A DNA stretch of 64,000 nt from Fluviicola sp. (lineage in GTDB: Bacteria > Bacteroidota > Bacteroidia > Flavobacteriales_D > Crocinitomicaceae), in the NCBI RefSeq assembly GCF_029266855.1, contig NZ_JAQSWB010000006.1:124001-188000 (forward strand), in the 5' to 3' direction. The notes below the pieces were generated by a model, which did not search any database, was not told the DNA's origin, and was given only the letters and a program-made list of their open reading frames with translations. Made by a program: the position numbers and the translations under genes. Within the stretch, counting starts at the first letter, position 1. Every line of letters begins with the position of its first letter. Of this stretch, positions 1-64,000 are shown in pieces.

Positions 1-1
1 T

Positions 2-424
<423 letters not shown>

Positions 425-425
425 T

Positions 426-782
426 ATGGGACTTTTTAGCAAACAAAAGGCTGAATTTCCTTGGGTGAAATTGACAAGCTCCGAACAGTTGCACGAATTG
501 ATTAACTCTTCGGAAACGAAACCGGTAGTGCTTTTTAAACACAGCACCCGTTGCAGTATTTCATCCATGGCACTCAACCGTTTTGAAAACAATATGGATC
601 CGGAGAAAGCAACGTGCGTGTACCTGGATTTGCTGGCATACCGTCCATTATCTGCTGAAATTGAAGCCTTAACCAAGGTTGAACATCAATCTCCGCAGGC
701 AATTCTAATTAATAATCACGAAGTCATTTATTCAGCAACACACACTGCGATCAATGCACTGGAAATTTTGAAACTCATTTAA
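426..782 (+). CDS. ytxJ: Bacillithiol-system redox protein YtxJ (monothiol, thioredoxin-like)
   Basis: A 118-aa protein with the YtxJ/DUF2847 signature FKHSTRCSIS around residues 37-46. Cys43 is the single redox cysteine, sitting at the N-terminus of a thioredoxin-fold helix where a CxxC would normally be. The family is associated with bacillithiol, the low-molecular-weight thiol of many Firmicutes and Bacteroidetes, and probably removes bacillithiol from mixed disulfides (bacilliredoxin-like), though that role is inferred. It starts one base after the pheS stop and ends 2 bases before the glutaminyl cyclase start, suggesting a pheS-ytxJ-QC-tadA transcription unit. No signal peptide, so cytoplasmic. 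Confidence 0.9.
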   Translation: MGLFSKQKAEFPWVKLTSSEQLHELINSSETKPVVLFKHSTRCSISSMALNRFENNMDPEKATCVYLDLLAYRPLSAEIEALTKVEHQSPQAILINNHEVIYSATHTAINALEILKLI

Positions 783-784
783 GT

Positions 785-1861
785 ATGAAAAGAAGATACG
801 GAATCATTGTTCTCCTCATTTTGGTATTGGCTGCATTTATCATTGTGCCAATGATGAAAAACAGCGGTGGAACCGAAGATATGGAAATCGCTAAGTTGGA
901 AGTCCCGGGTGATATCCAGGCAAAGTTCGGAGATGATATTCCGATCAAGCTAAGTATTCCTGAAGGGCTCGCAAAGGTAGAACTGATCTACAATGATTCG
1001 GTTTTTGAAACCTGGAATACTCCGAAAGCACAAACGAGAGTAGTTGCTATGCAAACGAATTTCTATGGTGTTGGAACCAGGTCATTGGTTCTGCGTTCCA
1101 CATTTAAGGACGGAACTGTTTTGGAAAATTCATGTAATGTCCGTGTGGTTTCTGATATTGAACCGGAAGTCTTGTTTGCAAAGATCATCAAAGAATATCC
1201 GCACAACCCGGAAAATTACACACAGGGCTACGAGTTTGACGGAAACCAATTGTACGAAGGAACCGGTGATCCCGGACAGCAGGGGAAAACATTGGTTGGT
1301 CCAGTTTCATTGCAAACAGGTGCTTTCAGTGAACCAAAGAACGGCTTGGATGCAACGTATTTTGGAGAAGGAATTACTATTTTGGGAGACCTGTTGTACC
1401 AAGTAACCTGGCAGAACAGCAAATGTTTTGTTTACGATAAGAAGACAATGGTGCTGAAGGACGAATTCAATTATGTTGGACAGGGCTGGGGCTTGTGTAA
1501 TGACGGAAAATCCATTATTATGTCGGACGGTTCGGAGCGCCTTACTTTCCGTGACCCGAAATCTTTCCAGTCAATCCGCGTGATAGAAGTTTATGATAAC
1601 ATGGGACCGAGAACACAGTTGAACGAGCTAGAGTACATCGACGGGAAGATCTATGCAAATGTTTACACCACTGGAACAGTCCTGGTTATCGAACCGAATA
1701 CAGGAAAAGTATTGCAGGAGATCGATGCGAATGAATTGATTATTCGCGGGAAAAACGGTGGAGATGTGTTAAACGGAATTGCTTACAACAAGCTTACCAA
1801 GCAAATTTTCATGACTGGTAAATACTGGCCGAAAACATTCGAAGTTCAATTTAATAAGTAG
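785..1861 (+). CDS. Glutaminyl-peptide cyclotransferase (plant/bacterial beta-propeller type), membrane-anchored or secreted
   Basis: 358 aa. Residues 6-23 form one hydrophobic segment after two arginines, which is a signal anchor or uncleaved signal peptide; there is no lipobox cysteine. Residues about 35-120 look like an Ig-type beta domain. The catalytic part starts around residue 135 with NPENYTQGYEFDG and LYEGTG, the hallmark of PF05096 glutamine cyclotransferases, five-bladed propellers that turn N-terminal Gln into pyroglutamate. LNGIAYN near the end is also typical of the family. In Bacteroidetes this enzyme acts in the periplasm on exported proteins whose mature N-terminus is Gln, so it plausibly serves the secreted proteins of the window (several signal peptides here end ..SQ or ..AQ). 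Confidence 0.85.
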   Translation: MKRRYGIIVLLILVLAAFIIVPMMKNSGGTEDMEIAKLEVPGDIQAKFGDDIPIKLSIPEGLAKVELIYNDSVFETWNTPKAQTRVVAMQTNFYGVGTRSLVLRSTFKDGTVLENSCNVRVVSDIEPEVLFAKIIKEYPHNPENYTQGYEFDGNQLYEGTGDPGQQGKTLVGPVSLQTGAFSEPKNGLDATYFGEGITILGDLLYQVTWQNSKCFVYDKKTMVLKDEFNYVGQGWGLCNDGKSIIMSDGSERLTFRDPKSFQSIRVIEVYDNMGPRTQLNELEYIDGKIYANVYTTGTVLVIEPNTGKVLQEIDANELIIRGKNGGDVLNGIAYNKLTKQIFMTGKYWPKTFEVQFNK

Positions 1862-1870
1862 AAACAAAGC

Positions 1871-2314
1871 ATGATTTCTCCTTACAACGACGAGTACTTT
1901 ATGCGCCAGGCATATATGGAAGCACAAAAGGCTTTCGAATTAGGGGAAGTGCCTGTTGGTGCTGTTGTTGTTGTAAATAACCAGATCATTGCCAGGGCGC
2001 ATAATCTTACAGAACGTCTCCACGATGTGACGGCTCATGCGGAAATGCAGGCAATTACTGCAGCATCCGAATACTTAGGGGCAAAATACCTGAAGGATTG
2101 TACGCTTTATGTAACGGTTGAACCCTGCGTGATGTGTGCCGGGGCACTTTACTGGTCGCAGCTAGATAAGATCGTTTTCGCAGCACGCGATGAAAAAAGA
2201 GGCGCCGGACGTTTTCAAAACGAATTGTACCATCCTAAAACGGTTGTCAGTAAAGGACCGATGGAAAATGAGTGCTCCCAGCTAATGATCGATTTTTTTC
2301 AGGATAAACGATAA
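1871..2314 (+). CDS. tadA: tRNA-specific adenosine-34 deaminase
   Basis: 147 aa, the usual TadA size. It shows the complete zinc site of the cytidine-deaminase fold: HAEMQAI (zinc His and proton-shuttle Glu) and EPCVMCAGAL (two zinc Cys in PCxxC). The C-terminal half keeps the FAARDEKRGAGRF block that distinguishes TadA from guanine or free cytosine deaminases. It converts A34 to inosine in tRNA-Arg(ACG) so that CGN codons can be read. The start at 1871 is preferred over an internal Met because MISPYNDEYFMRQAYMEAQKA aligns with the normal N-terminus. Last gene of the apparent pheS-tadA run. Confidence 0.95.
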   Translation: MISPYNDEYFMRQAYMEAQKAFELGEVPVGAVVVVNNQIIARAHNLTERLHDVTAHAEMQAITAASEYLGAKYLKDCTLYVTVEPCVMCAGALYWSQLDKIVFAARDEKRGAGRFQNELYHPKTVVSKGPMENECSQLMIDFFQDKR

Positions 2315-2471
2315 TCTGAATTGTTTTCCCGGTGTGATTTTACATCTGTGTGCATTCGAAATACTTGGGAAATGAGTTTCCGGAGTTTGGAAGTCCCGGT
2401 TATTGAACGGAGACGCTGATCACGATTTATGCACCGATATTCATTTAATTTTTACCATTCACATATCCTTT

Positions 2472-2504
2472 TTTGGCAACGATAACGAATATTAGCTAGA
2501 TTTG
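2472..2504 (+). promoter_or_regulatory. Bacteroidetes-type promoter for the ABC exporter operon
   Basis: A TTTG box at 2472-2475 is followed after 21 bases by TAGATTTG (2497-2504), matching the Bacteroidetes consensus TTTG-N17-23-TAnnTTTG. The expected transcript start lies a few bases before the ATG at 2520. The box overlaps an upstream in-frame TTG at 2502, which argues that the ATG at 2520 is the real start. Recognised by eye only. Confidence 0.6.
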
Positions 2505-2519
2505 GTTAAAATCCAGCGT

Positions 2520-3419
2520 ATGTCAGAGATTGTTTTACAGGTTGATAATTTATCCAAAAAGTATAAGAAAGTAGAGGCCGTAAAAGGTGTTTCTTTTGAT
2601 ATCAGAAAAGGGAATGTTTACGGTCTTCTAGGCCCGAATGGTAGTGGTAAAACAACTACTTTGGCCATGTTAATGGGGATTCTGCATCCGACTCAGGGAT
2701 CCTTTTCATGGTTCGGGAACGGACAGGAAGACCGGAACAGGTTGCGAATAGGCTGTTTGTTGGAAACGCCCAATTTTTATCCGTATTTGAATGCTTACGA
2801 TAACTTGCGTGTAACCGCAACGATCAAGAATATGCCAAATCCGAAGGCACGGATTGAAGAGGTGCTGGAATATGTAGACTTGAAAGAGCGCGGGAAACGA
2901 ACATTCCGTACCTACTCATTAGGAATGAAACAACGTTTGGCTGTAGCCGCTGCGCTGCTTTCGGATCCCGAAGTACTGGTTTTGGATGAGCCTACGAATG
3001 GATTGGATCCGGAGGGGATTGCCGAAATGAGAGAATTGATCCTGAAGATCGGCTCTGAAGGTAAAACCATCATCCTGGCATCGCATATTTTGGATGAGGT
3101 TCAGAAAATCTGTTCACATGTAGTCATGCTGAAGCAGGGAGAGATGGTTTACAACGGAAGTATGACTGACCTTTTGTTGCAGCGTAAGTCCTACAAACTG
3201 ATGGCTGATGAACCGCAAAAACTGATTTCCGTTTTACGCGGTTTACCACAAGTCAGAATCCTTAGCGAAGAGCCGGATTCACTGATGGTGGAATTGGATG
3301 AACAATTGACCGGTTCCGATTTGAACCGATTAGTTGCAGAACAGGGGGTATATCTTTCTGAATTGCACGCTTACCAAAAAAGTTTAGAGACCATTTTCTT
3401 AGAAAGAATGAAATTATGA
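2520..3419 (+). CDS. ABC transporter ATP-binding protein (CcmA/DrrA-like exporter type)
   Basis: About 299 aa from the ATG. Walker A GLLGPNGSGKTT, signature SLGMKQRL, Walker B VLVLDEPTNGLDPEG and the switch histidine in ILASHILDEV are all intact. The C-terminal extension after residue 230 is the usual tail of ABC-2-type export ATPases (antibiotic, bacitracin or Nat-type families). It energises the permease encoded next, whose ATG overlaps this stop by 4 bases. The substrate cannot be told from sequence. A TTG six codons upstream is in frame but lies inside the promoter box, so I use the ATG. Confidence 0.92.
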   Translation: MSEIVLQVDNLSKKYKKVEAVKGVSFDIRKGNVYGLLGPNGSGKTTTLAMLMGILHPTQGSFSWFGNGQEDRNRLRIGCLLETPNFYPYLNAYDNLRVTATIKNMPNPKARIEEVLEYVDLKERGKRTFRTYSLGMKQRLAVAAALLSDPEVLVLDEPTNGLDPEGIAEMRELILKIGSEGKTIILASHILDEVQKICSHVVMLKQGEMVYNGSMTDLLLQRKSYKLMADEPQKLISVLRGLPQVRILSEEPDSLMVELDEQLTGSDLNRLVAEQGVYLSELHAYQKSLETIFLERMKL

Positions 3420-4207
3420 GACAGATTATAGCACTGGAGTATGCGAAATTGAGAAAGTTCCATACCCTTAAAATATTGTTCGCAGTTTATATGGTAGTCG
3501 TTCCTTGCTGGATGTACTTTATGAACTTCTTTTTCAAAATGAATCCCGAGTTGAAAGCCATTTTCACACAGGCTAATCCGTTCGATTTTCCGCATATCTG
3601 GAGCTTCATAACCTACAGTGCGAGTTTTTTCAATATCCTGCTGGCGGTTTCGGTTGTTACCATTACCACCAATGATATCCAATTCAAGACCATGAGGCAG
3701 AATATCATTGAAGGATTAACTAAAAGACAGGTTATTTTCGGGAAGTTCGTTTTTGTTATTTTCTTAAGTGCTGCTGCAACCTTGTATACCTTTCTTTGTG
3801 GATTGGTCCTGGGCTTAATTGAATCTTCAAACATGGATTTCTACCAGAATATCCATCTGAACGTGCTTTACTTTATTCAAACGATCGGTTATTTCAGTTT
3901 TGCCTTTCTCTTTGCGATTTTGGTGAAAAGACCGGCAATTGCAATTGTTACGTTCATTATTTATTTCCCGGTTGAAACCATCGTCGGCAATATCATTTCG
4001 CATAAAATGTACCAGTTTTTCCCATTGAAAGTTTATGCGGATCTGACTCCCATTCCCTTCTTCAAAGCCGTTATCAACTCCGGTCCGAAGAATGCGGATA
4101 ACGACATATTCCTGTTGAGCTTAAGTGAACAGTTATCTTTAGCGGGAGTGTATATCGTTTTGTGTTTTGCAATCACGTATTTCATCCTGAAGCGAAGAGA
4201 TCTGTAG
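3416..4207 (+). CDS. ABC-2 type transporter permease
   Basis: 263 aa with about six hydrophobic segments (near residues 20-45, 60-80, 105-130, 140-165, 170-195 and 235-258), the layout of the ABC-2 membrane family in which one polypeptide dimerises over two ATPases. It starts inside the stop codon of the ATPase gene (ATGA overlap), so the two are translationally coupled. The short charged N-terminus (ALEYAKLRKFHTLK) is the typical cytosolic elbow helix. Function is export of an unknown lipid, peptide or drug. Confidence 0.85.
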   Translation: MRQIIALEYAKLRKFHTLKILFAVYMVVVPCWMYFMNFFFKMNPELKAIFTQANPFDFPHIWSFITYSASFFNILLAVSVVTITTNDIQFKTMRQNIIEGLTKRQVIFGKFVFVIFLSAAATLYTFLCGLVLGLIESSNMDFYQNIHLNVLYFIQTIGYFSFAFLFAILVKRPAIAIVTFIIYFPVETIVGNIISHKMYQFFPLKVYADLTPIPFFKAVINSGPKNADNDIFLLSLSEQLSLAGVYIVLCFAITYFILKRRDL

Positions 4208-4302
4208 AAAAGCCAACTCGTTAAGACTCATTCCGTTAACATACTAACAAGTTTGGAAATTAGAAGCCTGTGTCCTAAATTGCGGCACATTAAACTTCTA
4301 CT

Positions 4303-5739
4303 ATGAAAAGACTATTACTATGTATCGGCCTGATTACGGGCTTTTCAGCTATTTCCCAAACAACGATCTTCCAGGACAACTTTGAATCAGGGGGTGGAAA
4401 CTGGACCTTAAACGGTGGTTCGGGCAACAATCAATGGATTTTAAATTCAGAGTACGTGGATGGTTCGGGATTCGGAATTGTTCCGGATACTCCCAATCAG
4501 CCGGGTGGTGTTACAAACGGACCAAATTCTGCATACTTGCACATTCATAATACACAGGCCTGTTCGGGTTTGGGAATTTGTAACGCGTCATTTGACACGG
4601 GCTCCTCTTCAAACCAAAGCGCAACTCAAACGGCATCTGTTTCCACTACCTCATATACCAATGTGACCCTGGAGTTTATTTACCTGTGTGCCGGTGCTTC
4701 CGGAACTTCTTATGGCGTTGTGGAGTATTCTACAGACGGAGGAACTATGTGGACTGCTGCTTCGACCCAATATTCGGGTGTTTCAACCTGGACGAATGCT
4801 TCCATTATTTTAGCGGCATTTGATAACCAGGCAACCTTGAAATTCCGATTCAGATGGCAAAACGGAAGCAGCGGAATGGATCCTGCTTTTGCAATTGATG
4901 AGGTAAAAATTATCGGAACTCCGGGAGGAGGAGCTTCTCTCGCTACCGGTACTTTGAACACAACAACTTACTGTTCGAACAACAGTATGGTGCTCCTGGT
5001 ACCTTTCACGGTTTCAGGAACAGTAAATGCAGGGAATGTGTATACTGCTCAATTATCAGACAACATGGGTTCTTTTGCAGCACCAACTGCAATCGGAACT
5101 TTGTCTTCTACTGCTACCGGAAGCTTAAACATTTCTGCAATGATTCCGAGTGGATTAACTCCGGGGACAGGTTACCGGATTCGTGTAGACGCTTCCAACC
5201 CAGGTACTACGGGTACGGATAACGGGACAAATCTTACGGTTGCTGTGCCTCCGTCTGTGTCAGTAAGTTCGGTTCCAGTTAATGGAACCATTTGTGCAGG
5301 ACAATCCGCAGCACTATCTGCAATGGGCGCTTTAAATTATGTTTGGAGTCCTGCCGGATCAATTGATAACCCGAATGCTCAGAGTGTTTCTGCGACCCCG
5401 GGTGCTACACAAGTCTATACGGTTGTCGGAGCAAATGCAAGCGGATGTTTGGATACTGCAATGTTTACAGTGACCGTTCAAAATTGTGCCGGATTGGAAG
5501 AAGAATCATTCGGAGATTTCGAATTGTATCCCAACCCGGTAAATCAACTATTGAATGTGAACTTCGGTGAATTGAAGGATATTCAGACAGTATCGGTTCT
5601 GGACCTTTCCGGAAGAAGCGTTCTTACAAATAAGATCATTTCAGAAACAATTGATGTTAGTGTCCTTGAAAGCGGGAAATACTTCCTGGTGATCGAACAT
5701 GCAGCAGGAGTTTCGGTGAAAGCTTTTGTTAAGCACTAA
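4303..5739 (+). CDS. Secreted protein with T9SS type A sorting domain
   Basis: 478 aa. A Sec signal peptide (MKRLLLCIGLITGFSAISQT) is followed by a jelly-roll/MAM-like domain at about 22-210, starting DNFESGGGNW and carrying the aromatic-rich strands seen in Bacteroidetes surface proteins. Two beta-sandwich stretches follow (about 215-310 and 315-390). The last 75 residues begin FELYPNPVNQLLNV and end with the VKAF..KH strand, the type A C-terminal domain that routes proteins through the gliding/T9SS translocon and attaches them to the cell surface. No catalytic motif seen, so an adhesin or matrix role is only a guess. A TTTG-N20-TAAATTG sequence at 4252-4282 may be its promoter. Confidence 0.85.
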   Translation: MKRLLLCIGLITGFSAISQTTIFQDNFESGGGNWTLNGGSGNNQWILNSEYVDGSGFGIVPDTPNQPGGVTNGPNSAYLHIHNTQACSGLGICNASFDTGSSSNQSATQTASVSTTSYTNVTLEFIYLCAGASGTSYGVVEYSTDGGTMWTAASTQYSGVSTWTNASIILAAFDNQATLKFRFRWQNGSSGMDPAFAIDEVKIIGTPGGGASLATGTLNTTTYCSNNSMVLLVPFTVSGTVNAGNVYTAQLSDNMGSFAAPTAIGTLSSTATGSLNISAMIPSGLTPGTGYRIRVDASNPGTTGTDNGTNLTVAVPPSVSVSSVPVNGTICAGQSAALSAMGALNYVWSPAGSIDNPNAQSVSATPGATQVYTVVGANASGCLDTAMFTVTVQNCAGLEEESFGDFELYPNPVNQLLNVNFGELKDIQTVSVLDLSGRSVLTNKIISETIDVSVLESGKYFLVIEHAAGVSVKAFVKH

Positions 5740-5759
5740 GGAAATATAAGAATAATGTT

Positions 5760-5791
5760 AAGCCGGGCAGAGGAATCTATCCGGCTTTTTC
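5760..5791 (+). terminator. Rho-independent terminator after the T9SS protein gene
   Basis: AAGCCGG at 5760-5766 pairs with CCGGCTT at 5781-5787 across a 14-base loop and is followed by a T-rich run. It lies 20 bases after the stop codon of the type A protein. Confidence 0.8.
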
Positions 5792-5857
5792 TTTTTAAAT
5801 TTCATATGAAAAACGTTTCCCAAAGAGATCGGGATATGTGTTAAATCCTTAACTGTT

Positions 5858-5923
5858 TCATACTTCCTTCATACTATATCCATACTTGACCCGTACTTGA
5901 TCTATACATGACCTAGATGTGAA
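5858..5923 (+). repeat. Degenerate 11-bp tandem array
   Basis: Six successive 11-base units can be laid out: TCATACTTCCT, TCATACTATAT, CCATACTTGAC, CCGTACTTGAT, CTATACATGAC, CTAGATGTGAA. The approximate consensus is YCATACTTGAC. A reverse-complement unit occurs at about 6045-6060 (GTCATGTATGGATAG). The spacing equals about one turn of B-DNA. A related array is at 45276-45330. Confidence 0.6.
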
Positions 5924-6245
5924 CCGGAAATCTATCAACTTCCGATGAAAGAAAGCAGGTGTTTTTTGCTGTTTTCAGACTTCATTTCTTCGGATGGATA
6001 TTTACAAATGTGCGAATCGATGATAATCCTGGGATCCTTAATCGGTCATGTATGGATAGAGCCTAGGTAGAGCGACTATATCTCGTACATACCCCGCCTT
6101 TTTTATCATACGAAGTTTGCTGAACGAAGTATGATTGTATTAATTTCAACATCTAATCACCAGTTGGTGCGAGCGTCTCGATCGTACTGATGAAATTTAC
6201 AATCCGGCATTCGCAATTCGCAATTACTCTTTGTAACTTTGTAGC
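5924..6245. other. Intergenic region before mnmE, no gene seen
   Basis: No open frame with coding character. It contains the inverted 11-bp unit near 6045, a direct repeat ACGAAGT at about 6112 and 6125, a short palindrome CACCAGTTGGTG at 6158-6169, and a TAACTTTG box at 6234-6241 right before the mnmE ATG. The box fits the Bacteroidetes -7 consensus but lacks a good upstream TTTG partner. Confidence 0.5.
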
Positions 6246-7652
6246 ATGAGTTATTCTCCGAAAACCATTTGTGCTTTGTCTACTGCTCCCGGAATGGGTG
6301 CTATTGCTTTGATCCGTTTATCCGGAAAAGACGCAATTTCCATTTTATCACACGTTGCAGGTAAACCGTTTGAAAAGGCAGCGTCACACAGTGCACATTT
6401 TGTTCGCTTAAAGAATAGTGACGGAACTGTCCTGGATGAGGTGGTCGTAACGGTTTTTCACGAAGGACACAGCTTTACAGGAGAAAACACAGTTGAAATA
6501 GCTTGTCACGGTTCGGTATTTATCCAACAGGAGATCATCCGTTTGTTATTGGCGAATGGCTGCGAACTGGCTAAGCCGGGAGAATTTACCATGCGGGCTT
6601 TTTTGAATGGAAGAATGGACCTGAGCCAGGCAGAAGCGGTTTCAGACCTCATCGCTTCCGAATCTGCACGTGCACACGAAGTAGCGATGAACCAGATGCG
6701 CGGATCCTTTTCAACCGAACTGCGGGATTTACGTGAAAAGCTGATTCATTTCGCCTCATTGGTGGAACTGGAACTGGATTTCGCGGAAGAAGACGTGGAA
6801 TTTGCAGACCGTACAGAACTGCTTGCTTTGGTAACAGAGGTTTTGGCTTATGTACGCAGATTGATCCAATCCTTTGAACTGGGAAATGTTCTGAAGAACG
6901 GAGTTCCGGTTGCAATAGTGGGTGCGCCGAATACGGGGAAAAGCACCTTGCTGAATCAACTGCTTGGCGAGGACCGGGCGATTGTGAGTAACATTGCAGG
7001 TACTACCCGTGATGTCATTGAAGAAATATTGAATATCGACGGAATTCTTTTCCGCTTAATTGATACAGCCGGGATCCGCGAAGAAGCAGCCGAGGAGATC
7101 GAAGCAATGGGAATCCAACGTTCGCTTGATAAGATCAAACAAGCTAAGATTGTACTGATGCTGAGTGATTACAGCGGGAACAATGCTTCAGATGAAGGCC
7201 ACTTATCTATGAATCCGGAAGAAACCGGTCGCTGGGCAGATGAACAGGCAAAGAAATATCCCGGAGCTCATTTTTTAGTGATCGGAAACAAATACGATCT
7301 GCGTTCGGATCAAAATAACACTTCATGGGAATTCGAAACCCCATTCTTAGCGATCAGTGCTAAAAAGGGAGAAGGAATCGCGGAATTGAAATCCTGGTTG
7401 TCACAGCAAATCCTGGGTTCCTTCAACACACAATCCGATACCATTGTAACCAATGCCCGCCACTTGGATGCCCTGGAAAAAACACAGGATGCCCTGGAAA
7501 AAGCAAAATGGGGACTGGAAACCAACATCACCGGAGATTTTGTAGCCATGGATATCCGCCAGGCGATGTTCTGGCTGGGAAGTATTACCGGTCAGATTTC
7601 CGAAGATGATCTGCTGGCGAATATCTTCAATAAGTTTTGTATCGGAAAATAG
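6246..7652 (+). CDS. mnmE: tRNA uridine-34 5-carboxymethylaminomethyl modification GTPase
   Basis: 468 aa, full length. N-terminal tetrahydrofolate-binding domain (about 1-120), a helical domain, and an inserted G domain with G1 GAPNTGKST near residue 226, G2 GTTRD near 251, G3 DTAG near 272 and G4 NKYD near 347. The protein ends with FCIGK, whose cysteine is the hallmark of MnmE. With MnmG it adds the cmnm5 group to U34 of tRNAs reading NNA/NNG codons. It stands alone between a long intergenic region and a convergent regulator gene whose stop codon abuts its own. Confidence 0.97.
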   Translation: MSYSPKTICALSTAPGMGAIALIRLSGKDAISILSHVAGKPFEKAASHSAHFVRLKNSDGTVLDEVVVTVFHEGHSFTGENTVEIACHGSVFIQQEIIRLLLANGCELAKPGEFTMRAFLNGRMDLSQAEAVSDLIASESARAHEVAMNQMRGSFSTELRDLREKLIHFASLVELELDFAEEDVEFADRTELLALVTEVLAYVRRLIQSFELGNVLKNGVPVAIVGAPNTGKSTLLNQLLGEDRAIVSNIAGTTRDVIEEILNIDGILFRLIDTAGIREEAAEEIEAMGIQRSLDKIKQAKIVLMLSDYSGNNASDEGHLSMNPEETGRWADEQAKKYPGAHFLVIGNKYDLRSDQNNTSWEFETPFLAISAKKGEGIAELKSWLSQQILGSFNTQSDTIVTNARHLDALEKTQDALEKAKWGLETNITGDFVAMDIRQAMFWLGSITGQISEDDLLANIFNKFCIGK

Positions 7653-8006
7653 TCATCTAACGATGTACAACTCACCATGTCGGTTTTGATCTTCCCTTGT
7701 TTTACAGATCTCCTGAAGTATTCTTAATAATTTCATTCCTCGATGCATCCCAAAACCCGGATACACAAAATACCTTCCCTGGTCATATTTGGTTGTGATG
7801 TAATTCATTTTTCGAAGCACGGAAAGCTGATAATAGACTTGCCGGATAGTTAACCCCGTTTCCATGACGAGCTGATTAACCCTGCATTTTTGATATTCGT
7901 TGATGACTTGAATAATATAGATGCGATCAACATTGGAAACGATCCGGGCATGTCTGCAAAACTCAAGTGTTTTTTCGTCGTAAAGATGTTTGTTTTTAAC
8001 GTACAT
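7653..8006 (-). CDS. Small winged-helix (ArsR/MarR-like) DNA-binding protein
   Basis: 117 aa. The region from about 28 to 100 reads as a winged helix: an RIYIIQVINEY first helix, then VNQLVMETGLTIRQVYYQLSV as a helix-turn-helix with recognition helix, then KMNYITTKYDQGRYFVYPG as the beta wing. It resembles ArsR-type repressors but has no metal-binding cysteine pair. The role is probably transcriptional control. It lies convergent to mnmE with no spacer. The region between its start (8006) and the next gene at 8179 is AT-rich and could hold both divergent promoters. Confidence 0.65.
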   Translation of the reverse strand: MYVKNKHLYDEKTLEFCRHARIVSNVDRIYIIQVINEYQKCRVNQLVMETGLTIRQVYYQLSVLRKMNYITTKYDQGRYFVYPGFGMHRGMKLLRILQEICKTREDQNRHGELYIVR

Positions 8007-8178
8007 AGTGGATTTTAGAAAAAATGAATAATTCGTTTCTTATTTAAGTTAATAAAAAAGAGGATTCTAAAATCTATCGGGATAAAATTTTTTCACCCTG
8101 ATTGTAAAGCAACTTCTTCACTTTGATTACGTTAATAGAAAAGAAGCTTAGCGAACTTCTTTATTATTACTGAGATCG

Positions 8179-11085
8179 ATGAAAAATATACACCACTTTT
8201 TATCGAATGAGACCTATAACAAACGAAGCAGCTTACCTGGTTTTTTGCATGGTCTTTTATTCGTGTCACTGCTATTCTTTGCCGACAGAGCGCTAGCTCA
8301 GGGCGACAACTGTGACCAGGCCCTGGCCTTAACGAACGTTACCAATTTTTGTTCATCAGCAACTCAATATACAAGCACCAATTCAACAGCTAGTACATTC
8401 GGACCTGCAACCTGCTGGACAGCCACCGCTACTTCGGATGTTTGGTTTTCTTTTGTTGCAATCGGTACGAATGTATTGATCTCCGTTAACGGAGCGACCA
8501 TGCAGCAACCACGGATTGCAATTTATTCGGGAACCTGCGCCGGAGGGTTAACACAGCCTCCCGGAGGGTGTACAAACGGATCAGGTGGTTCTCCGAATAC
8601 CCAGCTTTTCAATTCAGGCCTTGTCCAGGGAACAACTTACTTTATCAGGATCAGTACTACCGCTGCACAAAGAGGATCTTTCCAGTTATGTATTAATAAC
8701 TACACTCCACCACCAACGGCATCTGCAGATTGCAACGGGGCAGGCAGACTGTGCAACAAAAATTCGATCAGTGTAACCAACCTGACGAACGGTGGGGTAA
8801 ATAACAATGAAAATGCAGGAACCTGCCTGTCCGGTTTCGGAATTTTTGAAACCAATTCGGTTTGGTACACTTGGACCTGTCAAACTGCAGGAACCCTGAC
8901 AATGGATATCATTCCTGCAAACCAAATGGACGATATTGATTTTATCGTTTTTCAGCTGAGTACTTCAGACCCATGCGGACCACGAACTGCTATCCGGTGC
9001 ACGGCAACTTCTTTTATCAATGGAAATGCAAGTACCGGAATGAATGCCAGTTCAACCGACCAGAATGAAGGAATCGGATGGACCGGGATTGAGGATGCTT
9101 ATGTTCAGCAACTTAACATGACTGTCGGGACCAGTTATGCGATTCTGATCAATAATACCAATGCGACGAATGGTTTTTCATTGAATTGGGGCGGAACAGG
9201 GACCTTTGTTGGTCCGGATGCAAATATTACCGGCGGACCTTTTACCGTTTGTGCCGGAAATCCCATATCATTAGACGGAAATACATCTACAGGTTATAAC
9301 TCACTTAGCTGGAATTTTTCAAACGGATCAGGCTCACCCGCAAATGCCACCGGGCCCGGACCACATGCAGTTACTTACTCCACCGCAGGAAGCTATGTGG
9401 CGATCCTGAACGCAACTTCTTCTACCGGATGCACTTCCGTAGAAACGGCGACGATTGTGGTCAGTTCGGGTGTCACACCAACTTTTGCAGCTGTCCCGGC
9501 TTTTTGTTCCGGTCAGCCAGCTCCGGCATTTCCGGCACAGACAAACGCACCACTCGTACCGGGAACCTGGTCGCCCAATGTTATCAGCAATACCGCCTCG
9601 GGGACCTATACTTTTACCCCGAATCCCGGGCAATGTTCAACCACTCCGGCAAGTATTTCCGTTACAGTCAATAATTCAATTACCCCGACATTTCCGGCTC
9701 ATCCGCAATATTGTTTGAATGCAATACCACAGGCTTTGCCGGGAACTTCAGACAATGGGGTTACCGGAACGTGGTCACCCGCAACCATTAATACACTAAC
9801 GGCTGGAACTGCCAATTACACCTTTACTCCTACGGGGAATCCGTGTGCAGCACCTGTTACAGTTGCAATTGTTGTAGAAGCTCCGGCTATTCCTTCATTC
9901 ATACAAATCCCGGCATTTTGTTCTGGTGAGATTGCACCTGTTTTACCTGCTTCATCTGCTAATGGAATTACCGGAACCTGGTCACCGGCACTCGTAGACA
10001 ATATGGCTTCCGGAACATATACTTTTTCACCGGATGCCGGACAGTGTGCCACAACTGCTGCTATGACGATTACTGTAAATACCCCGGTAGCACCGAATCT
10101 TACTCCTGCAGGTCCGTTTTGTGAAAATACGGCAACGGGAGCAAGCTTAACAGCTGACATTCCCGGGGGAAGCTGGTCAGGTGCCGGAATTACAGACCCG
10201 AACGGAATTTTTACTCCGGGTGCTGCAGGCGTGGGAACACATTCACTAACTTATACACACACCCAGGGATGTGGCGGAATAAACACGATGGATGTCGTGG
10301 TGAATGCAGTACCGAACTCTGCTTTTGCTGCTGATGTTTTAAGCGGCTGTACTCCGTTAAACGTTCAATTTACTTCCGATCCTTCCGTTGCGTCTTCTTC
10401 CTGGGATTTCGGTGATAATTCAACTGCAAACGGGATAGGAAGTGTTGCTCATTCATTCAATACACCCGGAACTTATTCGGTGACTCTAACGAACGCAGCG
10501 AACGGATGCTCATCAAGTACAACTCAGACAAATTATATTACGGTATATCCGAATCCGGAAGCAATTTTCAATGCAAGTCCGCAGGTACTTACTCAAACGG
10601 AAACAAATACACAATTCAATAACCATTCGGTAAACGGGAACTCTTACTTCTGGACATTTGGGGACGGAGACAACAGCAACCTGGAAAATCCGGCGCATCA
10701 CTATCCTGAAGTTCCTGGAAATTACACGGTTACTTTAATTGTTACCAGTTCAAATGGCTGCACAGACCAGGCATCATTGATTATCACTGTGAAAGACAAT
10801 AAACTGATCTATGTCCCGAATGCCTTTACACCGGATGGCGATGAGTTCAATAATGTTTTCGCCCCGATAGTGACAGCAGGTTACGATACGCAAAACTATT
10901 CATTTACTATCATTAATCGCTGGGGAGAAACGCTGTTTGAATCTCATGATGTGAACAAAGGTTGGGATGGAACTTACCAGGGCAAGCTGGTTCCGGCGGG
11001 CATTTATACCTGGACTATTCGCATCAAAAACCTGGATGATGACCGATATGAAGTCTTCAACGGTCATTTGAATATGATGAGGTAG
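8179..11085 (+). CDS. Large secreted PKD/repeat protein with T9SS type B (gliding-motility-associated) C-terminal domain
   Basis: 968 aa. Its signal peptide is preceded by an unusually long polar N-region (hydrophobic core about 24-37, ALAQ cleavage). Two cysteine-containing domains at about 45-180 and 185-340 contain WFSF and WYTW patterns like other Bacteroidetes adhesins. Residues about 434-635 hold three tandem copies of a roughly 67-residue module with FCSG, GTWSP and SGTYTFTP. PKD domains (WDFGDNS, WTFGDGDNS) follow. The last 95 residues begin YVPNAFTPDGDEFNNVF and contain NRWGETLFES, WDGTYQG and PAGIYTW, the type B CTD. Likely cell-surface or released; function unknown beyond adhesion-like architecture. 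Confidence 0.85.
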   Translation: MKNIHHFLSNETYNKRSSLPGFLHGLLFVSLLFFADRALAQGDNCDQALALTNVTNFCSSATQYTSTNSTASTFGPATCWTATATSDVWFSFVAIGTNVLISVNGATMQQPRIAIYSGTCAGGLTQPPGGCTNGSGGSPNTQLFNSGLVQGTTYFIRISTTAAQRGSFQLCINNYTPPPTASADCNGAGRLCNKNSISVTNLTNGGVNNNENAGTCLSGFGIFETNSVWYTWTCQTAGTLTMDIIPANQMDDIDFIVFQLSTSDPCGPRTAIRCTATSFINGNASTGMNASSTDQNEGIGWTGIEDAYVQQLNMTVGTSYAILINNTNATNGFSLNWGGTGTFVGPDANITGGPFTVCAGNPISLDGNTSTGYNSLSWNFSNGSGSPANATGPGPHAVTYSTAGSYVAILNATSSTGCTSVETATIVVSSGVTPTFAAVPAFCSGQPAPAFPAQTNAPLVPGTWSPNVISNTASGTYTFTPNPGQCSTTPASISVTVNNSITPTFPAHPQYCLNAIPQALPGTSDNGVTGTWSPATINTLTAGTANYTFTPTGNPCAAPVTVAIVVEAPAIPSFIQIPAFCSGEIAPVLPASSANGITGTWSPALVDNMASGTYTFSPDAGQCATTAAMTITVNTPVAPNLTPAGPFCENTATGASLTADIPGGSWSGAGITDPNGIFTPGAAGVGTHSLTYTHTQGCGGINTMDVVVNAVPNSAFAADVLSGCTPLNVQFTSDPSVASSSWDFGDNSTANGIGSVAHSFNTPGTYSVTLTNAANGCSSSTTQTNYITVYPNPEAIFNASPQVLTQTETNTQFNNHSVNGNSYFWTFGDGDNSNLENPAHHYPEVPGNYTVTLIVTSSNGCTDQASLIITVKDNKLIYVPNAFTPDGDEFNNVFAPIVTAGYDTQNYSFTIINRWGETLFESHDVNKGWDGTYQGKLVPAGIYTWTIRIKNLDDDRYEVFNGHLNMMR

Positions 11086-11088
11086 GAA

Positions 11089-12594
11089 TCAATCATTTTT
11101 CTTCAACTTTTCATAATCGATCTTCGAAAAATGCCGCGGATCTTTCGGTAGTTCACCAAGTACAATTCTATCCACGAAAGGAAATTTCTCTTTCAAAAAG
11201 TCAGTTGATATTTTTGGAGTCTTCAATTCTACAAACAAAACAATTTCCCGGTTTATTTTTAAGATGGTTCCGCTAAGGACTGCTTGCTCTTGTTTAAGCC
11301 GAAATTCCAGGAGAAAGGGTGAATAGATCCGACCTTCAGCTTCGAATAAATAGGCTGAACGACCTGTCAGATAAAGCAACCCGTCTTCTCCGATAAATCC
11401 ACTGTCACCTGTTCTGTGCCAGCATTTTCCATCCACTTTTATTTTGTTTCTAAGGACGGCTTCCTCATTATCAAGATAGGTATCCAAGACATGCGGACCC
11501 GCAACACAAATTTCTCCTGTTTCTCCTGCTTTCAGCTGCATCTGCTCAAGCTCCATGGAAGAATTGACTAAGATCATTTTGTCGGTAATGGGTAAAATCA
11601 AGATTTCGGTTGTGCGGTGAACCTGACCTACACACAGTCCTTTTTTTACTTCAGGATCTTCATTCTTCAGTTGATCTGATGTGATTGCACTGATTGGCTC
11701 AGCCTCTGTTGAACCATAAACAACAGACACTTTCGCATCCTGAAAACCCTTGTTCAAAGTTACAGCCTCATCCGGAAACACCGGAGCCCCACCGGTGAAG
11801 ACTTTCTTCAGGTCAGTTAATTGAATCTTGTTTTGAGAACAATACTCCGCTACCCTGATGGCAAAATATGGAGATGAAACCAAGCGGTTAACTTTTTCAT
11901 CCCGAAGCAATTTAACGATGACTTCCGGGTTCATTTTTCGGGCTTTTTTCGACTTAAAAGGCGCTATGACCGAAGTGCATCCAGTTCCCAGATTGAGGAG
12001 GAGAACGATGGGTAAAACAGGCATATCCACTTCCCCCTTCTGTGGCTCGATCTTCTCAATAAGTGCATTAAATTGACTTTTCAAATGCGCATGCGTTCGT
12101 ATTGCCGCTTTTGGAACTCCCGTACTTCCGGTGGTAAAAGTAATTAACGCAACATCATCAGCAGTTGTTTGAGTTTTCGAATAGGGGAAACTGGCTTTAT
12201 AAGTCAAACCAGATTTTAATGGAGTTTTTCTCAGTTCCTTGGATAAAATCGACAGGCACTTTACTTTCCATCCACCGATCCATGCTTTGCAAGCGGCTAA
12301 GCGGCAACAAACATCCAAGCGTTCCCTGCTAATCCATTCGTCGAGAAAAACTACTGTCGCTCCAATATCAAAGAGAGCCAGTACGATGCGGTACAGATCA
12401 ATGCTCATCGGAACAAAGACCAAAACCCTATCACCTTTTTCTATTCCTTTGGATTGAAAATAAGCAGCAGTTTCTTTTACTTCGGCTGATAGGTCACCAT
12501 AAGAAATACGCTTATTTCCGCTTACAATTGCGCACCTTCCGGGTGAATTATCAGCATGCTGAAAGAATAGATCGGTGACGTTTATCCTGCTCAT
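11089..12594 (-). CDS. AMP-dependent acyl ligase (acyl-CoA synthetase / fatty-acyl-AMP ligase type)
   Basis: About 501 aa from MSRINV. It carries the ANL-superfamily core motif ITFTTGSTGVPKAAIRTH, VYGSTEAEPIS (A5) and HRTGDSGFIGEDGLLYLTGR (A7/A8). The very C-terminal region has KIDYEKLK at the place of the catalytic A10 lysine. The overall look is closest to acyl-CoA ligases acting on long or branched acids such as OleC-type enzymes. A longer TTG-started frame exists to 12675 but would run back into the upstream gene; the ATG at 12594 sits one base from that gene's stop. It is the last gene of the nine-gene lipid-type operon and plausibly activates an acyl group for the preceding GNAT-like protein. 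Confidence 0.8.
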   Translation of the reverse strand: MSRINVTDLFFQHADNSPGRCAIVSGNKRISYGDLSAEVKETAAYFQSKGIEKGDRVLVFVPMSIDLYRIVLALFDIGATVVFLDEWISRERLDVCCRLAACKAWIGGWKVKCLSILSKELRKTPLKSGLTYKASFPYSKTQTTADDVALITFTTGSTGVPKAAIRTHAHLKSQFNALIEKIEPQKGEVDMPVLPIVLLLNLGTGCTSVIAPFKSKKARKMNPEVIVKLLRDEKVNRLVSSPYFAIRVAEYCSQNKIQLTDLKKVFTGGAPVFPDEAVTLNKGFQDAKVSVVYGSTEAEPISAITSDQLKNEDPEVKKGLCVGQVHRTTEILILPITDKMILVNSSMELEQMQLKAGETGEICVAGPHVLDTYLDNEEAVLRNKIKVDGKCWHRTGDSGFIGEDGLLYLTGRSAYLFEAEGRIYSPFLLEFRLKQEQAVLSGTILKINREIVLFVELKTPKISTDFLKEKFPFVDRIVLGELPKDPRHFSKIDYEKLKKND

Positions 12595-12595
12595 T

Positions 12596-13603
12596 TCAAA
12601 TTGATTTTGCGTAAAGTACGTATTTCCGGTAGGGTTGTGAATTGAAGTTCTGAGAAATCCCGGCAGAAGTAGCATCGTAAATCATAAAAGCGTGAATAGC
12701 ATCTTCCATTCCGTCTTCAACAGCCCGTTTCATCACTTCCAAAGCAATTACATGTCCAACACCGGCATATTCATTTCCATATTTCCGGGCAACCGTTTTA
12801 TAAACCAATTGCTTTTTTGTTTTCTCAAGGAAATTTTGAAATGCGAATACAAAAGCAATTAATTCACCCTCTTTTTCCGCCAAAAGCACGTATCTAGTTC
12901 CTAATTGACGAATAATCCCGGCATATTTTCTGTAAAAAGTCTCCCATGAAATACTCGTATACAAAGTGTTTCGTTCAAAGGCTGCTTTCACCAAGGGGAA
13001 CAATTTTTCCAGTTCCTCATAGATTCTCGAAGCATCGAATTCCCGAAGGGTGATTCCATTTAAGTGTGTTTCCCGGATTTTATGGGCTACTTTTTCGTTG
13101 TTAACAGTAATTCCCCGCTCGATCCTGCTTTGATAATTCAGGATCACTTCAAATCCTACTTTCCGGAACAAGTCGTTGTAATAAAGCGGATGAATGGCTT
13201 CAGATAAAAAAAACGGATTGTTGTGATGTACACTGAAGCGGTAATTGTCCCAGGTAGAACCGTTCATTGGTCCCAGGATGTATCTGAATCCGTTTTCTTT
13301 TGCCCAATGATCAACTTCATGCTGCATGAAGAGTGCAACTTCTGTTTTATTGACACATTCGAAGTTTCCAATACAACACGCTTTTTCATCTTTCCAAAAT
13401 AATTCGGGATTGTGGTATAAGGCCAATCGACCAACTGGAATGTCATTTTCTGTAACAACAATACATTCAACCAGGAATTCAAGATTTAAATCATCACTTT
13501 GGTCTTGTCCAGCTGAATTTTCAATATAAACCTGTTTTTTTACTTCTGAAAAAAGATGGAAATTATTCCGGTCCGGAAATGTCTTATGAAGTTTTAAGCT
13601 CAT
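12596..13603 (-). CDS. GNAT-like (double-domain) acyltransferase candidate
   Basis: 335 aa, no signal peptide. The first half has CIVVTENDIPVGRLALYHNP and IGNFECVN strands and GPMNGSTWDNYRF. The second half repeats a similar fold with RYVLLAEKEGELIAFVFAF and a helix after GVGHVIALEVMKRA. This is the pattern of two GNAT folds in tandem, as in FemX-like or peptidogalycan-type proteins; the CoA-binding loop is not canonical. It overlaps the upstream kinase-like gene by 4 bases and ends one base before the acyl ligase start. That makes amide or ester transfer of the acyl group activated by the ligase a reasonable but unproven role. Confidence 0.6.
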   Translation of the reverse strand: MSLKLHKTFPDRNNFHLFSEVKKQVYIENSAGQDQSDDLNLEFLVECIVVTENDIPVGRLALYHNPELFWKDEKACCIGNFECVNKTEVALFMQHEVDHWAKENGFRYILGPMNGSTWDNYRFSVHHNNPFFLSEAIHPLYYNDLFRKVGFEVILNYQSRIERGITVNNEKVAHKIRETHLNGITLREFDASRIYEELEKLFPLVKAAFERNTLYTSISWETFYRKYAGIIRQLGTRYVLLAEKEGELIAFVFAFQNFLEKTKKQLVYKTVARKYGNEYAGVGHVIALEVMKRAVEDGMEDAIHAFMIYDATSAGISQNFNSQPYRKYVLYAKSI

Positions 13604-14271
13604 AAGGAAGCAAATAAACTGAGTAATAATACCACTGATAACGGAATGGTGAGGTTATCGGACCCTTTTCCGCTGACTGCCTCTACCAACGTGGCGCCGG
13701 TTGCGACTAACACTAACTGATATGCTGTCATAAAAGAAAGCTCTTTGTTGAACAGATAAGAAAGTCCGAGTAGTACAACAAAAGCACTTAGAAGGAAAGC
13801 GGTACAACCCATTAAGGTTTTGCTGTATTTTCCGACAGTGAATTCACCCTTAGGCCAACGTTTTCCGAACAAGGCAGCCAATGGATCTGAAATAGCCAGC
13901 ACCAAAACGGGGGCATAAAAGAACATCAAATCGTATTGATGATACTCGTACAGAAGAAAACACGAGTATACAGCAAGGGGATAGAGAATACTTCCATGTG
14001 ATTCCCTATCAATGGCATTGATTGAGGGAAGAAAGCGGTACTTCAAACTGAACAATAAAATCACAGCGAAAGAAGCGCAAAGAACCAATACCGACCAGGA
14101 ACTTGTCAGATAGGCGGGAAACAACAATGTTAATGCTCCTGTTCCAAAATGAACCAATTTCCTTGTGTGTTCGACTTTTGTCGAAGTTATTCGATGAATG
14201 AGCTCACTTATTCCGAATAAGCCCAGAAAACAAAATGAAAGCCAGATTAATGGCACTATATCGTCATTCAT
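13600..14271 (-). CDS. Dolichol/phytol-kinase-like CTP-dependent lipid kinase (integral membrane)
   Basis: 223 aa, about seven membrane segments. It begins with the family signature EHTRKLVHFGTGALTLLFP at about residues 34-52, then has LAISDPLAALFGKRWPKG and GKYSKTLMGCTAF in the middle and VEAVSGKGSDNLTIPL near the end. These are the conserved blocks of the VTE5 phytol kinase / DGK1 / Sec59 dolichol kinase family, relatives of CdsA that use CTP to phosphorylate a lipid alcohol. The gene overlaps both neighbours by 4 bases. In this context it would phosphorylate a prenyl alcohol or a diradylglycerol feeding the CdsA-like enzyme of the same operon. Confidence 0.75.
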   Translation of the reverse strand: MNDDIVPLIWLSFCFLGLFGISELIHRITSTKVEHTRKLVHFGTGALTLLFPAYLTSSWSVLVLCASFAVILLFSLKYRFLPSINAIDRESHGSILYPLAVYSCFLLYEYHQYDLMFFYAPVLVLAISDPLAALFGKRWPKGEFTVGKYSKTLMGCTAFLLSAFVVLLGLSYLFNKELSFMTAYQLVLVATGATLVEAVSGKGSDNLTIPLSVVLLLSLFASL

Positions 14272-15356
14272 AGTTTTGTGTCTAAATGGAATTGCTGATA
14301 GAAAAAACCTTTATCAATTGCTGATAGTTCTTTCGATAATTTTTCTTCGTTTTTTACCTCTTTAGGAAATTGTTGAGCAACAGAACGTGTCACCATCAAA
14401 TTCCAATAGGCCAGTTTTCCACCTGAATTTAATCCGGTTATCAACCCTTTTGTGGTATTTTCAAAAAGTTCAGGTGTCATGTATTCAAAAATGTTTGATA
14501 AGTTCATGTAATCAAACTTTCCATATTGTACAATTGCATTTTCTACATAACCATGAAAAACGTGGAGCTTATCTAAATTCTGCTTGATAAGCATGTAGTT
14601 TTCCGGTTCTAAGTAATGCGGCAACAAAGCTCTGAAATCGCCCGTCAGGTTGTAATTGAGGATGAAATTGTGCTGAGCACCTTTGCTTTTCAGGTGGGCT
14701 GCCGCTTTATTGTAAATCGTTCTTCCTACATGAACATCTACCTGTTTCAAAAACTCCGGATCCCGTCCATATTTTCCCATAATTGTTTTACTGAAGAACA
14801 ATTTGAATAAGAAACGCCAACGCCAGTTATTCCAGGTTTTATTGTAAAATTCCTCCTGCTGCTCTTCCGTTTTTTCGGAAAGCAAATCCGCAATATGTTT
14901 TTTGGTATGAATCCAGGGAAGGATTTTATTTGCAAAAAGCTGGAAATAACGCTCAAACTTGCCTTCATGGATTATTCCGTTCGACAACTGATCTTTGTGC
15001 TGATCCCAGTACTTTTTCGTTCTTTCCGGTAAGTGCTGACAGATTTTATGGTAGATCCTGATCCTTGAATCACACTTGCTGAATCCAAGAAACTGTAGCA
15101 ATTCTTCGTATTCCAAGTGTCGAATGGCTTCCCGTTTCAATTCTACCAAATAAAGCTGAATTTGATTCACATCAACAGCAACTACTAATTCCGGGTTTGA
15201 AATCAGTAGTGAAAAACTATTATCACCTGCCGAAGCAATTGACAGAAAACGCTTGTCTTCATCAGGATTTAAACCTTTCAAGAGCACATCAGCATCTTCC
15301 CAACAATTGGCATAGCGGATCAAAGCAAAGGAAACTTTATCTGTTAGTTTATTCAT
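14268..15356 (-). CDS. BtaA-like (DUF3419) S-adenosylmethionine:lipid 3-amino-3-carboxypropyltransferase candidate
   Basis: 362 aa from the ATG that overlaps the upstream stop by 8 bases; an upstream TTG is less likely. It has IRYANCWEDADVLLKGL near residue 13, where the CWED block is diagnostic for DUF3419. SIASAGDNSFSLL and VVAVDVNQIQLYLVELK follow, the SAM-binding glycine loop and acidic beta-2 end. Later FDYMNLSNIFEYM matches the family's YxNLSDIFEYM-like region. BtaA moves the aminocarboxypropyl group of SAM to diacylglycerol to give diacylglyceryl-homoserine. No BtaB-type trimethylating partner is adjacent, so the product might stay a homoserine lipid or be modified by the GNAT-like protein. 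Substrate identity is inferred. Confidence 0.75.
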   Translation of the reverse strand: MNKLTDKVSFALIRYANCWEDADVLLKGLNPDEDKRFLSIASAGDNSFSLLISNPELVVAVDVNQIQLYLVELKREAIRHLEYEELLQFLGFSKCDSRIRIYHKICQHLPERTKKYWDQHKDQLSNGIIHEGKFERYFQLFANKILPWIHTKKHIADLLSEKTEEQQEEFYNKTWNNWRWRFLFKLFFSKTIMGKYGRDPEFLKQVDVHVGRTIYNKAAAHLKSKGAQHNFILNYNLTGDFRALLPHYLEPENYMLIKQNLDKLHVFHGYVENAIVQYGKFDYMNLSNIFEYMTPELFENTTKGLITGLNSGGKLAYWNLMVTRSVAQQFPKEVKNEEKLSKELSAIDKGFFYQQFHLDTKL

Positions 15357-17949
15357 TTTCCGGGGTTCCTTTTTTTTCAATTATTTTTATTGTTCCCGTG
15401 CTTCCGTCCATTTCCACAAGATCTCCTGTTTTTAATGTCCGCAGCAAACCAGTTACTCCCACAATGCATGGTATTCCCATTTCCCGTGATACAATTGCTG
15501 AATGACTTAGTAAACTTCCGCGTTCCACAATAATTGCAGATGCACTTGGGAACAAGGTTACCCAACCCGGATCAGTACTGGAAGTTACCAAAATGGCACC
15601 GTGCAAAGAGGCAATATCTTTTGGGTTTTTGACCACCTGCACGCGCGCTGTTACTCGACCCGGACAACACCCTGTTCCCTTCAGATCACCTTCCAATTGC
15701 TCTACCTTATCCGTGCTAAAAAAATCATTTGCATGGTAAACGAGTCCATAACTGGCAAAGCGCTCTGCCGGTGTTTCCGTTCCTTCATAGACCTCAAATT
15801 CTGATTTTCTTAGTTCTACTAATTTCTTCAGATCCTGAGTTACTGATCTGCCTTGGATAAACTGTGTGATTTCTTCTTTTGTGAGGTAGAAAATATCCCG
15901 ATCCTTATTCAAAATCCCTTCTGCATAAAATCGAATTCCCATTGCAGAAAACAATTCGCGTACAATCCCGAAGGCTCGTGTGCGCTCGTAACGCAAGTTT
16001 TCACGTGATGAAACCAATTCACGCGTTTTTCTTAAAGCTTTATTGAACTTGTATTTTTTGTAGAATTTACCACGAAGTATGGAATTCACTTCTGCTTCCG
16101 CTTTTGAGCGAATTTCTGCTTCCTTATTTCCTGAGCGCTTGCTTAAAGTTATTTCATTCTGAACATAGCTTTTCAGGATGTCTAAAAATAAGGTCGGGTC
16201 TTGCGTATAAGATATCGTTTCCAGTTTTAATTCACCGACACATCTTTCTCCGAAATCGGTAATATAGCGTTGTATTTCATTATAAATTCTTCCGGACTCA
16301 TCTTCGGAACCGGCATTTTTTAATTTGTTCCAAAGCTGCTTTGAGGGTAAATTCAGGAACATTTCTTTCATCTCCGGCAATTGAGAAATTTCCGTTGAAA
16401 GTGCAATGGTTCGATGAATGGGTTGTGTAGAAATGATATCTGCGCTTCCACAAAGTAAATCGTTGTGAATATTCGGGTTGACACTTTTCAACTTCTTCTC
16501 GCACATGCTTTGCAAACGACCGAACCAGATCATGGCAAAGAAATCGTTCAGTAAAGGTGCTTTCCATTCGTTCAATAAAGTGTGCTCGAAATCCAGGTAC
16601 AATTGCAACAATTCGTTTGCACTCTTTTCAGTGAAATCAATGGCTTTGTATTTCGCGATCGTAGCGTTTAAGAGGTTTTCAAAGTCTTTTCTTTTTCTTG
16701 AGAGCGAATAATAACGTGAAGTCATTTTGAAACCCATTTTTACAATCCGCCACCAGGCCTGACCTTTGGAAATGAGGTAAGATTCCGGAATGTCGAAACG
16801 CTCTTTCACTCCCATCATTTTTTCCATGAAACGCGCATTGATACTGTATCCGGGCAACATCGCCAACATCAGGTACCACGTTTTCAGGTTGTAATAGACG
16901 CGACCATTGATCAGTCCAAGTGTATTTTCGAAAACGCTGGTATTCCGTTCGATCACTTTCTTGTCAACACCCAAATATTCGCAAAACAAACGGTAAGCAC
17001 CTTCATAGGATTTACTGATGAAGGAAAAGGTGAGGGGTGTTGTTACTCCCGGATAGGATTCGATGATATTGCTGTTGTCCCAAAGGACATAGGTATCATT
17101 CTTGTCAGGAATTTTGGAAAGCGAAGTAATGGGTCTTGATTGCAGCAAGTACAGTTTTCGATCGGCAAACGCAAATTCAATGTCTTGCGGTTTTCCAAAA
17201 TGTCTTCCAAGTTGTTTAACCAGTTTTTGAACTTGCTTTATTTGTTCTTTGTAAAGTACTTTAGCCTTTTTCTTTTTTTCCGGAAGTTCTTCTTTCACTA
17301 TACCTGATTTTCCGGTTTTGTTGTAATGAAAGCTATGTGTCTTTATAGCGATGTCTGTTTCAATTCCATTTTCGGTTACCAAGTAATTATCGGCATCCAG
17401 TTCTCCGGAAACTAATCCTTCACCCAGTCCGAAAACTGCGCTGATCAGTTGCTGTTTGCGATTTCCCGTAACAGGATTGATTCCAAACGCGACACCCGAA
17501 CTTTCGGAAGATATCATGACCTGGATAATAATTCCCAAGCCATTAGATTGTTTGAGTCCATTTTTTTCGCGGTACAATTGCACACGCTCAGCAAACGAAG
17601 ACTTCCAAACTTCCTGGATCTGTTCTGCTAAATTTTCTTTGCGGACAAACAGCTTTGTTTCAAACAATCCGGCAAAGGAAAAATCTCCGCCATCTTCGTC
17701 CAAAGCTGATGAACGCACAGCCAGAAAATCGGCATCTGAAAAATGAGTTTGAATTTCATCGAGCAAATCGGCTGGCAAAGTCAGTTTGCCTGTGTCATCT
17801 GAAAAATCTTTCAATAATTGTTGAGAAAGTACCACCCAATGCGGAACATTCAGTCCTAAATTGGACAATTCGCTCAGATTTTTTGCTTTTCCACCAATGG
17901 AAGGATCCGGATGTTGCCGTAGCATTTCTGCGTTTAATATTCTTTTCAT
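15349..17949 (-). CDS. PEP-synthase/rifampicin-phosphotransferase-like dikinase
   Basis: 866 aa, the length of the rifampicin phosphotransferase (RPH) group rather than PEP synthase. N-terminal PPDK ATP-grasp domain: GGKAKNLSEL (19-28), FLAVRSSALDEDG, GINPVTG, FGLGEGLVSGELDAD and the LLQSRPIT end. A long, poorly conserved central domain (about 300-760) is where RPH binds the acceptor. The C-terminal swivelling domain has DPGWVTLFPSASAIIVERG and SLLSHSAIVSREMGIPCIVG with the phospho-carrier His816. Such enzymes move the beta-phosphate of ATP to an acceptor with release of Pi. Here, inside a lipid-type operon and overlapping UbiA by 4 bases, a lipid or prenyl-alcohol acceptor is more likely than pyruvate or an antibiotic, by inference. 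Confidence 0.75.
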   Translation of the reverse strand: MKRILNAEMLRQHPDPSIGGKAKNLSELSNLGLNVPHWVVLSQQLLKDFSDDTGKLTLPADLLDEIQTHFSDADFLAVRSSALDEDGGDFSFAGLFETKLFVRKENLAEQIQEVWKSSFAERVQLYREKNGLKQSNGLGIIIQVMISSESSGVAFGINPVTGNRKQQLISAVFGLGEGLVSGELDADNYLVTENGIETDIAIKTHSFHYNKTGKSGIVKEELPEKKKKAKVLYKEQIKQVQKLVKQLGRHFGKPQDIEFAFADRKLYLLQSRPITSLSKIPDKNDTYVLWDNSNIIESYPGVTTPLTFSFISKSYEGAYRLFCEYLGVDKKVIERNTSVFENTLGLINGRVYYNLKTWYLMLAMLPGYSINARFMEKMMGVKERFDIPESYLISKGQAWWRIVKMGFKMTSRYYSLSRKRKDFENLLNATIAKYKAIDFTEKSANELLQLYLDFEHTLLNEWKAPLLNDFFAMIWFGRLQSMCEKKLKSVNPNIHNDLLCGSADIISTQPIHRTIALSTEISQLPEMKEMFLNLPSKQLWNKLKNAGSEDESGRIYNEIQRYITDFGERCVGELKLETISYTQDPTLFLDILKSYVQNEITLSKRSGNKEAEIRSKAEAEVNSILRGKFYKKYKFNKALRKTRELVSSRENLRYERTRAFGIVRELFSAMGIRFYAEGILNKDRDIFYLTKEEITQFIQGRSVTQDLKKLVELRKSEFEVYEGTETPAERFASYGLVYHANDFFSTDKVEQLEGDLKGTGCCPGRVTARVQVVKNPKDIASLHGAILVTSSTDPGWVTLFPSASAIIVERGSLLSHSAIVSREMGIPCIVGVTGLLRTLKTGDLVEMDGSTGTIKIIEKKGTPENE

Positions 17950-18896
17950 GGCAGTAAGTGTTGAATCATTGGAATAGCTCCGAGAGAGAGGTACATCAGA
18001 ATGGTCCAGATCGCTGACGTGTATTCCATCATTTTTGCCCGTTTTTCGGTGATTTTATTTAATGAAAACCAAGCCGGAACAGAGCAAAGCAGGTAAATTC
18101 CTCCGAAAATGAAATAAGCTATCATTCCGTATCCGGCAAAATAAACGGCCCATAAACTGCAGGCAAGCGTTACAGTAAGAATGACTAACCATAAAGTCAA
18201 AGCTTTTTTTGTGCCCAGCATGGAAGAATAGGTTAATACACCTTCCTGTTCATTGTTGGGAGTTCTGATTTTTCTGCCTATTTCCAGTACAATTCCATTG
18301 AAATAGGAAACCATGAAAAACAGACCTAATCCGGGTGATGGTGTTGCATTTTCCACAACCCAATCCAGTCCGCTCGCTAAAATATCGATCAACGGAATGA
18401 TGAACATATGTGAGGTGACATACCAGAACTGGTGTTTTTTTAACCATTCCGGAACGAAGAACTCTTTTCCCATCAAACAGAGATAGGCCAGAACAATCGC
18501 CCAAATGACCAGCAGTTTCGGAAAGAACAGGAGGATTATTGCACATTGGGCAAGCACCAGGATAATTCCCAGTATCATTAATTCGCGAAGTGAGACCAAA
18601 CCGCGCGGGACAGGAAGCTCTTTCCGGTACTTTGCATCGTCTTCTGCGTCTTTGAATTCATCGAAAATACGAACCAGTAAGAAGAAAGAAATGGTGATGA
18701 AAACGCCTAATCCATAGGTAGACCACTGAACAAATCCTTCTGCTCCCCGGCAAATTCTTGAAAACGCGATAGCAGAAAAGCTGAAACTTGCAACCAGAAG
18801 TCCGTGTCCCAGGATTGGAAAACGTTCTTTCTGATAGAGCAGAAAGCGTCGGAAAAACGACCTGGCATTTTCCTGCGGATTACTGTATTCGTTCAT
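17946..18896 (-). CDS. UbiA-family prenyltransferase with degenerate second aspartate motif
   Basis: 316 aa, nine hydrophobic helices. The first Asp-rich motif is RIFDEFKDAEDD, with D79, D83 and D87 spaced as in the NDxxDxxxD site, followed by the usual LPVPRGLVS. At the second motif, where UbiA enzymes have DxxxD, it reads EIGRKIRTPNNEQEG, without aspartates but with conserved Arg/Lys/Glu. That may mark a subfamily with another acceptor or metal geometry. UbiA proteins join polyprenyl diphosphate to aromatic rings, sugars or glyceryl phosphates at the membrane. Start codon is 4 bases into the operon order HMGR-PgsA-CdsA-UbiA. No aromatic-ring genes sit nearby. Confidence 0.75.
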   Translation of the reverse strand: MNEYSNPQENARSFFRRFLLYQKERFPILGHGLLVASFSFSAIAFSRICRGAEGFVQWSTYGLGVFITISFFLLVRIFDEFKDAEDDAKYRKELPVPRGLVSLRELMILGIILVLAQCAIILLFFPKLLVIWAIVLAYLCLMGKEFFVPEWLKKHQFWYVTSHMFIIPLIDILASGLDWVVENATPSPGLGLFFMVSYFNGIVLEIGRKIRTPNNEQEGVLTYSSMLGTKKALTLWLVILTVTLACSLWAVYFAGYGMIAYFIFGGIYLLCSVPAWFSLNKITEKRAKMMEYTSAIWTILMYLSLGAIPMIQHLLP

Positions 18897-18901
18897 GTCG
18901 A

Positions 18902-19633
18902 TCAGAAATTAGTGATTAAATAAACGATTCCAAAAAATCCGCCAAGTGAAACGATGAAGCTGTCAAAGCGATCCAAAATTCCACCATGTTGGGGAATAGT
19001 ATTTCCGTAATCCTTCACATTGGTAATGCGTTTGAATAGCGAAGCAAGCAAGTCTCCGCCAAAGGCAAGTAAGGCTATAAATGCCCCGAATAGAATTGCT
19101 TCCGGCCAGGTTGATTGCAAGGAATCGTTATGTAACAGGTAGTATGCAGATGTTGCAATGGTAATCAGGAACGCTCCGATGAACCCACCCCAGGTTTTGT
19201 TTGGACTTAATCTCGGTGTAATTTTTCGTTTTCCAATCAGTTGCCCAATAATCTGGGCGAATCCGTCAAAACAAAACACCAATAAGTACACGTATAAGAT
19301 TTCGCGTGGAGCTAAAAACCACGCTGCCGATTGAAAGGCGAAAATCAGGACCAAAAACGAAAGAATTGCAACTATCCGATTACGAAGGCCTGTTCCGGGT
19401 AATAACAGGACTAGCTCAAAAAATGCCACCAGGGAAATGAGGAGTGCAAGCCAAAAGAAAAAGTCAAAGTAGATACTCACAATAACGCTATTAACGATGC
19501 CAAGGTAAACAAGGTATTTAATCCATCTGTTGCGTTTTTCCGTACTCGTTTTTTTGCGTTTATTGATTAGTGCAATGGCAGCAGCTCCGATTACAAAATA
19601 GATAATGACTAACAAGTAGACACTAACTAGCAT
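18902..19633 (-). CDS. CdsA-family phosphatidate (or prenyl-lipid phosphate) cytidylyltransferase
   Basis: 243 aa, seven to eight membrane segments. The C-terminal CDS signature is complete: FKRITNVKDYGNTIPQHGG followed by ILDRFDS, with the two metal-binding acidic positions. SPNKTWGGFIGA at about residue 140 is the other conserved block. It converts a lipid phosphate plus CTP to a CDP-lipid. Bacteria normally carry one housekeeping cdsA, so a copy embedded between a CDP-alcohol transferase and a UbiA homologue suggests a dedicated paralogue, as with archaeal CarS, though family placement would need a tree. The gene overlaps its upstream neighbour by 11 bases. Confidence 0.82.
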   Translation of the reverse strand: MLVSVYLLVIIYFVIGAAAIALINKRKKTSTEKRNRWIKYLVYLGIVNSVIVSIYFDFFFWLALLISLVAFFELVLLLPGTGLRNRIVAILSFLVLIFAFQSAAWFLAPREILYVYLLVFCFDGFAQIIGQLIGKRKITPRLSPNKTWGGFIGAFLITIATSAYYLLHNDSLQSTWPEAILFGAFIALLAFGGDLLASLFKRITNVKDYGNTIPQHGGILDRFDSFIVSLGGFFGIVYLITNF

Positions 19634-20207
19634 TGTTCGGCGATTTTAGAACATGAACAAGCGTTTTTGCGTTCGACCGTAATTCATCCAGATAAAGCAC
19701 GCAAACGAGTTCTTCCAAATAAGCCAATGAACTGAAGACGATCATAAAATAGAAATATGGCGGATAATTCCCGAAATTGAAAAAGGTGAAAATGAAGATA
19801 CCCTGGATGTAACCTGTGATCTTATTGCTATACAAATGCAAACTCGCACTCCTCCTGAACTTGATTAATGAAATGAGTTGCGGAATAATGTACATGGCCA
19901 TCATCAGACTAAATTCGAAAACATGTTCCTGGATAAAACCGAAGTGGAAATAGAACATACCTGTAAAGGCACAGATATAAGTCCCAATATCAGCAACACT
20001 GTCCAGTCGCGCTCCAAACTCCGTCTGCATATTGAATCGTCGCGCGATGAATCCATCCAAAATATCGGAAACCAGGTTTGCAGACAGGAGAATAATGAAT
20101 AAGTGACTGTTGTTTGAAAACAATGTATAAAACAGCACCGGAAGCGCCAAAATACGGTAACCCGATAGAATATTCGGAACATTCCACAGATTCTTTTCCT
20201 GGCCCAT
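19623..20207 (-). CDS. CDP-alcohol phosphatidyltransferase family protein
   Basis: 194 aa, about six membrane segments. The full catalytic signature D-x2-D-G-x2-A-R-x8-G-x3-D-x3-D is present: D48, D51, G52, A55, R56, G65, D69, D73. The family swaps CMP in a CDP-alcohol for another hydroxyl compound (glycerol phosphate, serine, inositol phosphate). Which alcohol is used here cannot be read from the motif. It starts 3 bases after the HMG-CoA reductase stop and overlaps the CdsA-like gene, so it would use the CDP-lipid made by that enzyme. Confidence 0.82.
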   Translation of the reverse strand: MGQEKNLWNVPNILSGYRILALPVLFYTLFSNNSHLFIILLSANLVSDILDGFIARRFNMQTEFGARLDSVADIGTYICAFTGMFYFHFGFIQEHVFEFSLMMAMYIIPQLISLIKFRRSASLHLYSNKITGYIQGIFIFTFFNFGNYPPYFYFMIVFSSLAYLEELVCVLYLDELRSNAKTLVHVLKSPNNAS

Positions 20208-20210
20208 ATG

Positions 20211-21488
20211 TTACTTTTTACGTCCTAGATTCTGGTGAGCGCTAGCAAAATGTCCTGCCGATAAAGCCGCTGCAATGGAAAGTTCGCCGGCCAAGACCAG
20301 AGCTCCACAAATTTCAGCAAACTTCCGTGCATTTCCTGCTCCCGAACATTCCATTAATTCCAAACATTCACGCTGAGTAGGTAAACCAGTTCCTCCACCA
20401 ACAGTTCCTACAATCAGATTCGGAAGTGTAACACTGCAATACAGTGCCCCGTTTTCTTTTTCTTCCATTCTGGTAATTCCCGTGGCCGCTTCAGCAACGC
20501 ATGCAGCATCTTGTCCGGTTGCAATGAATAATGCTGTCAAACCATTGGCATAATGACCCTGCGCTCCGATTGCCCCGCTTTGAATAATTCCAACGGTAGA
20601 CGAGCGCCAATATTCGGCCATGGCACGTGCCGTAGTTTTCAAAACGCCCTGAATAATCTCTGCCGGAAGGAAAATCTCTGTAGTTACTTTTTTACCGCGA
20701 ACAGACATAAACGATTGAGAAGTTGCTTTCTTATCTCCGGAATAATTTCCTTCAATGAACCACATCTCAGGTTGAATGGGTGTATTTGCAATAATGTACT
20801 TGCAAATTTTATCAGTACAAATTGTCACCATGTTTTGACCGGAAGCATCTCCGGTATGAAATTCAAATGTTAAGATTAAATGATTTCCCTCAATATTGGT
20901 GCGCATATCTTCCAATTTTGCAAAACGGCTGCTTTGTTCCGTTATTTCCCGGAAGTTGTCCATTTGTGCTAAGATCCAAACAACGAACTGTCCGAGCTCG
21001 CCGAGATTATGGAATTTAAACAATGGACTGCGTTGAACACCTTCCACGAGGCAAACAGAAGTTGCGCCTCCGGCAAGCAAACATGCTTTGGCACCACGAT
21101 GATAAGAAGCTACCAAAGCTCCTTCAGAAGTTGCAAGCGGCACGAAGAAATCTCCTTTTGCTGCTGAACCGATTACACGAAGCGGTCCAATAACTCCCGT
21201 TGGGATTTGTGACATTCCTATGTAATTCTCAATATTTCCCTCTAGTTTATCCAAATCAGAGAATGGTTCTTTTCCTGTTAGTACCGGAAGTCCGAAACCT
21301 GTTTGCTCTTCTAAAAAAGCTCTTCGAAGTGTTGTGCTTTCTTCGCTTACTTTTAATTCAATAGGTAAGCGATCATCTTTAATATCAACAATTGTTTTGT
21401 TGGTGATAGACTTTACAATATTATCTACAGTTTGAACAGCTTGCAGAATATGCAATGCTTTAGATGATTTTTGACTTGATGAAGCCAT
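20211..21488 (-). CDS. 3-hydroxy-3-methylglutaryl-CoA reductase, class I type
   Basis: 425 aa from the ATG (MASSSQKSSKAL); a longer TTG frame to 21560 is not supported. The catalytic set of class I enzymes is visible: E87 in ENYIG, K253 in NYSGDKKAT, D327 in IATGQDAA and H413 in SAGHFASAH. Also GTVGGGTGLPTQREC near 361. The dimerisation/cofactor loop reads GDASGQNMV instead of the common GDAMGMNM, which is unusual. It makes mevalonate from HMG-CoA with NADPH and is first gene of the nine-gene operon, so mevalonate (hence prenyl) supply seems tied to the downstream lipid enzymes. None of the other mevalonate genes is in the window. Confidence 0.88.
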   Translation of the reverse strand: MASSSQKSSKALHILQAVQTVDNIVKSITNKTIVDIKDDRLPIELKVSEESTTLRRAFLEEQTGFGLPVLTGKEPFSDLDKLEGNIENYIGMSQIPTGVIGPLRVIGSAAKGDFFVPLATSEGALVASYHRGAKACLLAGGATSVCLVEGVQRSPLFKFHNLGELGQFVVWILAQMDNFREITEQSSRFAKLEDMRTNIEGNHLILTFEFHTGDASGQNMVTICTDKICKYIIANTPIQPEMWFIEGNYSGDKKATSQSFMSVRGKKVTTEIFLPAEIIQGVLKTTARAMAEYWRSSTVGIIQSGAIGAQGHYANGLTALFIATGQDAACVAEAATGITRMEEKENGALYCSVTLPNLIVGTVGGGTGLPTQRECLELMECSGAGNARKFAEICGALVLAGELSIAAALSAGHFASAHQNLGRKK

Positions 21489-21640
21489 AAAGTGTTGGTT
21501 ATTTAAGTTTCGTAAAACAATAGTATTACATTTCTCTATGTTAATTGCCTGACAAAACAACTTTTAACTTTTCTTTGAAACTTTTCGGAAGGGCTCCTCA
21601 CATTATTTGTGGATCTTATTTTGCGATATTGATTTGAAAT

Positions 21641-21979
21641 TTACTTGCAATTACATAAAGTATAGAAAGCAAAATGCTTTCTGGTTTTAATACACATTCC
21701 TTCACGGATAAGGGTGTAATGCTTGTTCAATCGAGCTTTTGAATCTGATTTTAAGATTAATTCATTCCCTTCCAGCGACCATGTTCCTTCTGCAATAATC
21801 GGTTTGGAAGGTTTCGTCAGATCAGTGTAAATGAATGTATGATTTTCATTCAATTGCAGACTGGGGGCATTTTTTCCGTCACCACCATAAATTCCTTTTG
21901 TAGGCTCTACACCTTTACTGGATGGATTGGAATTCAAACCCAAGAGTGCTCCAACAATTATTAAATATAATCCGGTCAT
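21641..21979 (-). CDS. Small exported protein of unknown function
   Basis: 112 aa with an N-terminal hydrophobic stretch (TGLYLIIVGALLGLNS) that could be a signal peptide. Residues 28-88 alternate in beta strands with GIYGGDGKNAPSLQLNENHTF and EGTWSLEGNELILKS, a pattern seen in NlpE/lipocalin-like small beta-barrel domains that often read 'x adds up to, threshold, baseline'. Three cysteines lie near the C-terminus (one at CIKTRK, two in CNCK). It lies 152 bases upstream of HMG-CoA reductase on the same strand but the gap argues against co-transcription. No firm family assignment. Confidence 0.6.
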   Translation of the reverse strand: MTGLYLIIVGALLGLNSNPSSKGVEPTKGIYGGDGKNAPSLQLNENHTFIYTDLTKPSKPIIAEGTWSLEGNELILKSDSKARLNKHYTLIREGMCIKTRKHFAFYTLCNCK

Positions 21980-22136
21980 AATCGCTTCATTAGTAATGCA
22001 ATATATGAATTTAGTTTAAACTTTCATTTTTTGATTTAACGGATTCGTTGTAAAAAGATACAATTGTTAAATATGTTGTGCGCTCATAGATTTTTTGTAT
22101 CTTACTCCCACTTAACGCATTTTTCGTTCTATAACT

Positions 22137-23360
22137 ATGCAAAAATTAGTACTACTTTTCTTCAGCCTTTCGGCTGTTATATCCATTTATTCGCAAGGTT
22201 TCCAGGTGAATTTTCAAGGGCAGAAACAACAAGGTATGGGCCTTGCAGGAACTGCACTTTCCGAAGATGCTTCCGCTTTATTTTACAATCCCGGTGGCGT
22301 TGCATTTGTAAAGAAGAATGAAATCAATGCCGGTTTTTCACCCATTTTTGCGAATACTTTGTTTGTTGATTCGGCATCCGGAGAAGGTTACCGTACAAAA
22401 TCCCCGATGGGAACCCCTTTTTCAGCATATGCCCTTTTTGGTTTCAAAAAAATGGAATCCCTGAAAGTCGGTTTGGCAGTGTATACTCCTTTCGGGAGTA
22501 CCATTCAATACGAGGACGAATGGATCGGCAGGTTTGCCCTGACCAAGTTATCATTGAAATCCATCTATTTCCAGCCAACAGTATCCTATAAGATCAATGA
22601 GCATTTCGGATTCGGCGCCGGTTTTATTATTGCGACCGGAGCAGTTGATTTGCAGAAAGATATCCCGGTGCAGTTTGCAGACGGAACTTACGGTCATGCG
22701 GAATTAACAGGTAAGGCGCTTGGATTTGGGTATAATTTAGGATTAAACGCCAAGATCAACGAACATTTTTCCCTTGGTCTGACTTATCGTTCGAAAGTAT
22801 CCATGGAAGTGAAGGAAGGGGATGCGAAATTCACGGTTCCGGAGTCGTTAAGTGCAAACTTTCCAAACGGACCATTCACTTCATCGCTGCCATTGCCAAG
22901 TGTTCTTACCCTTGGAGGATCTTACAACTCAGGAAAGAAATGGCAGTTTGTGCTGGATATCAATTATGTAGGCTGGAAAGCTTATGACACCTTGGCTTTC
23001 GATTATGAATCCAATACTGCCAGCTTGATTGATACAAAATCGGCCAGAAAATACAAAGACATTATTGCATTCAGAGGAGGAGCCAATTTCCAGGCAAGTG
23101 GAATGATTGCTGTTCGCCTGGGAGGAGGTTTTGGATTTTCACCGGTGCAATCCGGTTATGTTACGCCAGAATCTCCGGACGGAAACCGGATTTACGGAAC
23201 TGCGGGTTTAGGGTTTAAATTCAATGAGCATTTCAACGCAGACCTGTCTTTTTATTACACATACATCAAACGGACAGATAGAAATCAGGAAACCAATCTG
23301 CAAGGTACTTTCACTACAATTGCAATTTCCCCTGGTATTGGTTTAAGTTATAAATGGTAA
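22137..23360 (+). CDS. FadL/TodX-family outer-membrane transport protein
   Basis: 407 aa. Signal peptide ending IYSQ, then the FadL N-terminal hatch signature: GQKQQGMGLAGTALSEDASALFYNPGG. The rest alternates hydrophobic and polar residues as a 14-strand barrel (INEHFGFGAGF, LGLNAKINEHFSLGLTYRS), ending in the ISPGIGLSYKW strand with the terminal aromatic needed for BAM assembly. The family admits long-chain fatty acids or hydrophobic compounds across the outer membrane. It is followed after 4 bases by an SGNH lipoprotein and then an esterase, so a lipid or ester uptake unit is likely. Confidence 0.88.
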   Translation: MQKLVLLFFSLSAVISIYSQGFQVNFQGQKQQGMGLAGTALSEDASALFYNPGGVAFVKKNEINAGFSPIFANTLFVDSASGEGYRTKSPMGTPFSAYALFGFKKMESLKVGLAVYTPFGSTIQYEDEWIGRFALTKLSLKSIYFQPTVSYKINEHFGFGAGFIIATGAVDLQKDIPVQFADGTYGHAELTGKALGFGYNLGLNAKINEHFSLGLTYRSKVSMEVKEGDAKFTVPESLSANFPNGPFTSSLPLPSVLTLGGSYNSGKKWQFVLDINYVGWKAYDTLAFDYESNTASLIDTKSARKYKDIIAFRGGANFQASGMIAVRLGGGFGFSPVQSGYVTPESPDGNRIYGTAGLGFKFNEHFNADLSFYYTYIKRTDRNQETNLQGTFTTIAISPGIGLSYKW

Positions 23361-23364
23361 GAAA

Positions 23365-24684
23365 ATGAAACAAGTCTTAAGTATATTAATCCCGGTTCTC
23401 ATCGGGATGGGAAGTCTAGCGTTGAATTCCTGTAAACCCAAATATGAAAAACCTGAAACTTCGGCAGGTGAATTGAATGCAACCCGTTTTGTCATGATCG
23501 GCGGATCTCATACTTCCGGTTATATGGATGATGCATTGTATTATGAAGGACAGCAATATTCCATCGCGAATCTTCTTAGCGGCCAATTGCAAAAAGTAGG
23601 TTCGGGAGCATTTTACCAGGCTTATATGCCGGATAATTCCGTTGGCGTTAACGGCCAGGGAATGTCCCGTTTAAAATTGGGATACAAAACAGATTGTCTC
23701 GGTGTTACATCACTTTCACCTGTACGTCTGGCTTCGGGCGGTGATGTTGCAGCACTCGGAGCCAATGTTTATAATGCAAGTCAGCCATTTGGGAACTTCG
23801 GGATTCCCGGAATGACAGTAACGGCGGTAAGTATTCCTTCCTATGGAATTGCTAATCCGTTTTATGGAAGAATGAGTTCTTCCATGAGTGCAAGTGTACT
23901 GGGAGATGCAACTGCATCCGATCCCACCTGTTTTGCCCTCTTTTTAGGAATTGAAGACATGCTTCCTTATGTACAAGGTGGGGCTAAGAATGGTACAATG
24001 ACAAATACGGCGAATTTCAGTATGGCATATGAACAAATTGTTCAGTCATTAACTGTGAACGGCGCCAAAGGAGTTGTTTCCCTGATTCCGGACATTACAG
24101 AAATGCCCTATTTTACTACCATACCATACAACGGATTGAATTTGACACCGGACAAGGCCGCGTCACTCAACGCGATCTATAATCCGATAGGGATTTCATT
24201 CCAGGAAGGACCAAACGGCTTTATGATACAGGATCCTTTAGCAGGGGCTTTTGGGGTAAGACACATGGTGGCGGGAGAGTTGGTATTGCTTAGTACCCCT
24301 CTGGATTCCGTAAAATGCCATTCAATGGGTTCAGTCTTTCCCTTTAGAGATGAATTTGTTTTAACACTGGACGAATTAGCTATTATCAGAGCCCAGATTG
24401 CCGAGTATAACGCTGCTATAACTGCTATTGCAACAACATACAACTTAGCGCTTGCCAAACCAAACGAACTGGTAAATAAATTACAGGCAGGAATCGTCTA
24501 TAACGGAGTTACTTTAAGTGCAAAATTTGTTTCGGGGGGTGCTTACTCTTTAGACGGACTCCATTTTAATCCAAGAGGAAATGCCATTATATCCAATGAA
24601 TTCATCCGTGCTTTGAACAGTAAATACGGGGCTAAAATCCCGGCTATTAACGCTGTAAATTACCCTTCGGTTATTTTCCCATAA
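23365..24684 (+). CDS. SGNH/GDSL-type hydrolase lipoprotein
   Basis: 439 aa lipoprotein: hydrophobic signal then the lipobox ALNSC with C23. Block I is FVMIGGSHTSGYMDD with nucleophile S48, replacing GDS by GGS, which is usual in this Bacteroidetes group. Block V is DGLHFNPRGNA with D397 and H400 completing the triad. The middle holds FALFLGIEDMLPYVQGG in the place of the oxyanion GxND block, with Glu instead of Asn. It probably cleaves esters (lipid or acetylated sugar) at the outer membrane. Sits between the FadL porin (4-base gap) and the esterase (15-base gap). Confidence 0.82.
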   Translation: MKQVLSILIPVLIGMGSLALNSCKPKYEKPETSAGELNATRFVMIGGSHTSGYMDDALYYEGQQYSIANLLSGQLQKVGSGAFYQAYMPDNSVGVNGQGMSRLKLGYKTDCLGVTSLSPVRLASGGDVAALGANVYNASQPFGNFGIPGMTVTAVSIPSYGIANPFYGRMSSSMSASVLGDATASDPTCFALFLGIEDMLPYVQGGAKNGTMTNTANFSMAYEQIVQSLTVNGAKGVVSLIPDITEMPYFTTIPYNGLNLTPDKAASLNAIYNPIGISFQEGPNGFMIQDPLAGAFGVRHMVAGELVLLSTPLDSVKCHSMGSVFPFRDEFVLTLDELAIIRAQIAEYNAAITAIATTYNLALAKPNELVNKLQAGIVYNGVTLSAKFVSGGAYSLDGLHFNPRGNAIISNEFIRALNSKYGAKIPAINAVNYPSVIFP

Positions 24685-24699
24685 TCTAAATATAAACAC

Positions 24700-26019
24700 A
24701 TGAAAATTTCTACTTTACTACTATCCCTTGGTTTAACGTCCGTGGCTTTCGCACAAACTCCTTGTCAGAGCGGAAGATACGCAAGCGATGTTTATTCCAA
24801 TGTAACATTATCCAGCAATATCGTTTACGGTTCTAACACCTCCTTTAGCGGTGCAACAACCTCTTTAACTTTGGATTTTTATGAACCTGCTGCAGATACT
24901 TCTGTTGCCCGACCCTTAATTATCTGGGTGCACGGAGGCAGTTTTTTAGGCGGTACGAAAACAGATGTAGATGTCCAGGAACTTTCCAATCGTTTCGCAA
25001 AAAAAGGATATGCCTGTGCATCGATCAATTACAGAACCGGCTTCTTTCCGATAGATTCTGTAAATGCGATCAAAGCCGTTATACGTGCAACCCAGGATCT
25101 GAAGGCTTCACTCCGTTTCTTTTATAAAGACAGAGCGACTGCAAATGCATATAAGATCGATACGAACCGGATTTTTATTGGTGGGAGTTCAGCCGGAGCA
25201 CTTACTGTATTGCATGTTGCATACCTGGATCAGGAGTGCGAGATCAATGATTATGTTAACCCAACGAATCTTGCTGCACTAGGAGGTTTGGAAGGTACCA
25301 GCGGTAATCCGGGCTATTCTACGAAAGTAGCCGGAGTTATTAACCTGTGTGGTGCACTGGGACGTTACAGCTGGTTAGAGGCAGGAGACGTTCCCCTGGT
25401 ATCGCTTCACGGCACAAATGATGCTACTGTGAAATACAATCGCGGGGTGGTGAATCCCGGAGTTGCTTTAATGTACCTGGATGGCAGCCGCATGTTAATT
25501 GAAAGAAGCTGTGCTTTAAATCATCCGCATAAATTGTATACTTTCCTTGGTGCACCACATGTACCATATGCAGGAACGGGTGCAACACAAATTGCCTATA
25601 TGGATACAACGGTAAACTTTGTCCGGGATTTCCTTGTTCAGCGTTTGGGATGTACCGATATGGATTTACAGCCCGCGAATCCGCCTGCACAAAATGCCAA
25701 TCTTTATGCGATCAATTACTGCAACGGAAATCCTGTTGATGAAACCTGTTTAACATTAGCTTTGACGGAAAACAGCAAAGAGAATGAACTGACGCTTTAC
25801 CCAAATCCTGCTTCCGGCCAGGTAACGATCAATTACGAAACCGAAGGATTAAAAATGATAACTGTAATTGATATCTCCGGAAGAACAGTAATGACTAGTG
25901 AAATGAATGAAAGTATTTATACACTTCCTGTACGTGATTTGAAGAAAGGAACCTACTTTGTGTATGTTTCGGATGAGTCCCTTCAGAAATCAGTTATGAA
26001 ACAATTAATTATTGAGTAA
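24700..26019 (+). CDS. Secreted alpha/beta-hydrolase (carboxylesterase type) with T9SS type A domain
   Basis: 439 aa. Signal peptide ending VAFAQ. Alpha/beta-hydrolase core: WVHGGSFLGG (oxyanion HGG at 78-80), then RIFIGGSSAGALTVLH with nucleophile S164 in GxSxG, and HGTNDATVKYN where the Asp of the triad is expected; the His is probably in GAPHVPYAG. From about 365 the sequence changes to LTLYPNPASGQVTI and MITVIDISGRTVM, the type A CTD for surface export. Together with the FadL porin and SGNH lipoprotein upstream it looks like extracellular ester cleavage followed by uptake of the released acid. A strong terminator follows. Confidence 0.85.
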   Translation: MKISTLLLSLGLTSVAFAQTPCQSGRYASDVYSNVTLSSNIVYGSNTSFSGATTSLTLDFYEPAADTSVARPLIIWVHGGSFLGGTKTDVDVQELSNRFAKKGYACASINYRTGFFPIDSVNAIKAVIRATQDLKASLRFFYKDRATANAYKIDTNRIFIGGSSAGALTVLHVAYLDQECEINDYVNPTNLAALGGLEGTSGNPGYSTKVAGVINLCGALGRYSWLEAGDVPLVSLHGTNDATVKYNRGVVNPGVALMYLDGSRMLIERSCALNHPHKLYTFLGAPHVPYAGTGATQIAYMDTTVNFVRDFLVQRLGCTDMDLQPANPPAQNANLYAINYCNGNPVDETCLTLALTENSKENELTLYPNPASGQVTINYETEGLKMITVIDISGRTVMTSEMNESIYTLPVRDLKKGTYFVYVSDESLQKSVMKQLIIE

Positions 26020-26036
26020 ACATAATCTTTCGATTT

Positions 26037-26063
26037 AAAAGCTTCCTTCGGGGAGCTTTTTTT
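26037..26063 (+). terminator. Rho-independent terminator after the esterase gene
   Basis: AAAAGCTTCC pairs with GGGAGCTTTT around a TTCG tetraloop and runs into seven T residues. It closes the FadL-SGNH-esterase unit. Confidence 0.88.
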
Positions 26064-26127
26064 ATATTCGCATTCCTGCCGAAAAGTTTGGCAGCAAATT
26101 TGTAACTTGGGAAACAAACTAAATTCT

Positions 26128-27186
26128 ATGAAAAGCATTGGTGTATTGATGATATTGTTGCTTACACAAGCAACACTTTTCGGACAAAAGACAATTCGGA
26201 TGACAGTAAAGGAAGAATGTGTTCCTTGTCGTCGCATGATGCCGATGACTTGTTTTCAGGTGAAAAAGGAAGGGTCTAAAACCTGGGAATTATTTTATGA
26301 ACGTATTTCAGGCTTTGAATATGTTGCAGGAAACAGGTACGTGATCGAAGTGATCGAAACAGAGCGGCCTGCTCCGGTTCCCCAGGATTTATCCAAATAC
26401 ATTTACAAATTGAGCAGAGTGATCTCTGTTACTCCTATGATCAGTGGGAACGAAGGGATGTTGTATAAAGTGATCCGAATGAATGGGAATGAAGTAGTAA
26501 ATGCAGACCTGTCGTTTAGTTTTGACAGTACTTTCCATAAGATTTCGGGGAAAAGCGGATGCAACAACTTCATGGCTCCGGTTAAGATGAATAAGAAACA
26601 AACTAAGATTTGTGTAAAAACAGGAGCAGCAACGAAAATGGCCTGTCCTGAAATGGAAACTAAGATCGAAGAAGAGTTTTTGAGCTCTATTTCTGGTAAG
26701 TCTTTTAAGATTTCCCATAAGGGAGGTTTGATGATCTGGAAATCAAAGAAAAAGGAAGTACTTATCCTGGAAGCAATTTCAAAACCACTTCCCCAGGATC
26801 CGGCAGGAACATCCGGCAGACCTGAAAAAACACCCTGGAATTACTTTAATCAGCAAGAGTTGAAATTGGTCCAGATGGACGGATTTCCGGTGAAAAACTC
26901 GAAAGCAATCTTAATAATGGATGTTTCGACCAATTCATTTACCGGGAGCAATGGCTGTAATCGTATTTCAGGGAAGATGTCTACAACAAGAAATACGGTC
27001 GCTTTTTCAGAGATTATTTCAACCAAAATGATGTGTACCGATGAGTTGGTAGCAAACACAGAACGCCGCTTGATGGAAATTTTGAGAAGCGAGGGATTAA
27101 CCGTTGATTTTGCAGAGCAAATATTTAACATTTACGATTCCAGAGGAAAGCTGGTGTTAATGTTCACGGCGGACGCAACTAAATAA
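26128..27186 (+). CDS. Exported DUF4377 plus two META (HslJ-like) domains
   Basis: About 352 aa from ATG; an upstream TTG at 26107 would only add seven unlikely residues. Signal peptide ends TLFGQ. Residues 24-85 fit DUF4377: EECVPCRRMMPMTCFQV and the YVAGNRYVIEV end. Two META domains follow, each with the GSNGCN / GKSGCNNF motif (about 150 and 275) and the AxTxMACP / STKMMC motif (about 180 and 300). META domains are found in heat-shock lipoprotein HslJ and secreted inhibitors. The cysteines in the first domain suggest disulfides in the periplasm. Exact role unknown; a stress-resistance protein is the usual guess. Confidence 0.75.
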   Translation: MKSIGVLMILLLTQATLFGQKTIRMTVKEECVPCRRMMPMTCFQVKKEGSKTWELFYERISGFEYVAGNRYVIEVIETERPAPVPQDLSKYIYKLSRVISVTPMISGNEGMLYKVIRMNGNEVVNADLSFSFDSTFHKISGKSGCNNFMAPVKMNKKQTKICVKTGAATKMACPEMETKIEEEFLSSISGKSFKISHKGGLMIWKSKKKEVLILEAISKPLPQDPAGTSGRPEKTPWNYFNQQELKLVQMDGFPVKNSKAILIMDVSTNSFTGSNGCNRISGKMSTTRNTVAFSEIISTKMMCTDELVANTERRLMEILRSEGLTVDFAEQIFNIYDSRGKLVLMFTADATK

Positions 27187-27245
27187 ATTTAATTAGAGTT
27201 TTAAATTCAGTTTTCATATATTTATACACCAAAAATTTTTTTACT

Positions 27246-27572
27246 ATGAAAAAACTAATCAAAATTTCTGCATTTGCAACATTGGCCTTTGTCGGAGCAT
27301 TAGGAATCCAGTCATTTACTTCGGCGAAGACTGTGTCTTCGGAGAAAGTACTTGGTAATGTTGAGTTCAAAGTTATCAACGACACATCTTCTGAATACAA
27401 ATACTGCGTGAATGGAGGTCATAACTACATTAGTGCAGGTGCGTCTAAGGGATTTAGTTATAGTGAAGGAACGGAAATCAAACACCTGGAAGGAAGCAAC
27501 TGCGGAGGGGTTTGGTTCAAAGTTACGAGCTCCATGCATGGCAAGTCTTTTAAACTTTCTGAATTGAAATAA
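27246..27572 (+). CDS. Small secreted protein, unknown family
   Basis: 108 aa. Signal peptide of about 27 residues ending TSAK. The mature part has VEFKVINDTSSEYKYCVNGG and SNCGGVWFKVTSSMHGK, so two cysteines that could form a disulfide and a short beta-sandwich pattern. It follows the META protein by 59 bases and is closed by its own terminator. I do not recognise a family. Confidence 0.65.
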   Translation: MKKLIKISAFATLAFVGALGIQSFTSAKTVSSEKVLGNVEFKVINDTSSEYKYCVNGGHNYISAGASKGFSYSEGTEIKHLEGSNCGGVWFKVTSSMHGKSFKLSELK

Positions 27573-27597
27573 ATCATTTCTTGAAATATTGAACAAG

Positions 27598-27624
27598 AAG
27601 CCTCTTTTTTTAAGAGGCTTTTTT
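27598..27624 (+). terminator. Rho-independent terminator
   Basis: AAGCCTC (27598-27604) pairs with GAGGCTT (27614-27620) and ends in a T run. It lies 26 bases past the stop of the small secreted protein. Confidence 0.85.
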
Positions 27625-27716
27625 GTTTTCCACAGTTTCTTTTCACTTTTGACTTTAAATAAGGTTAATTCCTTATCGGGATTCATTGAATTCCGTTAAT
27701 TTCGTGCATAGATTTA

Positions 27717-29060
27717 ATGGTTATGAAACGAATATTGCTCTTAGGCGCGGGCCTCTCTGCTTCAACATTGATTAAGTACCTGCTTGAACAAGCCGATGAA
27801 AACAATTGGCAGCTGCGTGTAGTTGACCGATCGTTGGATTTGGTGAAATCCAAGTTGGCGGATCACCCAAAAGGTGTTGCACTTTCGTTCAATGCTTTAG
27901 ATCGCAATGAGCGCTGGGAAGAACTCCAGCAAGCTGATTTGATTATTTCAATGCTGCCGGCACGTTTTCACCTGGAAATTGCAAAAGATTGCCTGGAGCT
28001 CAAAAAGAACCTTATTACACCATCCTATGTTTCACCTGAAATGAATGCCTTGCATGATCAGGTGAAGGACGCGGACTTGATCTTTATGAATGAAATTGGA
28101 GTTGATCCGGGAATCGATCATATGAGTGCTATGCGGATCGTTGACTCGATCAAAGATCAGGACGGTGAAATTATTGGATTTAAGTCCTATTGCGGCGGGT
28201 TGGTTGCCCCGGAAAGTGATACCAATCCGTGGAATTATAAATTTACATGGAATCCGAGAAATGTGGTCCTGGCTGCCCAGGGAGATACAGCTCGTTATAT
28301 TGACAGACACCAGTATAAATATATTCCCTACACCCAGGTATTTAGTCGTTTGGACAACATATCAGTTGAGGGCTACGGGGAGTTTGAAGGATATGCAAAC
28401 CGCGATTCCTTATCCTATCGCCACATCTACGGTTTGGATGAAATTCCGACAATTTACAGAGGAACGCTCCGGAAAAGCGGGTTTTGTAAATCGTGGAATA
28501 TTTTCATTCAATTGGGTTTAACGGATGATAGTTTTATTCTGCAGGACTCGGAAAACCTTACACCGAGAAACTTCTTGAATGCTTTTTTACCCTTTGAAGA
28601 AGAAATAACGGTTGAAGCCAAGTTCCTGAACTTTTGCAGAAAATGGGGGGTCGATGATATTTCCCGGTACCAGTGGCTGGGATTGTTTGATGATTCTGTG
28701 AAAATCGGTTTGAAAGATGCAACGCCAGCCCAGGTTTTAGAAAAGATCCTGGTGGAGAAGTGGGTTTTGGGTCCGCAGGACAAGGACATGCTGGTCATGG
28801 TTCATCAGTTTACCTATTTACTGAACGGCGAGCGAAGATTCATTGAGTCTTCGATGGTGAATTTGGGTGATGATCAAATCCATACGGCGATGTCCAAAAC
28901 TGTAGGTTACCCGGTTGGAATTTGTGCCAAACTCATCCTGCAGGATCAAATTACGGAAAGAGGTGTTTTACTTCCTACCAAGCCGGAAATCTACAATCCG
29001 ATACTGGATGAATTGGAGGCACATGGTGTGGTGTTCCAGGAATTGGAAAAGGTTATTTAA
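27717..29060 (+). CDS. Saccharopine dehydrogenase-family (LYS9-like) oxidoreductase
   Basis: 447 aa. N-terminal Rossmann motif ILLLGAGLSASTLIKYLL, strand-end VVDRSLD, then ISMLPARFHLEIA and YVSPEMNALHD, and NEIGVDPGIDHMSAM, all blocks of saccharopine reductases. The C-terminal saccharopine domain carries SYCGGLVAPESDTNPWNYK. Family members interconvert saccharopine with glutamate plus aminoadipate semialdehyde, i.e. lysine catabolism through saccharopine in bacteria. An ALDH7-type dehydrogenase that could oxidise that semialdehyde is at 48412-49968 in the same window. Met1 and Met3 are both possible starts. The stop overlaps the convergent gene by 4 bases. Confidence 0.85.
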   Translation: MVMKRILLLGAGLSASTLIKYLLEQADENNWQLRVVDRSLDLVKSKLADHPKGVALSFNALDRNERWEELQQADLIISMLPARFHLEIAKDCLELKKNLITPSYVSPEMNALHDQVKDADLIFMNEIGVDPGIDHMSAMRIVDSIKDQDGEIIGFKSYCGGLVAPESDTNPWNYKFTWNPRNVVLAAQGDTARYIDRHQYKYIPYTQVFSRLDNISVEGYGEFEGYANRDSLSYRHIYGLDEIPTIYRGTLRKSGFCKSWNIFIQLGLTDDSFILQDSENLTPRNFLNAFLPFEEEITVEAKFLNFCRKWGVDDISRYQWLGLFDDSVKIGLKDATPAQVLEKILVEKWVLGPQDKDMLVMVHQFTYLLNGERRFIESSMVNLGDDQIHTAMSKTVGYPVGICAKLILQDQITERGVLLPTKPEIYNPILDELEAHGVVFQELEKVI

Positions 29061-29665
29061 GCGAAAAGCTTACTTCTGTTAAGCAGGCGGTAAATCACAA
29101 CTCCACCTACTGTTCCGAAGAGCACTGCCTCATCAGGGAATTTCATAAACCCGGAAACGAGTAATACCAATCCGGAAACGATGGAGAGGATCAATCCCTG
29201 TTTCACAATTTCACGTGTAAAATAGTTTACCGGATATTTACGAAAGAGCTGGGGAAGCAGGAACTGTTGTTTGTAAACCATGTAACCGCTTAAAATCATT
29301 AAAGGAATCAAAATAAAACCTTGCTGGATTCCCATATCGCTGTAGCTTAAAAAAGCCCATATCCGCTCTGTCCATGAGAAATTGATGTGAATATTCGGAA
29401 GAAGGTAGAAAACTGCCAGAGAAGTGCTTAAAATGCATAAAAATCCAATTCCCAAATGTTTGCCGGCCTCCTGCTTTTCGGAAATGTTCCCGCTGAATTG
29501 AATTCTCTTACGTGCTTTTAACAAGGTCAAGGTCCAGAAGAGAATCCAGTCGATCAAGTAAAATAAGAGAATAAAGCTGGCGTCCCAATTCCAATAGAAA
29601 TACCCTAAAACGGGAAGCAATGCCTCCATCAGTGTTTGAAAAAGAATTGCCCTTTTTGGTGTCAT
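29057..29665 (-). CDS. Multi-pass membrane protein of unknown function
   Basis: 202 aa with six hydrophobic segments at about 10-25, 27-48, 70-90, 115-130, 150-165 and 170-190. A WNWDASFILLFYLIDWILFW stretch is aromatic-rich, which resembles DUF6498-type small membrane proteins, but I am not sure. It overlaps the upstream TPR lipoprotein gene by 4 bases (29662-29665), so the pair is likely coupled. Nothing catalytic is visible. Confidence 0.6.
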   Translation of the reverse strand: MTPKRAILFQTLMEALLPVLGYFYWNWDASFILLFYLIDWILFWTLTLLKARKRIQFSGNISEKQEAGKHLGIGFLCILSTSLAVFYLLPNIHINFSWTERIWAFLSYSDMGIQQGFILIPLMILSGYMVYKQQFLLPQLFRKYPVNYFTREIVKQGLILSIVSGLVLLVSGFMKFPDEAVLFGTVGGVVIYRLLNRSKLFA

Positions 29666-30651
29666 TTGGACAAACGCTTAATCGCATCACTTGAAATAGT
29701 AAAATCAGGATTGTATTTCAATGCTTTTCTATAATATTGAATTGCCTTGTACTTTTCACCCTTTGTTTCATAAATGAGTCCTAAATTATGCCAAGCCTCA
29801 ACATAGCGCGGTTCTTTCTGAAGCGTCTCATTGTAAAAATAGACAGCACTATCCAACTCATTTTGCTTGAATTGTTTGATCCATCCCAATTGAAACAGCG
29901 GAGGAGTAAAGGTCGGATCCTTCTTTAGCATCTCCCGGTATGTTTTCTGAGCTTCAGGCAATTTATTAAAATCCTGGTATGCAAAAGCCAAATTGTACTG
30001 AGCTTCAATATTATTCGGTCGGATTTGAGTTGCAGTAATGAAATACTGGATACACAAAGGGTTTTGTTCTTCCTGGTAGATCAATCCTAATTTTATATAG
30101 GCGGCAAAAAACTCAGGATCCTGATCGATTGCCGTTTGATAGGATGATTTTGCTAATTCACGATTTCCTAAGCTTAAGTATATACTTCCCTTTAAAATGT
30201 ATGCATCCCGGTACTTTTTGTTGATCCTTAATGCTTCGTTCGTATAGTAGAAAGCTTTTTCGTTATCACCCTGCTGGGCATAAGTTGTAGCCAAAGCAAC
30301 TAATGCCGCTAAGTTTTTAGGATCTTTCTTCACCACATACTTAAAGTGTGTCTGGGCCGACATTACATCACTTGCAGTTCGGTTAGCCCGATTATTTAAT
30401 GCATTTGCATAAAGGAAGCGAGCCTCGATATTCCATTGCTGCATACGATAGGCTTTTGCACCATCCTGAAGCGCTTTATCGTAATCATAACGTTCAAGCA
30501 TTAAATTACCATGCCTGATAAGGATTGGAACACTATCAGGGTATTTCTTGTATAACTGATCTATTGAGAGTTCTTTTTGAGGTTTGTTTGAATTGTTTCC
30601 ACCACAAGAGCTGAGTACTGCAAGAAAACCAATAAAAAATAGAATGCGCAT
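29662..30651 (-). CDS. TPR-repeat lipoprotein
   Basis: 329 aa. Signal and lipobox AVLSSC at residues 11-16. The rest is tetratricopeptide repeats, at least seven, with the W/L-G-Y-A-F-A-P pattern visible in AALVALATTYAQQGDNEKAF, AYIKLGLIYQEEQNP, AQYNLAFAYQDFNKLPEAQ and AWHNLGLIYETKGEKYKAIQ. A periplasmic or outer-membrane scaffold for protein interactions. Transcribed before the membrane protein at 29057. A TATTTTTG box at 30671-30678 (minus strand) lies 20 bases from the start and could be its -7 element. Confidence 0.85.
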   Translation of the reverse strand: MRILFFIGFLAVLSSCGGNNSNKPQKELSIDQLYKKYPDSVPILIRHGNLMLERYDYDKALQDGAKAYRMQQWNIEARFLYANALNNRANRTASDVMSAQTHFKYVVKKDPKNLAALVALATTYAQQGDNEKAFYYTNEALRINKKYRDAYILKGSIYLSLGNRELAKSSYQTAIDQDPEFFAAYIKLGLIYQEEQNPLCIQYFITATQIRPNNIEAQYNLAFAYQDFNKLPEAQKTYREMLKKDPTFTPPLFQLGWIKQFKQNELDSAVYFYNETLQKEPRYVEAWHNLGLIYETKGEKYKAIQYYRKALKYNPDFTISSDAIKRLSK

Positions 30652-30995
30652 AGTTAAATGAATCTGACAACAAAAATAAGGAAATGTATTTAGCTAAAGG
30701 CATTAAACGTATTCTTCTTCCAAATCGTTGGATTCTGTTTCGATTAATATTTACCATGGAAACAATATTCGCGGAAGATACCGGAATGTTCATTTTAAAA
30801 GAGATTCTATTCATTTATGTAAAAATGTGTCCAAAGGAAGCAGTAATTTTATTTCACTGAAACTTTAACAGGACAATTAACTGGTTAATAGTTAATTATT
30901 CGTCTGGCTCTTGCGTTTTTTCTTATTATCGACTAAATCCGAATAATCAGAGCATTCTGATTCAATTACAAAATTTCAACAACGAATTTTTGCCA
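30652..30995. other. Intergenic region, no gene recognised
   Basis: AT-rich stretch between two minus-strand units. It holds the candidate -7 box of the TPR gene, a small inverted repeat AATTAAC/GTTAATT (30875-30897) and no convincing coding frame. The terminator of the 2-oxoglutarate dehydrogenase operon is at its right end. Confidence 0.5.
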
Positions 30996-31031
30996 ATAAA
31001 AAAACCCTGCATTTCAAGAAATACAGGGTTT
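30996..31031 (-). terminator. Terminator of the sucA-odhB operon
   Basis: Read on the minus strand: AAACCCTG..ATTTC pairs with GAAAT..CAGGGTTT with a two-base loop and is followed by a T run (the A run at 30997-31003). It lies 19 bases past the odhB stop. Confidence 0.85.
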
Positions 31032-31049
31032 ATTTTTGTTTGCCGACTC

Positions 31050-32333
31050 TTACAATCCTAAGAGTACTGCATATGGATCTTTTCCTCCGAAAATAATTCG
31101 TTCGGGATTTTCAATCATCTCTTTTACTTTAACAAGGAATCCAACCGATTCTTTACCATCGATAATGCGGTGATCGTAAGACAATGCCAAATACATCATC
31201 GGGCGAATTTCCACTTTGCCATCGATTGCTACCGGACGCTCAATAATATTGTGCATTCCCAAAATAGCAGACTGCGGAGGATTAATAATCGGTGTTGACA
31301 TCATTGAACCGAACACTCCACCATTTGTAATAGTGAACGTTCCGCCGGTCATGTCCTCCGGAGTAATTTTTCCGTCACGCGCTTTAACTGCCAGGCGTTT
31401 GATTTCTCTTTCGATTTCCGCCAGGCTCATTTGTTCTGCGTTGCGAACAACCGGTACCATCAATCCTTTCGGTGAAGAAACTGCAATACCTACATCTGCA
31501 TAATTGTGGAAGATCATTTCGTTTCCGTCAATCTGGGCATTTACTGCAGGGAACAAATTCAGAGCCTCTGTTACCGCTTTCGTAAAGAAAGACATGAATC
31601 CAAGATTCACATCGTGGAATTTAGAGAACTGGTCTTTGTATTTTGTGCGTAAATCCATGATTGGCTTCATGTCAACTTCATTGAAAGTAGTTAACATGGC
31701 CGTTTCATTTTTAACGGATACCAGACGTTCTGCAATTTTGCGACGAAGCATGGACATTTTCTCGCGATTCTGATCGCGGGTTCCTCCCCATCCCTGAGCG
31801 GCATCAGCAGAAATTCCGGCAGCCATTGCTTCCACAACATCCTGCTTGGTGATACGTCCGTCTTTTCCAGTACCATTTATTTTAGTACCGGAAACACCGT
31901 TTTCAGCCATAATCTTTGCAGCAGCCGGAGACGGAGTTCCTTTCGCATAGCTGTCACTTACCGGTCCCGGGTTTGGAGCGGGTGTGCTTGTTTTTTCAGC
32001 AGCCACAGGTGTTTGAACCGGAGCCGTTACAGCAGCTTTCTCTTCCACCTTAGGAGCTTCTGCAGCAGGAGCAGCAGATCCGGCCGGTCTTTCAGCTGAA
32101 GTATCGATTAAGCATACTACCTGCCCAACTTTTACTACGTCACCTTCTGCAGCCTTCAAAGTAATAATACCTGCCTGTTCCGCCGGTAATTCCAATGTTG
32201 CTTTGTCAGAATCAACTTCCGCAATAGCCTGGTCTTTTTCTACATAGTCACCGTCCGAAACTAACCAGGTTGCAATTTCCACTTCAGAAATCGATTCTCC
32301 CGGGCTAGGTACTTTCATTTCAAGGATTGACAT
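31050..32333 (-). CDS. odhB: 2-oxoglutarate dehydrogenase E2, dihydrolipoyl succinyltransferase
   Basis: 427 aa. Lipoyl domain at 1-78 with [15 protein letters not shown]44 being the lipoylated lysine. An Ala/Pro/Glu linker at 82-125, then the E1/E3-binding domain with [28 protein letters not shown]. The catalytic domain ends with [11 protein letters not shown], giving H388 and D392 for acyl transfer, and NPERII. It passes succinyl groups to CoA in the TCA cycle. The start lies 29 bases downstream of the E1 stop, and the terminator follows, so sucA-odhB is a two-gene operon; the E3 gene is elsewhere. Confidence 0.96.
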
Positions 32334-32362
32334 AATTGAATCGTATTTAGTTTTGTCTTATC

Positions 32363-35086
32363 TTATTTAGCCGTTACAGATGCGAATTGAAATACATCTG
32401 CATATAATTTTTTCAAACGGCGTTCGTGTAATTTTTTAGAACCTTCGGCTGCAGCTGCAGATGCGGGTCTTGTGATTCCGATAAACGGAATGTGTCTGAG
32501 GTTCATGGCAATGTAAGTCCATGCACCCATGTTTGCCGGTTCTTCCTGTGCCCAAACAACATTTTTCGCATTGTATTTTGCAACGATCGCATCAATTTGT
32601 TTTTGAGGCAAGGGATACAATTGTTCAACGCGGACAAATGCCATATTATCAACACCCATTTCTGCGGCTTTTTCTTTCATTTCGTAATAGAATTTCCCCG
32701 AGCAGAAAACAAGTGTGTCTACCTGGCCTGCTTTTGCATTCGGATCATCGATTACTTCCTGGAAGCTTCCGCTTGCCATTTCTTCCAATGTGGAAGTAGC
32801 AGCCGGGTAGCGCAGTAATAATTTAGGAGAAAATACTACCAAAGGCTTACGGAACGGACGAATCAATTGTCTGCGAAGCAAATGGAAATGATTTGCCGGT
32901 GTAGAAGTATTCACTACCTGGATATTATCATCGGCACATTGCTGTAACCAACGTTCCATGCGGCCGCTTGAGTGTTCTGCACCCTGTCCTTCATATCCGT
33001 GAGGAAGAAGCATGACCAAGCCACTTTGAGTAGACCATTTGTCTTCACCTGCCGTAATAAACTGATCGATCATAATTTGAGCACCATTGAAGAAGTCTCC
33101 GAATTGTGCTTCCCAAATAGTCAATCCTTTCGGCGTTGCCAGTGAATAGCCGTATTCAAATCCAAGAACCGCATATTCCGACAACAGGGAGTTGTAAATA
33201 GTAAACCGAGCCTGTTTGTCCGAAAGCATATTCAAGGTCTCGATCTCTTCTTCATTATCCTCTGTTTTTACAACAGCATGACGGTGAGAGAAGGTTCCAC
33301 GTTCCACATCTTGTCCGGAAATACGAACAGGAACACCTTCTTCCAAAAGGGTGGCATAAGCCAGCATTTCAGCTGTTCCCCAATCCAGGTTATTATTTTC
33401 AACAGCCGCTAAGCGGTCATCAAATATCTTTTGAATTTTCCGGAAGTATTTTTTACCCTCCGGCAGAGTTGCTAATTTTCTACCAAGTTCCAGTAGTTTT
33501 TCCTTTTTGATCCCGGTCTCAGGACTTGAATCAAAATCTTCAGACTTGCTGTGACGGAAACCTTCCCAAGTTGAACTCAGAAAATCCCATACAACAGCTT
33601 TTTCATTCTTGCGGGCCGCTTCGAACTCGCTTTCCAAATAATTGTTGTATTCGTCTTCGATCTTTTTAGCATCATCTTCAGACAAGGAACCCTCCGCAGT
33701 TAATTGTTTTTGGTAAATCAACTTTGGATTCGGATGTTTTGCAATGATGTCGTACAGATTCGGCTGCGTGAATTTAGGCTCATCTCCTTCATTATGACCG
33801 TATTTGCGGTAGCATAATAAATCGATAAACACATCGCGGTGGAATTTCTGGCGGTATTCCATTGCTATTTCAATGGTTTGAATAACTGCCTCCACATCAT
33901 CACCATTTACGTGGAAAACCGGTGTAAGTGTGGTTTTAGCGACATCTGTACAATAAGTGGATGAGCGTGCATCGTGGAAGTTTGTTGTAAAGCCAACCTG
34001 GTTGTTTACTACGATATGAATTGTTCCGCCTGCCCTGTATCCGTCAAGCAAAGCCATCTGGATTACTTCGTAAACAATTCCCTGTCCTGCAACAGCAGCA
34101 TCACCATGGATCATTACGGGACAAACCTTGTTTTCATCTTTGAAATGACTATCCAGTTTTGCGCGTGCAATTCCCTGAACAACCGGGTCAACAGCTTCCA
34201 GGTGAGAAGGATTCGGAGCAAGTGTCAGACCTACTTCTTTTCCGCTCGCAGTTTTAACAGAGCTTGTGTATCCCTGGTGATATTTCACGTCACCGTCGAA
34301 AACGCCATCAGCATCAAATTCCTTTCCTTCAAATTCGGAAAAGATATCCTGCGGACGTTTTTGGAAAATATTTGTCAGTGTATTTAATCGTCCGCGGTGA
34401 GCCATTCCCATTACGAAATATTCCACACCCAAGTCAGATCCTTTTTCAACCAAAGCATCCAATGCCGGGATCAATGCTTCACCACCTTCAACGGAAAAAC
34501 GTTTTTGACCAACATATTTTTTACCTAAAAAGGCTTCAAAATTGGAAGTCTGAACCAGTTTTTTATAAATGCGTTTCTTGCGCTCTACATCAAATTTCGG
34601 TCGGTTTTTTACTTCAATGCTATTTCTGAACCACTCCAAACGTTCCGGTTCGCGCATGAACATATACTCGATTCCGATGGATTGACAGTAACATTGTTCC
34701 AAATCCTGGATGATATCACGCAGGGTAGCCGCTCCGATCCCGATTTGTTCTCCGGCCTGGAAAACAGTATCCAAATCGGATGCATCCAAGCCAAAGTTTT
34801 CGATTGCAAGTGTCGGTTCGTATTTCCGGCGCTCGCGAACAGGATTGGTTTTTGTAAATAAATGGCCACGGCCTCTATAACCGTTGATCAAATTAATTAC
34901 TTTGAATTCTTTCTGAAAATTTTCAGGAATTTCACCGCCGTCTTCATAGTTCATACGGGCAAAATCAAATCCTTCAAAGAATTTTTGCCAGCTGATATCT
35001 ACGCTTTCAGGGTCTTTAATATATGATTGATATAAATGCTCTATCGCATTTACATCTGCATTTCCGACGTACGTCACTTTATCCAT
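32363..35086 (-). CDS. sucA: 2-oxoglutarate dehydrogenase E1 component
   Basis: 907 aa, usual length. N-terminal helix NAIEHLYQSYIKDPESVDISW is the E1 tail that binds the complex. Thiamine diphosphate domain: MAHRGRLNTL, HQGYTSS, APNPSHLEAVDPVVQG, MIHGDAAVAGQGIVYE (GDG/GDA motif) and VVNNQVGFTT. The C-terminal transketolase part shows EAQFGDFFNGAQIMIDQFI and LLPHGYEGQGAEHSSGR. It decarboxylates 2-oxoglutarate and loads the succinyl group on the E2 lipoate. Lies before odhB on the same strand. Its own promoter was not found with confidence; a TAACTTTA sequence at about 35108-35115 (minus strand) is a weak candidate. Confidence 0.96.
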   Translation of the reverse strand: MDKVTYVGNADVNAIEHLYQSYIKDPESVDISWQKFFEGFDFARMNYEDGGEIPENFQKEFKVINLINGYRGRGHLFTKTNPVRERRKYEPTLAIENFGLDASDLDTVFQAGEQIGIGAATLRDIIQDLEQCYCQSIGIEYMFMREPERLEWFRNSIEVKNRPKFDVERKKRIYKKLVQTSNFEAFLGKKYVGQKRFSVEGGEALIPALDALVEKGSDLGVEYFVMGMAHRGRLNTLTNIFQKRPQDIFSEFEGKEFDADGVFDGDVKYHQGYTSSVKTASGKEVGLTLAPNPSHLEAVDPVVQGIARAKLDSHFKDENKVCPVMIHGDAAVAGQGIVYEVIQMALLDGYRAGGTIHIVVNNQVGFTTNFHDARSSTYCTDVAKTTLTPVFHVNGDDVEAVIQTIEIAMEYRQKFHRDVFIDLLCYRKYGHNEGDEPKFTQPNLYDIIAKHPNPKLIYQKQLTAEGSLSEDDAKKIEDEYNNYLESEFEAARKNEKAVVWDFLSSTWEGFRHSKSEDFDSSPETGIKKEKLLELGRKLATLPEGKKYFRKIQKIFDDRLAAVENNNLDWGTAEMLAYATLLEEGVPVRISGQDVERGTFSHRHAVVKTEDNEEEIETLNMLSDKQARFTIYNSLLSEYAVLGFEYGYSLATPKGLTIWEAQFGDFFNGAQIMIDQFITAGEDKWSTQSGLVMLLPHGYEGQGAEHSSGRMERWLQQCADDNIQVVNTSTPANHFHLLRRQLIRPFRKPLVVFSPKLLLRYPAATSTLEEMASGSFQEVIDDPNAKAGQVDTLVFCSGKFYYEMKEKAAEMGVDNMAFVRVEQLYPLPQKQIDAIVAKYNAKNVVWAQEEPANMGAWTYIAMNLRHIPFIGITRPASAAAAEGSKKLHERRLKKLYADVFQFASVTAK

Positions 35087-35206
35087 GTTCCTGCACTATA
35101 ATGGTGGGTAAAGTTAAAACTTTTATACCAAGCGTGAATAGGAAATTGCGATAAAAAAATGCAAAATCACTATATATTGTTTGAGGGCAAAAAATAATTA
35201 GCAATT

Positions 35207-35317
35207 ATGAAAGAGTTAATTATCAAGATTGCTTCCTTTTTGGTCCTGATAATTGGTAATTACATCATTTATAATTCCCTTTCACTTAAACTGAATTTGG
35301 TAAAATACTTTCATTAA
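35207..35317 (+). CDS. Possible 36-aa single-pass membrane miniprotein
   Basis: An ATG opens a 36-codon frame reading MKELIIKIASFLVLIIGNYI, with a 17-residue hydrophobic core and a Lys-containing tail. It is too short for statistics, overlaps the 3' end of the convergent gene at 35282 by 36 bases, and lacks a clear promoter. Kept only because charge and hydrophobicity fit a membrane miniprotein. Confidence 0.2.
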   Translation: MKELIIKIASFLVLIIGNYIIYNSLSLKLNLVKYFH

Positions 35318-35626
35318 TTCGCGATGGAGAATGGCATTTGACAGGTAGAACAAGCGGTTTTCGTGATTTGCTGTTTGACTTAAAATGAGTTCCGGAATAT
35401 CAATGAGGTAAAGTAGGTGTTGCAGTTCATTTTCCGATAATTGCTTGAGGATAACCTGAATTTCTTCGTTCCAATGAATCGGATCTGTGCTTTTCAATTC
35501 GAAATGACTTATTCCGGACCGTTGAAAATCTTTTAGGATCTGTGCCTGGAGTTTTTCAAGCAGCTTACGCTGACTCAAGCGCAATTGAAGTTTTTGCACT
35601 AACGCATTTAAATCTTTTTCCTCCAT
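35282..35626 (-). CDS. Small helical protein, unknown function
   Basis: 114 aa, no signal peptide, almost entirely helical: KDLNALVQKLQLRLSQRKLL followed by KLQAQILKDFQRSG, then an ELQHLLYLIDIPELILSQ segment and a basic end. Rich in Leu/Gln/Glu with an amphipathic first helix that may form a coiled coil. It is divergent from the HAD hydrolase (38 bases between starts), so the two probably share the short promoter region. I do not recognise the family. Confidence 0.6.
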   Translation of the reverse strand: MEEKDLNALVQKLQLRLSQRKLLEKLQAQILKDFQRSGISHFELKSTDPIHWNEEIQVILKQLSENELQHLLYLIDIPELILSQTANHENRLFYLSNAILHRELMKVFYQIQFK

Positions 35627-35652
35627 AATTCAGCGATTCGAAGTGAACTTAT

Positions 35653-35660
35653 TACCTTTG
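35653..35660 (+). promoter_or_regulatory. Candidate -7 box of the HAD hydrolase gene
   Basis: TACCTTTG matches TAnnTTTG and is followed 4 bases later by the ATG at 35665, so the transcript would be nearly leaderless. No TTTG partner at the right spacing, hence low confidence. Confidence 0.35.
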
Positions 35661-35664
35661 CACT

Positions 35665-36285
35665 ATGATTAATAACTCAAAAGAAGCAATCATTTTTGAT
35701 TTGGGGGGCGTTTTGTTGAATTTGGATTACGATTTAACAGAAAAGGCATTTATTTCTTTGGGAATGGCCAATTTCGGCGAATCTTATTCCCAGTTACAGC
35801 AAACCCATTTATTTGATCGTTTTGAAAGAGGCGAGGTTTCTTCTTTTCATTTTGTTAATCAGCTTTTGGATCGTTTACCTCCGGGGACAACAGCCAACCA
35901 GGTTGTTCATGCATGGGATGCAATGATTCTGGATTTTCCTCTGAAACGTTTGCAATTTTTGGAAGAGCTTTCTAAGAAATACCGCATATTTCTGCTGAGC
36001 AATACCAACGACCTGCATATTGATGCGGTGAGAAGATCCTTGAATAAGTCGGTTGGTCACCGGAATTTGGAACAGTATTTTGAGAAGACCTATTTCTCTT
36101 CCGCTATCGGAATGCGCAAACCGGATTCAAGCATATTTGAATTTGTGTGCTCGGAAAATAAACTTGATCCTGCGAAAACAGTCTTTATTGATGATAGTCC
36201 CCAACATGTGGAAGGAGCAAGATCAATTGGGATTGAGGCGATTCTTTTGGGTAAAAATCAGGAAATAAGCAGTCTTTTCGATTGA
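35665..36285 (+). CDS. HAD-superfamily hydrolase (subfamily IA, YihX-like)
   Basis: 206 aa. Motif I IIFDLGGVLLNL, with nucleophile D12 and Gly replacing the second Asp, as is normal in the DLGGVL group of sugar-phosphate and flavin-phosphate phosphatases. Motif II LLSNTN, motif III RKPD (the lysine of AIGMRKPDSSIF) and motif IV VFIDDSPQHVEGA are intact. Cap is the small C1 helical type. Acts in the cytoplasm on a phosphorylated metabolite that cannot be named. The stop is one base from the convergent gene at 36287. Confidence 0.85.
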   Translation: MINNSKEAIIFDLGGVLLNLDYDLTEKAFISLGMANFGESYSQLQQTHLFDRFERGEVSSFHFVNQLLDRLPPGTTANQVVHAWDAMILDFPLKRLQFLEELSKKYRIFLLSNTNDLHIDAVRRSLNKSVGHRNLEQYFEKTYFSSAIGMRKPDSSIFEFVCSENKLDPAKTVFIDDSPQHVEGARSIGIEAILLGKNQEISSLFD

Positions 36286-36286
36286 A

Positions 36287-36922
36287 TTAATCAGACTTAA
36301 GCCGAATGAAAATGGTCTCTTCCGTATTTCCAATCCCTTTAATGGAACTGTATTTTGCCTGAGACTTTATAAGCGCGGAAACTTTCTTAATCAATACTTC
36401 ATTTGAAGTTGTAGTACGTTCTCTAATAACTGCTGGAGCCCCAATGATTTCACCGTTTTTACCCACATTAACCCGGAAGGCGAGTGTGCAGGACTCTTTG
36501 GAATGGATCCCACTAACATCCAGGTCATTTATTAGGTGCCGATAATTATCAGTTCCCAATTGACTGCCTCCATCTCCTGAACCGTTTCCACCATCGTTGC
36601 TAAATGGATTATTTCTTGGTGCTTTCGGAAACTTGGGGGAAGGAGATTCTTGTTTGGATGCTTTGAAGCTTTCGACTTGGGCATTAAGAATTTCCAATTC
36701 CTTCGTTTTTTTGTCGAGGGCAGCTTGTTTGGTTTTCAATGCATTCTCTTTCTGCCGGATTTCGCTTGATAAGGAATCGTTGATGCGTTGCGTTTTTTCG
36801 AGTACCAGATTCATTGAGTCTAGACGTTGCTGATAGGATGCAACTTGGGCTTTTAAATCTTTTTTGGACTGACTGAAAGTGGTGCCGGTGATTAGCAATG
36901 AGAGAAAAAGTAGTGTTTTCAT
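36287..36922 (-). CDS. Secreted coiled-coil protein with TonB-C-like end
   Basis: 211 aa. Signal peptide ending TTFSQ. Residues 20-90 form a long coiled coil (QQRLDSMNLVLEKTQRINDS, then a run of K/E/L heptads). A Gly/Ser/Asn-rich linker follows (about 95-130), then a globular end with CTLAFRVNVGKNGEIIGAPAV and SQAKYSSIKG..GNTEETIFIRL, which resembles the TonB C-terminal/energy-transducer-like fold (VGKdGkI pattern). It could link an outer-membrane complex to the periplasm. The start is one base from the mce stop, so it is probably translated from the same transcript as mce. Confidence 0.65.
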   Translation of the reverse strand: MKTLLFLSLLITGTTFSQSKKDLKAQVASYQQRLDSMNLVLEKTQRINDSLSSEIRQKENALKTKQAALDKKTKELEILNAQVESFKASKQESPSPKFPKAPRNNPFSNDGGNGSGDGGSQLGTDNYRHLINDLDVSGIHSKESCTLAFRVNVGKNGEIIGAPAVIRERTTTSNEVLIKKVSALIKSQAKYSSIKGIGNTEETIFIRLKSD

Positions 36923-36923
36923 C

Positions 36924-37325
36924 TTATTTTTTTTCCTGGCATAATTCTACCAAAACTCCATTCGAAGATTTAGGATGAATAAACGCTACCAGTTTGTTAT
37001 CCGCCCCGTTTTTCGGTGCTTCGTTCAATAATTGAAATCCTTTCGCGGCCAGTTCGCTCATGGATTGCTGAATGTCCGTAACATCAAAGGCAATGTGATG
37101 AATTCCTTCACCCTTTTTTTCGATGAATTTGGCAATCGGGCTGTTTTCGTTGCTTGCTTCCAGCAGTTCGATTTTTGATTCACCTACCTGGAAGAAAGCC
37201 GTTTTCACTCCTTCACTTTCTACCGCTTCGGTTTTATAGCATTCCGTTCCAAGAAGTTCGGTATAGGTAAGAATTGCCTCATCCAGGTTTCTGACAGCAA
37301 TCCCGATGTGTTCGATTTTATTCAT
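36924..37325 (-). CDS. mce: Methylmalonyl-CoA epimerase
   Basis: 133 aa glyoxalase-fold (VOC) protein. The N-terminal HIGIAVRNLDEAI carries the first metal His, SKIELLE the middle Glu-containing strand, IHHIAFDVTDI the second His, and VLVELCQ the last Glu. KGEGIHHIAFDV and NGADNKLVAFIHPKSSNGVL are specific to the epimerase family. It interconverts (R)- and (S)-methylmalonyl-CoA between propionyl-CoA carboxylase and mutase. First gene on its strand; the secreted coiled-coil gene follows. Confidence 0.93.
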   Translation of the reverse strand: MNKIEHIGIAVRNLDEAILTYTELLGTECYKTEAVESEGVKTAFFQVGESKIELLEASNENSPIAKFIEKKGEGIHHIAFDVTDIQQSMSELAAKGFQLLNEAPKNGADNKLVAFIHPKSSNGVLVELCQEKK

Positions 37326-37329
37326 GTAC

Positions 37330-37337
37330 CAAAATTA
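37330..37337 (-). promoter_or_regulatory. Candidate -7 box of mce
   Basis: On the minus strand TAATTTTG (TAnnTTTG) ends 4 bases before the mce ATG. No convincing TTTG 17-23 bases upstream. Confidence 0.35.
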
Positions 37338-37481
37338 CGAATTCTCAATTACGAATTGTTTTGATACACGATTAATTACGACTTGTCTTTTTCTCCCACG
37401 GACGGGCACAGAAGTTTTTATGACATAGTTATCCGTGTTCTTGCGTGGGAAATAAATAATTTGCAGAATTGCAGAAATAAA

Positions 37482-37519
37482 AAAACCGGTCACTGAGCGA
37501 AGTCGAAGTGCCGGTTTTT
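37482..37519 (-). terminator. Terminator containing a Bacteroidetes-wide palindrome
   Basis: AAAAACCGG-t-CACT pairs with AGTG-CCGGTTTTT across a 12-base loop. The loop region CTGAGCGAAGTCGAAG is the kind of sequence that recurs as a hairpin in many Flavobacteria genomes (recollection, not a search). It lies 19 bases past the stop of the gene at 37538. Confidence 0.75.
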
Positions 37520-37537
37520 AATTATTTTTTCAGGGCT

Positions 37538-38344
37538 TTAACCTTTAAAGAATTTTTCGGTTTTATTGTCGAAGTTAATGTAGTAAGCTCCTTTCAACAA
37601 GTTAGAGCAAGGAACAGATGAACCGATCCCTTTCTTGACGATGTTTCCATATGCGTCATAGATTTCGTACTTCGTTTCGATAGGTTTTCCGGATGCGGTA
37701 AAATTAATCTGATCTTTTACCTTGACAGGATTCTTGACGACAATCGGAACAGAAGATGTGAACTTCACATCTTTAGAGTTTCTCTTAGCTCCGGAATGGT
37801 CGATCTGAACAACACGAACCGTATTCTCGCCCGAATGAGGTGCTACCAGGAATTCATAAGAATTTGTTCCGGGAGTCCCTTTTCCCTGAACTTCACCGAT
37901 TTTCACCCATTTGTTCCAGCGGTACTGTTCGATAATGAACGGAAGTTTTCCCTGTTCGTTCGTTGTCTTCCAGGTAAGCATTCCGTTATTCTGAATTTGA
38001 ATGTCCACAGTATTGAATGTACTGCGTGGAAGTAATACTTCCGGGTTCAAAATTTTTGGTTTACATCCGTCATTGTGTTCGATAACAATGAAAACGGGTT
38101 CACCGATTTCTATATTAAAAAGAGAAAAGTCGATTTCAAAAGCCGAGATAGCTGTTCCGCCGGGTAAGATATCGCCGTTTACAGTAACTTTCGTAGCACA
38201 AAAGCCAAAACCGTCTCCGTCTTCCGGATTCTGAACGTATAAATTTTTACCCTGATAACTTCCTTCAATAGAAAGAACCGCTGAGCTAGTAAAGCTTAGC
38301 AGTAATACGAAAGAGCACAGTAAGATTAATTTTATTTGTTTCAT
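37538..38344 (-). CDS. Secreted protein with a short T9SS-like C-terminus
   Basis: 268 aa. Signal peptide ending SSAVLS. The N-terminal half starts IEGSYQGKNLYVQNPEDGDG and reads as a beta-sandwich, with VFIVIEHNDGCKPKILNPEV and MLTWKTTNEQGKLPFIIEQY. That last pattern is like the fibronectin-type segments often preceding Bacteroidetes sorting domains. The end, YEIYDAYGNIVKKG..LKGAYYINFDNKTEKFFKG, mimics the type A CTD (DxxGxxVxxG, KGxYxI). Probably surface-exposed via T9SS, function unknown. Monocistronic with its own terminator. Confidence 0.7.
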   Translation of the reverse strand: MKQIKLILLCSFVLLLSFTSSAVLSIEGSYQGKNLYVQNPEDGDGFGFCATKVTVNGDILPGGTAISAFEIDFSLFNIEIGEPVFIVIEHNDGCKPKILNPEVLLPRSTFNTVDIQIQNNGMLTWKTTNEQGKLPFIIEQYRWNKWVKIGEVQGKGTPGTNSYEFLVAPHSGENTVRVVQIDHSGAKRNSKDVKFTSSVPIVVKNPVKVKDQINFTASGKPIETKYEIYDAYGNIVKKGIGSSVPCSNLLKGAYYINFDNKTEKFFKG

Positions 38345-38595
38345 TTTGTTAGTAGCTACACTAAAAACTGTGGCAAGTATAATAGCTATTTTTTACATTA
38401 CCAACATTTTAGACAACGAAATTACATTTTTTTTTGACTTAAACCACCTAATCGGTTTATTTATCCTGAAATAATGGTCATTCGTCGATTAAACCAACTA
38501 AAAACTTAACATTCGAGATACGAATATTTTGTTTTTTTAAGTTATTTTAGTAAAAAGATTTTCTATTCTTGTATTGATAAACGTATACTTCTGCT

Positions 38596-40314
38596 ATGAA
38601 ATTAGTTTCTGTATTTCTCCTTATTCTTATCCTTACAGCCTGCGGTTCAGACAAAAAACAATTTGAGTATGCCGGGGGCAGCTTTAAAATGGCATTAGAT
38701 AACACTCCGTCTACTTTTATCGCAAGAGAAGTAAATGATGTTTATTCTTTCGAATTGCTTTCACAGGTGATGGAAGGCTTGGTGAGCTTCAATGCCGATG
38801 ATCTTTCGCTTCAGCCGCAAATTGCTGAAAAGTGGGGTATTAGCAATGACGGAACTGTATTTACATTTACAATCAGGGACGATGTATACTTTCATGAGAA
38901 TCCGGTTTTCGAATCGAAGGAAGACCGAAAGCTGACAGTGGATGATGTACTTTTCACGTTTGAAAAAGCATGTAAACCAAATGCAGAGGGAAATCCTACG
39001 GCTGCTTATTTGTTCCTGCTTGCAAACCAGGTAAAAGGCGCGAAAGAATACTACGAAGGGAAAGCAAAATCAATTAGCGGAATAAAAATTAAGAAGAATC
39101 AGTTTGAAATTACACTCAATAATCCCGATCAAACTTACATCAATAAACTGGCGAACTTAAGTGCAAGCATTGTTTCCCGGAAAATAGTGGAGGCAGACAA
39201 AGAAACGGATGTCGTTGGAACAGGTCCTTTCTGTTTTACAAAACCAACGGAAGAAGAAACGTATGTTTTATTGAAGAACCAGGATTACTATATGGTTGAC
39301 AATAAAGGAAATGCATTGCCTTACCTGGATTCGGTTGTTTTCTATGTTCAGACAAGAAAGCTGGAACAACTGGAAATGTTCGAACAGGGAAAAACGCTTT
39401 TAATTTCGGGGTTACCAACTTCGCGGATCACTGAAATGCTGGAAGGGCGTATCTCGGATTTCAATGCTCAGCCGCCACTGAAAGAATTATATAATAATCC
39501 ATTATTGACGACACAATATTACTATTTCAATATGAACGATCCGCGTTTCAGGGATGTTCGTGTCAGAAAAGCATTTAATTATGCGATCGACAGAAAACGC
39601 CTGGCTGACAACGTGCTCCGGAACCAGTATTACGAGTATGGAATTTATGGGATCACACCACCGATCAACTCGGTATTCAAAGGGTATAATTTCTCTGAGA
39701 TCAAAAAATATGGTTACGATTACAATCCCGAACTGGCGAAGCAATTATTGGAGGAAGCAGGCTTCCCGGGCGGAAAAGGTTTCGGAAGTGTGGACCTGCG
39801 TTTGGACATTAGTGATCTGAATACAGCCGTAGCTGAAGAATTAGCAGACCAGATTTACCAGACGCTGGGGATCAATGTAAATATTGACGGTTCCAATTTC
39901 GAGCAAAGAAACGAAGATGGAAATATGGGAAGGGGAGATATGTTCCGCACTGCATGGGTAGCTGATTATTCCAGTCCGGAAACATTCCTTGGGAATTTCT
40001 ATGGAAAATTAGTACCGAAGGAGAAAGACATGCCTTCAAGCGGCAATCAATCCCGGTACATCAATCCTTTATTCGACAAATACTTTGAAATGGGACGTTC
40101 GGCAGATCAGAAGAGAAGATTGGAATTGTTCTCAAAGGCTGAAATTGAGTTGATGAAAGACCCACCGATCATTCCGCTCTGGTATGCAAATGATTTTACA
40201 TTGAGCTATTCCCGCGTGCGTAACCTGAAGAATAACCCGATGGAATTTTTGGATCTGCGCAGAGTGTACATCAAGGAATGGACTAAGGAAGAGTATTTGA
40301 AGTCTATCCAATAA
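38596..40314 (+). CDS. ABC-type solute-binding lipoprotein, family 5 (peptide/nickel)
   Basis: 572 aa. Lipobox LTAC (C17). The SBP_bac_5 fold is evident: LSQVMEGLVSFNADD and LQPQIAEKWGISNDGTVFTF at the N-terminus, LTVDDVLFTFEKA, NPDQTYINKL, the hinge strand FYVQTRKLEQLEMF, FRDVRVRKAFNYAIDR with ITPPINS, and PIIPLWYAND at the end. Such proteins bind oligopeptides or other small ligands for an ABC importer. No permease or ATPase gene follows; instead a TonB-dependent receptor does, which may pair with it. Starts after a 250-base intergenic region. Confidence 0.88.
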   Translation: MKLVSVFLLILILTACGSDKKQFEYAGGSFKMALDNTPSTFIAREVNDVYSFELLSQVMEGLVSFNADDLSLQPQIAEKWGISNDGTVFTFTIRDDVYFHENPVFESKEDRKLTVDDVLFTFEKACKPNAEGNPTAAYLFLLANQVKGAKEYYEGKAKSISGIKIKKNQFEITLNNPDQTYINKLANLSASIVSRKIVEADKETDVVGTGPFCFTKPTEEETYVLLKNQDYYMVDNKGNALPYLDSVVFYVQTRKLEQLEMFEQGKTLLISGLPTSRITEMLEGRISDFNAQPPLKELYNNPLLTTQYYYFNMNDPRFRDVRVRKAFNYAIDRKRLADNVLRNQYYEYGIYGITPPINSVFKGYNFSEIKKYGYDYNPELAKQLLEEAGFPGGKGFGSVDLRLDISDLNTAVAEELADQIYQTLGINVNIDGSNFEQRNEDGNMGRGDMFRTAWVADYSSPETFLGNFYGKLVPKEKDMPSSGNQSRYINPLFDKYFEMGRSADQKRRLELFSKAEIELMKDPPIIPLWYANDFTLSYSRVRNLKNNPMEFLDLRRVYIKEWTKEEYLKSIQ

Positions 40315-40344
40315 GTGTATATTTACGCCTGATATACTCAAAGA

Positions 40345-42795
40345 ATGAAAACTATCCTTACCGTATTGTTTTGCGCGTTTGTATCCCATTTGATTGCGCA
40401 GCCTACTCAAACTGTTCGTGGTACCGTTTTGGATTCCGAATCGGATTTCCCGGTTTTTGGTGCACAGGTCATTCTTACTCTTTCCGACAGTTCGAAATTA
40501 AAAGCCATGACCAATGACGATGGTGTTTTTGAGTTTTTGAATGTGCCTGTTGGGAAATACCCCTTGTTGATCAAGTCCTCCGTTTATGAAAACTACGCCA
40601 ACTCCGTAGAAGTAAATTCCGGGAGGCAAACAGTTCTGGAAATTAAGGTGAAAGAACGCATCAGCGAAGTAGAGGAAGTGGTTGTAACCGCTCAAAAACC
40701 CGGAGAAGTAAAAAATGAAATGGCAACTGTTTCCGCCCAGCAATTTTCAGTTGAAGAAACCGAACGTTATGCCGGGTCGCGGGGAGATCCTGCCCGGATG
40801 GCAAGTAATTTTGCGGGAGTCCAGGGTGCCGATGATTCCCGGAATGATATTGTAGTTCGTGGAAATTCCCCGCTTGGAATCGTTTATAAAGTGGAAGGAA
40901 TTGATATTCCGAATCCGTCACATTTTTCCGTTTCAGGAAGTTCCGGTGGACCAGTCTCTATTATCAATAACAAAAGTTTAGCGAATTCAGACTTCTTTAT
41001 GTCTGCCTTTCCTGCCGAGTATGGAAATTCTGTTTCGGGGATCTTCGATTTGAAGTTGCGTAACGGGAATTCAAAGCAGCACGAATTTACAGGCCAGTTC
41101 GGATTCCTGGGAACGGAAGTTTTAGCAGAAGGTCCTTTGAGTAAAAAATCAAATGCGAGTTATTTGATCATGGGCCGCTATTCTACTCTAAGCCTGTTCC
41201 AGTTTATGGGAATCCGTATCGGAACAGATGCCGTTCCGGTTTATGGAGACGGTGCTTTTAAATTCAATTTCCCCATGAAAAAAGGAGGTCAGCTTTCTCT
41301 TTGGGGAATGGGAGGGAAGAGCGACATCAAGATCCTGGTTTCCGAACAAACTGACTATACAAAGGAGCTTTACGGAGAAGGAGACCGCGATCAATATTTT
41401 GGAACCGGGATGGCTGTTGCCGGATTGACTTATAAGAAATCACTTTCCGAACGTACTTTCCTGACAACTACTTTCTCTGCAAGTATCGAAAACCAGCATT
41501 CGCACCACGACCTCTTGAACCGTTCATTGGACACAACTTATGAGGGAGGCGAGGCCAAGGTTCATATACGCGTGGACAGTATTTACCGGATTATGGGTTA
41601 CAATTTCGATATTTCGAAGTATTCGGGCATGTTCAGCATCAATCACAAAATTGGAAAGCAACACATCATTAAAACAGGGTTGAACGCAGATGTACTCACA
41701 TTCAATATGAGAGACAGCGTTTTGAATACTGCCGGAACACAATTTATCAATCGCTGGGATTACAAAGGGCAGGGAGGAATTTTAATTCAGCCTTTCTTCC
41801 AATGGAAATACCGGATTACGGAAACTATGGATTTTACTGCAGGTTTACATGCGCAGTATTATTCATTCAGCAATGCACTTAGCCCGGTTGAACCTCGTTT
41901 GGGATGGAAATGGGTGATGAAAGGAAATCAGAAATTATTCGCCGGAGCTGGATTGCATAGTCAAACCCAACCTTATTACACATACACTTATCATTTGGAC
42001 GATCCGTCCGGGAACAAGGTCTACCACAATAGGAAGATGGGTTTCACCAAATCGATGCATTCGGCTTTGGGCTATGAAAAGAATTTTAAAAAAGGATTCC
42101 AGTTCAAAACAGAAGTTTACTACCAATACCTGTATGAAGTTCCGGTAACGGTTCAGCCCTCATCCTTTTCCATGATCAACCAGGGAAGCGGATTTGCGCG
42201 TTTCTTCCCGGATACCCTGAAGAATACAGGAACAGGTGTGAATTACGGATTGGAATTGACCCTTCAAAAATTCTTCGACAAAAGCTTTTATATCCTGACA
42301 ACCGTTTCTATCTACGACAGCAAGTATAAAGGAAGTGACGGAATTGAGCGCAATACCAGCTACAATGGATTGTACACTGCGAATATCTTGTTTGGGAAAG
42401 AATTTCAACTTGGAAAAGGAAAGAAACACACAATCGGTTTGGGCGGAAAAATAACCGTTGCCGGCGGGAAGCGTTATGGCTACATCAATTTGCCGGAAAC
42501 AAGTGCCCAGAAAGAATTGATCTTCAGTGATTCCCTGTTCAATACCCGTCAGTTCAAAGATTACTTCCGTGCCGATTTGAAGATCAGCTGGAAGATGAAT
42601 GCACGCAAAGTTACGCACGAGATCGGTTTGGATTTGGTGAATATTCTAAACACGCGAAATATTTTAGGTTTGGCGTATGCGCCTGATTTAGCTGACCCGA
42701 GTAAGGAACCTTTGGCAGAGAAAACGCAATTGGGCTTCCTTCCGATCTTTTATTACCGGATAAGTTTTAAACTGGCAGGTGGAAAGAAAGAGTAA
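40345..42795 (+). CDS. TonB-dependent receptor with carboxypeptidase-regulatory-like N-domain
   Basis: 816 aa. Signal peptide ending LIAQ. Residues 20-105 are a CarboxypepD_reg-like domain (TVRGTVLDSESDFPVFGAQV, GVFEFLNVPVGKY). The plug follows, with EVVVTAQK (TonB-box-like), GDPARMASNFAGVQGADDSR, NDIVVRGNSPLGIVYKVEG and DIPNPSH. The remaining 550 residues form a 22-strand barrel, ending in FLPIFYYRISFKL. No SusD-like partner is adjacent, so it is not a classic polysaccharide locus. It lies 30 bases after the solute-binding lipoprotein, suggesting co-transcription and uptake of a peptide or metal-ligand type substrate. Confidence 0.88.
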   Translation: MKTILTVLFCAFVSHLIAQPTQTVRGTVLDSESDFPVFGAQVILTLSDSSKLKAMTNDDGVFEFLNVPVGKYPLLIKSSVYENYANSVEVNSGRQTVLEIKVKERISEVEEVVVTAQKPGEVKNEMATVSAQQFSVEETERYAGSRGDPARMASNFAGVQGADDSRNDIVVRGNSPLGIVYKVEGIDIPNPSHFSVSGSSGGPVSIINNKSLANSDFFMSAFPAEYGNSVSGIFDLKLRNGNSKQHEFTGQFGFLGTEVLAEGPLSKKSNASYLIMGRYSTLSLFQFMGIRIGTDAVPVYGDGAFKFNFPMKKGGQLSLWGMGGKSDIKILVSEQTDYTKELYGEGDRDQYFGTGMAVAGLTYKKSLSERTFLTTTFSASIENQHSHHDLLNRSLDTTYEGGEAKVHIRVDSIYRIMGYNFDISKYSGMFSINHKIGKQHIIKTGLNADVLTFNMRDSVLNTAGTQFINRWDYKGQGGILIQPFFQWKYRITETMDFTAGLHAQYYSFSNALSPVEPRLGWKWVMKGNQKLFAGAGLHSQTQPYYTYTYHLDDPSGNKVYHNRKMGFTKSMHSALGYEKNFKKGFQFKTEVYYQYLYEVPVTVQPSSFSMINQGSGFARFFPDTLKNTGTGVNYGLELTLQKFFDKSFYILTTVSIYDSKYKGSDGIERNTSYNGLYTANILFGKEFQLGKGKKHTIGLGGKITVAGGKRYGYINLPETSAQKELIFSDSLFNTRQFKDYFRADLKISWKMNARKVTHEIGLDLVNILNTRNILGLAYAPDLADPSKEPLAEKTQLGFLPIFYYRISFKLAGGKKE

Positions 42796-42806
42796 TTCAA
42801 AATTCA

Positions 42807-42826
42807 ATCCCGATAGCTATCGGGAT
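42807..42826. repeat. Perfect 20-bp palindrome (common Bacteroidetes interspersed motif)
   Basis: ATCCCGATAGCTATCGGGAT is fully self-complementary. I recall this TCCCGATAGCTATCGGGA motif as frequent between genes of Flavobacteria, but cannot check. A decayed copy (GATCCCTATAGTTATCGGAG) appears at 43781-43800. Confidence 0.75.
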
Positions 42827-42843
42827 ACGTCCAACTATCAAAA

Positions 42844-43587
42844 ATGAGTAGAAAAACGAAATGGTTTTACGGATTATTGGTTCTTGCACTGATCGTTTCC
42901 TGCAATAGTCCCAAGCAGCAGAAGAAGATCAATGATGGAAAACTCTTTGAGAAGCTCAAGGAACAAAAAGGTTATTTGAATGCCAAAGAACTGCAAAGAC
43001 TCGACAACAATTTTTCCTTAAAGGTTCTGGATAAATACGACTTTTCCGGTTACGACGAAGAAGATACACTAGCCTACTTTGTGAGATCGGGTGAGTATGT
43101 TTGGATTGCGAGCTGTTACCTGGGAGAAGATGACGATCCGAATCCTTTCTTTTGTCTGAAGGAGGAGAACGAACAACGATTCAAAATGATCCGGCAGGGA
43201 GTTATCCCGGCACTGAGCGGAGACTGCTCTTACGATTTGGAGAAATTAGTTGTTTTAGCCGGAAACTATGTACTCGTTTCACAGAAATTGAGTGGAAGCG
43301 GATATTGTGAGGATTCACCTTTGATTTTTACAGCCGGGGGAAAAGTAATTCGTAAAAGCGGCGATCCGTTTCATTTTGTATCCCGTGATTGCGGAGAAGG
43401 GATTGATCAGGTCATTTGTTTCAAAAGAGATTTTAATTACCGTGCTGAAAAAACAGATTTGGTAGTCCGGGTCAAAGAAAAACTGGTGGATGAGGAAACA
43501 GAGCAGGAAACTTCCGGAAGAAGCTTTGATTTGAGGTTTAAGATAAGGAACTATACGATCTCTTTCCAGGATACGCTTTTCAAGTAG
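42844..43587 (+). CDS. Lipoprotein, unknown function
   Basis: 247 aa. Lipobox LIVSC near residue 20 after a hydrophobic core. The mature protein is rich in Lys/Glu/Asp, with LDKYDFSGYDEEDTLAYFVR, a SCYLGEDDDPNPFFCLKEEN segment, and GDCSYDLEKLVVLAGNYVLV. Six or more cysteines may pair in the periplasm. No family recognised. It follows the TonB receptor with a palindrome in between, so co-transcription is uncertain. Confidence 0.65.
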   Translation: MSRKTKWFYGLLVLALIVSCNSPKQQKKINDGKLFEKLKEQKGYLNAKELQRLDNNFSLKVLDKYDFSGYDEEDTLAYFVRSGEYVWIASCYLGEDDDPNPFFCLKEENEQRFKMIRQGVIPALSGDCSYDLEKLVVLAGNYVLVSQKLSGSGYCEDSPLIFTAGGKVIRKSGDPFHFVSRDCGEGIDQVICFKRDFNYRAEKTDLVVRVKEKLVDEETEQETSGRSFDLRFKIRNYTISFQDTLFK

Positions 43588-43599
43588 ATATATATATTA

Positions 43600-43783
43600 T
43601 TTGCACCCAAACCTTTCTTAATAATACAAAAACATATTTACCGCAAATACGCAAATGTTTGAGGCGCTTACCAGTCGCCTCCCTTATAGACTAATAAGTT
43701 ATCGCTCATATAGTTCAAAAGCGAGTGCGGTAGCCGAGCCAATAATTTGTGCATTTGCGGGAGAAAAGAAGAGTGGGTGTGAT
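43600..43783. repeat. MITE-like palindromic element, copy A
   Basis: Nested inverted repeats: outer CACCCA (43605-43610) / TGGGTG (43774-43779); inner CCGCAAATACGCAAAT (43641-43656) against ATTTGTGCATTTGCGG (43745-43760), 14 of 16 paired; and a central hairpin GAGGCG-N9-CGCCTC (43661-43681). A second copy at 61494-61686 shares the 21-base centre and the GAGTGCGGTAGCCGAGCC block exactly. No coding potential; sits between two convergent genes. Confidence 0.75.
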
Positions 43784-43827
43784 CCCTATAGTTATCGGAG
43801 TGATCAATTCCTTAATCATATCCCTAC

Positions 43828-44418
43828 TTATTTCATCCGCAGCCAGCCCAAAATCCTGGAATGGTCGATTTCCCATAAGCCGTCATTCAATTCCAAATCG
43901 TATACGTCTCTCGGATGATCGGGATTTCCTGCATTTTGCTGAATGATCTCTACCTCATCGTCCGAAACCCTGGAAACGATCACAACATGTCCGTACTCAT
44001 TGGTCCAGGTTGCATCCATAATAATCAAATCGCCGACCTGAGGTTTTTTCCTGCTGGGATTGGTATATTGGATCAGGTCCCTGTCTGCGTTCAATTCCCC
44101 GTCTTCCAGGGCTTTATTAAAGAAGTCGATGGCATTCCCGTACGCATTCGGCATTTTGTGCTTGTAATGCTCGTAATAGTAGCGTTTAACAAATTCAACA
44201 CATTGGTATTTTAAACCGATATTGTATCCGTCAGGTGCTGTGTTCCTTCCGCTGACATTTCCCATTCCGCCATTGTAATAAACTATTACATGATTTAAAC
44301 TGTCCAAGCGTTCCCCAATCTCATACGTACGGCTTGGCTGGTCATTTTTCCGGTAAAGGAATAACACCACCGTACCCGTGGCGATAAGAATAAAGAAGAG
44401 CAGGAATATTTTTTTCAT
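43828..44418 (-). CDS. CHAP-domain peptidase/amidase, membrane-anchored
   Basis: 196 aa. One N-terminal membrane anchor (3-21). CHAP domain at about 55-190: KYQCVEFVKRYYYEH has the catalytic C73, NEYGHVVIVSRV the His144, and EIIQQNAGNPDHP the third, polar residue of the site. CHAP enzymes cleave amide bonds in peptidoglycan or glutathionylspermidine-type substrates. With no cell-wall-binding repeats and an anchor rather than a cleavable signal, wall remodelling is only one possibility. It follows the DUF1990 gene by 3 bases, so they are a pair. Confidence 0.85.
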   Translation of the reverse strand: MKKIFLLFFILIATGTVVLFLYRKNDQPSRTYEIGERLDSLNHVIVYYNGGMGNVSGRNTAPDGYNIGLKYQCVEFVKRYYYEHYKHKMPNAYGNAIDFFNKALEDGELNADRDLIQYTNPSRKKPQVGDLIIMDATWTNEYGHVVIVSRVSDDEVEIIQQNAGNPDHPRDVYDLELNDGLWEIDHSRILGWLRMK

Positions 44419-44421
44419 TGC

Positions 44422-44997
44422 TTAAAGTGATTCGGTTTCGAGTATTCTTTTGACATTTTTTAATGCCTTTATTGTGCAGTAAGTCTGATACGGAATGGAG
44501 AAAACGGGACCAAGTAAGCGCGTGAAGAAATTTCCCGGCTTGGAAAAGGTTTGAATTTTAAAAAGGACTTTTCCATTCGCTTCTTCCATTAAGAAATAGG
44601 AAATTCCGCATTCAACATGCCCCTTCAAAGTTTCATAACTGAAACCACATCTTTTTTCTTCATTAATCACCTCTTTAATCCGAACTCCGAAAAGTGCTTT
44701 TTGAGAAAATTTCGGAATGGGTGGGAGATAAACCTGTTGTAGAATGGTATCGCCCGATCTCATAGCTCTTTGCTCGTCTTTCCATTGCGGATAGCCTGAA
44801 AGAATGTTTTCAGGGAAAATCCGGTAATCAAAGAAGAATGCTAAATCAAGGTCTTTCAGATTGGAACAGTTATGAATTTCGATGGAACTGACTTTCTCGA
44901 CCAATTGACTTTTTTCGTAAGTCATCACAGGAACTTTTTTGAGTTCTTCCAAATACTTTTTGAACTGATTCTTTTGATTAAAGAAAGCGATTTTCAC
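44422..44997 (-). CDS. DUF1990-family protein
   Basis: About 191 aa from the GTG start (MKIAFFNQKNQFKKYLEELK), preferred over the TTG 12 codons upstream. The family signature is the GFSYETLKGHVECGISYFLM segment near residue 130, preceded by FGVRIKEVINEEKRCG. Ends with FFTRLLGPVFSIPYQTYCTI. DUF1990 proteins have a START/hot-dog-like lipid-binding fold and no established activity. Three bases before the CHAP amidase, so probably co-expressed. Confidence 0.75.
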   Translation of the reverse strand: MKIAFFNQKNQFKKYLEELKKVPVMTYEKSQLVEKVSSIEIHNCSNLKDLDLAFFFDYRIFPENILSGYPQWKDEQRAMRSGDTILQQVYLPPIPKFSQKALFGVRIKEVINEEKRCGFSYETLKGHVECGISYFLMEEANGKVLFKIQTFSKPGNFFTRLLGPVFSIPYQTYCTIKALKNVKRILETESL

Positions 44998-45073
44998 GGT
45001 TGAGAATTTGTGTAAAGTTAGAAGATTTAACAAAGACTAAAGTAGATTTGAAATCACTTTAGTTAAAAAAGGA

Positions 45074-45138
45074 GACAGTAGCAGACTTTACAGTCGCTAC
45101 GTCTCAGGGTGACAGTAGCAGACTTTGTAGTCGCTACG
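45074..45138. repeat. Two 28-bp direct repeats, each with a hairpin
   Basis: 45074-45101 and 45111-45138 share GACAGTAGCAGACTTT..AGTCGCTACG, differing at 2 positions. Inside each, GTAGCAGACT can pair with AGTCGCTAC with one bulged base. Spacing is 37 bases. Intergenic, no known family. Confidence 0.65.
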
Positions 45139-45471
45139 AATGCGAAACCTACTTCGTCGTCGACTTCGCAGGTTATTCCCTACTTCCATTGACGCTATGG
45201 TCAAGGTTTTCAACACTGACGCTTTGGTTAGGGCTTTCAGCGCTCTTTCGAGCTTCGTAGGTTAAAAGGTGGGGTATCCATGCTTAATCCATGCTATAAA
45301 TATGCTTTAACTATGGAATATAGTAGTTATATCCCTCGGTTTTCTGTCTTGACCAAAGCAGATCAAACAAATGATCGCTTCGGATCGAGTGAGACAGAGC
45401 CTCAGTCTTCGTCCGCCGCGGCGGACTCTTATCCATACTTGAATTATTCTTTGTAATGGGCCTAACTACAG
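45139..45471. other. Intergenic stretch without a gene, with short repeats
   Basis: It holds a hairpin-prone AACCTAC..AGGTT segment, an 11-bp-period array ATCCATGCTTA/ATCCATGCTAT/AAATATGCTTT/AACTATGGAAT (45276-45319) resembling that at 5858, a CCGCCGCGGCGG palindrome (about 45412-45423) and another TATCCATACTTGA unit at about 45430. The frames that cross it look non-coding. Confidence 0.5.
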
Positions 45472-46821
45472 TCACAAACGAATACCTAATACACATACAT
45501 CGTCGACTTGTTCCAAACTGCCTTTCCAGGATTCAAAAGTTGCAGCAAGGATCTTTTCCGGATCTTCATTTTGTCCCTGAACCAGGATTTCCCTGAAAGG
45601 TTTATAGCGGAACTTTTTGTTTTTCGGTCCCCCGAACTGATCTGCAAAACCATCCGTAAACAAAACAAGAAGATCGCCTTTTTGATAGGGCAATTCCTGG
45701 TCGGTAAAAGGTCGTAATTCATGGGAGTATCCGACCGGCTGCCTGTCTGCGCTTCGTTCTTCCAATCCGGAACCGGAAATATGATAGACTGGATTGTTTG
45801 CAGCAGCCAAGACATACGTATTTGTTTTCCGGCTGATGCGTAGGATTGAAATGTCCATTCCGTCTTTATACTCACTGCTTTTGCCTTCTTTGTCAAAGGC
45901 AGCAATAATTCCCGAACGCAGTTCGCTGAGAATCTCCGAAGGATTAAAAACCGCTTTATTCTCCACAATTTCATTCAGGAGATTAATTCCCAGTACGCTC
46001 ATCAGCGCACCCGGTACTCCATGACCTGTGCAATCTCCAACTGCAACGAACCGATAATCCTCATTTTGAAAGATCCAGTAAAAATCACCACTTACAATAT
46101 CCTTTGGCTGGAAATAGAGGAATGAGCCGGGAAACATTCCCTTCAGATTATTCCTGCTCGGAAGCAAAGCCAGCTGAATGCGCTGTGCGTACTGGATACT
46201 GTCGACAATATCTTTGTTCTTCTCTTCTATCAGATCTTTCTGCTCTGTAATCCGTTTTTGCGATTTCAACATTTCCTCCTTAAAGAACAAGATGAAAAGT
46301 GAACTGATGATAAAGAGCAGCAGCAAATTGACGTTCCCGATAATAGTTTGAATAGTTTCGGACTGTTCCGGCACAGAGATGAAGGGTTTGTGGAACTGCA
46401 GCCATGAAATCAGGCCGAAGAACGAAAGAATAGCAAAGGCAATGAAGCCCTGGATCGTTTTCCGGTGATCAAACATCACGGCACTGATCATACACATGAT
46501 CAGGAGATAGAAGTGAAGATTGGTTTGCAAGCCGTAAGCGAGTGTTCCTTCAATAAAGTAGAGAAACCCACAGCAAACATGGAAGAAAAATGCCTGGTAA
46601 TACTTTTTTTTACGGATGAGGTAAAAAGTGATAATGCTTGCGGCAAAGAAAAAGCTGTTATTGAGAATCCCGACCGGTTGTTCGTAATAAACGTATACAG
46701 GTGTATAACAAAACATTACCGTAGCCGTCAATAAAGCGATCAAATTTCCAATACGGATCTTGCGATTCAGGGCATCCGAATTTTCAGTAGTAATTCCGTT
46801 ATTGAGTATTTGAGTTATCAT
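45472..46821 (-). CDS. Membrane-bound SpoIIE-type PP2C serine phosphatase
   Basis: 449 aa. Six to seven membrane helices in residues 25-190, a coiled-coil linker (EEMLKSQKRITEQKDLIEEK, then NKDIVDSIQYAQRIQ), and a C-terminal PP2C domain from about 225: FLYFQPKDIVSGDFYW, FVAVGDCTGHGVPGALMSV, GMDISILR, LVLFTDGFADQF with the metal-binding aspartates. Such proteins in Bacteroidetes relay signals through anti-anti-sigma-type serine phosphatases; the sensing part here is the novel 7TM-like region. The direction is opposite to its convergent repeat region; a clear promoter is at 46829-46862. Confidence 0.85.
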   Translation of the reverse strand: MITQILNNGITTENSDALNRKIRIGNLIALLTATVMFCYTPVYVYYEQPVGILNNSFFFAASIITFYLIRKKKYYQAFFFHVCCGFLYFIEGTLAYGLQTNLHFYLLIMCMISAVMFDHRKTIQGFIAFAILSFFGLISWLQFHKPFISVPEQSETIQTIIGNVNLLLLFIISSLFILFFKEEMLKSQKRITEQKDLIEEKNKDIVDSIQYAQRIQLALLPSRNNLKGMFPGSFLYFQPKDIVSGDFYWIFQNEDYRFVAVGDCTGHGVPGALMSVLGINLLNEIVENKAVFNPSEILSELRSGIIAAFDKEGKSSEYKDGMDISILRISRKTNTYVLAAANNPVYHISGSGLEERSADRQPVGYSHELRPFTDQELPYQKGDLLVLFTDGFADQFGGPKNKKFRYKPFREILVQGQNEDPEKILAATFESWKGSLEQVDDVCVLGIRL

Positions 46822-46828
46822 TCCGGCT

Positions 46829-46862
46829 CAAATATACTTGTCTATTTTGGTTCTGCTTCAAA
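46829..46862 (-). promoter_or_regulatory. Promoter of the SpoIIE-type phosphatase gene
   Basis: On the minus strand TTTG (46862-46859), 22 bases, then TATATTTG (46836-46829), matching TTTG-N17-23-TAnnTTTG. The -7 box ends 7 bases before the ATG at 46821. It lies across the 3' end of the 46842 gene, so the phosphatase has its own start site. Confidence 0.6.
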
Positions 46863-47330
46863 AAGGACATTCAATCTTTTTTTGCTTATCCTACTTTCTG
46901 ATTTAAATGCTACAAGCATTAGTAAATAGCCAAAAATGAACATCCCGATCGGAATAAGCAGGAACGGACTAAAACCTTTAAAGTAAAAGTGGATTAACAT
47001 TCTTACCAGTGCCAAAAGAATAATAGCTGATGGAATTCCTGTGAGAGAAAGCCAAACGATCACGAATATTTTTACATAGAGATTCAAACTCATTGAAATA
47101 TCAATCTCTGTTTTTCCAAGATAGCTAGCAATTGTTCCTTTTATTTCAGGTAAAAACGAGTTTTGGTATTTGATGGATCGGCTTAATTTGAACGTGTTTC
47201 CGGATACTATTCCATTGTATTCTGAAGCTGTGATCAAAGCAACCCGCTCTTTTACTTCTTCCGGAGTTAGTTTGGTTTGTATTTGGTATTTTTCTACAGG
47301 TAAAAATCGACTGACTCGATTAGGTTTCAT
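46842..47330 (-). CDS. Membrane protein, tandem paralogue 1
   Basis: 162 aa with two C-terminal membrane helices (about 98-120 and 130-150). The N-terminus MKPNRVSRFLPVEKYQIQTK and KLSRSIKYQNSFLPEIKGTI are nearly the same as in the 47373 gene, and 27 bases directly upstream of both starts are identical. It looks like a recent duplicate of that gene, shorter by about 20 residues at the N-terminal loop. Function unknown. Confidence 0.65.
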   Translation of the reverse strand: MKPNRVSRFLPVEKYQIQTKLTPEEVKERVALITASEYNGIVSGNTFKLSRSIKYQNSFLPEIKGTIASYLGKTEIDISMSLNLYVKIFVIVWLSLTGIPSAIILLALVRMLIHFYFKGFSPFLLIPIGMFIFGYLLMLVAFKSESRISKKRLNVLFEAEPK

Positions 47331-47357
47331 ATTCGAATGATTGTCTTTTAAAAGTAT
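47331..47357. repeat. Upstream 27-mer repeated before both paralogues
   Basis: 47331-47357 and 47913-47939 are identical 27-mers (core ATTCGAATGATTGTCTTTTA) directly 5' of the two starts. They include TTCGAA palindromes and mark the duplicated segment. Confidence 0.8.
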
Positions 47358-47372
47358 GAAAAATTAAGCTTT

Positions 47373-47912
47373 TCAGACCACTTCAGCTTCGAACAATTTT
47401 TTCAGATCTTTCTTGCTTTTTCTGCTTTCAAACTTAAATGAAAGAATCATTACCACGTATCCAAACACGGCCATTTGTAATGGGAAAAGGTTCGTCAGGA
47501 ATGGGTTTTCATTAGTGTGGAGAAATTTATCGAGGATGAAAAATGCACTTATTGCAACAATTGAGAACCAAACAATCGTGAATATTTTAACCACCAGGTT
47601 GAGCCCCATGGAAATTGTTATTTCTCTCTGATTCAAAAAAGAGGAAATAGAACCTTTTATTACAGGTAGAAAAGAGTTCCGATAGGAAATAATTCGGCTT
47701 ATTTTGAATTCTTTTGACTGGATTTTCCCTTCATAAGGACCACCGCTTTTTTGACCAAACAGGGTTCCTAAACCAAACAAAGAAGCATTGCTTTTACTAC
47801 CTGTATTCTTTGTGAGTTCGGTTAAGCGTTGAATGATTTCTTCCTCGCTTAATTTTGTGTGAATGATGTAATTTTCTACAGGTAAAAACCAGCTAACCCG
47901 ATTCGGTTTCAT
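47373..47912 (-). CDS. Membrane protein, tandem paralogue 2
   Basis: 179 aa with the same build as the 46842 gene: MKPNRVSWFLPVENYIIHTK, SRIISYRNSFLPVIKGSISS, MGLNLVVKIFTIVWFSI and a similar second helix. An insert of about 20 residues (NTGSKSNASLFGLGTLFGQ) separates the two. Both have an identical upstream 27-mer, so the promoter was duplicated with the gene. Unknown function; may act as partner or variant. Confidence 0.65.
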   Translation of the reverse strand: MKPNRVSWFLPVENYIIHTKLSEEEIIQRLTELTKNTGSKSNASLFGLGTLFGQKSGGPYEGKIQSKEFKISRIISYRNSFLPVIKGSISSFLNQREITISMGLNLVVKIFTIVWFSIVAISAFFILDKFLHTNENPFLTNLFPLQMAVFGYVVMILSFKFESRKSKKDLKKLFEAEVV

Positions 47913-47995
47913 ATTCGAATGATTGTCTTTTAAAAGTATTAAATATTTAAGAATTCCAGATCACTTTCGGATGATTTCACACGCGTTTATTTTCA

Positions 47996-48026
47996 TTTGA
48001 GATTGATTCAATTCTCCGTAATTTTG
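47996..48026 (+). promoter_or_regulatory. Bacteroidetes-type promoter for the ywbE-like gene
   Basis: TTTG (47996-47999), 19 bases, TAATTTTG (48019-48026). ATG follows at 48031, giving an almost leaderless transcript. Fits TTTG-N17-23-TAnnTTTG. Confidence 0.6.
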
Positions 48027-48030
48027 GATC

Positions 48031-48234
48031 ATGAAACCAGAGCGAAAAGATATCAAACCGGGAATGCTTGTCTTGTTTATTCAAAAGAAGCACCAGGCAA
48101 CAGGAGAACTGACTGAAGGAATTGTAAAATCCTTACTCACAAGCGCTCCTTCTCATCCACATGGGATCAAAATTATGACGGTTGATAAACTGGTCGGAAG
48201 AGTGGTGGAGATTGTGGATTCCGAGGTTGATTAA
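48031..48234 (+). CDS. ywbE: YwbE-family protein (DUF2196)
   Basis: 67 aa. RKDIKPGMLVLFIQKKHQAT, then TEGIVKSLLTSAPSHPHGIK is the whole family signature; family members are 60-70 aa and fold as a small beta-barrel. No established function. It stands alone with its own promoter, ahead of the palindromic element at 48240. Confidence 0.88.
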   Translation: MKPERKDIKPGMLVLFIQKKHQATGELTEGIVKSLLTSAPSHPHGIKIMTVDKLVGRVVEIVDSEVD

Positions 48235-48239
48235 ATATG

Positions 48240-48400
48240 ATAAACCACGTAGGGGCGCGATTAACCCACAATTTAAACGTATTATTATTTTTCTCCCACT
48301 GATGCACAGATTTAAAGCGAGCCTACCGGTCTCGCTAAAATGAAGCGACCGGTAGGTAATAAAAAAGGGGCGCGATTAATCGCGCCCCTACGTGGTTTAT
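48240..48400. repeat. MITE-like element with 25-bp perfect terminal inverted repeats
   Basis: 48240-48264 and 48376-48400 are exact reverse complements over 25 bases (core CCACGTAGGGGCGCGATTAA). Inside, CCTACCGGT (about 48322-48330) pairs with ACCGGTAGG (about 48348-48356). The right arm also contains GGGGCGCGATTAATCGCGCCCC, itself palindromic. No ORF. Sits between ywbE and the aldehyde dehydrogenase 3' end and may form a bidirectional terminator. Confidence 0.8.
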
Positions 48401-48411
48401 ATTAAAATGAT

Positions 48412-49968
48412 TTACAAATCAAATTTGATTCCCTGTGCCAATGGCAATGAATCGGTGTAATTGATCGTGTTTGTCTGACGGCGCATGTATACTTTCCATG
48501 CATCGGATCCTGACTCACGCCCGCCACCGGTTTCTTTTTCACCACCGAAAGCTCCGCCGATCTCAGCACCTGAAGTACCGATATTGACGTTTGCAATTCC
48601 ACAGTCAGATCCTGCCTGAGACAAGAATGCTTCTGCTTCACGCAGGTTGTTTGTCATAATTGCCGAAGATAATCCCTGAGGAACTCCGTTTTGGATAGCG
48701 ATCGCATTCTCTACACCACCTGTGTATTTCATCAAATACAGAACAGGAGCAAAGGTTTCGTGCTGTACAATTTTAAAAGTATTCTGAGCTTCTGCAATTG
48801 CCGGTTTCACGTAGCATCCGGATTCGTATCCTTCACCTGAAAGCACTCCGCCTTCAACCAAAATTTTACCACCTTCTTCCACAACTTGTGTCAACGCATT
48901 CTGGTAAGCAGCTACTGCATCTTTATCGATAAGCGGTCCAACGTGATTGTTTTGATCCAAAGGATTTCCGATCTTCAATTGTTTGTATGCATTCACCAAA
49001 GCATCTCTTACTTTATCGTAAACAGATTCGTGGATGATCAAACGGCGAGTGGAAGTACAACGTTGTCCGGCAGTTCCTACTGCACCGAATACCGCTCCGG
49101 GAACCACAATTTTCAAATCAGCACTTTCCGTGATGATCACTGCGTTGTTTCCTCCTAATTCCAATAAGTGGCGACCCAAACGTTTTCCAACTGCTTCACC
49201 AACCAATTTCCCCATACGGGTAGAACCTGTTGCAGAAACCAACGGAATGCGTGTATCGTTTGACATCAATTTTCCGATTTCAGCATCCCCGATCAACAAG
49301 CAGGAAACTCCTTCAGGAACTCCGTTTGCTTCGAAAACTTCCTGTGTCAGTTTTTGACATGCAATAGCTGTCAAAGGTGTTTTTTCGGATGGTTTCCAAA
49401 TACAAACGTCTCCACAAACCCAAGCCAAAGCTGTATTCCAATTCCAAACCGCAACCGGGAAGTTGAATGCGGAAATAATTCCTACGATTCCCAGTGGGTG
49501 GTACTGCTCATACATTCTGTGTCCCGGACGCTCAGAGTGCATGGTAAGACCATATAACTGACGGGAAAGACCAACTGCAAAATCACAGATATCGATCATT
49601 TCCTGAACTTCTCCTAAACCTTCCTGCAATGATTTCCCCATTTCGTAAGAAACGAGTTCACCCAATGCCTGTTTTTTCTCGCGAATTTTCTCAGCCAGCT
49701 GACGAATCACCTCACCGCGTTTAGGCGCCGGGATCATTCTCCAGTATTTGAATGCTTCCTGTGCTTTCAAAACTACTGCTTCGTATTCTGTTTCCGTTGC
49801 CGAAGAAACAGATGCAATTACTTGTCCGTCTACAGGCGAAACCGAATCGATTTGAGCTCCACGTGTATTAAACCAATATCCTCCTGTTGAAGCTCCGCGG
49901 TTTACCGCTTCGATTCCCAATGTTTTTAATGTTTCTTGTATTCCAAGATCTGTTGCTGTTGCTGACAT
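48412..49968 (-). CDS. ALDH7-family aldehyde dehydrogenase (aminoadipate-semialdehyde type)
   Basis: 518 aa from MSATATD, the usual start; the GTG/ATG further upstream adds a spurious hydrophobic stretch. NAD-binding: IISAFNFPVAVWNWN, KPSEKTPLTA, SATGSTRMGKLV. Catalytic: HLLELGGNNAVII (Glu) and GAVGTAGQRCTSTRRL (nucleophile Cys). The end, ANVNIGTSGAEIGGAFGG, then GGGRESGSDAWKVYMRR, is diagnostic for ALDH7 (antiquitin-like), which oxidises alpha-aminoadipate semialdehyde in lysine breakdown. The saccharopine dehydrogenase-like protein at 27717 supplies the matching upstream step. Confidence 0.88.
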   Translation of the reverse strand: MSATATDLGIQETLKTLGIEAVNRGASTGGYWFNTRGAQIDSVSPVDGQVIASVSSATETEYEAVVLKAQEAFKYWRMIPAPKRGEVIRQLAEKIREKKQALGELVSYEMGKSLQEGLGEVQEMIDICDFAVGLSRQLYGLTMHSERPGHRMYEQYHPLGIVGIISAFNFPVAVWNWNTALAWVCGDVCIWKPSEKTPLTAIACQKLTQEVFEANGVPEGVSCLLIGDAEIGKLMSNDTRIPLVSATGSTRMGKLVGEAVGKRLGRHLLELGGNNAVIITESADLKIVVPGAVFGAVGTAGQRCTSTRRLIIHESVYDKVRDALVNAYKQLKIGNPLDQNNHVGPLIDKDAVAAYQNALTQVVEEGGKILVEGGVLSGEGYESGCYVKPAIAEAQNTFKIVQHETFAPVLYLMKYTGGVENAIAIQNGVPQGLSSAIMTNNLREAEAFLSQAGSDCGIANVNIGTSGAEIGGAFGGEKETGGGRESGSDAWKVYMRRQTNTINYTDSLPLAQGIKFDL

Positions 49969-50043
49969 TCCTTTTCGATTAGTTTGTGCAAAATTACACA
50001 AAAAAAAGCAGACGAATGCTAAAGTGGTGTCTGACAAAAAAGG

Positions 50044-50532
50044 TTAAATCCCCGCTTTGTTTTTCAATCTTGAAATTTGCCCGAAGCATTGAGTACGCAT
50101 TTCCTTGTTTTGCGAGAATAATTTGTTCAGGGTGCTGTCAAATAACTTGTAATCAGATGAATTAAAAGTGAATTCTCCTTGTGTTGTCTGAAGCTTTACA
50201 ACAATGGTATTGCGCGGATTTTTCATCCACGAAGGATCGATGTCCAATTCAACATCGAATGAGATCATGTCCTTTTTCTGAAGGATAATCTTTTTGGAGC
50301 CTAAAAAACGTTTGAGATAAATTTCGTTTTCTCCTGCGGATACGTTCCAGATTCGCAACTGACGCAAGGCTAAGAAGAGAAATAATAAAGGAGCGAGAAG
50401 TAAAGCCCATCGACCGTTTGTGTTAATCCAATCCAACCAGGATACCCCCTTGGGATTTCCAAAACACATTCCTATTCCGGATAGAACAAAGAAACCCAGA
50501 AGTATGAAAATATACTGCGACCGCTCAAACAT
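50044..50532 (-). CDS. Membrane-anchored PH-like protein, unknown function
   Basis: 162 aa. Two helices at 7-24 and 40-58, then a beta-rich domain: LRIWNVSAGENEIYLKRFLG, KKIILQKKDMISFDVELDI, TIVVKLQTTQGEFTF. That is the look of bacterial PH/bPH domains seen in membrane-remodelling or regulatory proteins. It is 14 bases downstream of the amidoligase-like gene, on the same strand, so may be in the same unit. Confidence 0.6.
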   Translation of the reverse strand: MFERSQYIFILLGFFVLSGIGMCFGNPKGVSWLDWINTNGRWALLLAPLLFLFLALRQLRIWNVSAGENEIYLKRFLGSKKIILQKKDMISFDVELDIDPSWMKNPRNTIVVKLQTTQGEFTFNSSDYKLFDSTLNKLFSQNKEMRTQCFGQISRLKNKAGI

Positions 50533-50546
50533 TTAAATTCTATTCT

Positions 50547-52022
50547 TTATCCAAGCCCCTCAATCTGCTTCAGATGCTGCTCCGACTGGTATTTGTTGAA
50601 ATTATCCCATTTTGGTGCCGCAGTAGTCTTTTCACCGACCATGGAATCGATGCATACGTTTTCGTCTTTGTATTTCTCATGCAGTACTGCAAGGATTTGA
50701 AAGAAAAATTCATCGAGCTTCCCGATTGCAGCAAATTCAGCCTGGTGGGAAGTCAGGTGTAATAAATCAAGTAACTCTTTCTTTTCTGCTTCGTTAATTT
50801 CCGTGAGATGGCCGTTCTTCAAAGATTTGAAAACTAAACTGTTCCACACCACACTGTTATGTCCCCAAGCTACATCAGGGAGATGTAAGGAGTGTTCACA
50901 GATGAGAATAATGGCATGCAGCACGTCATTCAAATAGCTTGCAGGGAATTCGTCAAAGCTTCTGAACTCAAACCCGCTCTGGTACATTTTTTCCTGGTTG
51001 AAATCCAGTCCGACGTCGGAAAGCAATTCATAGCCCAGCTCCGATTCAATCCGGTCGCGCCACCAAATGTTTTCTTCTTTGGTAAACTTTAATAGCTTTC
51101 TGAATTCTTCTACCGGGTAAGTCAAAACTTTTCCTTTCGCCATGACTTTGTTGAAGGTCCCAACTCCGGTATAGCGCGCCATGGCGTTTCTCATGGAACC
51201 CAAAGCGAATTTTTCTTTTAAGTGATGCTTTTCGCTGATCACTCCCATAATATCCGGGCTGCCTAATGTTGCAATGAACAAAGGCTCGAACCATTGCAGC
51301 AGGTAAATGGCATTGGCGTGGATCCTGTCAAATTCCGGGTAATCCACGATCCGGCTGTTTTTTGTCAGGGTAGGCAATGTAAGATGAAAATGGTAGGTAC
51401 CGTTATTAAACAGCACCAGGTTTTCCCGGTTGGACATGAACATGTTTAGTCCGATGTTGTAATTGGGGAAATGCAGTTTTCCGTCAAGGACAGCCGATTC
51501 GTTCAGTTTGTCGATAAATAATTGCTTGGTCGCTTTCAGTTCATCACAAGAATCCGATACTGTTCTGTTTTCAAAGTACTTGGTTACGAATTCGATTGAG
51601 TCGCCATCAAAGTTCACAGATCCCATCGGGTTGTTCTTTTGAGTGAGCATACTTTGGATATTGTAAGGCTGGGTCTCCAAAAAGGCCTCCAGGACCGATT
51701 TTCCAAGATATTCCGGGTTGTCTTCCGGAGGTGTTGTTCCTGCCAAAGTCTTATGCTGGTATTCCAGATCCAGTTTATCCAGTGAATGACTATTGATCAT
51801 CCGGCTTACGGTATACTTTTTATTTTTATCGAAAGCAGTTTCTACGGTACTTGCCAGAACTCCGTATTTATAGCAGGTTCTGTAGTCAATGCTGTAGCGT
51901 TCACAGCCAATATTCTCCTGAATAAATGCACCGGAAACAACGAGTGATTCTTCGAATTGCAGGTAGGTTTCATTCTCCAATCCAATTCCCCAGTAGTATT
52001 TATTTTTCTGATTTGCGTTCAT
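50547..52022 (-). CDS. GCS/amidoligase-superfamily ATP-dependent carboxylate-amine ligase candidate
   Basis: 491 aa, no signal. Three motifs match glutamate-cysteine ligase/COOH-NH2 ligases: GIGLENE (12-18), FDGDSIEFVT (138-147) and NNGTYHFHLTLPT (207-218), where Glu and His residues bind metal-ATP and substrate. HANAIYLLQWFEPLFIATLG and GSMRNAMARYTGVGTF are further conserved-looking blocks. Amidoligases of this class add amino acids or peptides to carboxylates, including peptide-tagging systems. The upstream gene (start 52804) is a cysteine-peptidase-like protein, a pairing described for amidoligases. Substrate unknown; family call is from motif reading alone. Confidence 0.6.
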   Translation of the reverse strand: MNANQKNKYYWGIGLENETYLQFEESLVVSGAFIQENIGCERYSIDYRTCYKYGVLASTVETAFDKNKKYTVSRMINSHSLDKLDLEYQHKTLAGTTPPEDNPEYLGKSVLEAFLETQPYNIQSMLTQKNNPMGSVNFDGDSIEFVTKYFENRTVSDSCDELKATKQLFIDKLNESAVLDGKLHFPNYNIGLNMFMSNRENLVLFNNGTYHFHLTLPTLTKNSRIVDYPEFDRIHANAIYLLQWFEPLFIATLGSPDIMGVISEKHHLKEKFALGSMRNAMARYTGVGTFNKVMAKGKVLTYPVEEFRKLLKFTKEENIWWRDRIESELGYELLSDVGLDFNQEKMYQSGFEFRSFDEFPASYLNDVLHAIILICEHSLHLPDVAWGHNSVVWNSLVFKSLKNGHLTEINEAEKKELLDLLHLTSHQAEFAAIGKLDEFFFQILAVLHEKYKDENVCIDSMVGEKTTAAPKWDNFNKYQSEQHLKQIEGLG

Positions 52023-52066
52023 TTATTGTCTTGGATTATTAAGGGTTTTGGATGGATACTGTTTGT

Positions 52067-52804
52067 TTAATCATGGTAAAAGAAGACGTACGAAGAATAA
52101 CGCTCATGACTCCACCAGTCTTTCCGTGCTTTTGCAAAGTAATTGTAGTTCAGTTTTCCTGCCTGCGACTGCAAAGGGTAGATTACCACTCCATTTTCCC
52201 GGTATGCTTTTTTACCATGGGTTTCAGGAACAATAACTGAAATATGTCCGGAAAGGCCTACGATTTTCCGTTTGGCACAAATGATCCCAACCCCGCCTTC
52301 TTCGTTTACTTTCCGTTGGATTTCATCGAGATCCGTCATCCTTTTCCAACCGAAACTGGCTCCCCACAGTAACAACCAATCGTGGATGGCACTCGAGTAG
52401 ATACGGGCAACTGTTTCGTCATACACAGGCACAACCTCTTGTCCGGCCAGTATTTTTTCGAGGGATTCTTTTGTCCACCAAACGGTAGGCAAATAGGCTT
52501 GTGCGAAATAGCAAAAGTCATAGGCATACACATTGCAGTAGGTATCGTCAGCTGTTCGTTGATACCTCAGATTGTGCTTCACATCCAGTTTATCGATAAG
52601 CTGTTCGATGCTTGCCCGCTTGGTTTCGGCATTCGTCAGATCGCGATAAGGAACATCGGAATTACTGATGGGATGCGGTTTCGCCGACTGAGTATCCAAA
52701 CGTGATAGCGGTTCCGCTGATAAATGGGCAGGTTTTATATGTCTGTCCGGTGTCGCATCTTCGACTAGCGCTGTTGTGTTATTTGCTGTAGTTTCTTTTT
52801 TCAT
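52067..52804 (-). CDS. Papain/NlpC-P60-like cysteine peptidase candidate
   Basis: 245 aa. Residues 1-60 are polar, likely disordered. From about 85, DDTYCNVYAYDFCYFAQAYL has C90 as possible nucleophile, and CAKRKIVGLSGHISVIVPE has H187 as the partner. The arrangement and the W/Y-rich environment suit NlpC/P60 or phage endolysin-type peptidases. No signal peptide, so cytosolic or co-secreted. The gene starts 44 bases upstream of the amidoligase-like gene and carries the 51-bp conserved leader. A peptidase and a ligase together could cut and re-ligate a peptide. Confidence 0.55.
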   Translation of the reverse strand: MKKETTANNTTALVEDATPDRHIKPAHLSAEPLSRLDTQSAKPHPISNSDVPYRDLTNAETKRASIEQLIDKLDVKHNLRYQRTADDTYCNVYAYDFCYFAQAYLPTVWWTKESLEKILAGQEVVPVYDETVARIYSSAIHDWLLLWGASFGWKRMTDLDEIQRKVNEEGGVGIICAKRKIVGLSGHISVIVPETHGKKAYRENGVVIYPLQSQAGKLNYNYFAKARKDWWSHERYSSYVFFYHD

Positions 52805-52864
52805 TTGGCCGTTTTGATATGAGCGTCCTGATTATTATTCCGCAGCGGCGGAAATGTAAAGTTA
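52802..52864 (-). promoter_or_regulatory. Conserved 5' leader and -7 box, copy 1
   Basis: A 51-base segment (52802-52852, including the start codon) matches 55205-55255 at 49 of 51 positions. Read on the minus strand it starts with CCGCCGCTGCGG, which can form a CCGC/GCGG hairpin, then AATAATAATCAGGACGCTCA and ends at CCAAATG. A TAACTTTAC box lies at 52864-52856, so the leader probably begins at the transcript start. Confidence 0.65.
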
Positions 52865-52935
52865 CGATTTCATGGGAATTGGTGTTTATGCAGGAGAAAG
52901 TTTGGGTAGTTTAATTTCTTTATTCTTTGAGAATG

Positions 52936-53331
52936 CTAATGCATTGCTATCCAAAAAAACACCAGGCTAAGATATGTCCAAAGTAAGGAAAACAACATAT
53001 GTATTGTCGTTTCGAACGCTTTTCCTTTCCACAATTTAGTTGAGTAGCCGAAGAATTGAATGAAAAGTCTCATTGACCAAAAGATCCCGAATCCGAGTGA
53101 AATGATTTTGCCCAATTTGGTTTCCAATAGCTCTGTTGTTGAAGTGAAACAAAGTAAACCCATTAGAAGCAGCACCAATGCGATAAAAAACGTGTGAACT
53201 ATCATCATTTGCCTGTTTATCAAACTTATGGATTTCAATTCTTCTTTCCAGTTAAAGTACTTTGGGAAAAAGCCATGAACCAGTGCCAGGACAATAAGCA
53301 TAATACCGATTGTTTTAACGTGGATCTCCAT
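52936..53331 (-). CDS. Four-helix membrane protein, unknown function
   Basis: 131 aa with segments at 6-22, 42-62, 75-95 and 105-127. NRQMMIVHTFFIALVLLLMG and FGYSTKLWKGKAFETTIHM are notable. Overlaps the preceding methyltransferase gene by one base (53331), the last gene of the DoxX-DUF2071-methyltransferase unit. No family recognised. Confidence 0.6.
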   Translation of the reverse strand: MEIHVKTIGIMLIVLALVHGFFPKYFNWKEELKSISLINRQMMIVHTFFIALVLLLMGLLCFTSTTELLETKLGKIISLGFGIFWSMRLFIQFFGYSTKLWKGKAFETTIHMLFSLLWTYLSLVFFWIAMH

Positions 53332-54083
53332 TAAGTATGTGCATTAAAAATCGACATAAATGGAGTAAACTTTGTTTCTTTAAACGAAGTAAATCCAGCT
53401 TCAGCAAATGCTTTTCTCCAGGTGGCTTTTGAAAAAAAGTGTGTAAACCCAATAGTAAATGCCAGAAAGTTTGGAAGGTCTCTCAAGTGTTCAACCATTA
53501 TTACGTTACCTGTGGGCTTACAAACCCTATGGCATTCCTTTAGAAAGAGCACTTTCTCATCGTGGTTGCGAATTTCATGTATCGCAGACAATAAAAAAAT
53601 AGTATCAACCGAATGATCATTTAATGGAATTGATTTTGAACTTATTTGCTGCGTATTGGGATAAGTCAAACTTACTTTTCTGGCTCTCACTATTGCAGGT
53701 TCTGTGTGTTGTTTAGAGTTGTAAAAGTCATACACTTGCAGTTCAGAGTGAGGAAGTACCTGTTTGATGATATAACTCGTTTCATCAAAACCGGCATTTA
53801 TGTTTAAATTAAATTTGTCTTTTGTGTCTTCGATCTTCAATTGATCCAACCAGTCAAATTGGTAAAACCCGGAATAATCGTAAACGTACGCAGAAACAAG
53901 TAATGGTATTAAAAGCCCGTAAATGAAAGCTGGTATAATTACCCACAATAAGCTGCCTGGCCAGTGAAAAATGAATTGGCTTCCAATGATCAGTACAAGA
54001 GTTGTAAGTCCTAAGACATAAAAATGCCGGTTAAAGCTTAAAATATTAAGAACCCCTTGAAATTTTCGTCTCTTTAAGTCCAT
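53331..54083 (-). CDS. Membrane-anchored class I SAM-dependent methyltransferase
   Basis: 250 aa. Two N-terminal membrane segments (20-38, 44-64) then a methyltransferase domain: NLNINAGFDETSYIIKQ and LPHSELQVYDFYNS (the Gly-rich loop is weak), SIPLNDHSVDTIFLLSAIHE, FLKECHRVCKPTGNVIMVEH. LSAIHEIRNHDEKVLF matches motif III. Acts on a lipid or small molecule at the membrane. Overlaps the DUF2071 gene by 10 bases and precedes the four-helix protein. Confidence 0.75.
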   Translation of the reverse strand: MDLKRRKFQGVLNILSFNRHFYVLGLTTLVLIIGSQFIFHWPGSLLWVIIPAFIYGLLIPLLVSAYVYDYSGFYQFDWLDQLKIEDTKDKFNLNINAGFDETSYIIKQVLPHSELQVYDFYNSKQHTEPAIVRARKVSLTYPNTQQISSKSIPLNDHSVDTIFLLSAIHEIRNHDEKVLFLKECHRVCKPTGNVIMVEHLRDLPNFLAFTIGFTHFFSKATWRKAFAEAGFTSFKETKFTPFMSIFNAHT

Positions 54084-54808
54084 CGTTCAATTTTACCTTT
54101 TTTCCAATAATACGGAATGTTCTTGATTTCAAATGCGTTTGCTAAAGACACATCCTGCAGCTTTAATGAATTTAAAAAATCAAAATGATAGCTTTTTACT
54201 TTTACAGGTTCCGGTTTCCAATTTTGGCGAACACCTTCAATAATCAATACGGTATTATCTTCCTTGTTATAGGTAAATGTATGAGGTAAAGGTCCTGCAA
54301 ATTTTCTCGCATCTTTCCAGTCCGTAAAAGGGGAGCCTTCCGGAATATGAATTTCACTTTCTGTTTGCTCCAGAACCAATTCAAAGTCTGATTTTTGGGA
54401 CCGGATCGTGATTAAATTGTCTTGTGTGCTTTTTGAAATATCGGTTGTGGTGTAGTTGTAATGCGTGAATACATTTCCCAGTAATTCCATTTTCTTTTTA
54501 TCTGTCTCCGATTTCAGGATGTATAAACCTCTTAATCGCTTACCGGCATTGTTTGTATAGCGCACAAAAATGCGATAGCCGATCAGAAAGAAGTCATTTC
54601 CCATAAACTTGGGAAATCCTTTCGGACGTAGGTTTTTTGTTTGCACCATTGCAACTGCTATGAAAGCCCATTTATCCTGAAATGTATCAAGTTCCAGGCA
54701 TTCGGGAATGAAGGATTGAATTTGTTCTTTCGGAACAGCAAAAGTCAGAACGAGCGAACTGTCAAACCAGGCTTCCACTGCAAAAGGGTGATTCTTTAGG
54801 AAATTCAT
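54074..54808 (-). CDS. DUF2071-family (YqjF-like) protein
   Basis: 244 aa from MNFLKNHPFAVEAWFDSS, the usual YqjF start; the ATG overlaps the DoxX gene stop (ATGA). Family traits: VPKEQIQSFIPECLELDTF, WAFIAVAMVQTKNLRPKGFP, FLIGYRIFVRYTNNAGKRLR, and GSPFTDWKDARKFAGPLPHT. The fold is beta-strand rich and related to acetoacetate decarboxylase. Activity unknown. Second in the DoxX-DUF2071-methyltransferase-membrane protein run. Confidence 0.78.
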   Translation of the reverse strand: MNFLKNHPFAVEAWFDSSLVLTFAVPKEQIQSFIPECLELDTFQDKWAFIAVAMVQTKNLRPKGFPKFMGNDFFLIGYRIFVRYTNNAGKRLRGLYILKSETDKKKMELLGNVFTHYNYTTTDISKSTQDNLITIRSQKSDFELVLEQTESEIHIPEGSPFTDWKDARKFAGPLPHTFTYNKEDNTVLIIEGVRQNWKPEPVKVKSYHFDFLNSLKLQDVSLANAFEIKNIPYYWKKGKIERWT

Positions 54809-55197
54809 CTTACTTTCCCTTTCTTTTTTGGGTTCAATATAAATTCGTTGTAATAAACAAACCCAATGAATAAGAGAGCGAATACGGAGTTCAATCTGCC
54901 CCAAAGTAAAAGGTCGGGAGCTAAGATAAACTCTAAACTATTCATTACTGCCACCACAATTATTTGAGTAAGTGCATTGAGTCTTGATTGGAACTTTGTC
55001 AAAATCCAAATAGCCATTATAATTTCTGAGAGTCCGATGAGAATTGTGAAAGTCCTGGAATAGTCAGGACCTAAAATTCGTGCAACTATTTGTTCGTGTC
55101 TTGGGACCAAATTCAGGACTTTGCATACAAGCCCGTTTACAAGCCAAACTGCTGCAATTAGAAAAGTGAATATAGTATATTTATTTTCTGCTTTCAA
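54805..55197 (-). CDS. DoxX-like small membrane protein
   Basis: 130 aa, four helices. TIFTFLIAAVWLVNGLVCKV and NLVPRHEQIVARILG fit DoxX-like proteins. Translation probably starts at TTG (55197); an ATG in the conserved leader lies out of frame 9 bases upstream and opens an eight-codon mini-ORF overlapping this start, perhaps for coupling. Commonly found next to DUF2071. It heads the unit. Confidence 0.75.
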   Translation of the reverse strand: MKAENKYTIFTFLIAAVWLVNGLVCKVLNLVPRHEQIVARILGPDYSRTFTILIGLSEIIMAIWILTKFQSRLNALTQIIVVAVMNSLEFILAPDLLLWGRLNSVFALLFIGFVYYNEFILNPKKKGKVR

Positions 55198-55204
55198 TGG
55201 TTTG

Positions 55205-55268
55205 CATTTGGCTGTTTTGAAATGAGCGTCCTGATTATTATTCCGCAGCGGCGGATCGGGTAAAGGTA
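55205..55268 (-). promoter_or_regulatory. Conserved 5' leader and -7 box, copy 2
   Basis: Same 51-base leader as at 52802, two mismatches, followed by a TACCTTTAC box (55268-55260). Here it precedes the DoxX-like gene. The leader's final ATG starts an 8-codon reading frame (MQTIESRK) that overlaps the TTG start of the downstream gene. Confidence 0.65.
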
Positions 55269-55416
55269 GTTAATTCTTAATTGCGAATCACGAATCCGTT
55301 GTCGTCTTAAGCGATGGAAGTCCGAGAATTAAATCGTCTCCACTAGCTTACGGATCAACTTCTTTTGGGGGAACGAGTCTGCTGTTTCAAAGAGTATTTG
55401 ATTATTATGCGGGCTT

Positions 55417-56157
55417 TTAGTTCAAGTTCAAGCCCAATGCAAGCCCGAGCCAGGGTTTTGATTCGTAGATCCAAATGTTGTTATTCTTATCCAGGAGGTT
55501 ATCAAAACCGAGAGCAAGCCCGACTGTAAAATGATTGATGGCAAAAATTCCTGCCAGACCCTTACTCCAAACTATTCCGTCATATTCCTGCTGCAATACA
55601 TTGTCCGTATTTGTGGGCGACATGAAGGTGTTCCCCAAACCTGTAAAGGCCCCGATTGAAAACCCGAAATGATTGATATCCCTGTTTGATTTCCCCAAAG
55701 GATTGGCGGTATAATTCAACACATATTTGTCTGTTCTGAAACCAAGATACACTGCGCCATTCAGGTTCGCATTCAATTGCGCAGGAACGCTTTTTTGTCC
55801 GGGCCTGAGTTTGAGAGGGATGGTAAAAAAGTCAATATCAAACGATGCTTTATTAAACGACACCATTTGCTCGTAAGCACCTTTCATTTCTTTCGGGAAG
55901 ACAAGCATTTTAAGGGTGGTGTCTACGATGAGCTGGCGGTTTACTCTTTTAGTAGCGTGAATGCGCAGGTTATCCTCAACGATGTCGATATAAACCCGTT
56001 TTTTTTGATGGTCGTTGCGCTGGGTGTAGAAGCCGTCATTCAATTCTTTTTTAGCGCTTTTTTGAAAAACACTGCAGCTTGTAAGGACTATGCAGCAAGA
56101 CATAATCAGCAAAGCCGATTTGATTAAAGTATTCCCAGCTTTTTTTCCTAAGTTCAT
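55417..56157 (-). CDS. Outer-membrane-type lipoprotein, unknown
   Basis: 246 aa from MNLGKKAG; the ORF could begin earlier but the signal and lipobox LTSCS (C25) fit this start. The mature part alternates strands (KLRPGQKSVPAQLNANLNG, AVYLGFRTDKYVLNY, GFSIGAFTGLGNTFM, GIFAINHFTVGLALGFDNL) and ends WLGLALGLNLN, like a small outer-membrane beta-barrel. The AT-rich repeat module starts 35 bases upstream of this start. Function unknown. Confidence 0.65.
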   Translation of the reverse strand: MNLGKKAGNTLIKSALLIMSCCIVLTSCSVFQKSAKKELNDGFYTQRNDHQKKRVYIDIVEDNLRIHATKRVNRQLIVDTTLKMLVFPKEMKGAYEQMVSFNKASFDIDFFTIPLKLRPGQKSVPAQLNANLNGAVYLGFRTDKYVLNYTANPLGKSNRDINHFGFSIGAFTGLGNTFMSPTNTDNVLQQEYDGIVWSKGLAGIFAINHFTVGLALGFDNLLDKNNNIWIYESKPWLGLALGLNLN

Positions 56158-56191
56158 GATCAAATCCCTGCTAATTTGTTTATACTGTTTA

Positions 56192-56240
56192 CTAAAATAC
56201 AATTTATAGCATGTATAAAACAAGTGAAACGCTCGCGTCA
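56192..56240. repeat. AT-rich repeat module, copy 1
   Basis: CTAAAATACAATTTATAGC at 56192-56210 followed by a decayed ACGCTCGCGTCAATAAGAGG end. It begins 35 bases upstream of the minus-strand start at 56157, the same distance as at 59383 relative to 59348. Confidence 0.6.
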
Positions 56241-56260
56241 ATAAGAGGAATTTGCTTTGA

Positions 56261-57229
56261 TCAGTTTAAATGTCCATCCGTGTTTTCCCAGCTCATGGCA
56301 ACTTTTCCTCTTGTCCGCATGGCTTCGATGTAGCCTATTGCTTCGGGAAGTTCCTGGTACGGGAAAACTTTTTCTATCCGGGGAGCGATTTTCTTGTCCC
56401 GGACCAAAGCGGCCAGGATTTCCAGGTCTTTTGTATTGGCTTCGGCAGTAAACTGGCTTAGAGGAAATTTGCTGAACGCTTTTTTCAATGAGACAGACAT
56501 CATGTGTCCGATCGTGGTGAAACCAACCACTACACCACGTCGGCCCATGCGTTTGTAATCGCTGAAAGACAGGTTTCCGTTGGTATCTACAACTAAATCA
56601 TATTTCCCGGTATGCCGATGAATGTTTTCCTGATCATAGGCAATGACTTTATCAGCACCCAAAGATCGTACAAAATCCACATTTTTCCCGGAACAAACCG
56701 CGGTTACATGTGCACCGTAAGCTTTCGCGATCTGAACAGCAAAATGGCCCACACCACCGGAGGAGCCGTTAATCAGTACGGTTTCTCCTTTTTTCAGTTC
56801 TCCGTGAGTGATGAGCGCCTGTAAAGCAGTCAATCCGGCAATGGGAACACATGCCATTTCCTGGAAGCTTGCTCCCTCAGGCATTTTGGCGCAAACGGCT
56901 TCATTCACGCAGGAATATTCGGCAAAAACTCCGCCTGCAAGTGATTCGCCAAATACTTTGTCACCAATCTTGAATTCCGTGACATCCTTTCCCGTTTCTG
57001 TTACAATTCCGGCAAAATCGGCTCCGGGGATTTTATCTTTGGGCTTGAACAATCCGAACACGAAGCGTGCAAAAAAAGGCTTTCCACGTATAATATGCCA
57101 GTCTGCCGGGTTAGCGGAGTTTGCAAGGATTTTAATCTTCACTTGGTTATCCTTCGGAACAGGAAGTTCGACCTCTTCTAAGCGAAGAACTTCAGGTCCT
57201 CCGTATTTGGTTTTGGTGTACGCTTTCAT
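56261..57229 (-). CDS. Zinc-free medium-chain NADPH-dependent oxidoreductase (quinone oxidoreductase-like)
   Basis: 322 aa. MKAYTKTKYGGPEVLRLEEV is the typical N-terminus. NSANPADWHIIRGKPF, IPGADFAGIVTETGKDVTEF, CVPIAGLTALQALITHGELK and ETVLINGSSGGVGHFAVQIA are MDR blocks; GSSGGVG binds NADPH. No structural zinc cysteines. Reduces quinones or enones in the cytoplasm; partner not known. Single gene; next gene downstream is a lipoprotein past the AT-rich repeat. Confidence 0.88.
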   Translation of the reverse strand: MKAYTKTKYGGPEVLRLEEVELPVPKDNQVKIKILANSANPADWHIIRGKPFFARFVFGLFKPKDKIPGADFAGIVTETGKDVTEFKIGDKVFGESLAGGVFAEYSCVNEAVCAKMPEGASFQEMACVPIAGLTALQALITHGELKKGETVLINGSSGGVGHFAVQIAKAYGAHVTAVCSGKNVDFVRSLGADKVIAYDQENIHRHTGKYDLVVDTNGNLSFSDYKRMGRRGVVVGFTTIGHMMSVSLKKAFSKFPLSQFTAEANTKDLEILAALVRDKKIAPRIEKVFPYQELPEAIGYIEAMRTRGKVAMSWENTDGHLN

Positions 57230-57534
57230 GGAACATTCTGATTCGTTATTGTGATAAGTTTCTTATGCTGCGAAACATGAATCGAAATTAGCGGTTTTTG
57301 TCTTTTGATATTTTGTGCTTGTGAGGAAAGCACTGATAATCGTGCCGGGCGGTCGATAGAGGCTGTAAAGTGGAATTCCGGGTTCGTGATTTCTTTTTTA
57401 CCGCAAAGAGCGCTGAGTACGCAAAGAATATCCAACTTTTATTGTTCATCCTATTGATTATTAAGACATCGTGAAGAAGATCACCAATGTTGGGATAAGT
57501 GCTCGTTCTAACTTAGGGAATTCATTGGCTTTTA
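57230..57534. other. Intergenic region, no gene seen
   Basis: Includes TTTACCGCAAAGAGCGCTGAG and a related CGCAAAG, a filler sequence often seen between Bacteroidetes genes. A minus-strand frame here (LCVLSALCGKK) is most likely this repeat read as protein. No promoter recognised for the 56261 gene. Confidence 0.5.
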
Positions 57535-58047
57535 CTATCGCAGCCAATTTTCACGCCTTACAGCATAAATAAGCTCATCCAAATATTCGTTATTCTTTAT
57601 GAGCACTTTTTCAAAACGTCCTTCTAAAATAAAGTTGTTCTTTTCCAACACTTTTTGCGAAGCGGTATTTGTCCCGAATGGTCTTGCAAATACGCGGTCA
57701 ATAGCATAGTTCGCAAAGGCAAAGTCAACGGCAAGTTTTATTGCGCTACTAATTATACCCTGTCCCCAAAATGGTTCTGCTAACCAATAACCAAGTTCAG
57801 CATTTTTTCTATAGATGTCGTCTTGCGGGTGTATACCAATTCCACCTACCACTTGTCCGTCAAGGTCAATAGCAAAAATATGAATAGGGTCGTCCTTGGT
57901 TGCGAACTCAATAAATGCCTGTCCATTTCTTTCAGAATATGGAAAAGGAAATTTGTCAGTCAAATTTTTTGCAACATTCCAATTGTTGGCATACTTGACC
58001 AAACTGTCTAAGTCCGATAAAGTCCAGGGTCTAAGCTTAATGTTCAT
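57535..58047 (-). CDS. GNAT acetyltransferase, RimJ/RimL-like
   Basis: 170 aa from MNIKLRPWTLSDLDSLVKYA; a GTG start 14 codons upstream overlaps the next gene and is less likely. QVVGGIGIHPQDD, AELGYWLAEPFWGQGIISSA (acetyl-CoA loop), FARPFGTNTASQKVLEKNNF and YAVRREN are RimJ/L-type hallmarks. Probably acetylates an N-terminus or small amine. Stands on its own. Confidence 0.82.
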   Translation of the reverse strand: MNIKLRPWTLSDLDSLVKYANNWNVAKNLTDKFPFPYSERNGQAFIEFATKDDPIHIFAIDLDGQVVGGIGIHPQDDIYRKNAELGYWLAEPFWGQGIISSAIKLAVDFAFANYAIDRVFARPFGTNTASQKVLEKNNFILEGRFEKVLIKNNEYLDELIYAVRRENWLR

Positions 58048-58085
58048 TTTATTTTCCTGCTCATTTACGTTAACAAAAGGAACTA

Positions 58086-58688
58086 TCACATCATCGTAAA
58101 GTACATTATCAGCAGCGTTCCGGGAAACACGATGATCAGGGACGCAACCCGTGCAAAGTTAAACCAGGCGCTTTGTCGTCTGAATAGGAAGGTGAGTATT
58201 GGAATCAGCAGAAAAAGCTGAAATGCCGGAAACCAGGTAAAGGTGGACCGCTGCCTGATTTCTTCGTGCTTTCTTATTCCGGATTCACCGACTTGAATAT
58301 CGTAGCTCAACATCTTCCCCGTTCGAAAAACAGGAGAATAGGTAAGTTTCATCGTGTTTTCCACCCGGTCGCTCCAGTCATCTAATGATGGTGTGAATTG
58401 ATATCCTTCCACGTCCAGTACTTTGTGCCAGGTATATTCCCAGTTCCGGTCAACTTTCCAGGCTTTTTCCGATATTCTTTTGGTCGGGCCGTCAACGAAA
58501 AACTCGATAATGGAAATCACTAACATCGCCGCACAAAATACGACAACCAGTTTGAAGATGATCCATTGCCACCCTGAGGTAATTCGTTCGTAAAATTCTT
58601 TGTCCTCGCGTGCTTCTTTTTCTTTTTTTAGCCGCATTTTTTCAGCTGCAATACGCATGGACTCCTGGTGGTTGATATTTCTAGACAT
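58086..58688 (-). CDS. Membrane protein, unknown function
   Basis: 200 aa. Charged coiled-coil start (EKMRLKKEKEAREDKEFYER), then a helix at about 44-66, a periplasmic-type middle (WKVDRNWEYTWHKVLDVEGY) and two C-terminal helices (about 148-165, 178-198). No family match from memory. Confidence 0.6.
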   Translation of the reverse strand: MSRNINHQESMRIAAEKMRLKKEKEAREDKEFYERITSGWQWIIFKLVVVFCAAMLVISIIEFFVDGPTKRISEKAWKVDRNWEYTWHKVLDVEGYQFTPSLDDWSDRVENTMKLTYSPVFRTGKMLSYDIQVGESGIRKHEEIRQRSTFTWFPAFQLFLLIPILTFLFRRQSAWFNFARVASLIIVFPGTLLIMYFTMM

Positions 58689-58779
58689 TGACTTTAGTAA
58701 TTAACTGCAATATTACAGTTTTTCTTCGAGTTCAATGTTGATACGTAGTAATCCTGAACCGATCTCAAACTGTCCCCAA

Positions 58780-58814
58780 GTTAGCGCGAGCCTTTGGCTC
58801 GTGCTGTGCTAAAT
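58780..58814. repeat. GTTAGCGCGAG hairpin repeat, copy a
   Basis: GTTAGCGCGAGCC-ttt-GGCTCGTGCTGTGCTAAAT. GAGCC pairs with GGCTC. It follows a GATCTCAAACTGTCCCC segment also present at 60250. The minus-strand gene ending at 58809 takes its stop codon from inside this repeat. Confidence 0.65.
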
Positions 58815-59348
58815 CTTTTTATGAACTTTCATTAATCCATTTTCATATAATCCACCGGCATCAATTCTGGTTATGTCTTCAATTGCAAATAGGATTCTTC
58901 CTCGGTCTAATGAACTGCGGGTGCCAAATTCTTTGATAACAATAGAATTAGCATCCATCTCTTCAATTTCTCCAATGATGCACATTCCATTATCAATATT
59001 TTGAATATGTAAATTGACGTGTTTAAATGTTTTATTAACTGATTTTAAAATTACTTCAATGGAATCTATTTTAATTGACTTGATATTTTTTTCCTGATCG
59101 TGTTTATTGATGATCTTGTGGACACTAGTCAGGTCATTATTTGCCCACTTGATTCTTGTGATATCCTCCCGTTTGAAAACAACAATTCCATTGAATAATC
59201 CATCATCATTGTAATGTTCAAGAAGAAGAAAATGGTCATTAAATTGTCGAATGAAACCATAAAAAGATTCATTAAACAAATCGGTAAAAATGTCTACAAA
59301 TGATTTTTCAGTTTTTAATTTCTTTAGGTTCTTTGATGCTATATCCAT
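58809..59348 (-). CDS. Protein with two small beta-domains, unknown function
   Basis: 179 aa. FDNHFLLLEHYNDDGLFNGI and IVVFKREDITRIKWANNDLT form one SH3-like unit, and MCIIGEIEEMDANSIVIKEF with GRILFAIEDITRID a second similar unit, so the gene looks like an internal duplication. No signal. The stop codon is supplied by the repeat at 58780, suggesting an insertion or truncation of the original C-terminus. The AT-rich repeat module lies 35 bases upstream. Confidence 0.6.
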   Translation of the reverse strand: MDIASKNLKKLKTEKSFVDIFTDLFNESFYGFIRQFNDHFLLLEHYNDDGLFNGIVVFKREDITRIKWANNDLTSVHKIINKHDQEKNIKSIKIDSIEVILKSVNKTFKHVNLHIQNIDNGMCIIGEIEEMDANSIVIKEFGTRSSLDRGRILFAIEDITRIDAGGLYENGLMKVHKKI

Positions 59349-59382
59349 GGGAGGTTAATTATTTCAACTTATTTATACCTAC

Positions 59383-59463
59383 CTAAAATACAATTTATAG
59401 CGCAATCCGGAACTAATCCGGGAGTGTTGAATAGAGTAGCACGAACGAGACGTTCGCGCTAAC
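59383..59463. repeat. AT-rich repeat module with inverted GCGCGAA hairpin, copy 2
   Basis: CTAAAATACAATTTATAG (59383-59400), then CGCAATCCGGAACTAATCC, then AGCACGAACGAGACGTTCGCGCTAAC (59438-59463), which is the reverse complement of the GTTAGCGCGA hairpin family. It begins 35 bases upstream of the 59348 start. Confidence 0.65.
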
Positions 59464-59540
59464 AAAGGGAAACCCTGTTTGTATACTCTATAATTTCGTT
59501 CATCTTATTGTGTGCTTATGCAATGCCCGCAAACTTAATA

Positions 59541-59597
59541 TAAAATACAATTAATAGCTTGATCGGGAAGTTTGGGAACAAGTGCTCACGCTATTAA
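59541..59597. repeat. AT-rich repeat module, copy 3
   Basis: TAAAATACAATTAATAGCTT, then GGGAACAAGTGCTCACGCTATTAAGG. A diverged copy lying just past the stop of the gene at 59601. Confidence 0.55.
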
Positions 59598-59600
59598 GGA

Positions 59601-60173
59601 TTAACAAGTTTGATGTATCCACACATATTTTCCATTCAAAAAGGTTATTAATCCGCCACCAATTTCGTTTGCGCCTAAAGCGATTGAAGGATTTTGAAGT
59701 TTAATGTCTTTACTTCCTAAAATATCACCTTCCTCTGTAAATGTTGCCTCGCTGGTTTCTTTGTCTTCTACAATCCCCCAATAATCAACCCAGCCAAATT
59801 CTGTGAAATGTGCGAATGGTTTACCAAAACCAATTCTAACTTCTTCGTTTGTCTTACCATGTTTGATTATTATACCGGAAGTTTCTTTTTCTTTTTGATA
59901 AAAAGCTTTGTCTGAAAATCCGTCTCCGTTATAGTCTGCAACCAGTGTGTCTGTCAATTTGTATACTCTTGCTTTTTCAAATTCACTTAAAGCTTGGTTC
60001 CTGTAATCTTCACCGGGATCTTCTTCTGCCGGGTTTTGTTGAGTATTAACAGCTGTTGTATCTGGAACAGGGGCAGGAGAGGTATTCGAGACACGATTCG
60101 AAACCCGTTCGGATTTTGATTGTCCGCAAGCTGTTAAAATCAAAAAAGGCAATATGTAAATTATCTGTTTCAT
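59601..60173 (-). CDS. Lipoprotein with calcium-binding-like segment, unknown
   Basis: 190 aa from the ATG whose product begins MKQIIYILPFLILTACGQS, lipobox LTAC. After a Pro/Thr-rich linker (about 25-60), TLVADYNGDGFSDKAFYQKE resembles the DxDxDG loop of EF-hand/FG-GAP calcium sites. Possibly a surface lipoprotein with one calcium loop. An AT-rich repeat starts 43 bases upstream. Confidence 0.65.
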   Translation of the reverse strand: MKQIIYILPFLILTACGQSKSERVSNRVSNTSPAPVPDTTAVNTQQNPAEEDPGEDYRNQALSEFEKARVYKLTDTLVADYNGDGFSDKAFYQKEKETSGIIIKHGKTNEEVRIGFGKPFAHFTEFGWVDYWGIVEDKETSEATFTEEGDILGSKDIKLQNPSIALGANEIGGGLITFLNGKYVWIHQTC

Positions 60174-60215
60174 GGTGGTTTTTAAGATGAGTGCTAACTT
60201 ATTTAGATGTGCGCA

Positions 60216-60259
60216 CCTAAAATACAATTTATAGGGCAATCCGGAACCAATCTCAAACT
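60216..60259. repeat. AT-rich repeat module, copy 4
   Basis: CCTAAAATACAATTTATAGG, then GCAATCCGGAACCAATCTCAAACTGTC, shared almost base for base with 59383 and 58755. It joins directly to the 21-bp array. Confidence 0.65.
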
Positions 60260-60585
60260 GTCGGAATAGGTTCTCACGAACTTACAAAGCGATCTTTCGG
60301 TCATCCCATTCAGTCTCCCGCATATACAAAGACGTGTGAAGCTGTTGCAAGTCAATCTTTTGTGCTTACAAAGCCATCTTCGCGCTTTACATAACAATCT
60401 CACAGGCTTACAAAGCAATCTCGTGGGCTTACAAGGTAATCTCGCGGACTTACAAAGCCATCTCCGGCGTTTACAAGACGATCTCACGGGTTTACAAGTC
60501 AATCTCTTGAACTTACAAAGCAATCTCGCGGGATTACAAAGTCATGTGAAGGTCCTTACAAGATAATCTCACGTATCTACGAGCC
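60260..60585. repeat. 21-bp tandem array (about 15 units) readable as leucine heptads
   Basis: Units of 21 bases from 60260, with consensus CTTACAAAGCAATCTCGCGG plus one base; variation mostly at positions 9-11 and 17-21. One unit at 60533 is 22 bases and breaks the frame. Read on the plus strand from 60270 it gives a 4-3 leucine pattern, LQSNLAGLQSNLVG-like, as in a coiled coil, ending at 60566. The minus frame gives CKPxRLL heptads. A protein is possible but unproven. Situated between two minus-strand genes. Confidence 0.7.
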
Positions 60586-60605
60586 TTTTGAAGGTTTGTT
60601 ATACC

Positions 60606-61322
60606 TTATTGTTTTTTTGTTGGATGAAGTGTATGAATCAGTCGAATTCGAATGTGATCGATGCGTTCTACCCGAAAAAGAAAATGAATTTTTCCGGCCT
60701 CATCGCTAAAAGTCATCAGCTGGTTTCTTTTCGAGAAAGTCCAGAATCCGCTGTTTAGGCCTCTTGGTTCATGGATATAACGTCTGGCCAGGTTTTTTAG
60801 CACGTGTAATTTATTCCCAGTTTTTTCGATGTAATAGAATTGATTGTGAAACGGATCCACCATCTGAATTACATCGCCGTTCTGCATTTGCTCCAGTTCC
60901 AATAAAACGGGAGCCGTTCTGGATGTTACGGTATTTGGGTCTTGAAGCAGCAACTGATAGGTTATGCTGTCAACTTCCATACTCCGGCGAATTGCAGCTT
61001 TACGCAGGTCAATAAAAAAGACGTAAAATTCGTTGATCTGATCGTTTACATCTAATTCATCCTGAACGAAATCTATTCGCCAGCTTCTAGAATACAGTTC
61101 GTCAATACGCTGACCATCTTCCCCGCTTATTTGTTCCAATGATTCCAATTCATAAGCTTTGGCTAGCAATAGTGTGTCAGCACTAAAAATTTCGGATGAA
61201 TCGTCAATGCTCTTGTTGTAAACAATCCATTCGTATCGTTTCAATTCCTGTTCTGAAATCTTATTTTGAGAAAATACCGGAAGAACCAATAAGCAATAAC
61301 AGAGTGAAGTAAATCCTTTCAT
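60606..61322 (-). CDS. Exported protein, unknown function
   Basis: 238 aa from MKGFTSLCYCLLVLPVFSQ, a signal peptide ending FSQ. The longer frame to 61433 runs into the GTTAGCGCGAG repeat and is not used. Mature part is mixed alpha/beta with WIVYNKSIDDSSEIFSADTL, QINEFYVFFIDLRKAAIRRS and FHNQFYYIEKTGNKLHVLKN; no recognised domain. Confidence 0.62.
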   Translation of the reverse strand: MKGFTSLCYCLLVLPVFSQNKISEQELKRYEWIVYNKSIDDSSEIFSADTLLLAKAYELESLEQISGEDGQRIDELYSRSWRIDFVQDELDVNDQINEFYVFFIDLRKAAIRRSMEVDSITYQLLLQDPNTVTSRTAPVLLELEQMQNGDVIQMVDPFHNQFYYIEKTGNKLHVLKNLARRYIHEPRGLNSGFWTFSKRNQLMTFSDEAGKIHFLFRVERIDHIRIRLIHTLHPTKKQ

Positions 61323-61385
61323 AAGAACCGCATAACGTTTAATTGCTGAAAGGTTACTTTCTTTTTTTTCGGACAGGCGCCCCAA

Positions 61386-61456
61386 GTTAGCGCGAGGCTC
61401 AGGCTCGTGCTGTGCTAAATTAACGGAAATCATGTTCCCATCAAATTGATTTACAA
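61386..61456. repeat. GTTAGCGCGAG hairpin repeat, copy b
   Basis: GTTAGCGCGAGGCTC-ag-GCTCGTGCTGTGCTAAAT then TAACGGAAATCATGTTCCC. The hairpin and the following 40 bases match 63396-63487 and the hairpin matches 58780. Confidence 0.65.
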
Positions 61457-61460
61457 ACTA

Positions 61461-61718
61461 GCAGGTGCGCGATTAATCGGGATATATGTATTATTCGCAC
61501 CCAAACCATTTTATAATACAAACGGTGTTATATTTTCCCACAAATGCGCAAATATCGGAGGCGCTTACCAGTCGCCTCTTTACCCAGTAAACACGGATAA
61601 ATTGCGTTTGAACGGTTCAAAAACCGAGTGCGGTAGCCGAGCCAAAATTTGTGCATTTGTGGTAGAAATTAAGTCTGGGTGTGAATTGTGATTAATTCCC
61701 GATTAATCGCGCACCTGC
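61461..61718. repeat. MITE-like palindromic element, copy B, inside a second inverted repeat
   Basis: Inner element 61494-61686 is homologous to copy A at 43600: same central GAGGCG-N9-CGCCTC (61558-61578), CCACAAATGCGCAAAT (61538-61553) paired with ATTTGTGCATTTGTGG (61647-61662), 15 of 16. Around it, 61461-61482 and 61697-61718 form a perfect 22-base inverted repeat (GCAGGTGCGCGATTAATCGG), resembling the arms at 48240. Confidence 0.75.
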
Positions 61719-61767
61719 CGGTGAATCTCCTGGTTAACAGCTTGTGTTACTGTTATGCATATTTTAA

Positions 61768-62288
61768 TTATTCGATTTTCATGTAAAGCTCATCATAGCT
61801 CTTATCAAGTAAACTATGAACTTCAAATTTTTCGGATTTAATTAGAATAGTTGAGTCCGCTGATTTTAGTCCTGTTTCAATATAAAACCAGTTTGAAATT
61901 CGATATGCAATACTCGTGCGTCGTTCGGGTGCTTTAAATACATAGTTCGTGTCTTCAAGTATTTTACTCGCAATCAAATCTTTTTTAGCATTAAAAATCT
62001 TTAATTCATGGATCTTAAAACCACGTACTTTCTTTTGTTCCACTAAATAGTGCAGCATTTTTCCATCATCATCTATTTTAATCCAATTTGCAAGTGAATT
62101 TATCTTTTTGTTAGTTCCAACTGCTACAATGTTTTTATTAAATTCAATTGTGTCGATTCCCGAAATAGACGGTAGCATTTCAAAATCAATCTCCTTGTAT
62201 TTTTGAATAATTGATTTTTCACCTTACTTTCATTTTGCGCACAAGAGATCAAAACTACTATAGACAATATTGTTATAAGTTTATTCAT
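61768..62288 (-). pseudogene. Lipoprotein gene broken by a one-base deletion
   Basis: The ATG at 62288 opens MNKLITILSIVVLISCAQNE, a textbook lipoprotein signal with lipobox LISC, then runs out of frame to a stop. The following frame (to 61768) reads IQKYKEIDFEMLPSISGIDT and continues as a normal 136+ aa protein. Adding one A to the A5 run at about 62214-62218 (minus strand GTGAAAAATC) fuses them into a single ORF of about 174 aa. So either a true frameshift or a homopolymer error. Mature region has no known domain. Confidence 0.7.
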
Positions 62289-62380
62289 CAGTTTATAAGT
62301 ATAAGTTCAATTTTAGTTGATTGAATTTCAATTCTTATGAGTCTTACATACACGCGCCAGCTTTTGGGCGAGCTTGGACG

Positions 62381-63334
62381 TCATCTTAACAAGGTAACAA
62401 ATCCATTTTTAACAATCTCACCTTGTTCATCAGATACAATTATTCGATAGAAATAAACTCCTTCAGATAAATCAGCATCGGTATTTTTGTTTTTACCATT
62501 CCAGGTAAACCCATAATCATCGGATTCAAAAACTGAATTCCCCCAACGGTTTAATATGTCTATGTGAAATGAAGATGGCTGACACTCTGAATTCAATTCC
62601 AGATAGTCATTTACCAAATCTCCATTTGGTGTGAATATATTCGGGATGGTAAAATTATCCATACAATTTGTAACATGAATGGTAGAATCTGTTGTGTCTG
62701 GTATACTTGGAGGGTTGTTGCACCATGTAGTATCTGTGTAATAGACAAGTTCCAATTTAGGTCTGACATTTGAATCAGGATGATCTTTGGAGGCAAAAAC
62801 AAGACTTCTATAGGTAATTTCTTCATCGAGTGCAAAGTAGAAATCAACTTCGTTGGATGAACTGATTTCATTACTAACAATTCCGGTTACGTCGATAGCG
62901 TAGTTCTGAGTTGAAGAGGTCGAACCGGGAATACTGGAAAAGGATGCCGCGTTGTACGAGGGTTGGCTTGACCAGGTAGTTGATTCATCCCAGTAGCTCG
63001 TTATTTGATAAAGTTTTGCGCTATTTAAGCCGTCAGTAGTATGACCGGCATGCGAAGCTGAATAATCATGGGATAAATATAAAGTAGCGCTGACTAAAAC
63101 GAAATTATCAGGTAATGGGCATAATTCAAATCCTAAAAGGCTGCGTCCCTGGCCATAAACGCCTCCATATGTCCAGCCTGCTGCAATAAGGCTTTGGACT
63201 TGTCCCTGGTATTGGTCAGCAATTACTGTATTGATGTATGTGTCTTTTGATGCTTCCAAAATTAGTGTGTTCTGACTTCTTGCATCCAGAGAAGACAGTA
63301 TGATTAATAATAGTGTAATACTCCTTTTTATCAT
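62381..63334 (-). CDS. Secreted DNRLRE-domain protein with T9SS type B domain
   Basis: 317 aa from MIKRSITLLLIILSSLDARS; the frame upstream is not used because the signal starts here. A DNRLRE-type domain follows, with EASKDTYINTVIADQYQGQ and AGWTYGGVYGQGRSLLGFEL. Then a Thr/Pro linker, and the type B CTD: CMDNFTIPNIFTPNGDLVND, ILNRWGNSVFESDDYGFTWN, EGVYFYRI. A small surface or released protein, possibly adhesive. Confidence 0.82.
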   Translation of the reverse strand: MIKRSITLLLIILSSLDARSQNTLILEASKDTYINTVIADQYQGQVQSLIAAGWTYGGVYGQGRSLLGFELCPLPDNFVLVSATLYLSHDYSASHAGHTTDGLNSAKLYQITSYWDESTTWSSQPSYNAASFSSIPGSTSSTQNYAIDVTGIVSNEISSSNEVDFYFALDEEITYRSLVFASKDHPDSNVRPKLELVYYTDTTWCNNPPSIPDTTDSTIHVTNCMDNFTIPNIFTPNGDLVNDYLELNSECQPSSFHIDILNRWGNSVFESDDYGFTWNGKNKNTDADLSEGVYFYRIIVSDEQGEIVKNGFVTLLR

Positions 63335-63395
63335 GGGGTAGGTATTGTCTGTATTGTGGTTATCGTATTCGAAGGCTGATCGCTCAGATTTACAA

Positions 63396-63487
63396 GTTAG
63401 CGCGAGTTCTCCTGTCCCGACCATTCGGGGTCTGACTCGTGCTAAATTAATCTAAATCATGTTCCTGTCAAATAGATTTTACAAACA
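63396..63487. repeat. GTTAGCGCGAG hairpin repeat, copy c
   Basis: GTTAGCGCGAGTTCTCCTG..GACTCGTGCTAAATTAA, with an additional CCCGACCATTCGGGG hairpin in the middle, then AATCATGTTCCTGTCAAAT and ACGCTCGCG. Lies between the DNRLRE protein and the toxin remnant. Confidence 0.65.
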
Positions 63488-63516
63488 GTTTGGTCACACG
63501 CTCGCGCCAAGGGGGA

Positions 63517-63821
63517 TTACTTAATGGCCTTCAATAATTTCTTTGGATCTTGCCGATTATCCCAGAATGCCATAACGATTAGTTGATCAGGTGTAATTTT
63601 GTAGTATAGACTGAAGTGACCCATTGCAGATTCGCGAATGTTATTTAGTTCACTTTCCTTAAATGCTTCCGGGTTTTTGGTGATCACTTTTAGATGTTTT
63701 GCGGTAATTTCAATTAATTTCTCCGCATAACTGGTGCTTTGATTTCTTTCAGTCCAGTATCTTAAGATCTCACGACGTTGTTTTGCAGCGGTTTCGGTCC
63801 AGACTACTTCCTTTTAGCCAT
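63517..63821 (-). pseudogene. RelE/ParE-family toxin disrupted by a one-base deletion
   Basis: The body reads VVWTETAAKQRREILRYWTE, then SYAEKLIEITAKHLKVITKN, then ESAMGHFSLYYKI, then LIVMAFWDNRQDPKKLLKAIK, typical of RelE/ParE toxins, but has no start codon in its frame. The ATG at 63821 gives MAKRK then TAG. One extra G near 63806-63807 would join MAKRK to VVWTE and simultaneously end the antitoxin as EWLKGR. So the toxin is either inactive or the assembly has an indel. Confidence 0.75.
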
Positions 63822-64000
63822 TCAAGGTCATTTTTGTCCAAATCACTTTGAGAGATCATTCGACCCTGCTGAATGTCCGTTTCGCTCATTTCAAGCATCA
63901 GCTTTTGCTCTTTGGTTAATTTGATTTTCTCGTTCGGTACAGCACTGTTATTAACCAAACGAAGCAAAGCCATCAAATACTCTTTATCTGATATGGTGAG
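63770..64000 (-). CDS. Antitoxin partner of the RelE/ParE remnant (cut at right edge)
   Basis: The frame is open to the window end (LTISDKEYLMALLRLVNNSA at the start seen), so the N-terminus is missing. KLTKEQKLMLEMSETDIQQG and DLDKNDLEWLKG fit small antitoxins of Bacteroidetes RelE/ParE pairs. Its final 14 codons (GSSLDRNRCKTTS) exist only because of the single-base deletion; normally it would stop shortly after EWLKG. Overlaps the toxin by design. Confidence 0.65.
   Translation of the reverse strand, partial: LTISDKEYLMALLRLVNNSAVPNEKIKLTKEQKLMLEMSETDIQQGRMISQSDLDKNDLEWLKGSSLDRNRCKTTS

Follow-up and report, generated by a model that had tools for sequence, protein, structure and literature searches.

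What could be made by an operon in which an HMG-CoA reductase (HMGR)-like gene is combined with genes that point to lipid synthesis? The question is raised by a locus in the window, the stretch of 64,000 nucleotides from Fluviicola sp. that was analysed here. Nine open reading frames on the minus strand fill positions 11089-21488; neighbours overlap by 4-11 bases or are separated by gaps of 1-5 bases, just as the earlier note had described, and the nine-gene operon is confirmed as real. From the upstream end, the genes are designated H, O, C, U, D, B, K, N and A. The curated Pfam cut-off was passed by seven of the nine proteins, with K and N falling short. Predicted promoters were fewer than in shuffled sequences, and terminators were within the shuffle range.

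A search of the neighbourhood across Bacteroidota genomes found seven core genes (H, U, D, B, K, N and A) conserved together, in blocks that comprise seven to nine genes. The exact order HUDBKNA on one strand was found in 36 of the 42 loci long enough to be scored, which are among the best 80 of at least 501 confirmed relatives. The order was therefore scored among the nearer relatives of B; in the divergent loci L133-L136 the set is rearranged or incomplete, with only B present in L136. Because the gene order is held across the phylum while the flanking genes mostly vary, the operon goes beyond chance. The idea of a nine-gene unit thus stands for the core, but not for C and O, which are optional add-ons present in 10 of the 42 long loci. 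O (19623..20207) is a CDP-alcohol phosphotransferase (CDP-OH_P_transf, PF01066, E = 2e-20) whose motif D..DG..AR...G...D...D is kept in 11/11 relatives, and C (18902..19633) is a CdsA-like cytidylyltransferase (CTP_transf_1, PF01148, 1e-39). The cassette is accessory and scattered through Bacteroidota: it was found in 19 of 150 family genomes and is missing from 131, and its carriers include the culturable genera Dyadobacter, Sphingobacterium, Parapedobacter and Rhabdobacter. This distribution, together with a second HMGR in the window's own genome, bears out the claim of a dedicated, non-housekeeping lipid pathway.

The core gene H (20211..21488) encodes a class I HMGR by fold (HMG-CoA_red, PF00368, 1e-117), with a median identity of 40% to the archaeal 6hr7. 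Like the class I enzyme of the mevalonate pathway, it keeps the catalytic residues E559, K691, D767 and H866 (human numbers), which are intact in 65/65 cassette HMGRs. It differs in S684 and K735, which we take to be the ligands of the HMG carboxylate. S684 is replaced by E in 65/65 sequences, and K735 is lost in 65/65 (S, T, N, P, A or L instead), a call that crosses a one-residue gap, where a neighbouring residue could partly substitute. Below 97% identity, both changes are found in 58/58. H also carries M657Q. The 65 sequences are those of the window, of 51 of the 53 named-genome loci with H (two were omitted for want of a complete frame) and of 13 family loci. Near-copies are among them (58 at 97%), as are two fusions of HMGR to an APH-type kinase (L090 and L119). 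In a tree of HMGRs, the canonical enzymes group together with the HMGR-APH fusions; many forks are open, and a single clade for the E684 enzymes is not settled.

H also lies outside the mevalonate cluster of its own genome, a separate cluster with its own class II HMGR, and most carriers have no full-length diphosphomevalonate decarboxylase (MVD). MVD was not detected in 16 of the 19 family carriers, and no full-length MVD was found in 26 of 32 further carriers (two of which repeat family genomes). Among these 32, 15 matched at E<=0.001, nine of them only partially (best E 1.2e-6 or weaker), and six were counted as having MVD (E<1e-40), which gives nine of the 51 carriers listed. Across 37 family genomes (the 19 carriers and 18 of the 131 non-carriers), DXR was found in 36 and MVD in 11, which are those with the other HMGR (1e-80 to 1e-88). 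The mevalonate kinase model TIGR00549 had no match in 11 of the 19 family carriers; it matched 36 of 51 genomes, none above the cut-off and with other GHMP kinases mixed in. HMG-CoA synthase (PF08540) was dropped as an uninformative marker, since it matched 0/37 family genomes and so missed even the 11 that have MVD. These data suggest that H is an HMGR converted to another job and that mevalonate is probably not its product, against what the earlier note had assumed. Since mevalonate synthesis by H is unsupported, so is the isoprenoid product. An isoprenoid amino lipid, for which H would yield mevalonate for an extra isoprenoid, U would prenylate and the other enzymes would build the lipid, could draw on the fold and catalytic residues of H, on the placement of U in the UbiA superfamily and on MEP-derived prenyl diphosphates, which the DXR counts indicate are available. 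Set against the lost HMG ligands, the separate HMGR of the mevalonate cluster and the missing MVD and mevalonate kinase matches, it has only a slim chance of being right.

Which other substrate H might reduce is suggested by loci that do without it. L133 and L134 have neither H nor A (A was looked for in 20-kb stretches), and their genomes gave no HMGR match; both have a PF07993 gene of the thioester/fatty-acyl reductase type, which scores below the NCBIfam thioester-reductase cut-off. L133 also has no K and instead has a DAGK_cat (DAG-kinase-type) gene. At the sequence level, analogous enzymes replace parts of the cassette, the PF07993 gene where H and A are missing and DAGK_cat where K is missing. 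A PS-type decarboxylase gene was found in two variants. Among the other family and named loci, 98 in all, and in L137 and L138, genes of these three kinds had no match; the fusions and variants described here rest on few genomes, partly drafts. We propose that H is a thioester-to-alcohol reductase. Mevalonate is a building block in fungal siderophores, and it could also be imagined that H makes mevalonate, A activates it and N couples it to an amine. The presence of A, N and H in one operon would fit, and no downstream mevalonate pathway would be necessary, but the HMG ligands are lost from H and HMGR is absent where the thioester-reductase-type gene replaces it, so that we regard this as very improbable.

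That the product is an amino lipid, as the earlier note held, is supported by B and N. The core protein B (14268..15356, likely ATG at 15356) is a member of the BtaA family, DUF3419 (PF11899, 1e-67, matched over nearly the full length), and is proposed to be a SAM aminocarboxypropyl transferase; its SAM-binding motif S.[AG]SAGDN is found in 67 of 78 relatives. No convincing solved relative of B was found by sequence, and a fold search gave weak SAM methyltransferases only. In contrast to betaine lipid synthesis by BtaA/BtaB, no methyltransferase (BtaB) is among the nine proteins, and the cassette has an N-acyltransferase, a ligase, a kinase, a reductase, a UbiA-like protein and a dikinase. N (12596..13603, core) had no Pfam match at E<=1e-3, 13 of 20 relatives matched Acetyltransf_1 at E<=1, and its predicted model resembles tandem GNATs in a fold search. 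It aligned near full length with YghO (hhalign probability 99.0 over 327 columns; 98.9 with the BL21 copy; controls 0.3 and 0.1), and we propose it to be an N-acyltransferase. In two loci (L090 and L119), B and N are fused.

Passages of PMC9386255 give spt, acpR, aasR, epi and aca/yghO as ceramide synthesis genes of Caulobacter and E. coli BL21 and equate yghO with aca, which encodes the dihydroceramide acyl-CoA N-acyltransferase. The cassette shares with this system the YghO relative and an adjoining acyl ligase, but serine palmitoyltransferase and ACP are absent from its core genes. The ligase A (11089..12594, core, likely ATG at 12594) is an AMP-forming enzyme (AMP-binding, PF00501, 2e-45) that resembles the BL21 ligase at superfamily level only. 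An assignment of A as AasR-type was dropped, as the identity is 23% and the BL21 ligase matches PRK09192, while A is nearest to PRK09274. Its best NCBIfam matches, OleC and PRK09274, score below their cut-offs, and unlike OleC systems the operon has no OleA/B/D-type gene. A single PADLOC match of A, to LeoA, was at chance level.

K (13600..14271, core) resembles dolichol and phytol kinases and is a candidate lipid-alcohol kinase; its CTP_transf_1 (PF01148) match is below the cut-off (7e-4), and the motifs RK..H and G.DN are found in 62/62 relatives. The K-less loci L090 and L119 have the HMGR-APH fusion next to the cassette. This arrangement would be explained if H and K acted in succession on a ceramide-like homoserinol lipid: B would make an aminocarboxypropyl ether, N would acylate the amine, A would activate the carboxylate, H would reduce it to CH2OH and K would phosphorylate the resulting hydroxyl, giving an N-acyl amino-alcohol phosphate as a mimic of ceramide phosphate. 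Such a product would also account for the B-N fusions, the YghO likeness of N and the exchange of carboxylate ligands for an acidic residue in H. It assigns no clear role to U and D, and in L133 and L134 a thioester-reductase-type gene is present with no ligase in the stretches examined; we consider it unlikely.

U (17946..18896, core) is a UbiA-superfamily membrane protein (PF01040, 48.4 bits against a cut-off of 34.2; 1e-12). The first Asp-rich motif, DExKDxxxD, is present in 51/51 relatives, but the alignment shows ExGRK in place of the second, DxxxD, and NGxVxExGRK is found in 49/51. As this second motif is missing, the prenylation ascribed to U is unproven. Its best solved relative is digeranylgeranylglyceryl phosphate synthase (weak, E = 0.0024), and a CarS-like gene (CDP-archaeol synthase family) adjoins O in L118, which fits an ether-lipid phosphate. 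Both would suit an archaeal-type ether formed by U with an MEP-derived prenyl chain, while H reduces another substrate; the missing Asp motif speaks against this, and we find it distinctly unlikely. D (15349..17949, core) is a PEP-synthase-like dikinase with the ATP-binding and phospho-His domains (PPDK_N, PF01326; PEP-utilizers, PF00391) that it has in common with PEP synthase, rifampin phosphotransferase and PigC-RedH ligases. It scores below the curated cut-offs for all of these and has different partner genes; the phospho-His motif is kept in 62/62 relatives.

An amino lipid that has not been described before is the apparent product of the cassette. Our tentative choice, which we rate at not quite an even chance, is an ester-free amino (phospho)lipid that carries a phosphate and two chains, one an alkyl ether and the other an N-acylated aminocarboxypropyl chain. 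In this scheme, A would activate a fatty acid, H would reduce the acyl thioester to a fatty alcohol and D would phosphorylate the alcohol. U would then join the activated alkyl group to a glycerol-type acceptor as an ether in the membrane. Like BtaA acting on diacylglycerol, B would take the 3-amino-3-carboxypropyl group from SAM and place it on a free hydroxyl; N would acylate the new amine to give a second, amide-linked chain and K would put a phosphate on the remaining hydroxyl. C and O where present, or the PS-type decarboxylase in two variants, would serve the phospho head group. We infer all substrates, the reaction order and the final structure, and still also the action of all genes in one linear order, from the gene families and their order, the HMG-ligand loss, the undetected MVD in most carriers, the replacements and the fusions; certainty is lowest for U and D. 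Several observations count against the ether lipid: U has no normal second Asp motif, and a UbiA-type enzyme would not usually take a saturated alkyl diphosphate as donor; L109 has an A-N fusion, so that A may supply N and not H; A is retained in L063 and L109, whose genomes (completeness unstated) show a class-II-type HMGR only, or none; and there is the MVD of the nine carriers.

Open-licence PMC literature yielded no description of the gene set or the HMGR-like reductase, which does not in itself prove novelty; isoprenoid-linked operons of other kinds are found in passages of PMC12419801. It is possible, at somewhat less than even confidence, that the lipid represents a new class among bacterial membrane lipids, with an ether chain and an amide chain on a SAM-derived aminocarboxypropyl group, and that the HMGR fold serves as a general thioester-to-alcohol reductase. 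If so, an enzyme family used to diagnose mevalonate synthesis includes a branch that acts on a different substrate; this branch is recognisable by S684E and the loss of K735 and is misnamed in genome annotation, and such genes would be wrongly annotated where a genome has no mevalonate pathway. The lipid would be expected in culturable genera, where product and enzymes are open to direct test. A further variation of the set is seen in L135, in which a divergent B is fused to a PEMT-like domain and DAGK_cat again adjoins B.

The nine minus-strand genes at 11089-21488 of the window, which overlap by 4-11 bases or are separated by gaps of 1-5 bases, were confirmed as the operon described in the earlier note, and seven of their proteins score over a Pfam cut-off. 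They encode an HMG-CoA reductase (HMGR)-like protein (H), a CDP-alcohol transferase (O), a CdsA-like protein (C), a UbiA-like protein (U), a PEP-synthase-like dikinase (D), a DUF3419/BtaA-like protein (B), a dolichol/phytol-kinase-like protein (K), a tandem GNAT (N) and an AMP-forming acyl ligase (A). A plus-strand gene at 8179-11085, whose product of 968 aa is probably secreted, is convergent with the operon; its end and the stop codon of the final operon gene are 3 bases apart.

B was present in 19 of 150 Crocinitomicaceae genomes, the Fluviicola sp. genome included (18 of 114 good genomes). Around the other 18 copies the neighbouring genes are unchanged up to the contig ends, in stretches of up to 20 kb. 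The flanks are mostly unlike, several being common only to the near relative L023, and one extra gene family follows A in six of these loci. A scan of named genomes with B gave at least 501 confirmed relatives, of which the best 80 were kept; 42 of these loci offered at least 7 kb before and at least 6.5 kb after B. The exact one-strand order HUDBKNA was found in 36 of the 42. The six exceptions are L043, where the stretch read ends before H, L063, which has no H, L070, where BKNA stand together and HOCUD lie at another site of the same contig, and L089, L090 and L119, which have no K. C and/or O occur in only 10 of the 42 loci, at varying positions, and in 5 of the 19 family carriers (four of the remaining carriers are cut by contig ends). 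Of the nine genes in the operon, the conserved unit is the seven-gene cassette HUDBKNA, with C and O as optional additions. In a sample of 395 genomes of the phylum, strong B matches (E<=4e-69) were found in 12; U was detected in 10, all within these 12. Weaker B matches (E>=6e-36) in 15 more genomes are probably ordinary BtaA-like proteins. Searches of open-licence papers turned up no description of these genes as a set; its parts belong to known enzyme families and its product is predicted only.

The earlier note had H making mevalonate, and the following results speak against this. When 65 cassette H sequences were aligned to human and archaeal HMGR, E559, R590, D690, K691, K692, N755, D767 and H866 (human numbering) were kept in all 65. 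S684 is replaced by E and M657 by Q in every sequence, and the K735 position carries S (43), T (15), N (2), P (2), A (2) or L (1); the same pattern was seen in 58 of 58 sequences at 97% non-redundancy. In the published structures of human HMGR, S684 and K735 bind the HMG carboxylate. The survey of mevalonate and MEP pathway genes covered 37 genomes of the family, namely all 19 carriers and 18 of the 131 non-carriers. Diphosphomevalonate decarboxylase (MVD) is confined to 11 of the 37, the same 11 that have an HMGR matching at 1e-80 to 1e-88, and 16 of the 19 carriers therefore have the cassette without detected MVD; 11 of the 19 also gave no mevalonate kinase match. DXR was found in 36 of the 37. 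Full-length MVD was likewise not found in 26 of 32 further carriers (two of the 32, L043 and L045, repeat family genomes). Draft genomes may miss such genes; G070, a single contig of 100% completeness, has neither an MVD nor a mevalonate kinase match. H probably does not serve mevalonate synthesis. Nor is it the sole housekeeping copy, a possibility raised beforehand, as the Fluviicola genome has a second HMGR of class II (TIGR00532, 261 bits; cut-off 260). This HMGR lies in a mevalonate cluster on the same contig (L041, 8233-14459) with IPP isomerase, two GHMP kinases, MVD and a prenyl diphosphate synthase; the genome also encodes the MEP-pathway DXR. HMG-CoA synthase was not found by PF08540 in the 37 genomes, even in those with MVD and class II HMGR, where the enzyme may have diverged beyond what the model detects or may belong to a different type.

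Among the other proteins, B has a near full-length DUF3419 match and, as a member of this family, would transfer the aminocarboxypropyl group from SAM. U retains DExKDxxxD and has ExGRK at the expected site of the second Asp motif, and the phospho-His motif is kept in 62 of 62 D sequences. The ligases nearest to A are PRK09274 and OleC, with scores below their cut-offs. N aligned with E. coli YghO over 327 columns (probability 99.0, 16% identity) and with the BL21 copy (98.9), whereas the two controls, an unrelated GNAT encoded in the window and B, scored 0.3 and 0.1; the predicted model of N also matches tandem GNATs. PMC9386255 gives yghO as aca, which encodes the N-acyltransferase that uses acyl-CoA in dihydroceramide synthesis.

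Gene replacements and fusions in variant loci were read as hints to the roles of H, K and N. In L133 (G320) the gene order is PF07993 reductase, DAGK_cat kinase, U, D, N, PS-type decarboxylase and B, with H, K and A missing. The order in L134 (G536) is PF07993 reductase, then D, B, K, U, N and a PS-type decarboxylase, with H and A missing. No HMGR match was obtained in either genome, and A was not found within the stretches read. Queries with the reductases, DAGK_cat genes and PS-type decarboxylases of the variant loci gave no match in the remaining 98 family and named loci or in L136-L138. In L136 (G374), B is the only cassette gene. In the K-less L090 and L119, a gene for a fusion of HMGR and an APH-type kinase adjoins the cassette on the opposite strand, and B is fused to N; for the K-less L089, HMGR pieces with the S684E-type signature lie elsewhere in its genome. 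N is fused to A in L109, and in L118 a CarS-like gene and O are located after A. These arrangements hint at H, alone or together with A, as the source of a primary alcohol made from a thioester, at K as the kinase of a lipid alcohol, and at the product of B as the substrate of N. A strict pairing of A with H is weakened by L063 and L109, which keep A in genomes showing only a class-II-type HMGR or none.

The data on the cassette show the families and order of its genes, the changed residues, the genes that went undetected, and the replacements and fusions; from these we infer all substrates of the following pathway. A and H would yield a fatty alcohol. In the main alternative they would instead work on the carboxylate of the aminocarboxypropyl group, and the product would be a ceramide-like N-acyl homoserinol lipid. 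In the fatty alcohol pathway, D and U would form an ether, B and N would build an amide chain carried by the aminocarboxypropyl arm, and K would be the phosphorylation step. The head group would be served by C and O, or by the PS-type decarboxylase and housekeeping enzymes.

Related genes were also seen in other settings. In L135 (G312), a DUF3419 protein (B) fused to a PEMT-like domain is encoded at 6797-12170 together with DAGK_cat, an N-like GNAT and a PLP decarboxylase; this may be a further operon for an amino lipid. Outside the cassette, the Microscilla genome encodes a second HMGR-like protein, which is divergent and has E at position 684 (L165, 8512-10065). HMGR proteins of about 770 aa with the S684E signature were found away from the cassette in two genomes (L139, 1368-3668, with an APH domain; L140, 9404-11728); a fatty acid desaturase and a divergent dikinase lie near both, and these neighbourhoods are possibly a second pathway of the same kind.
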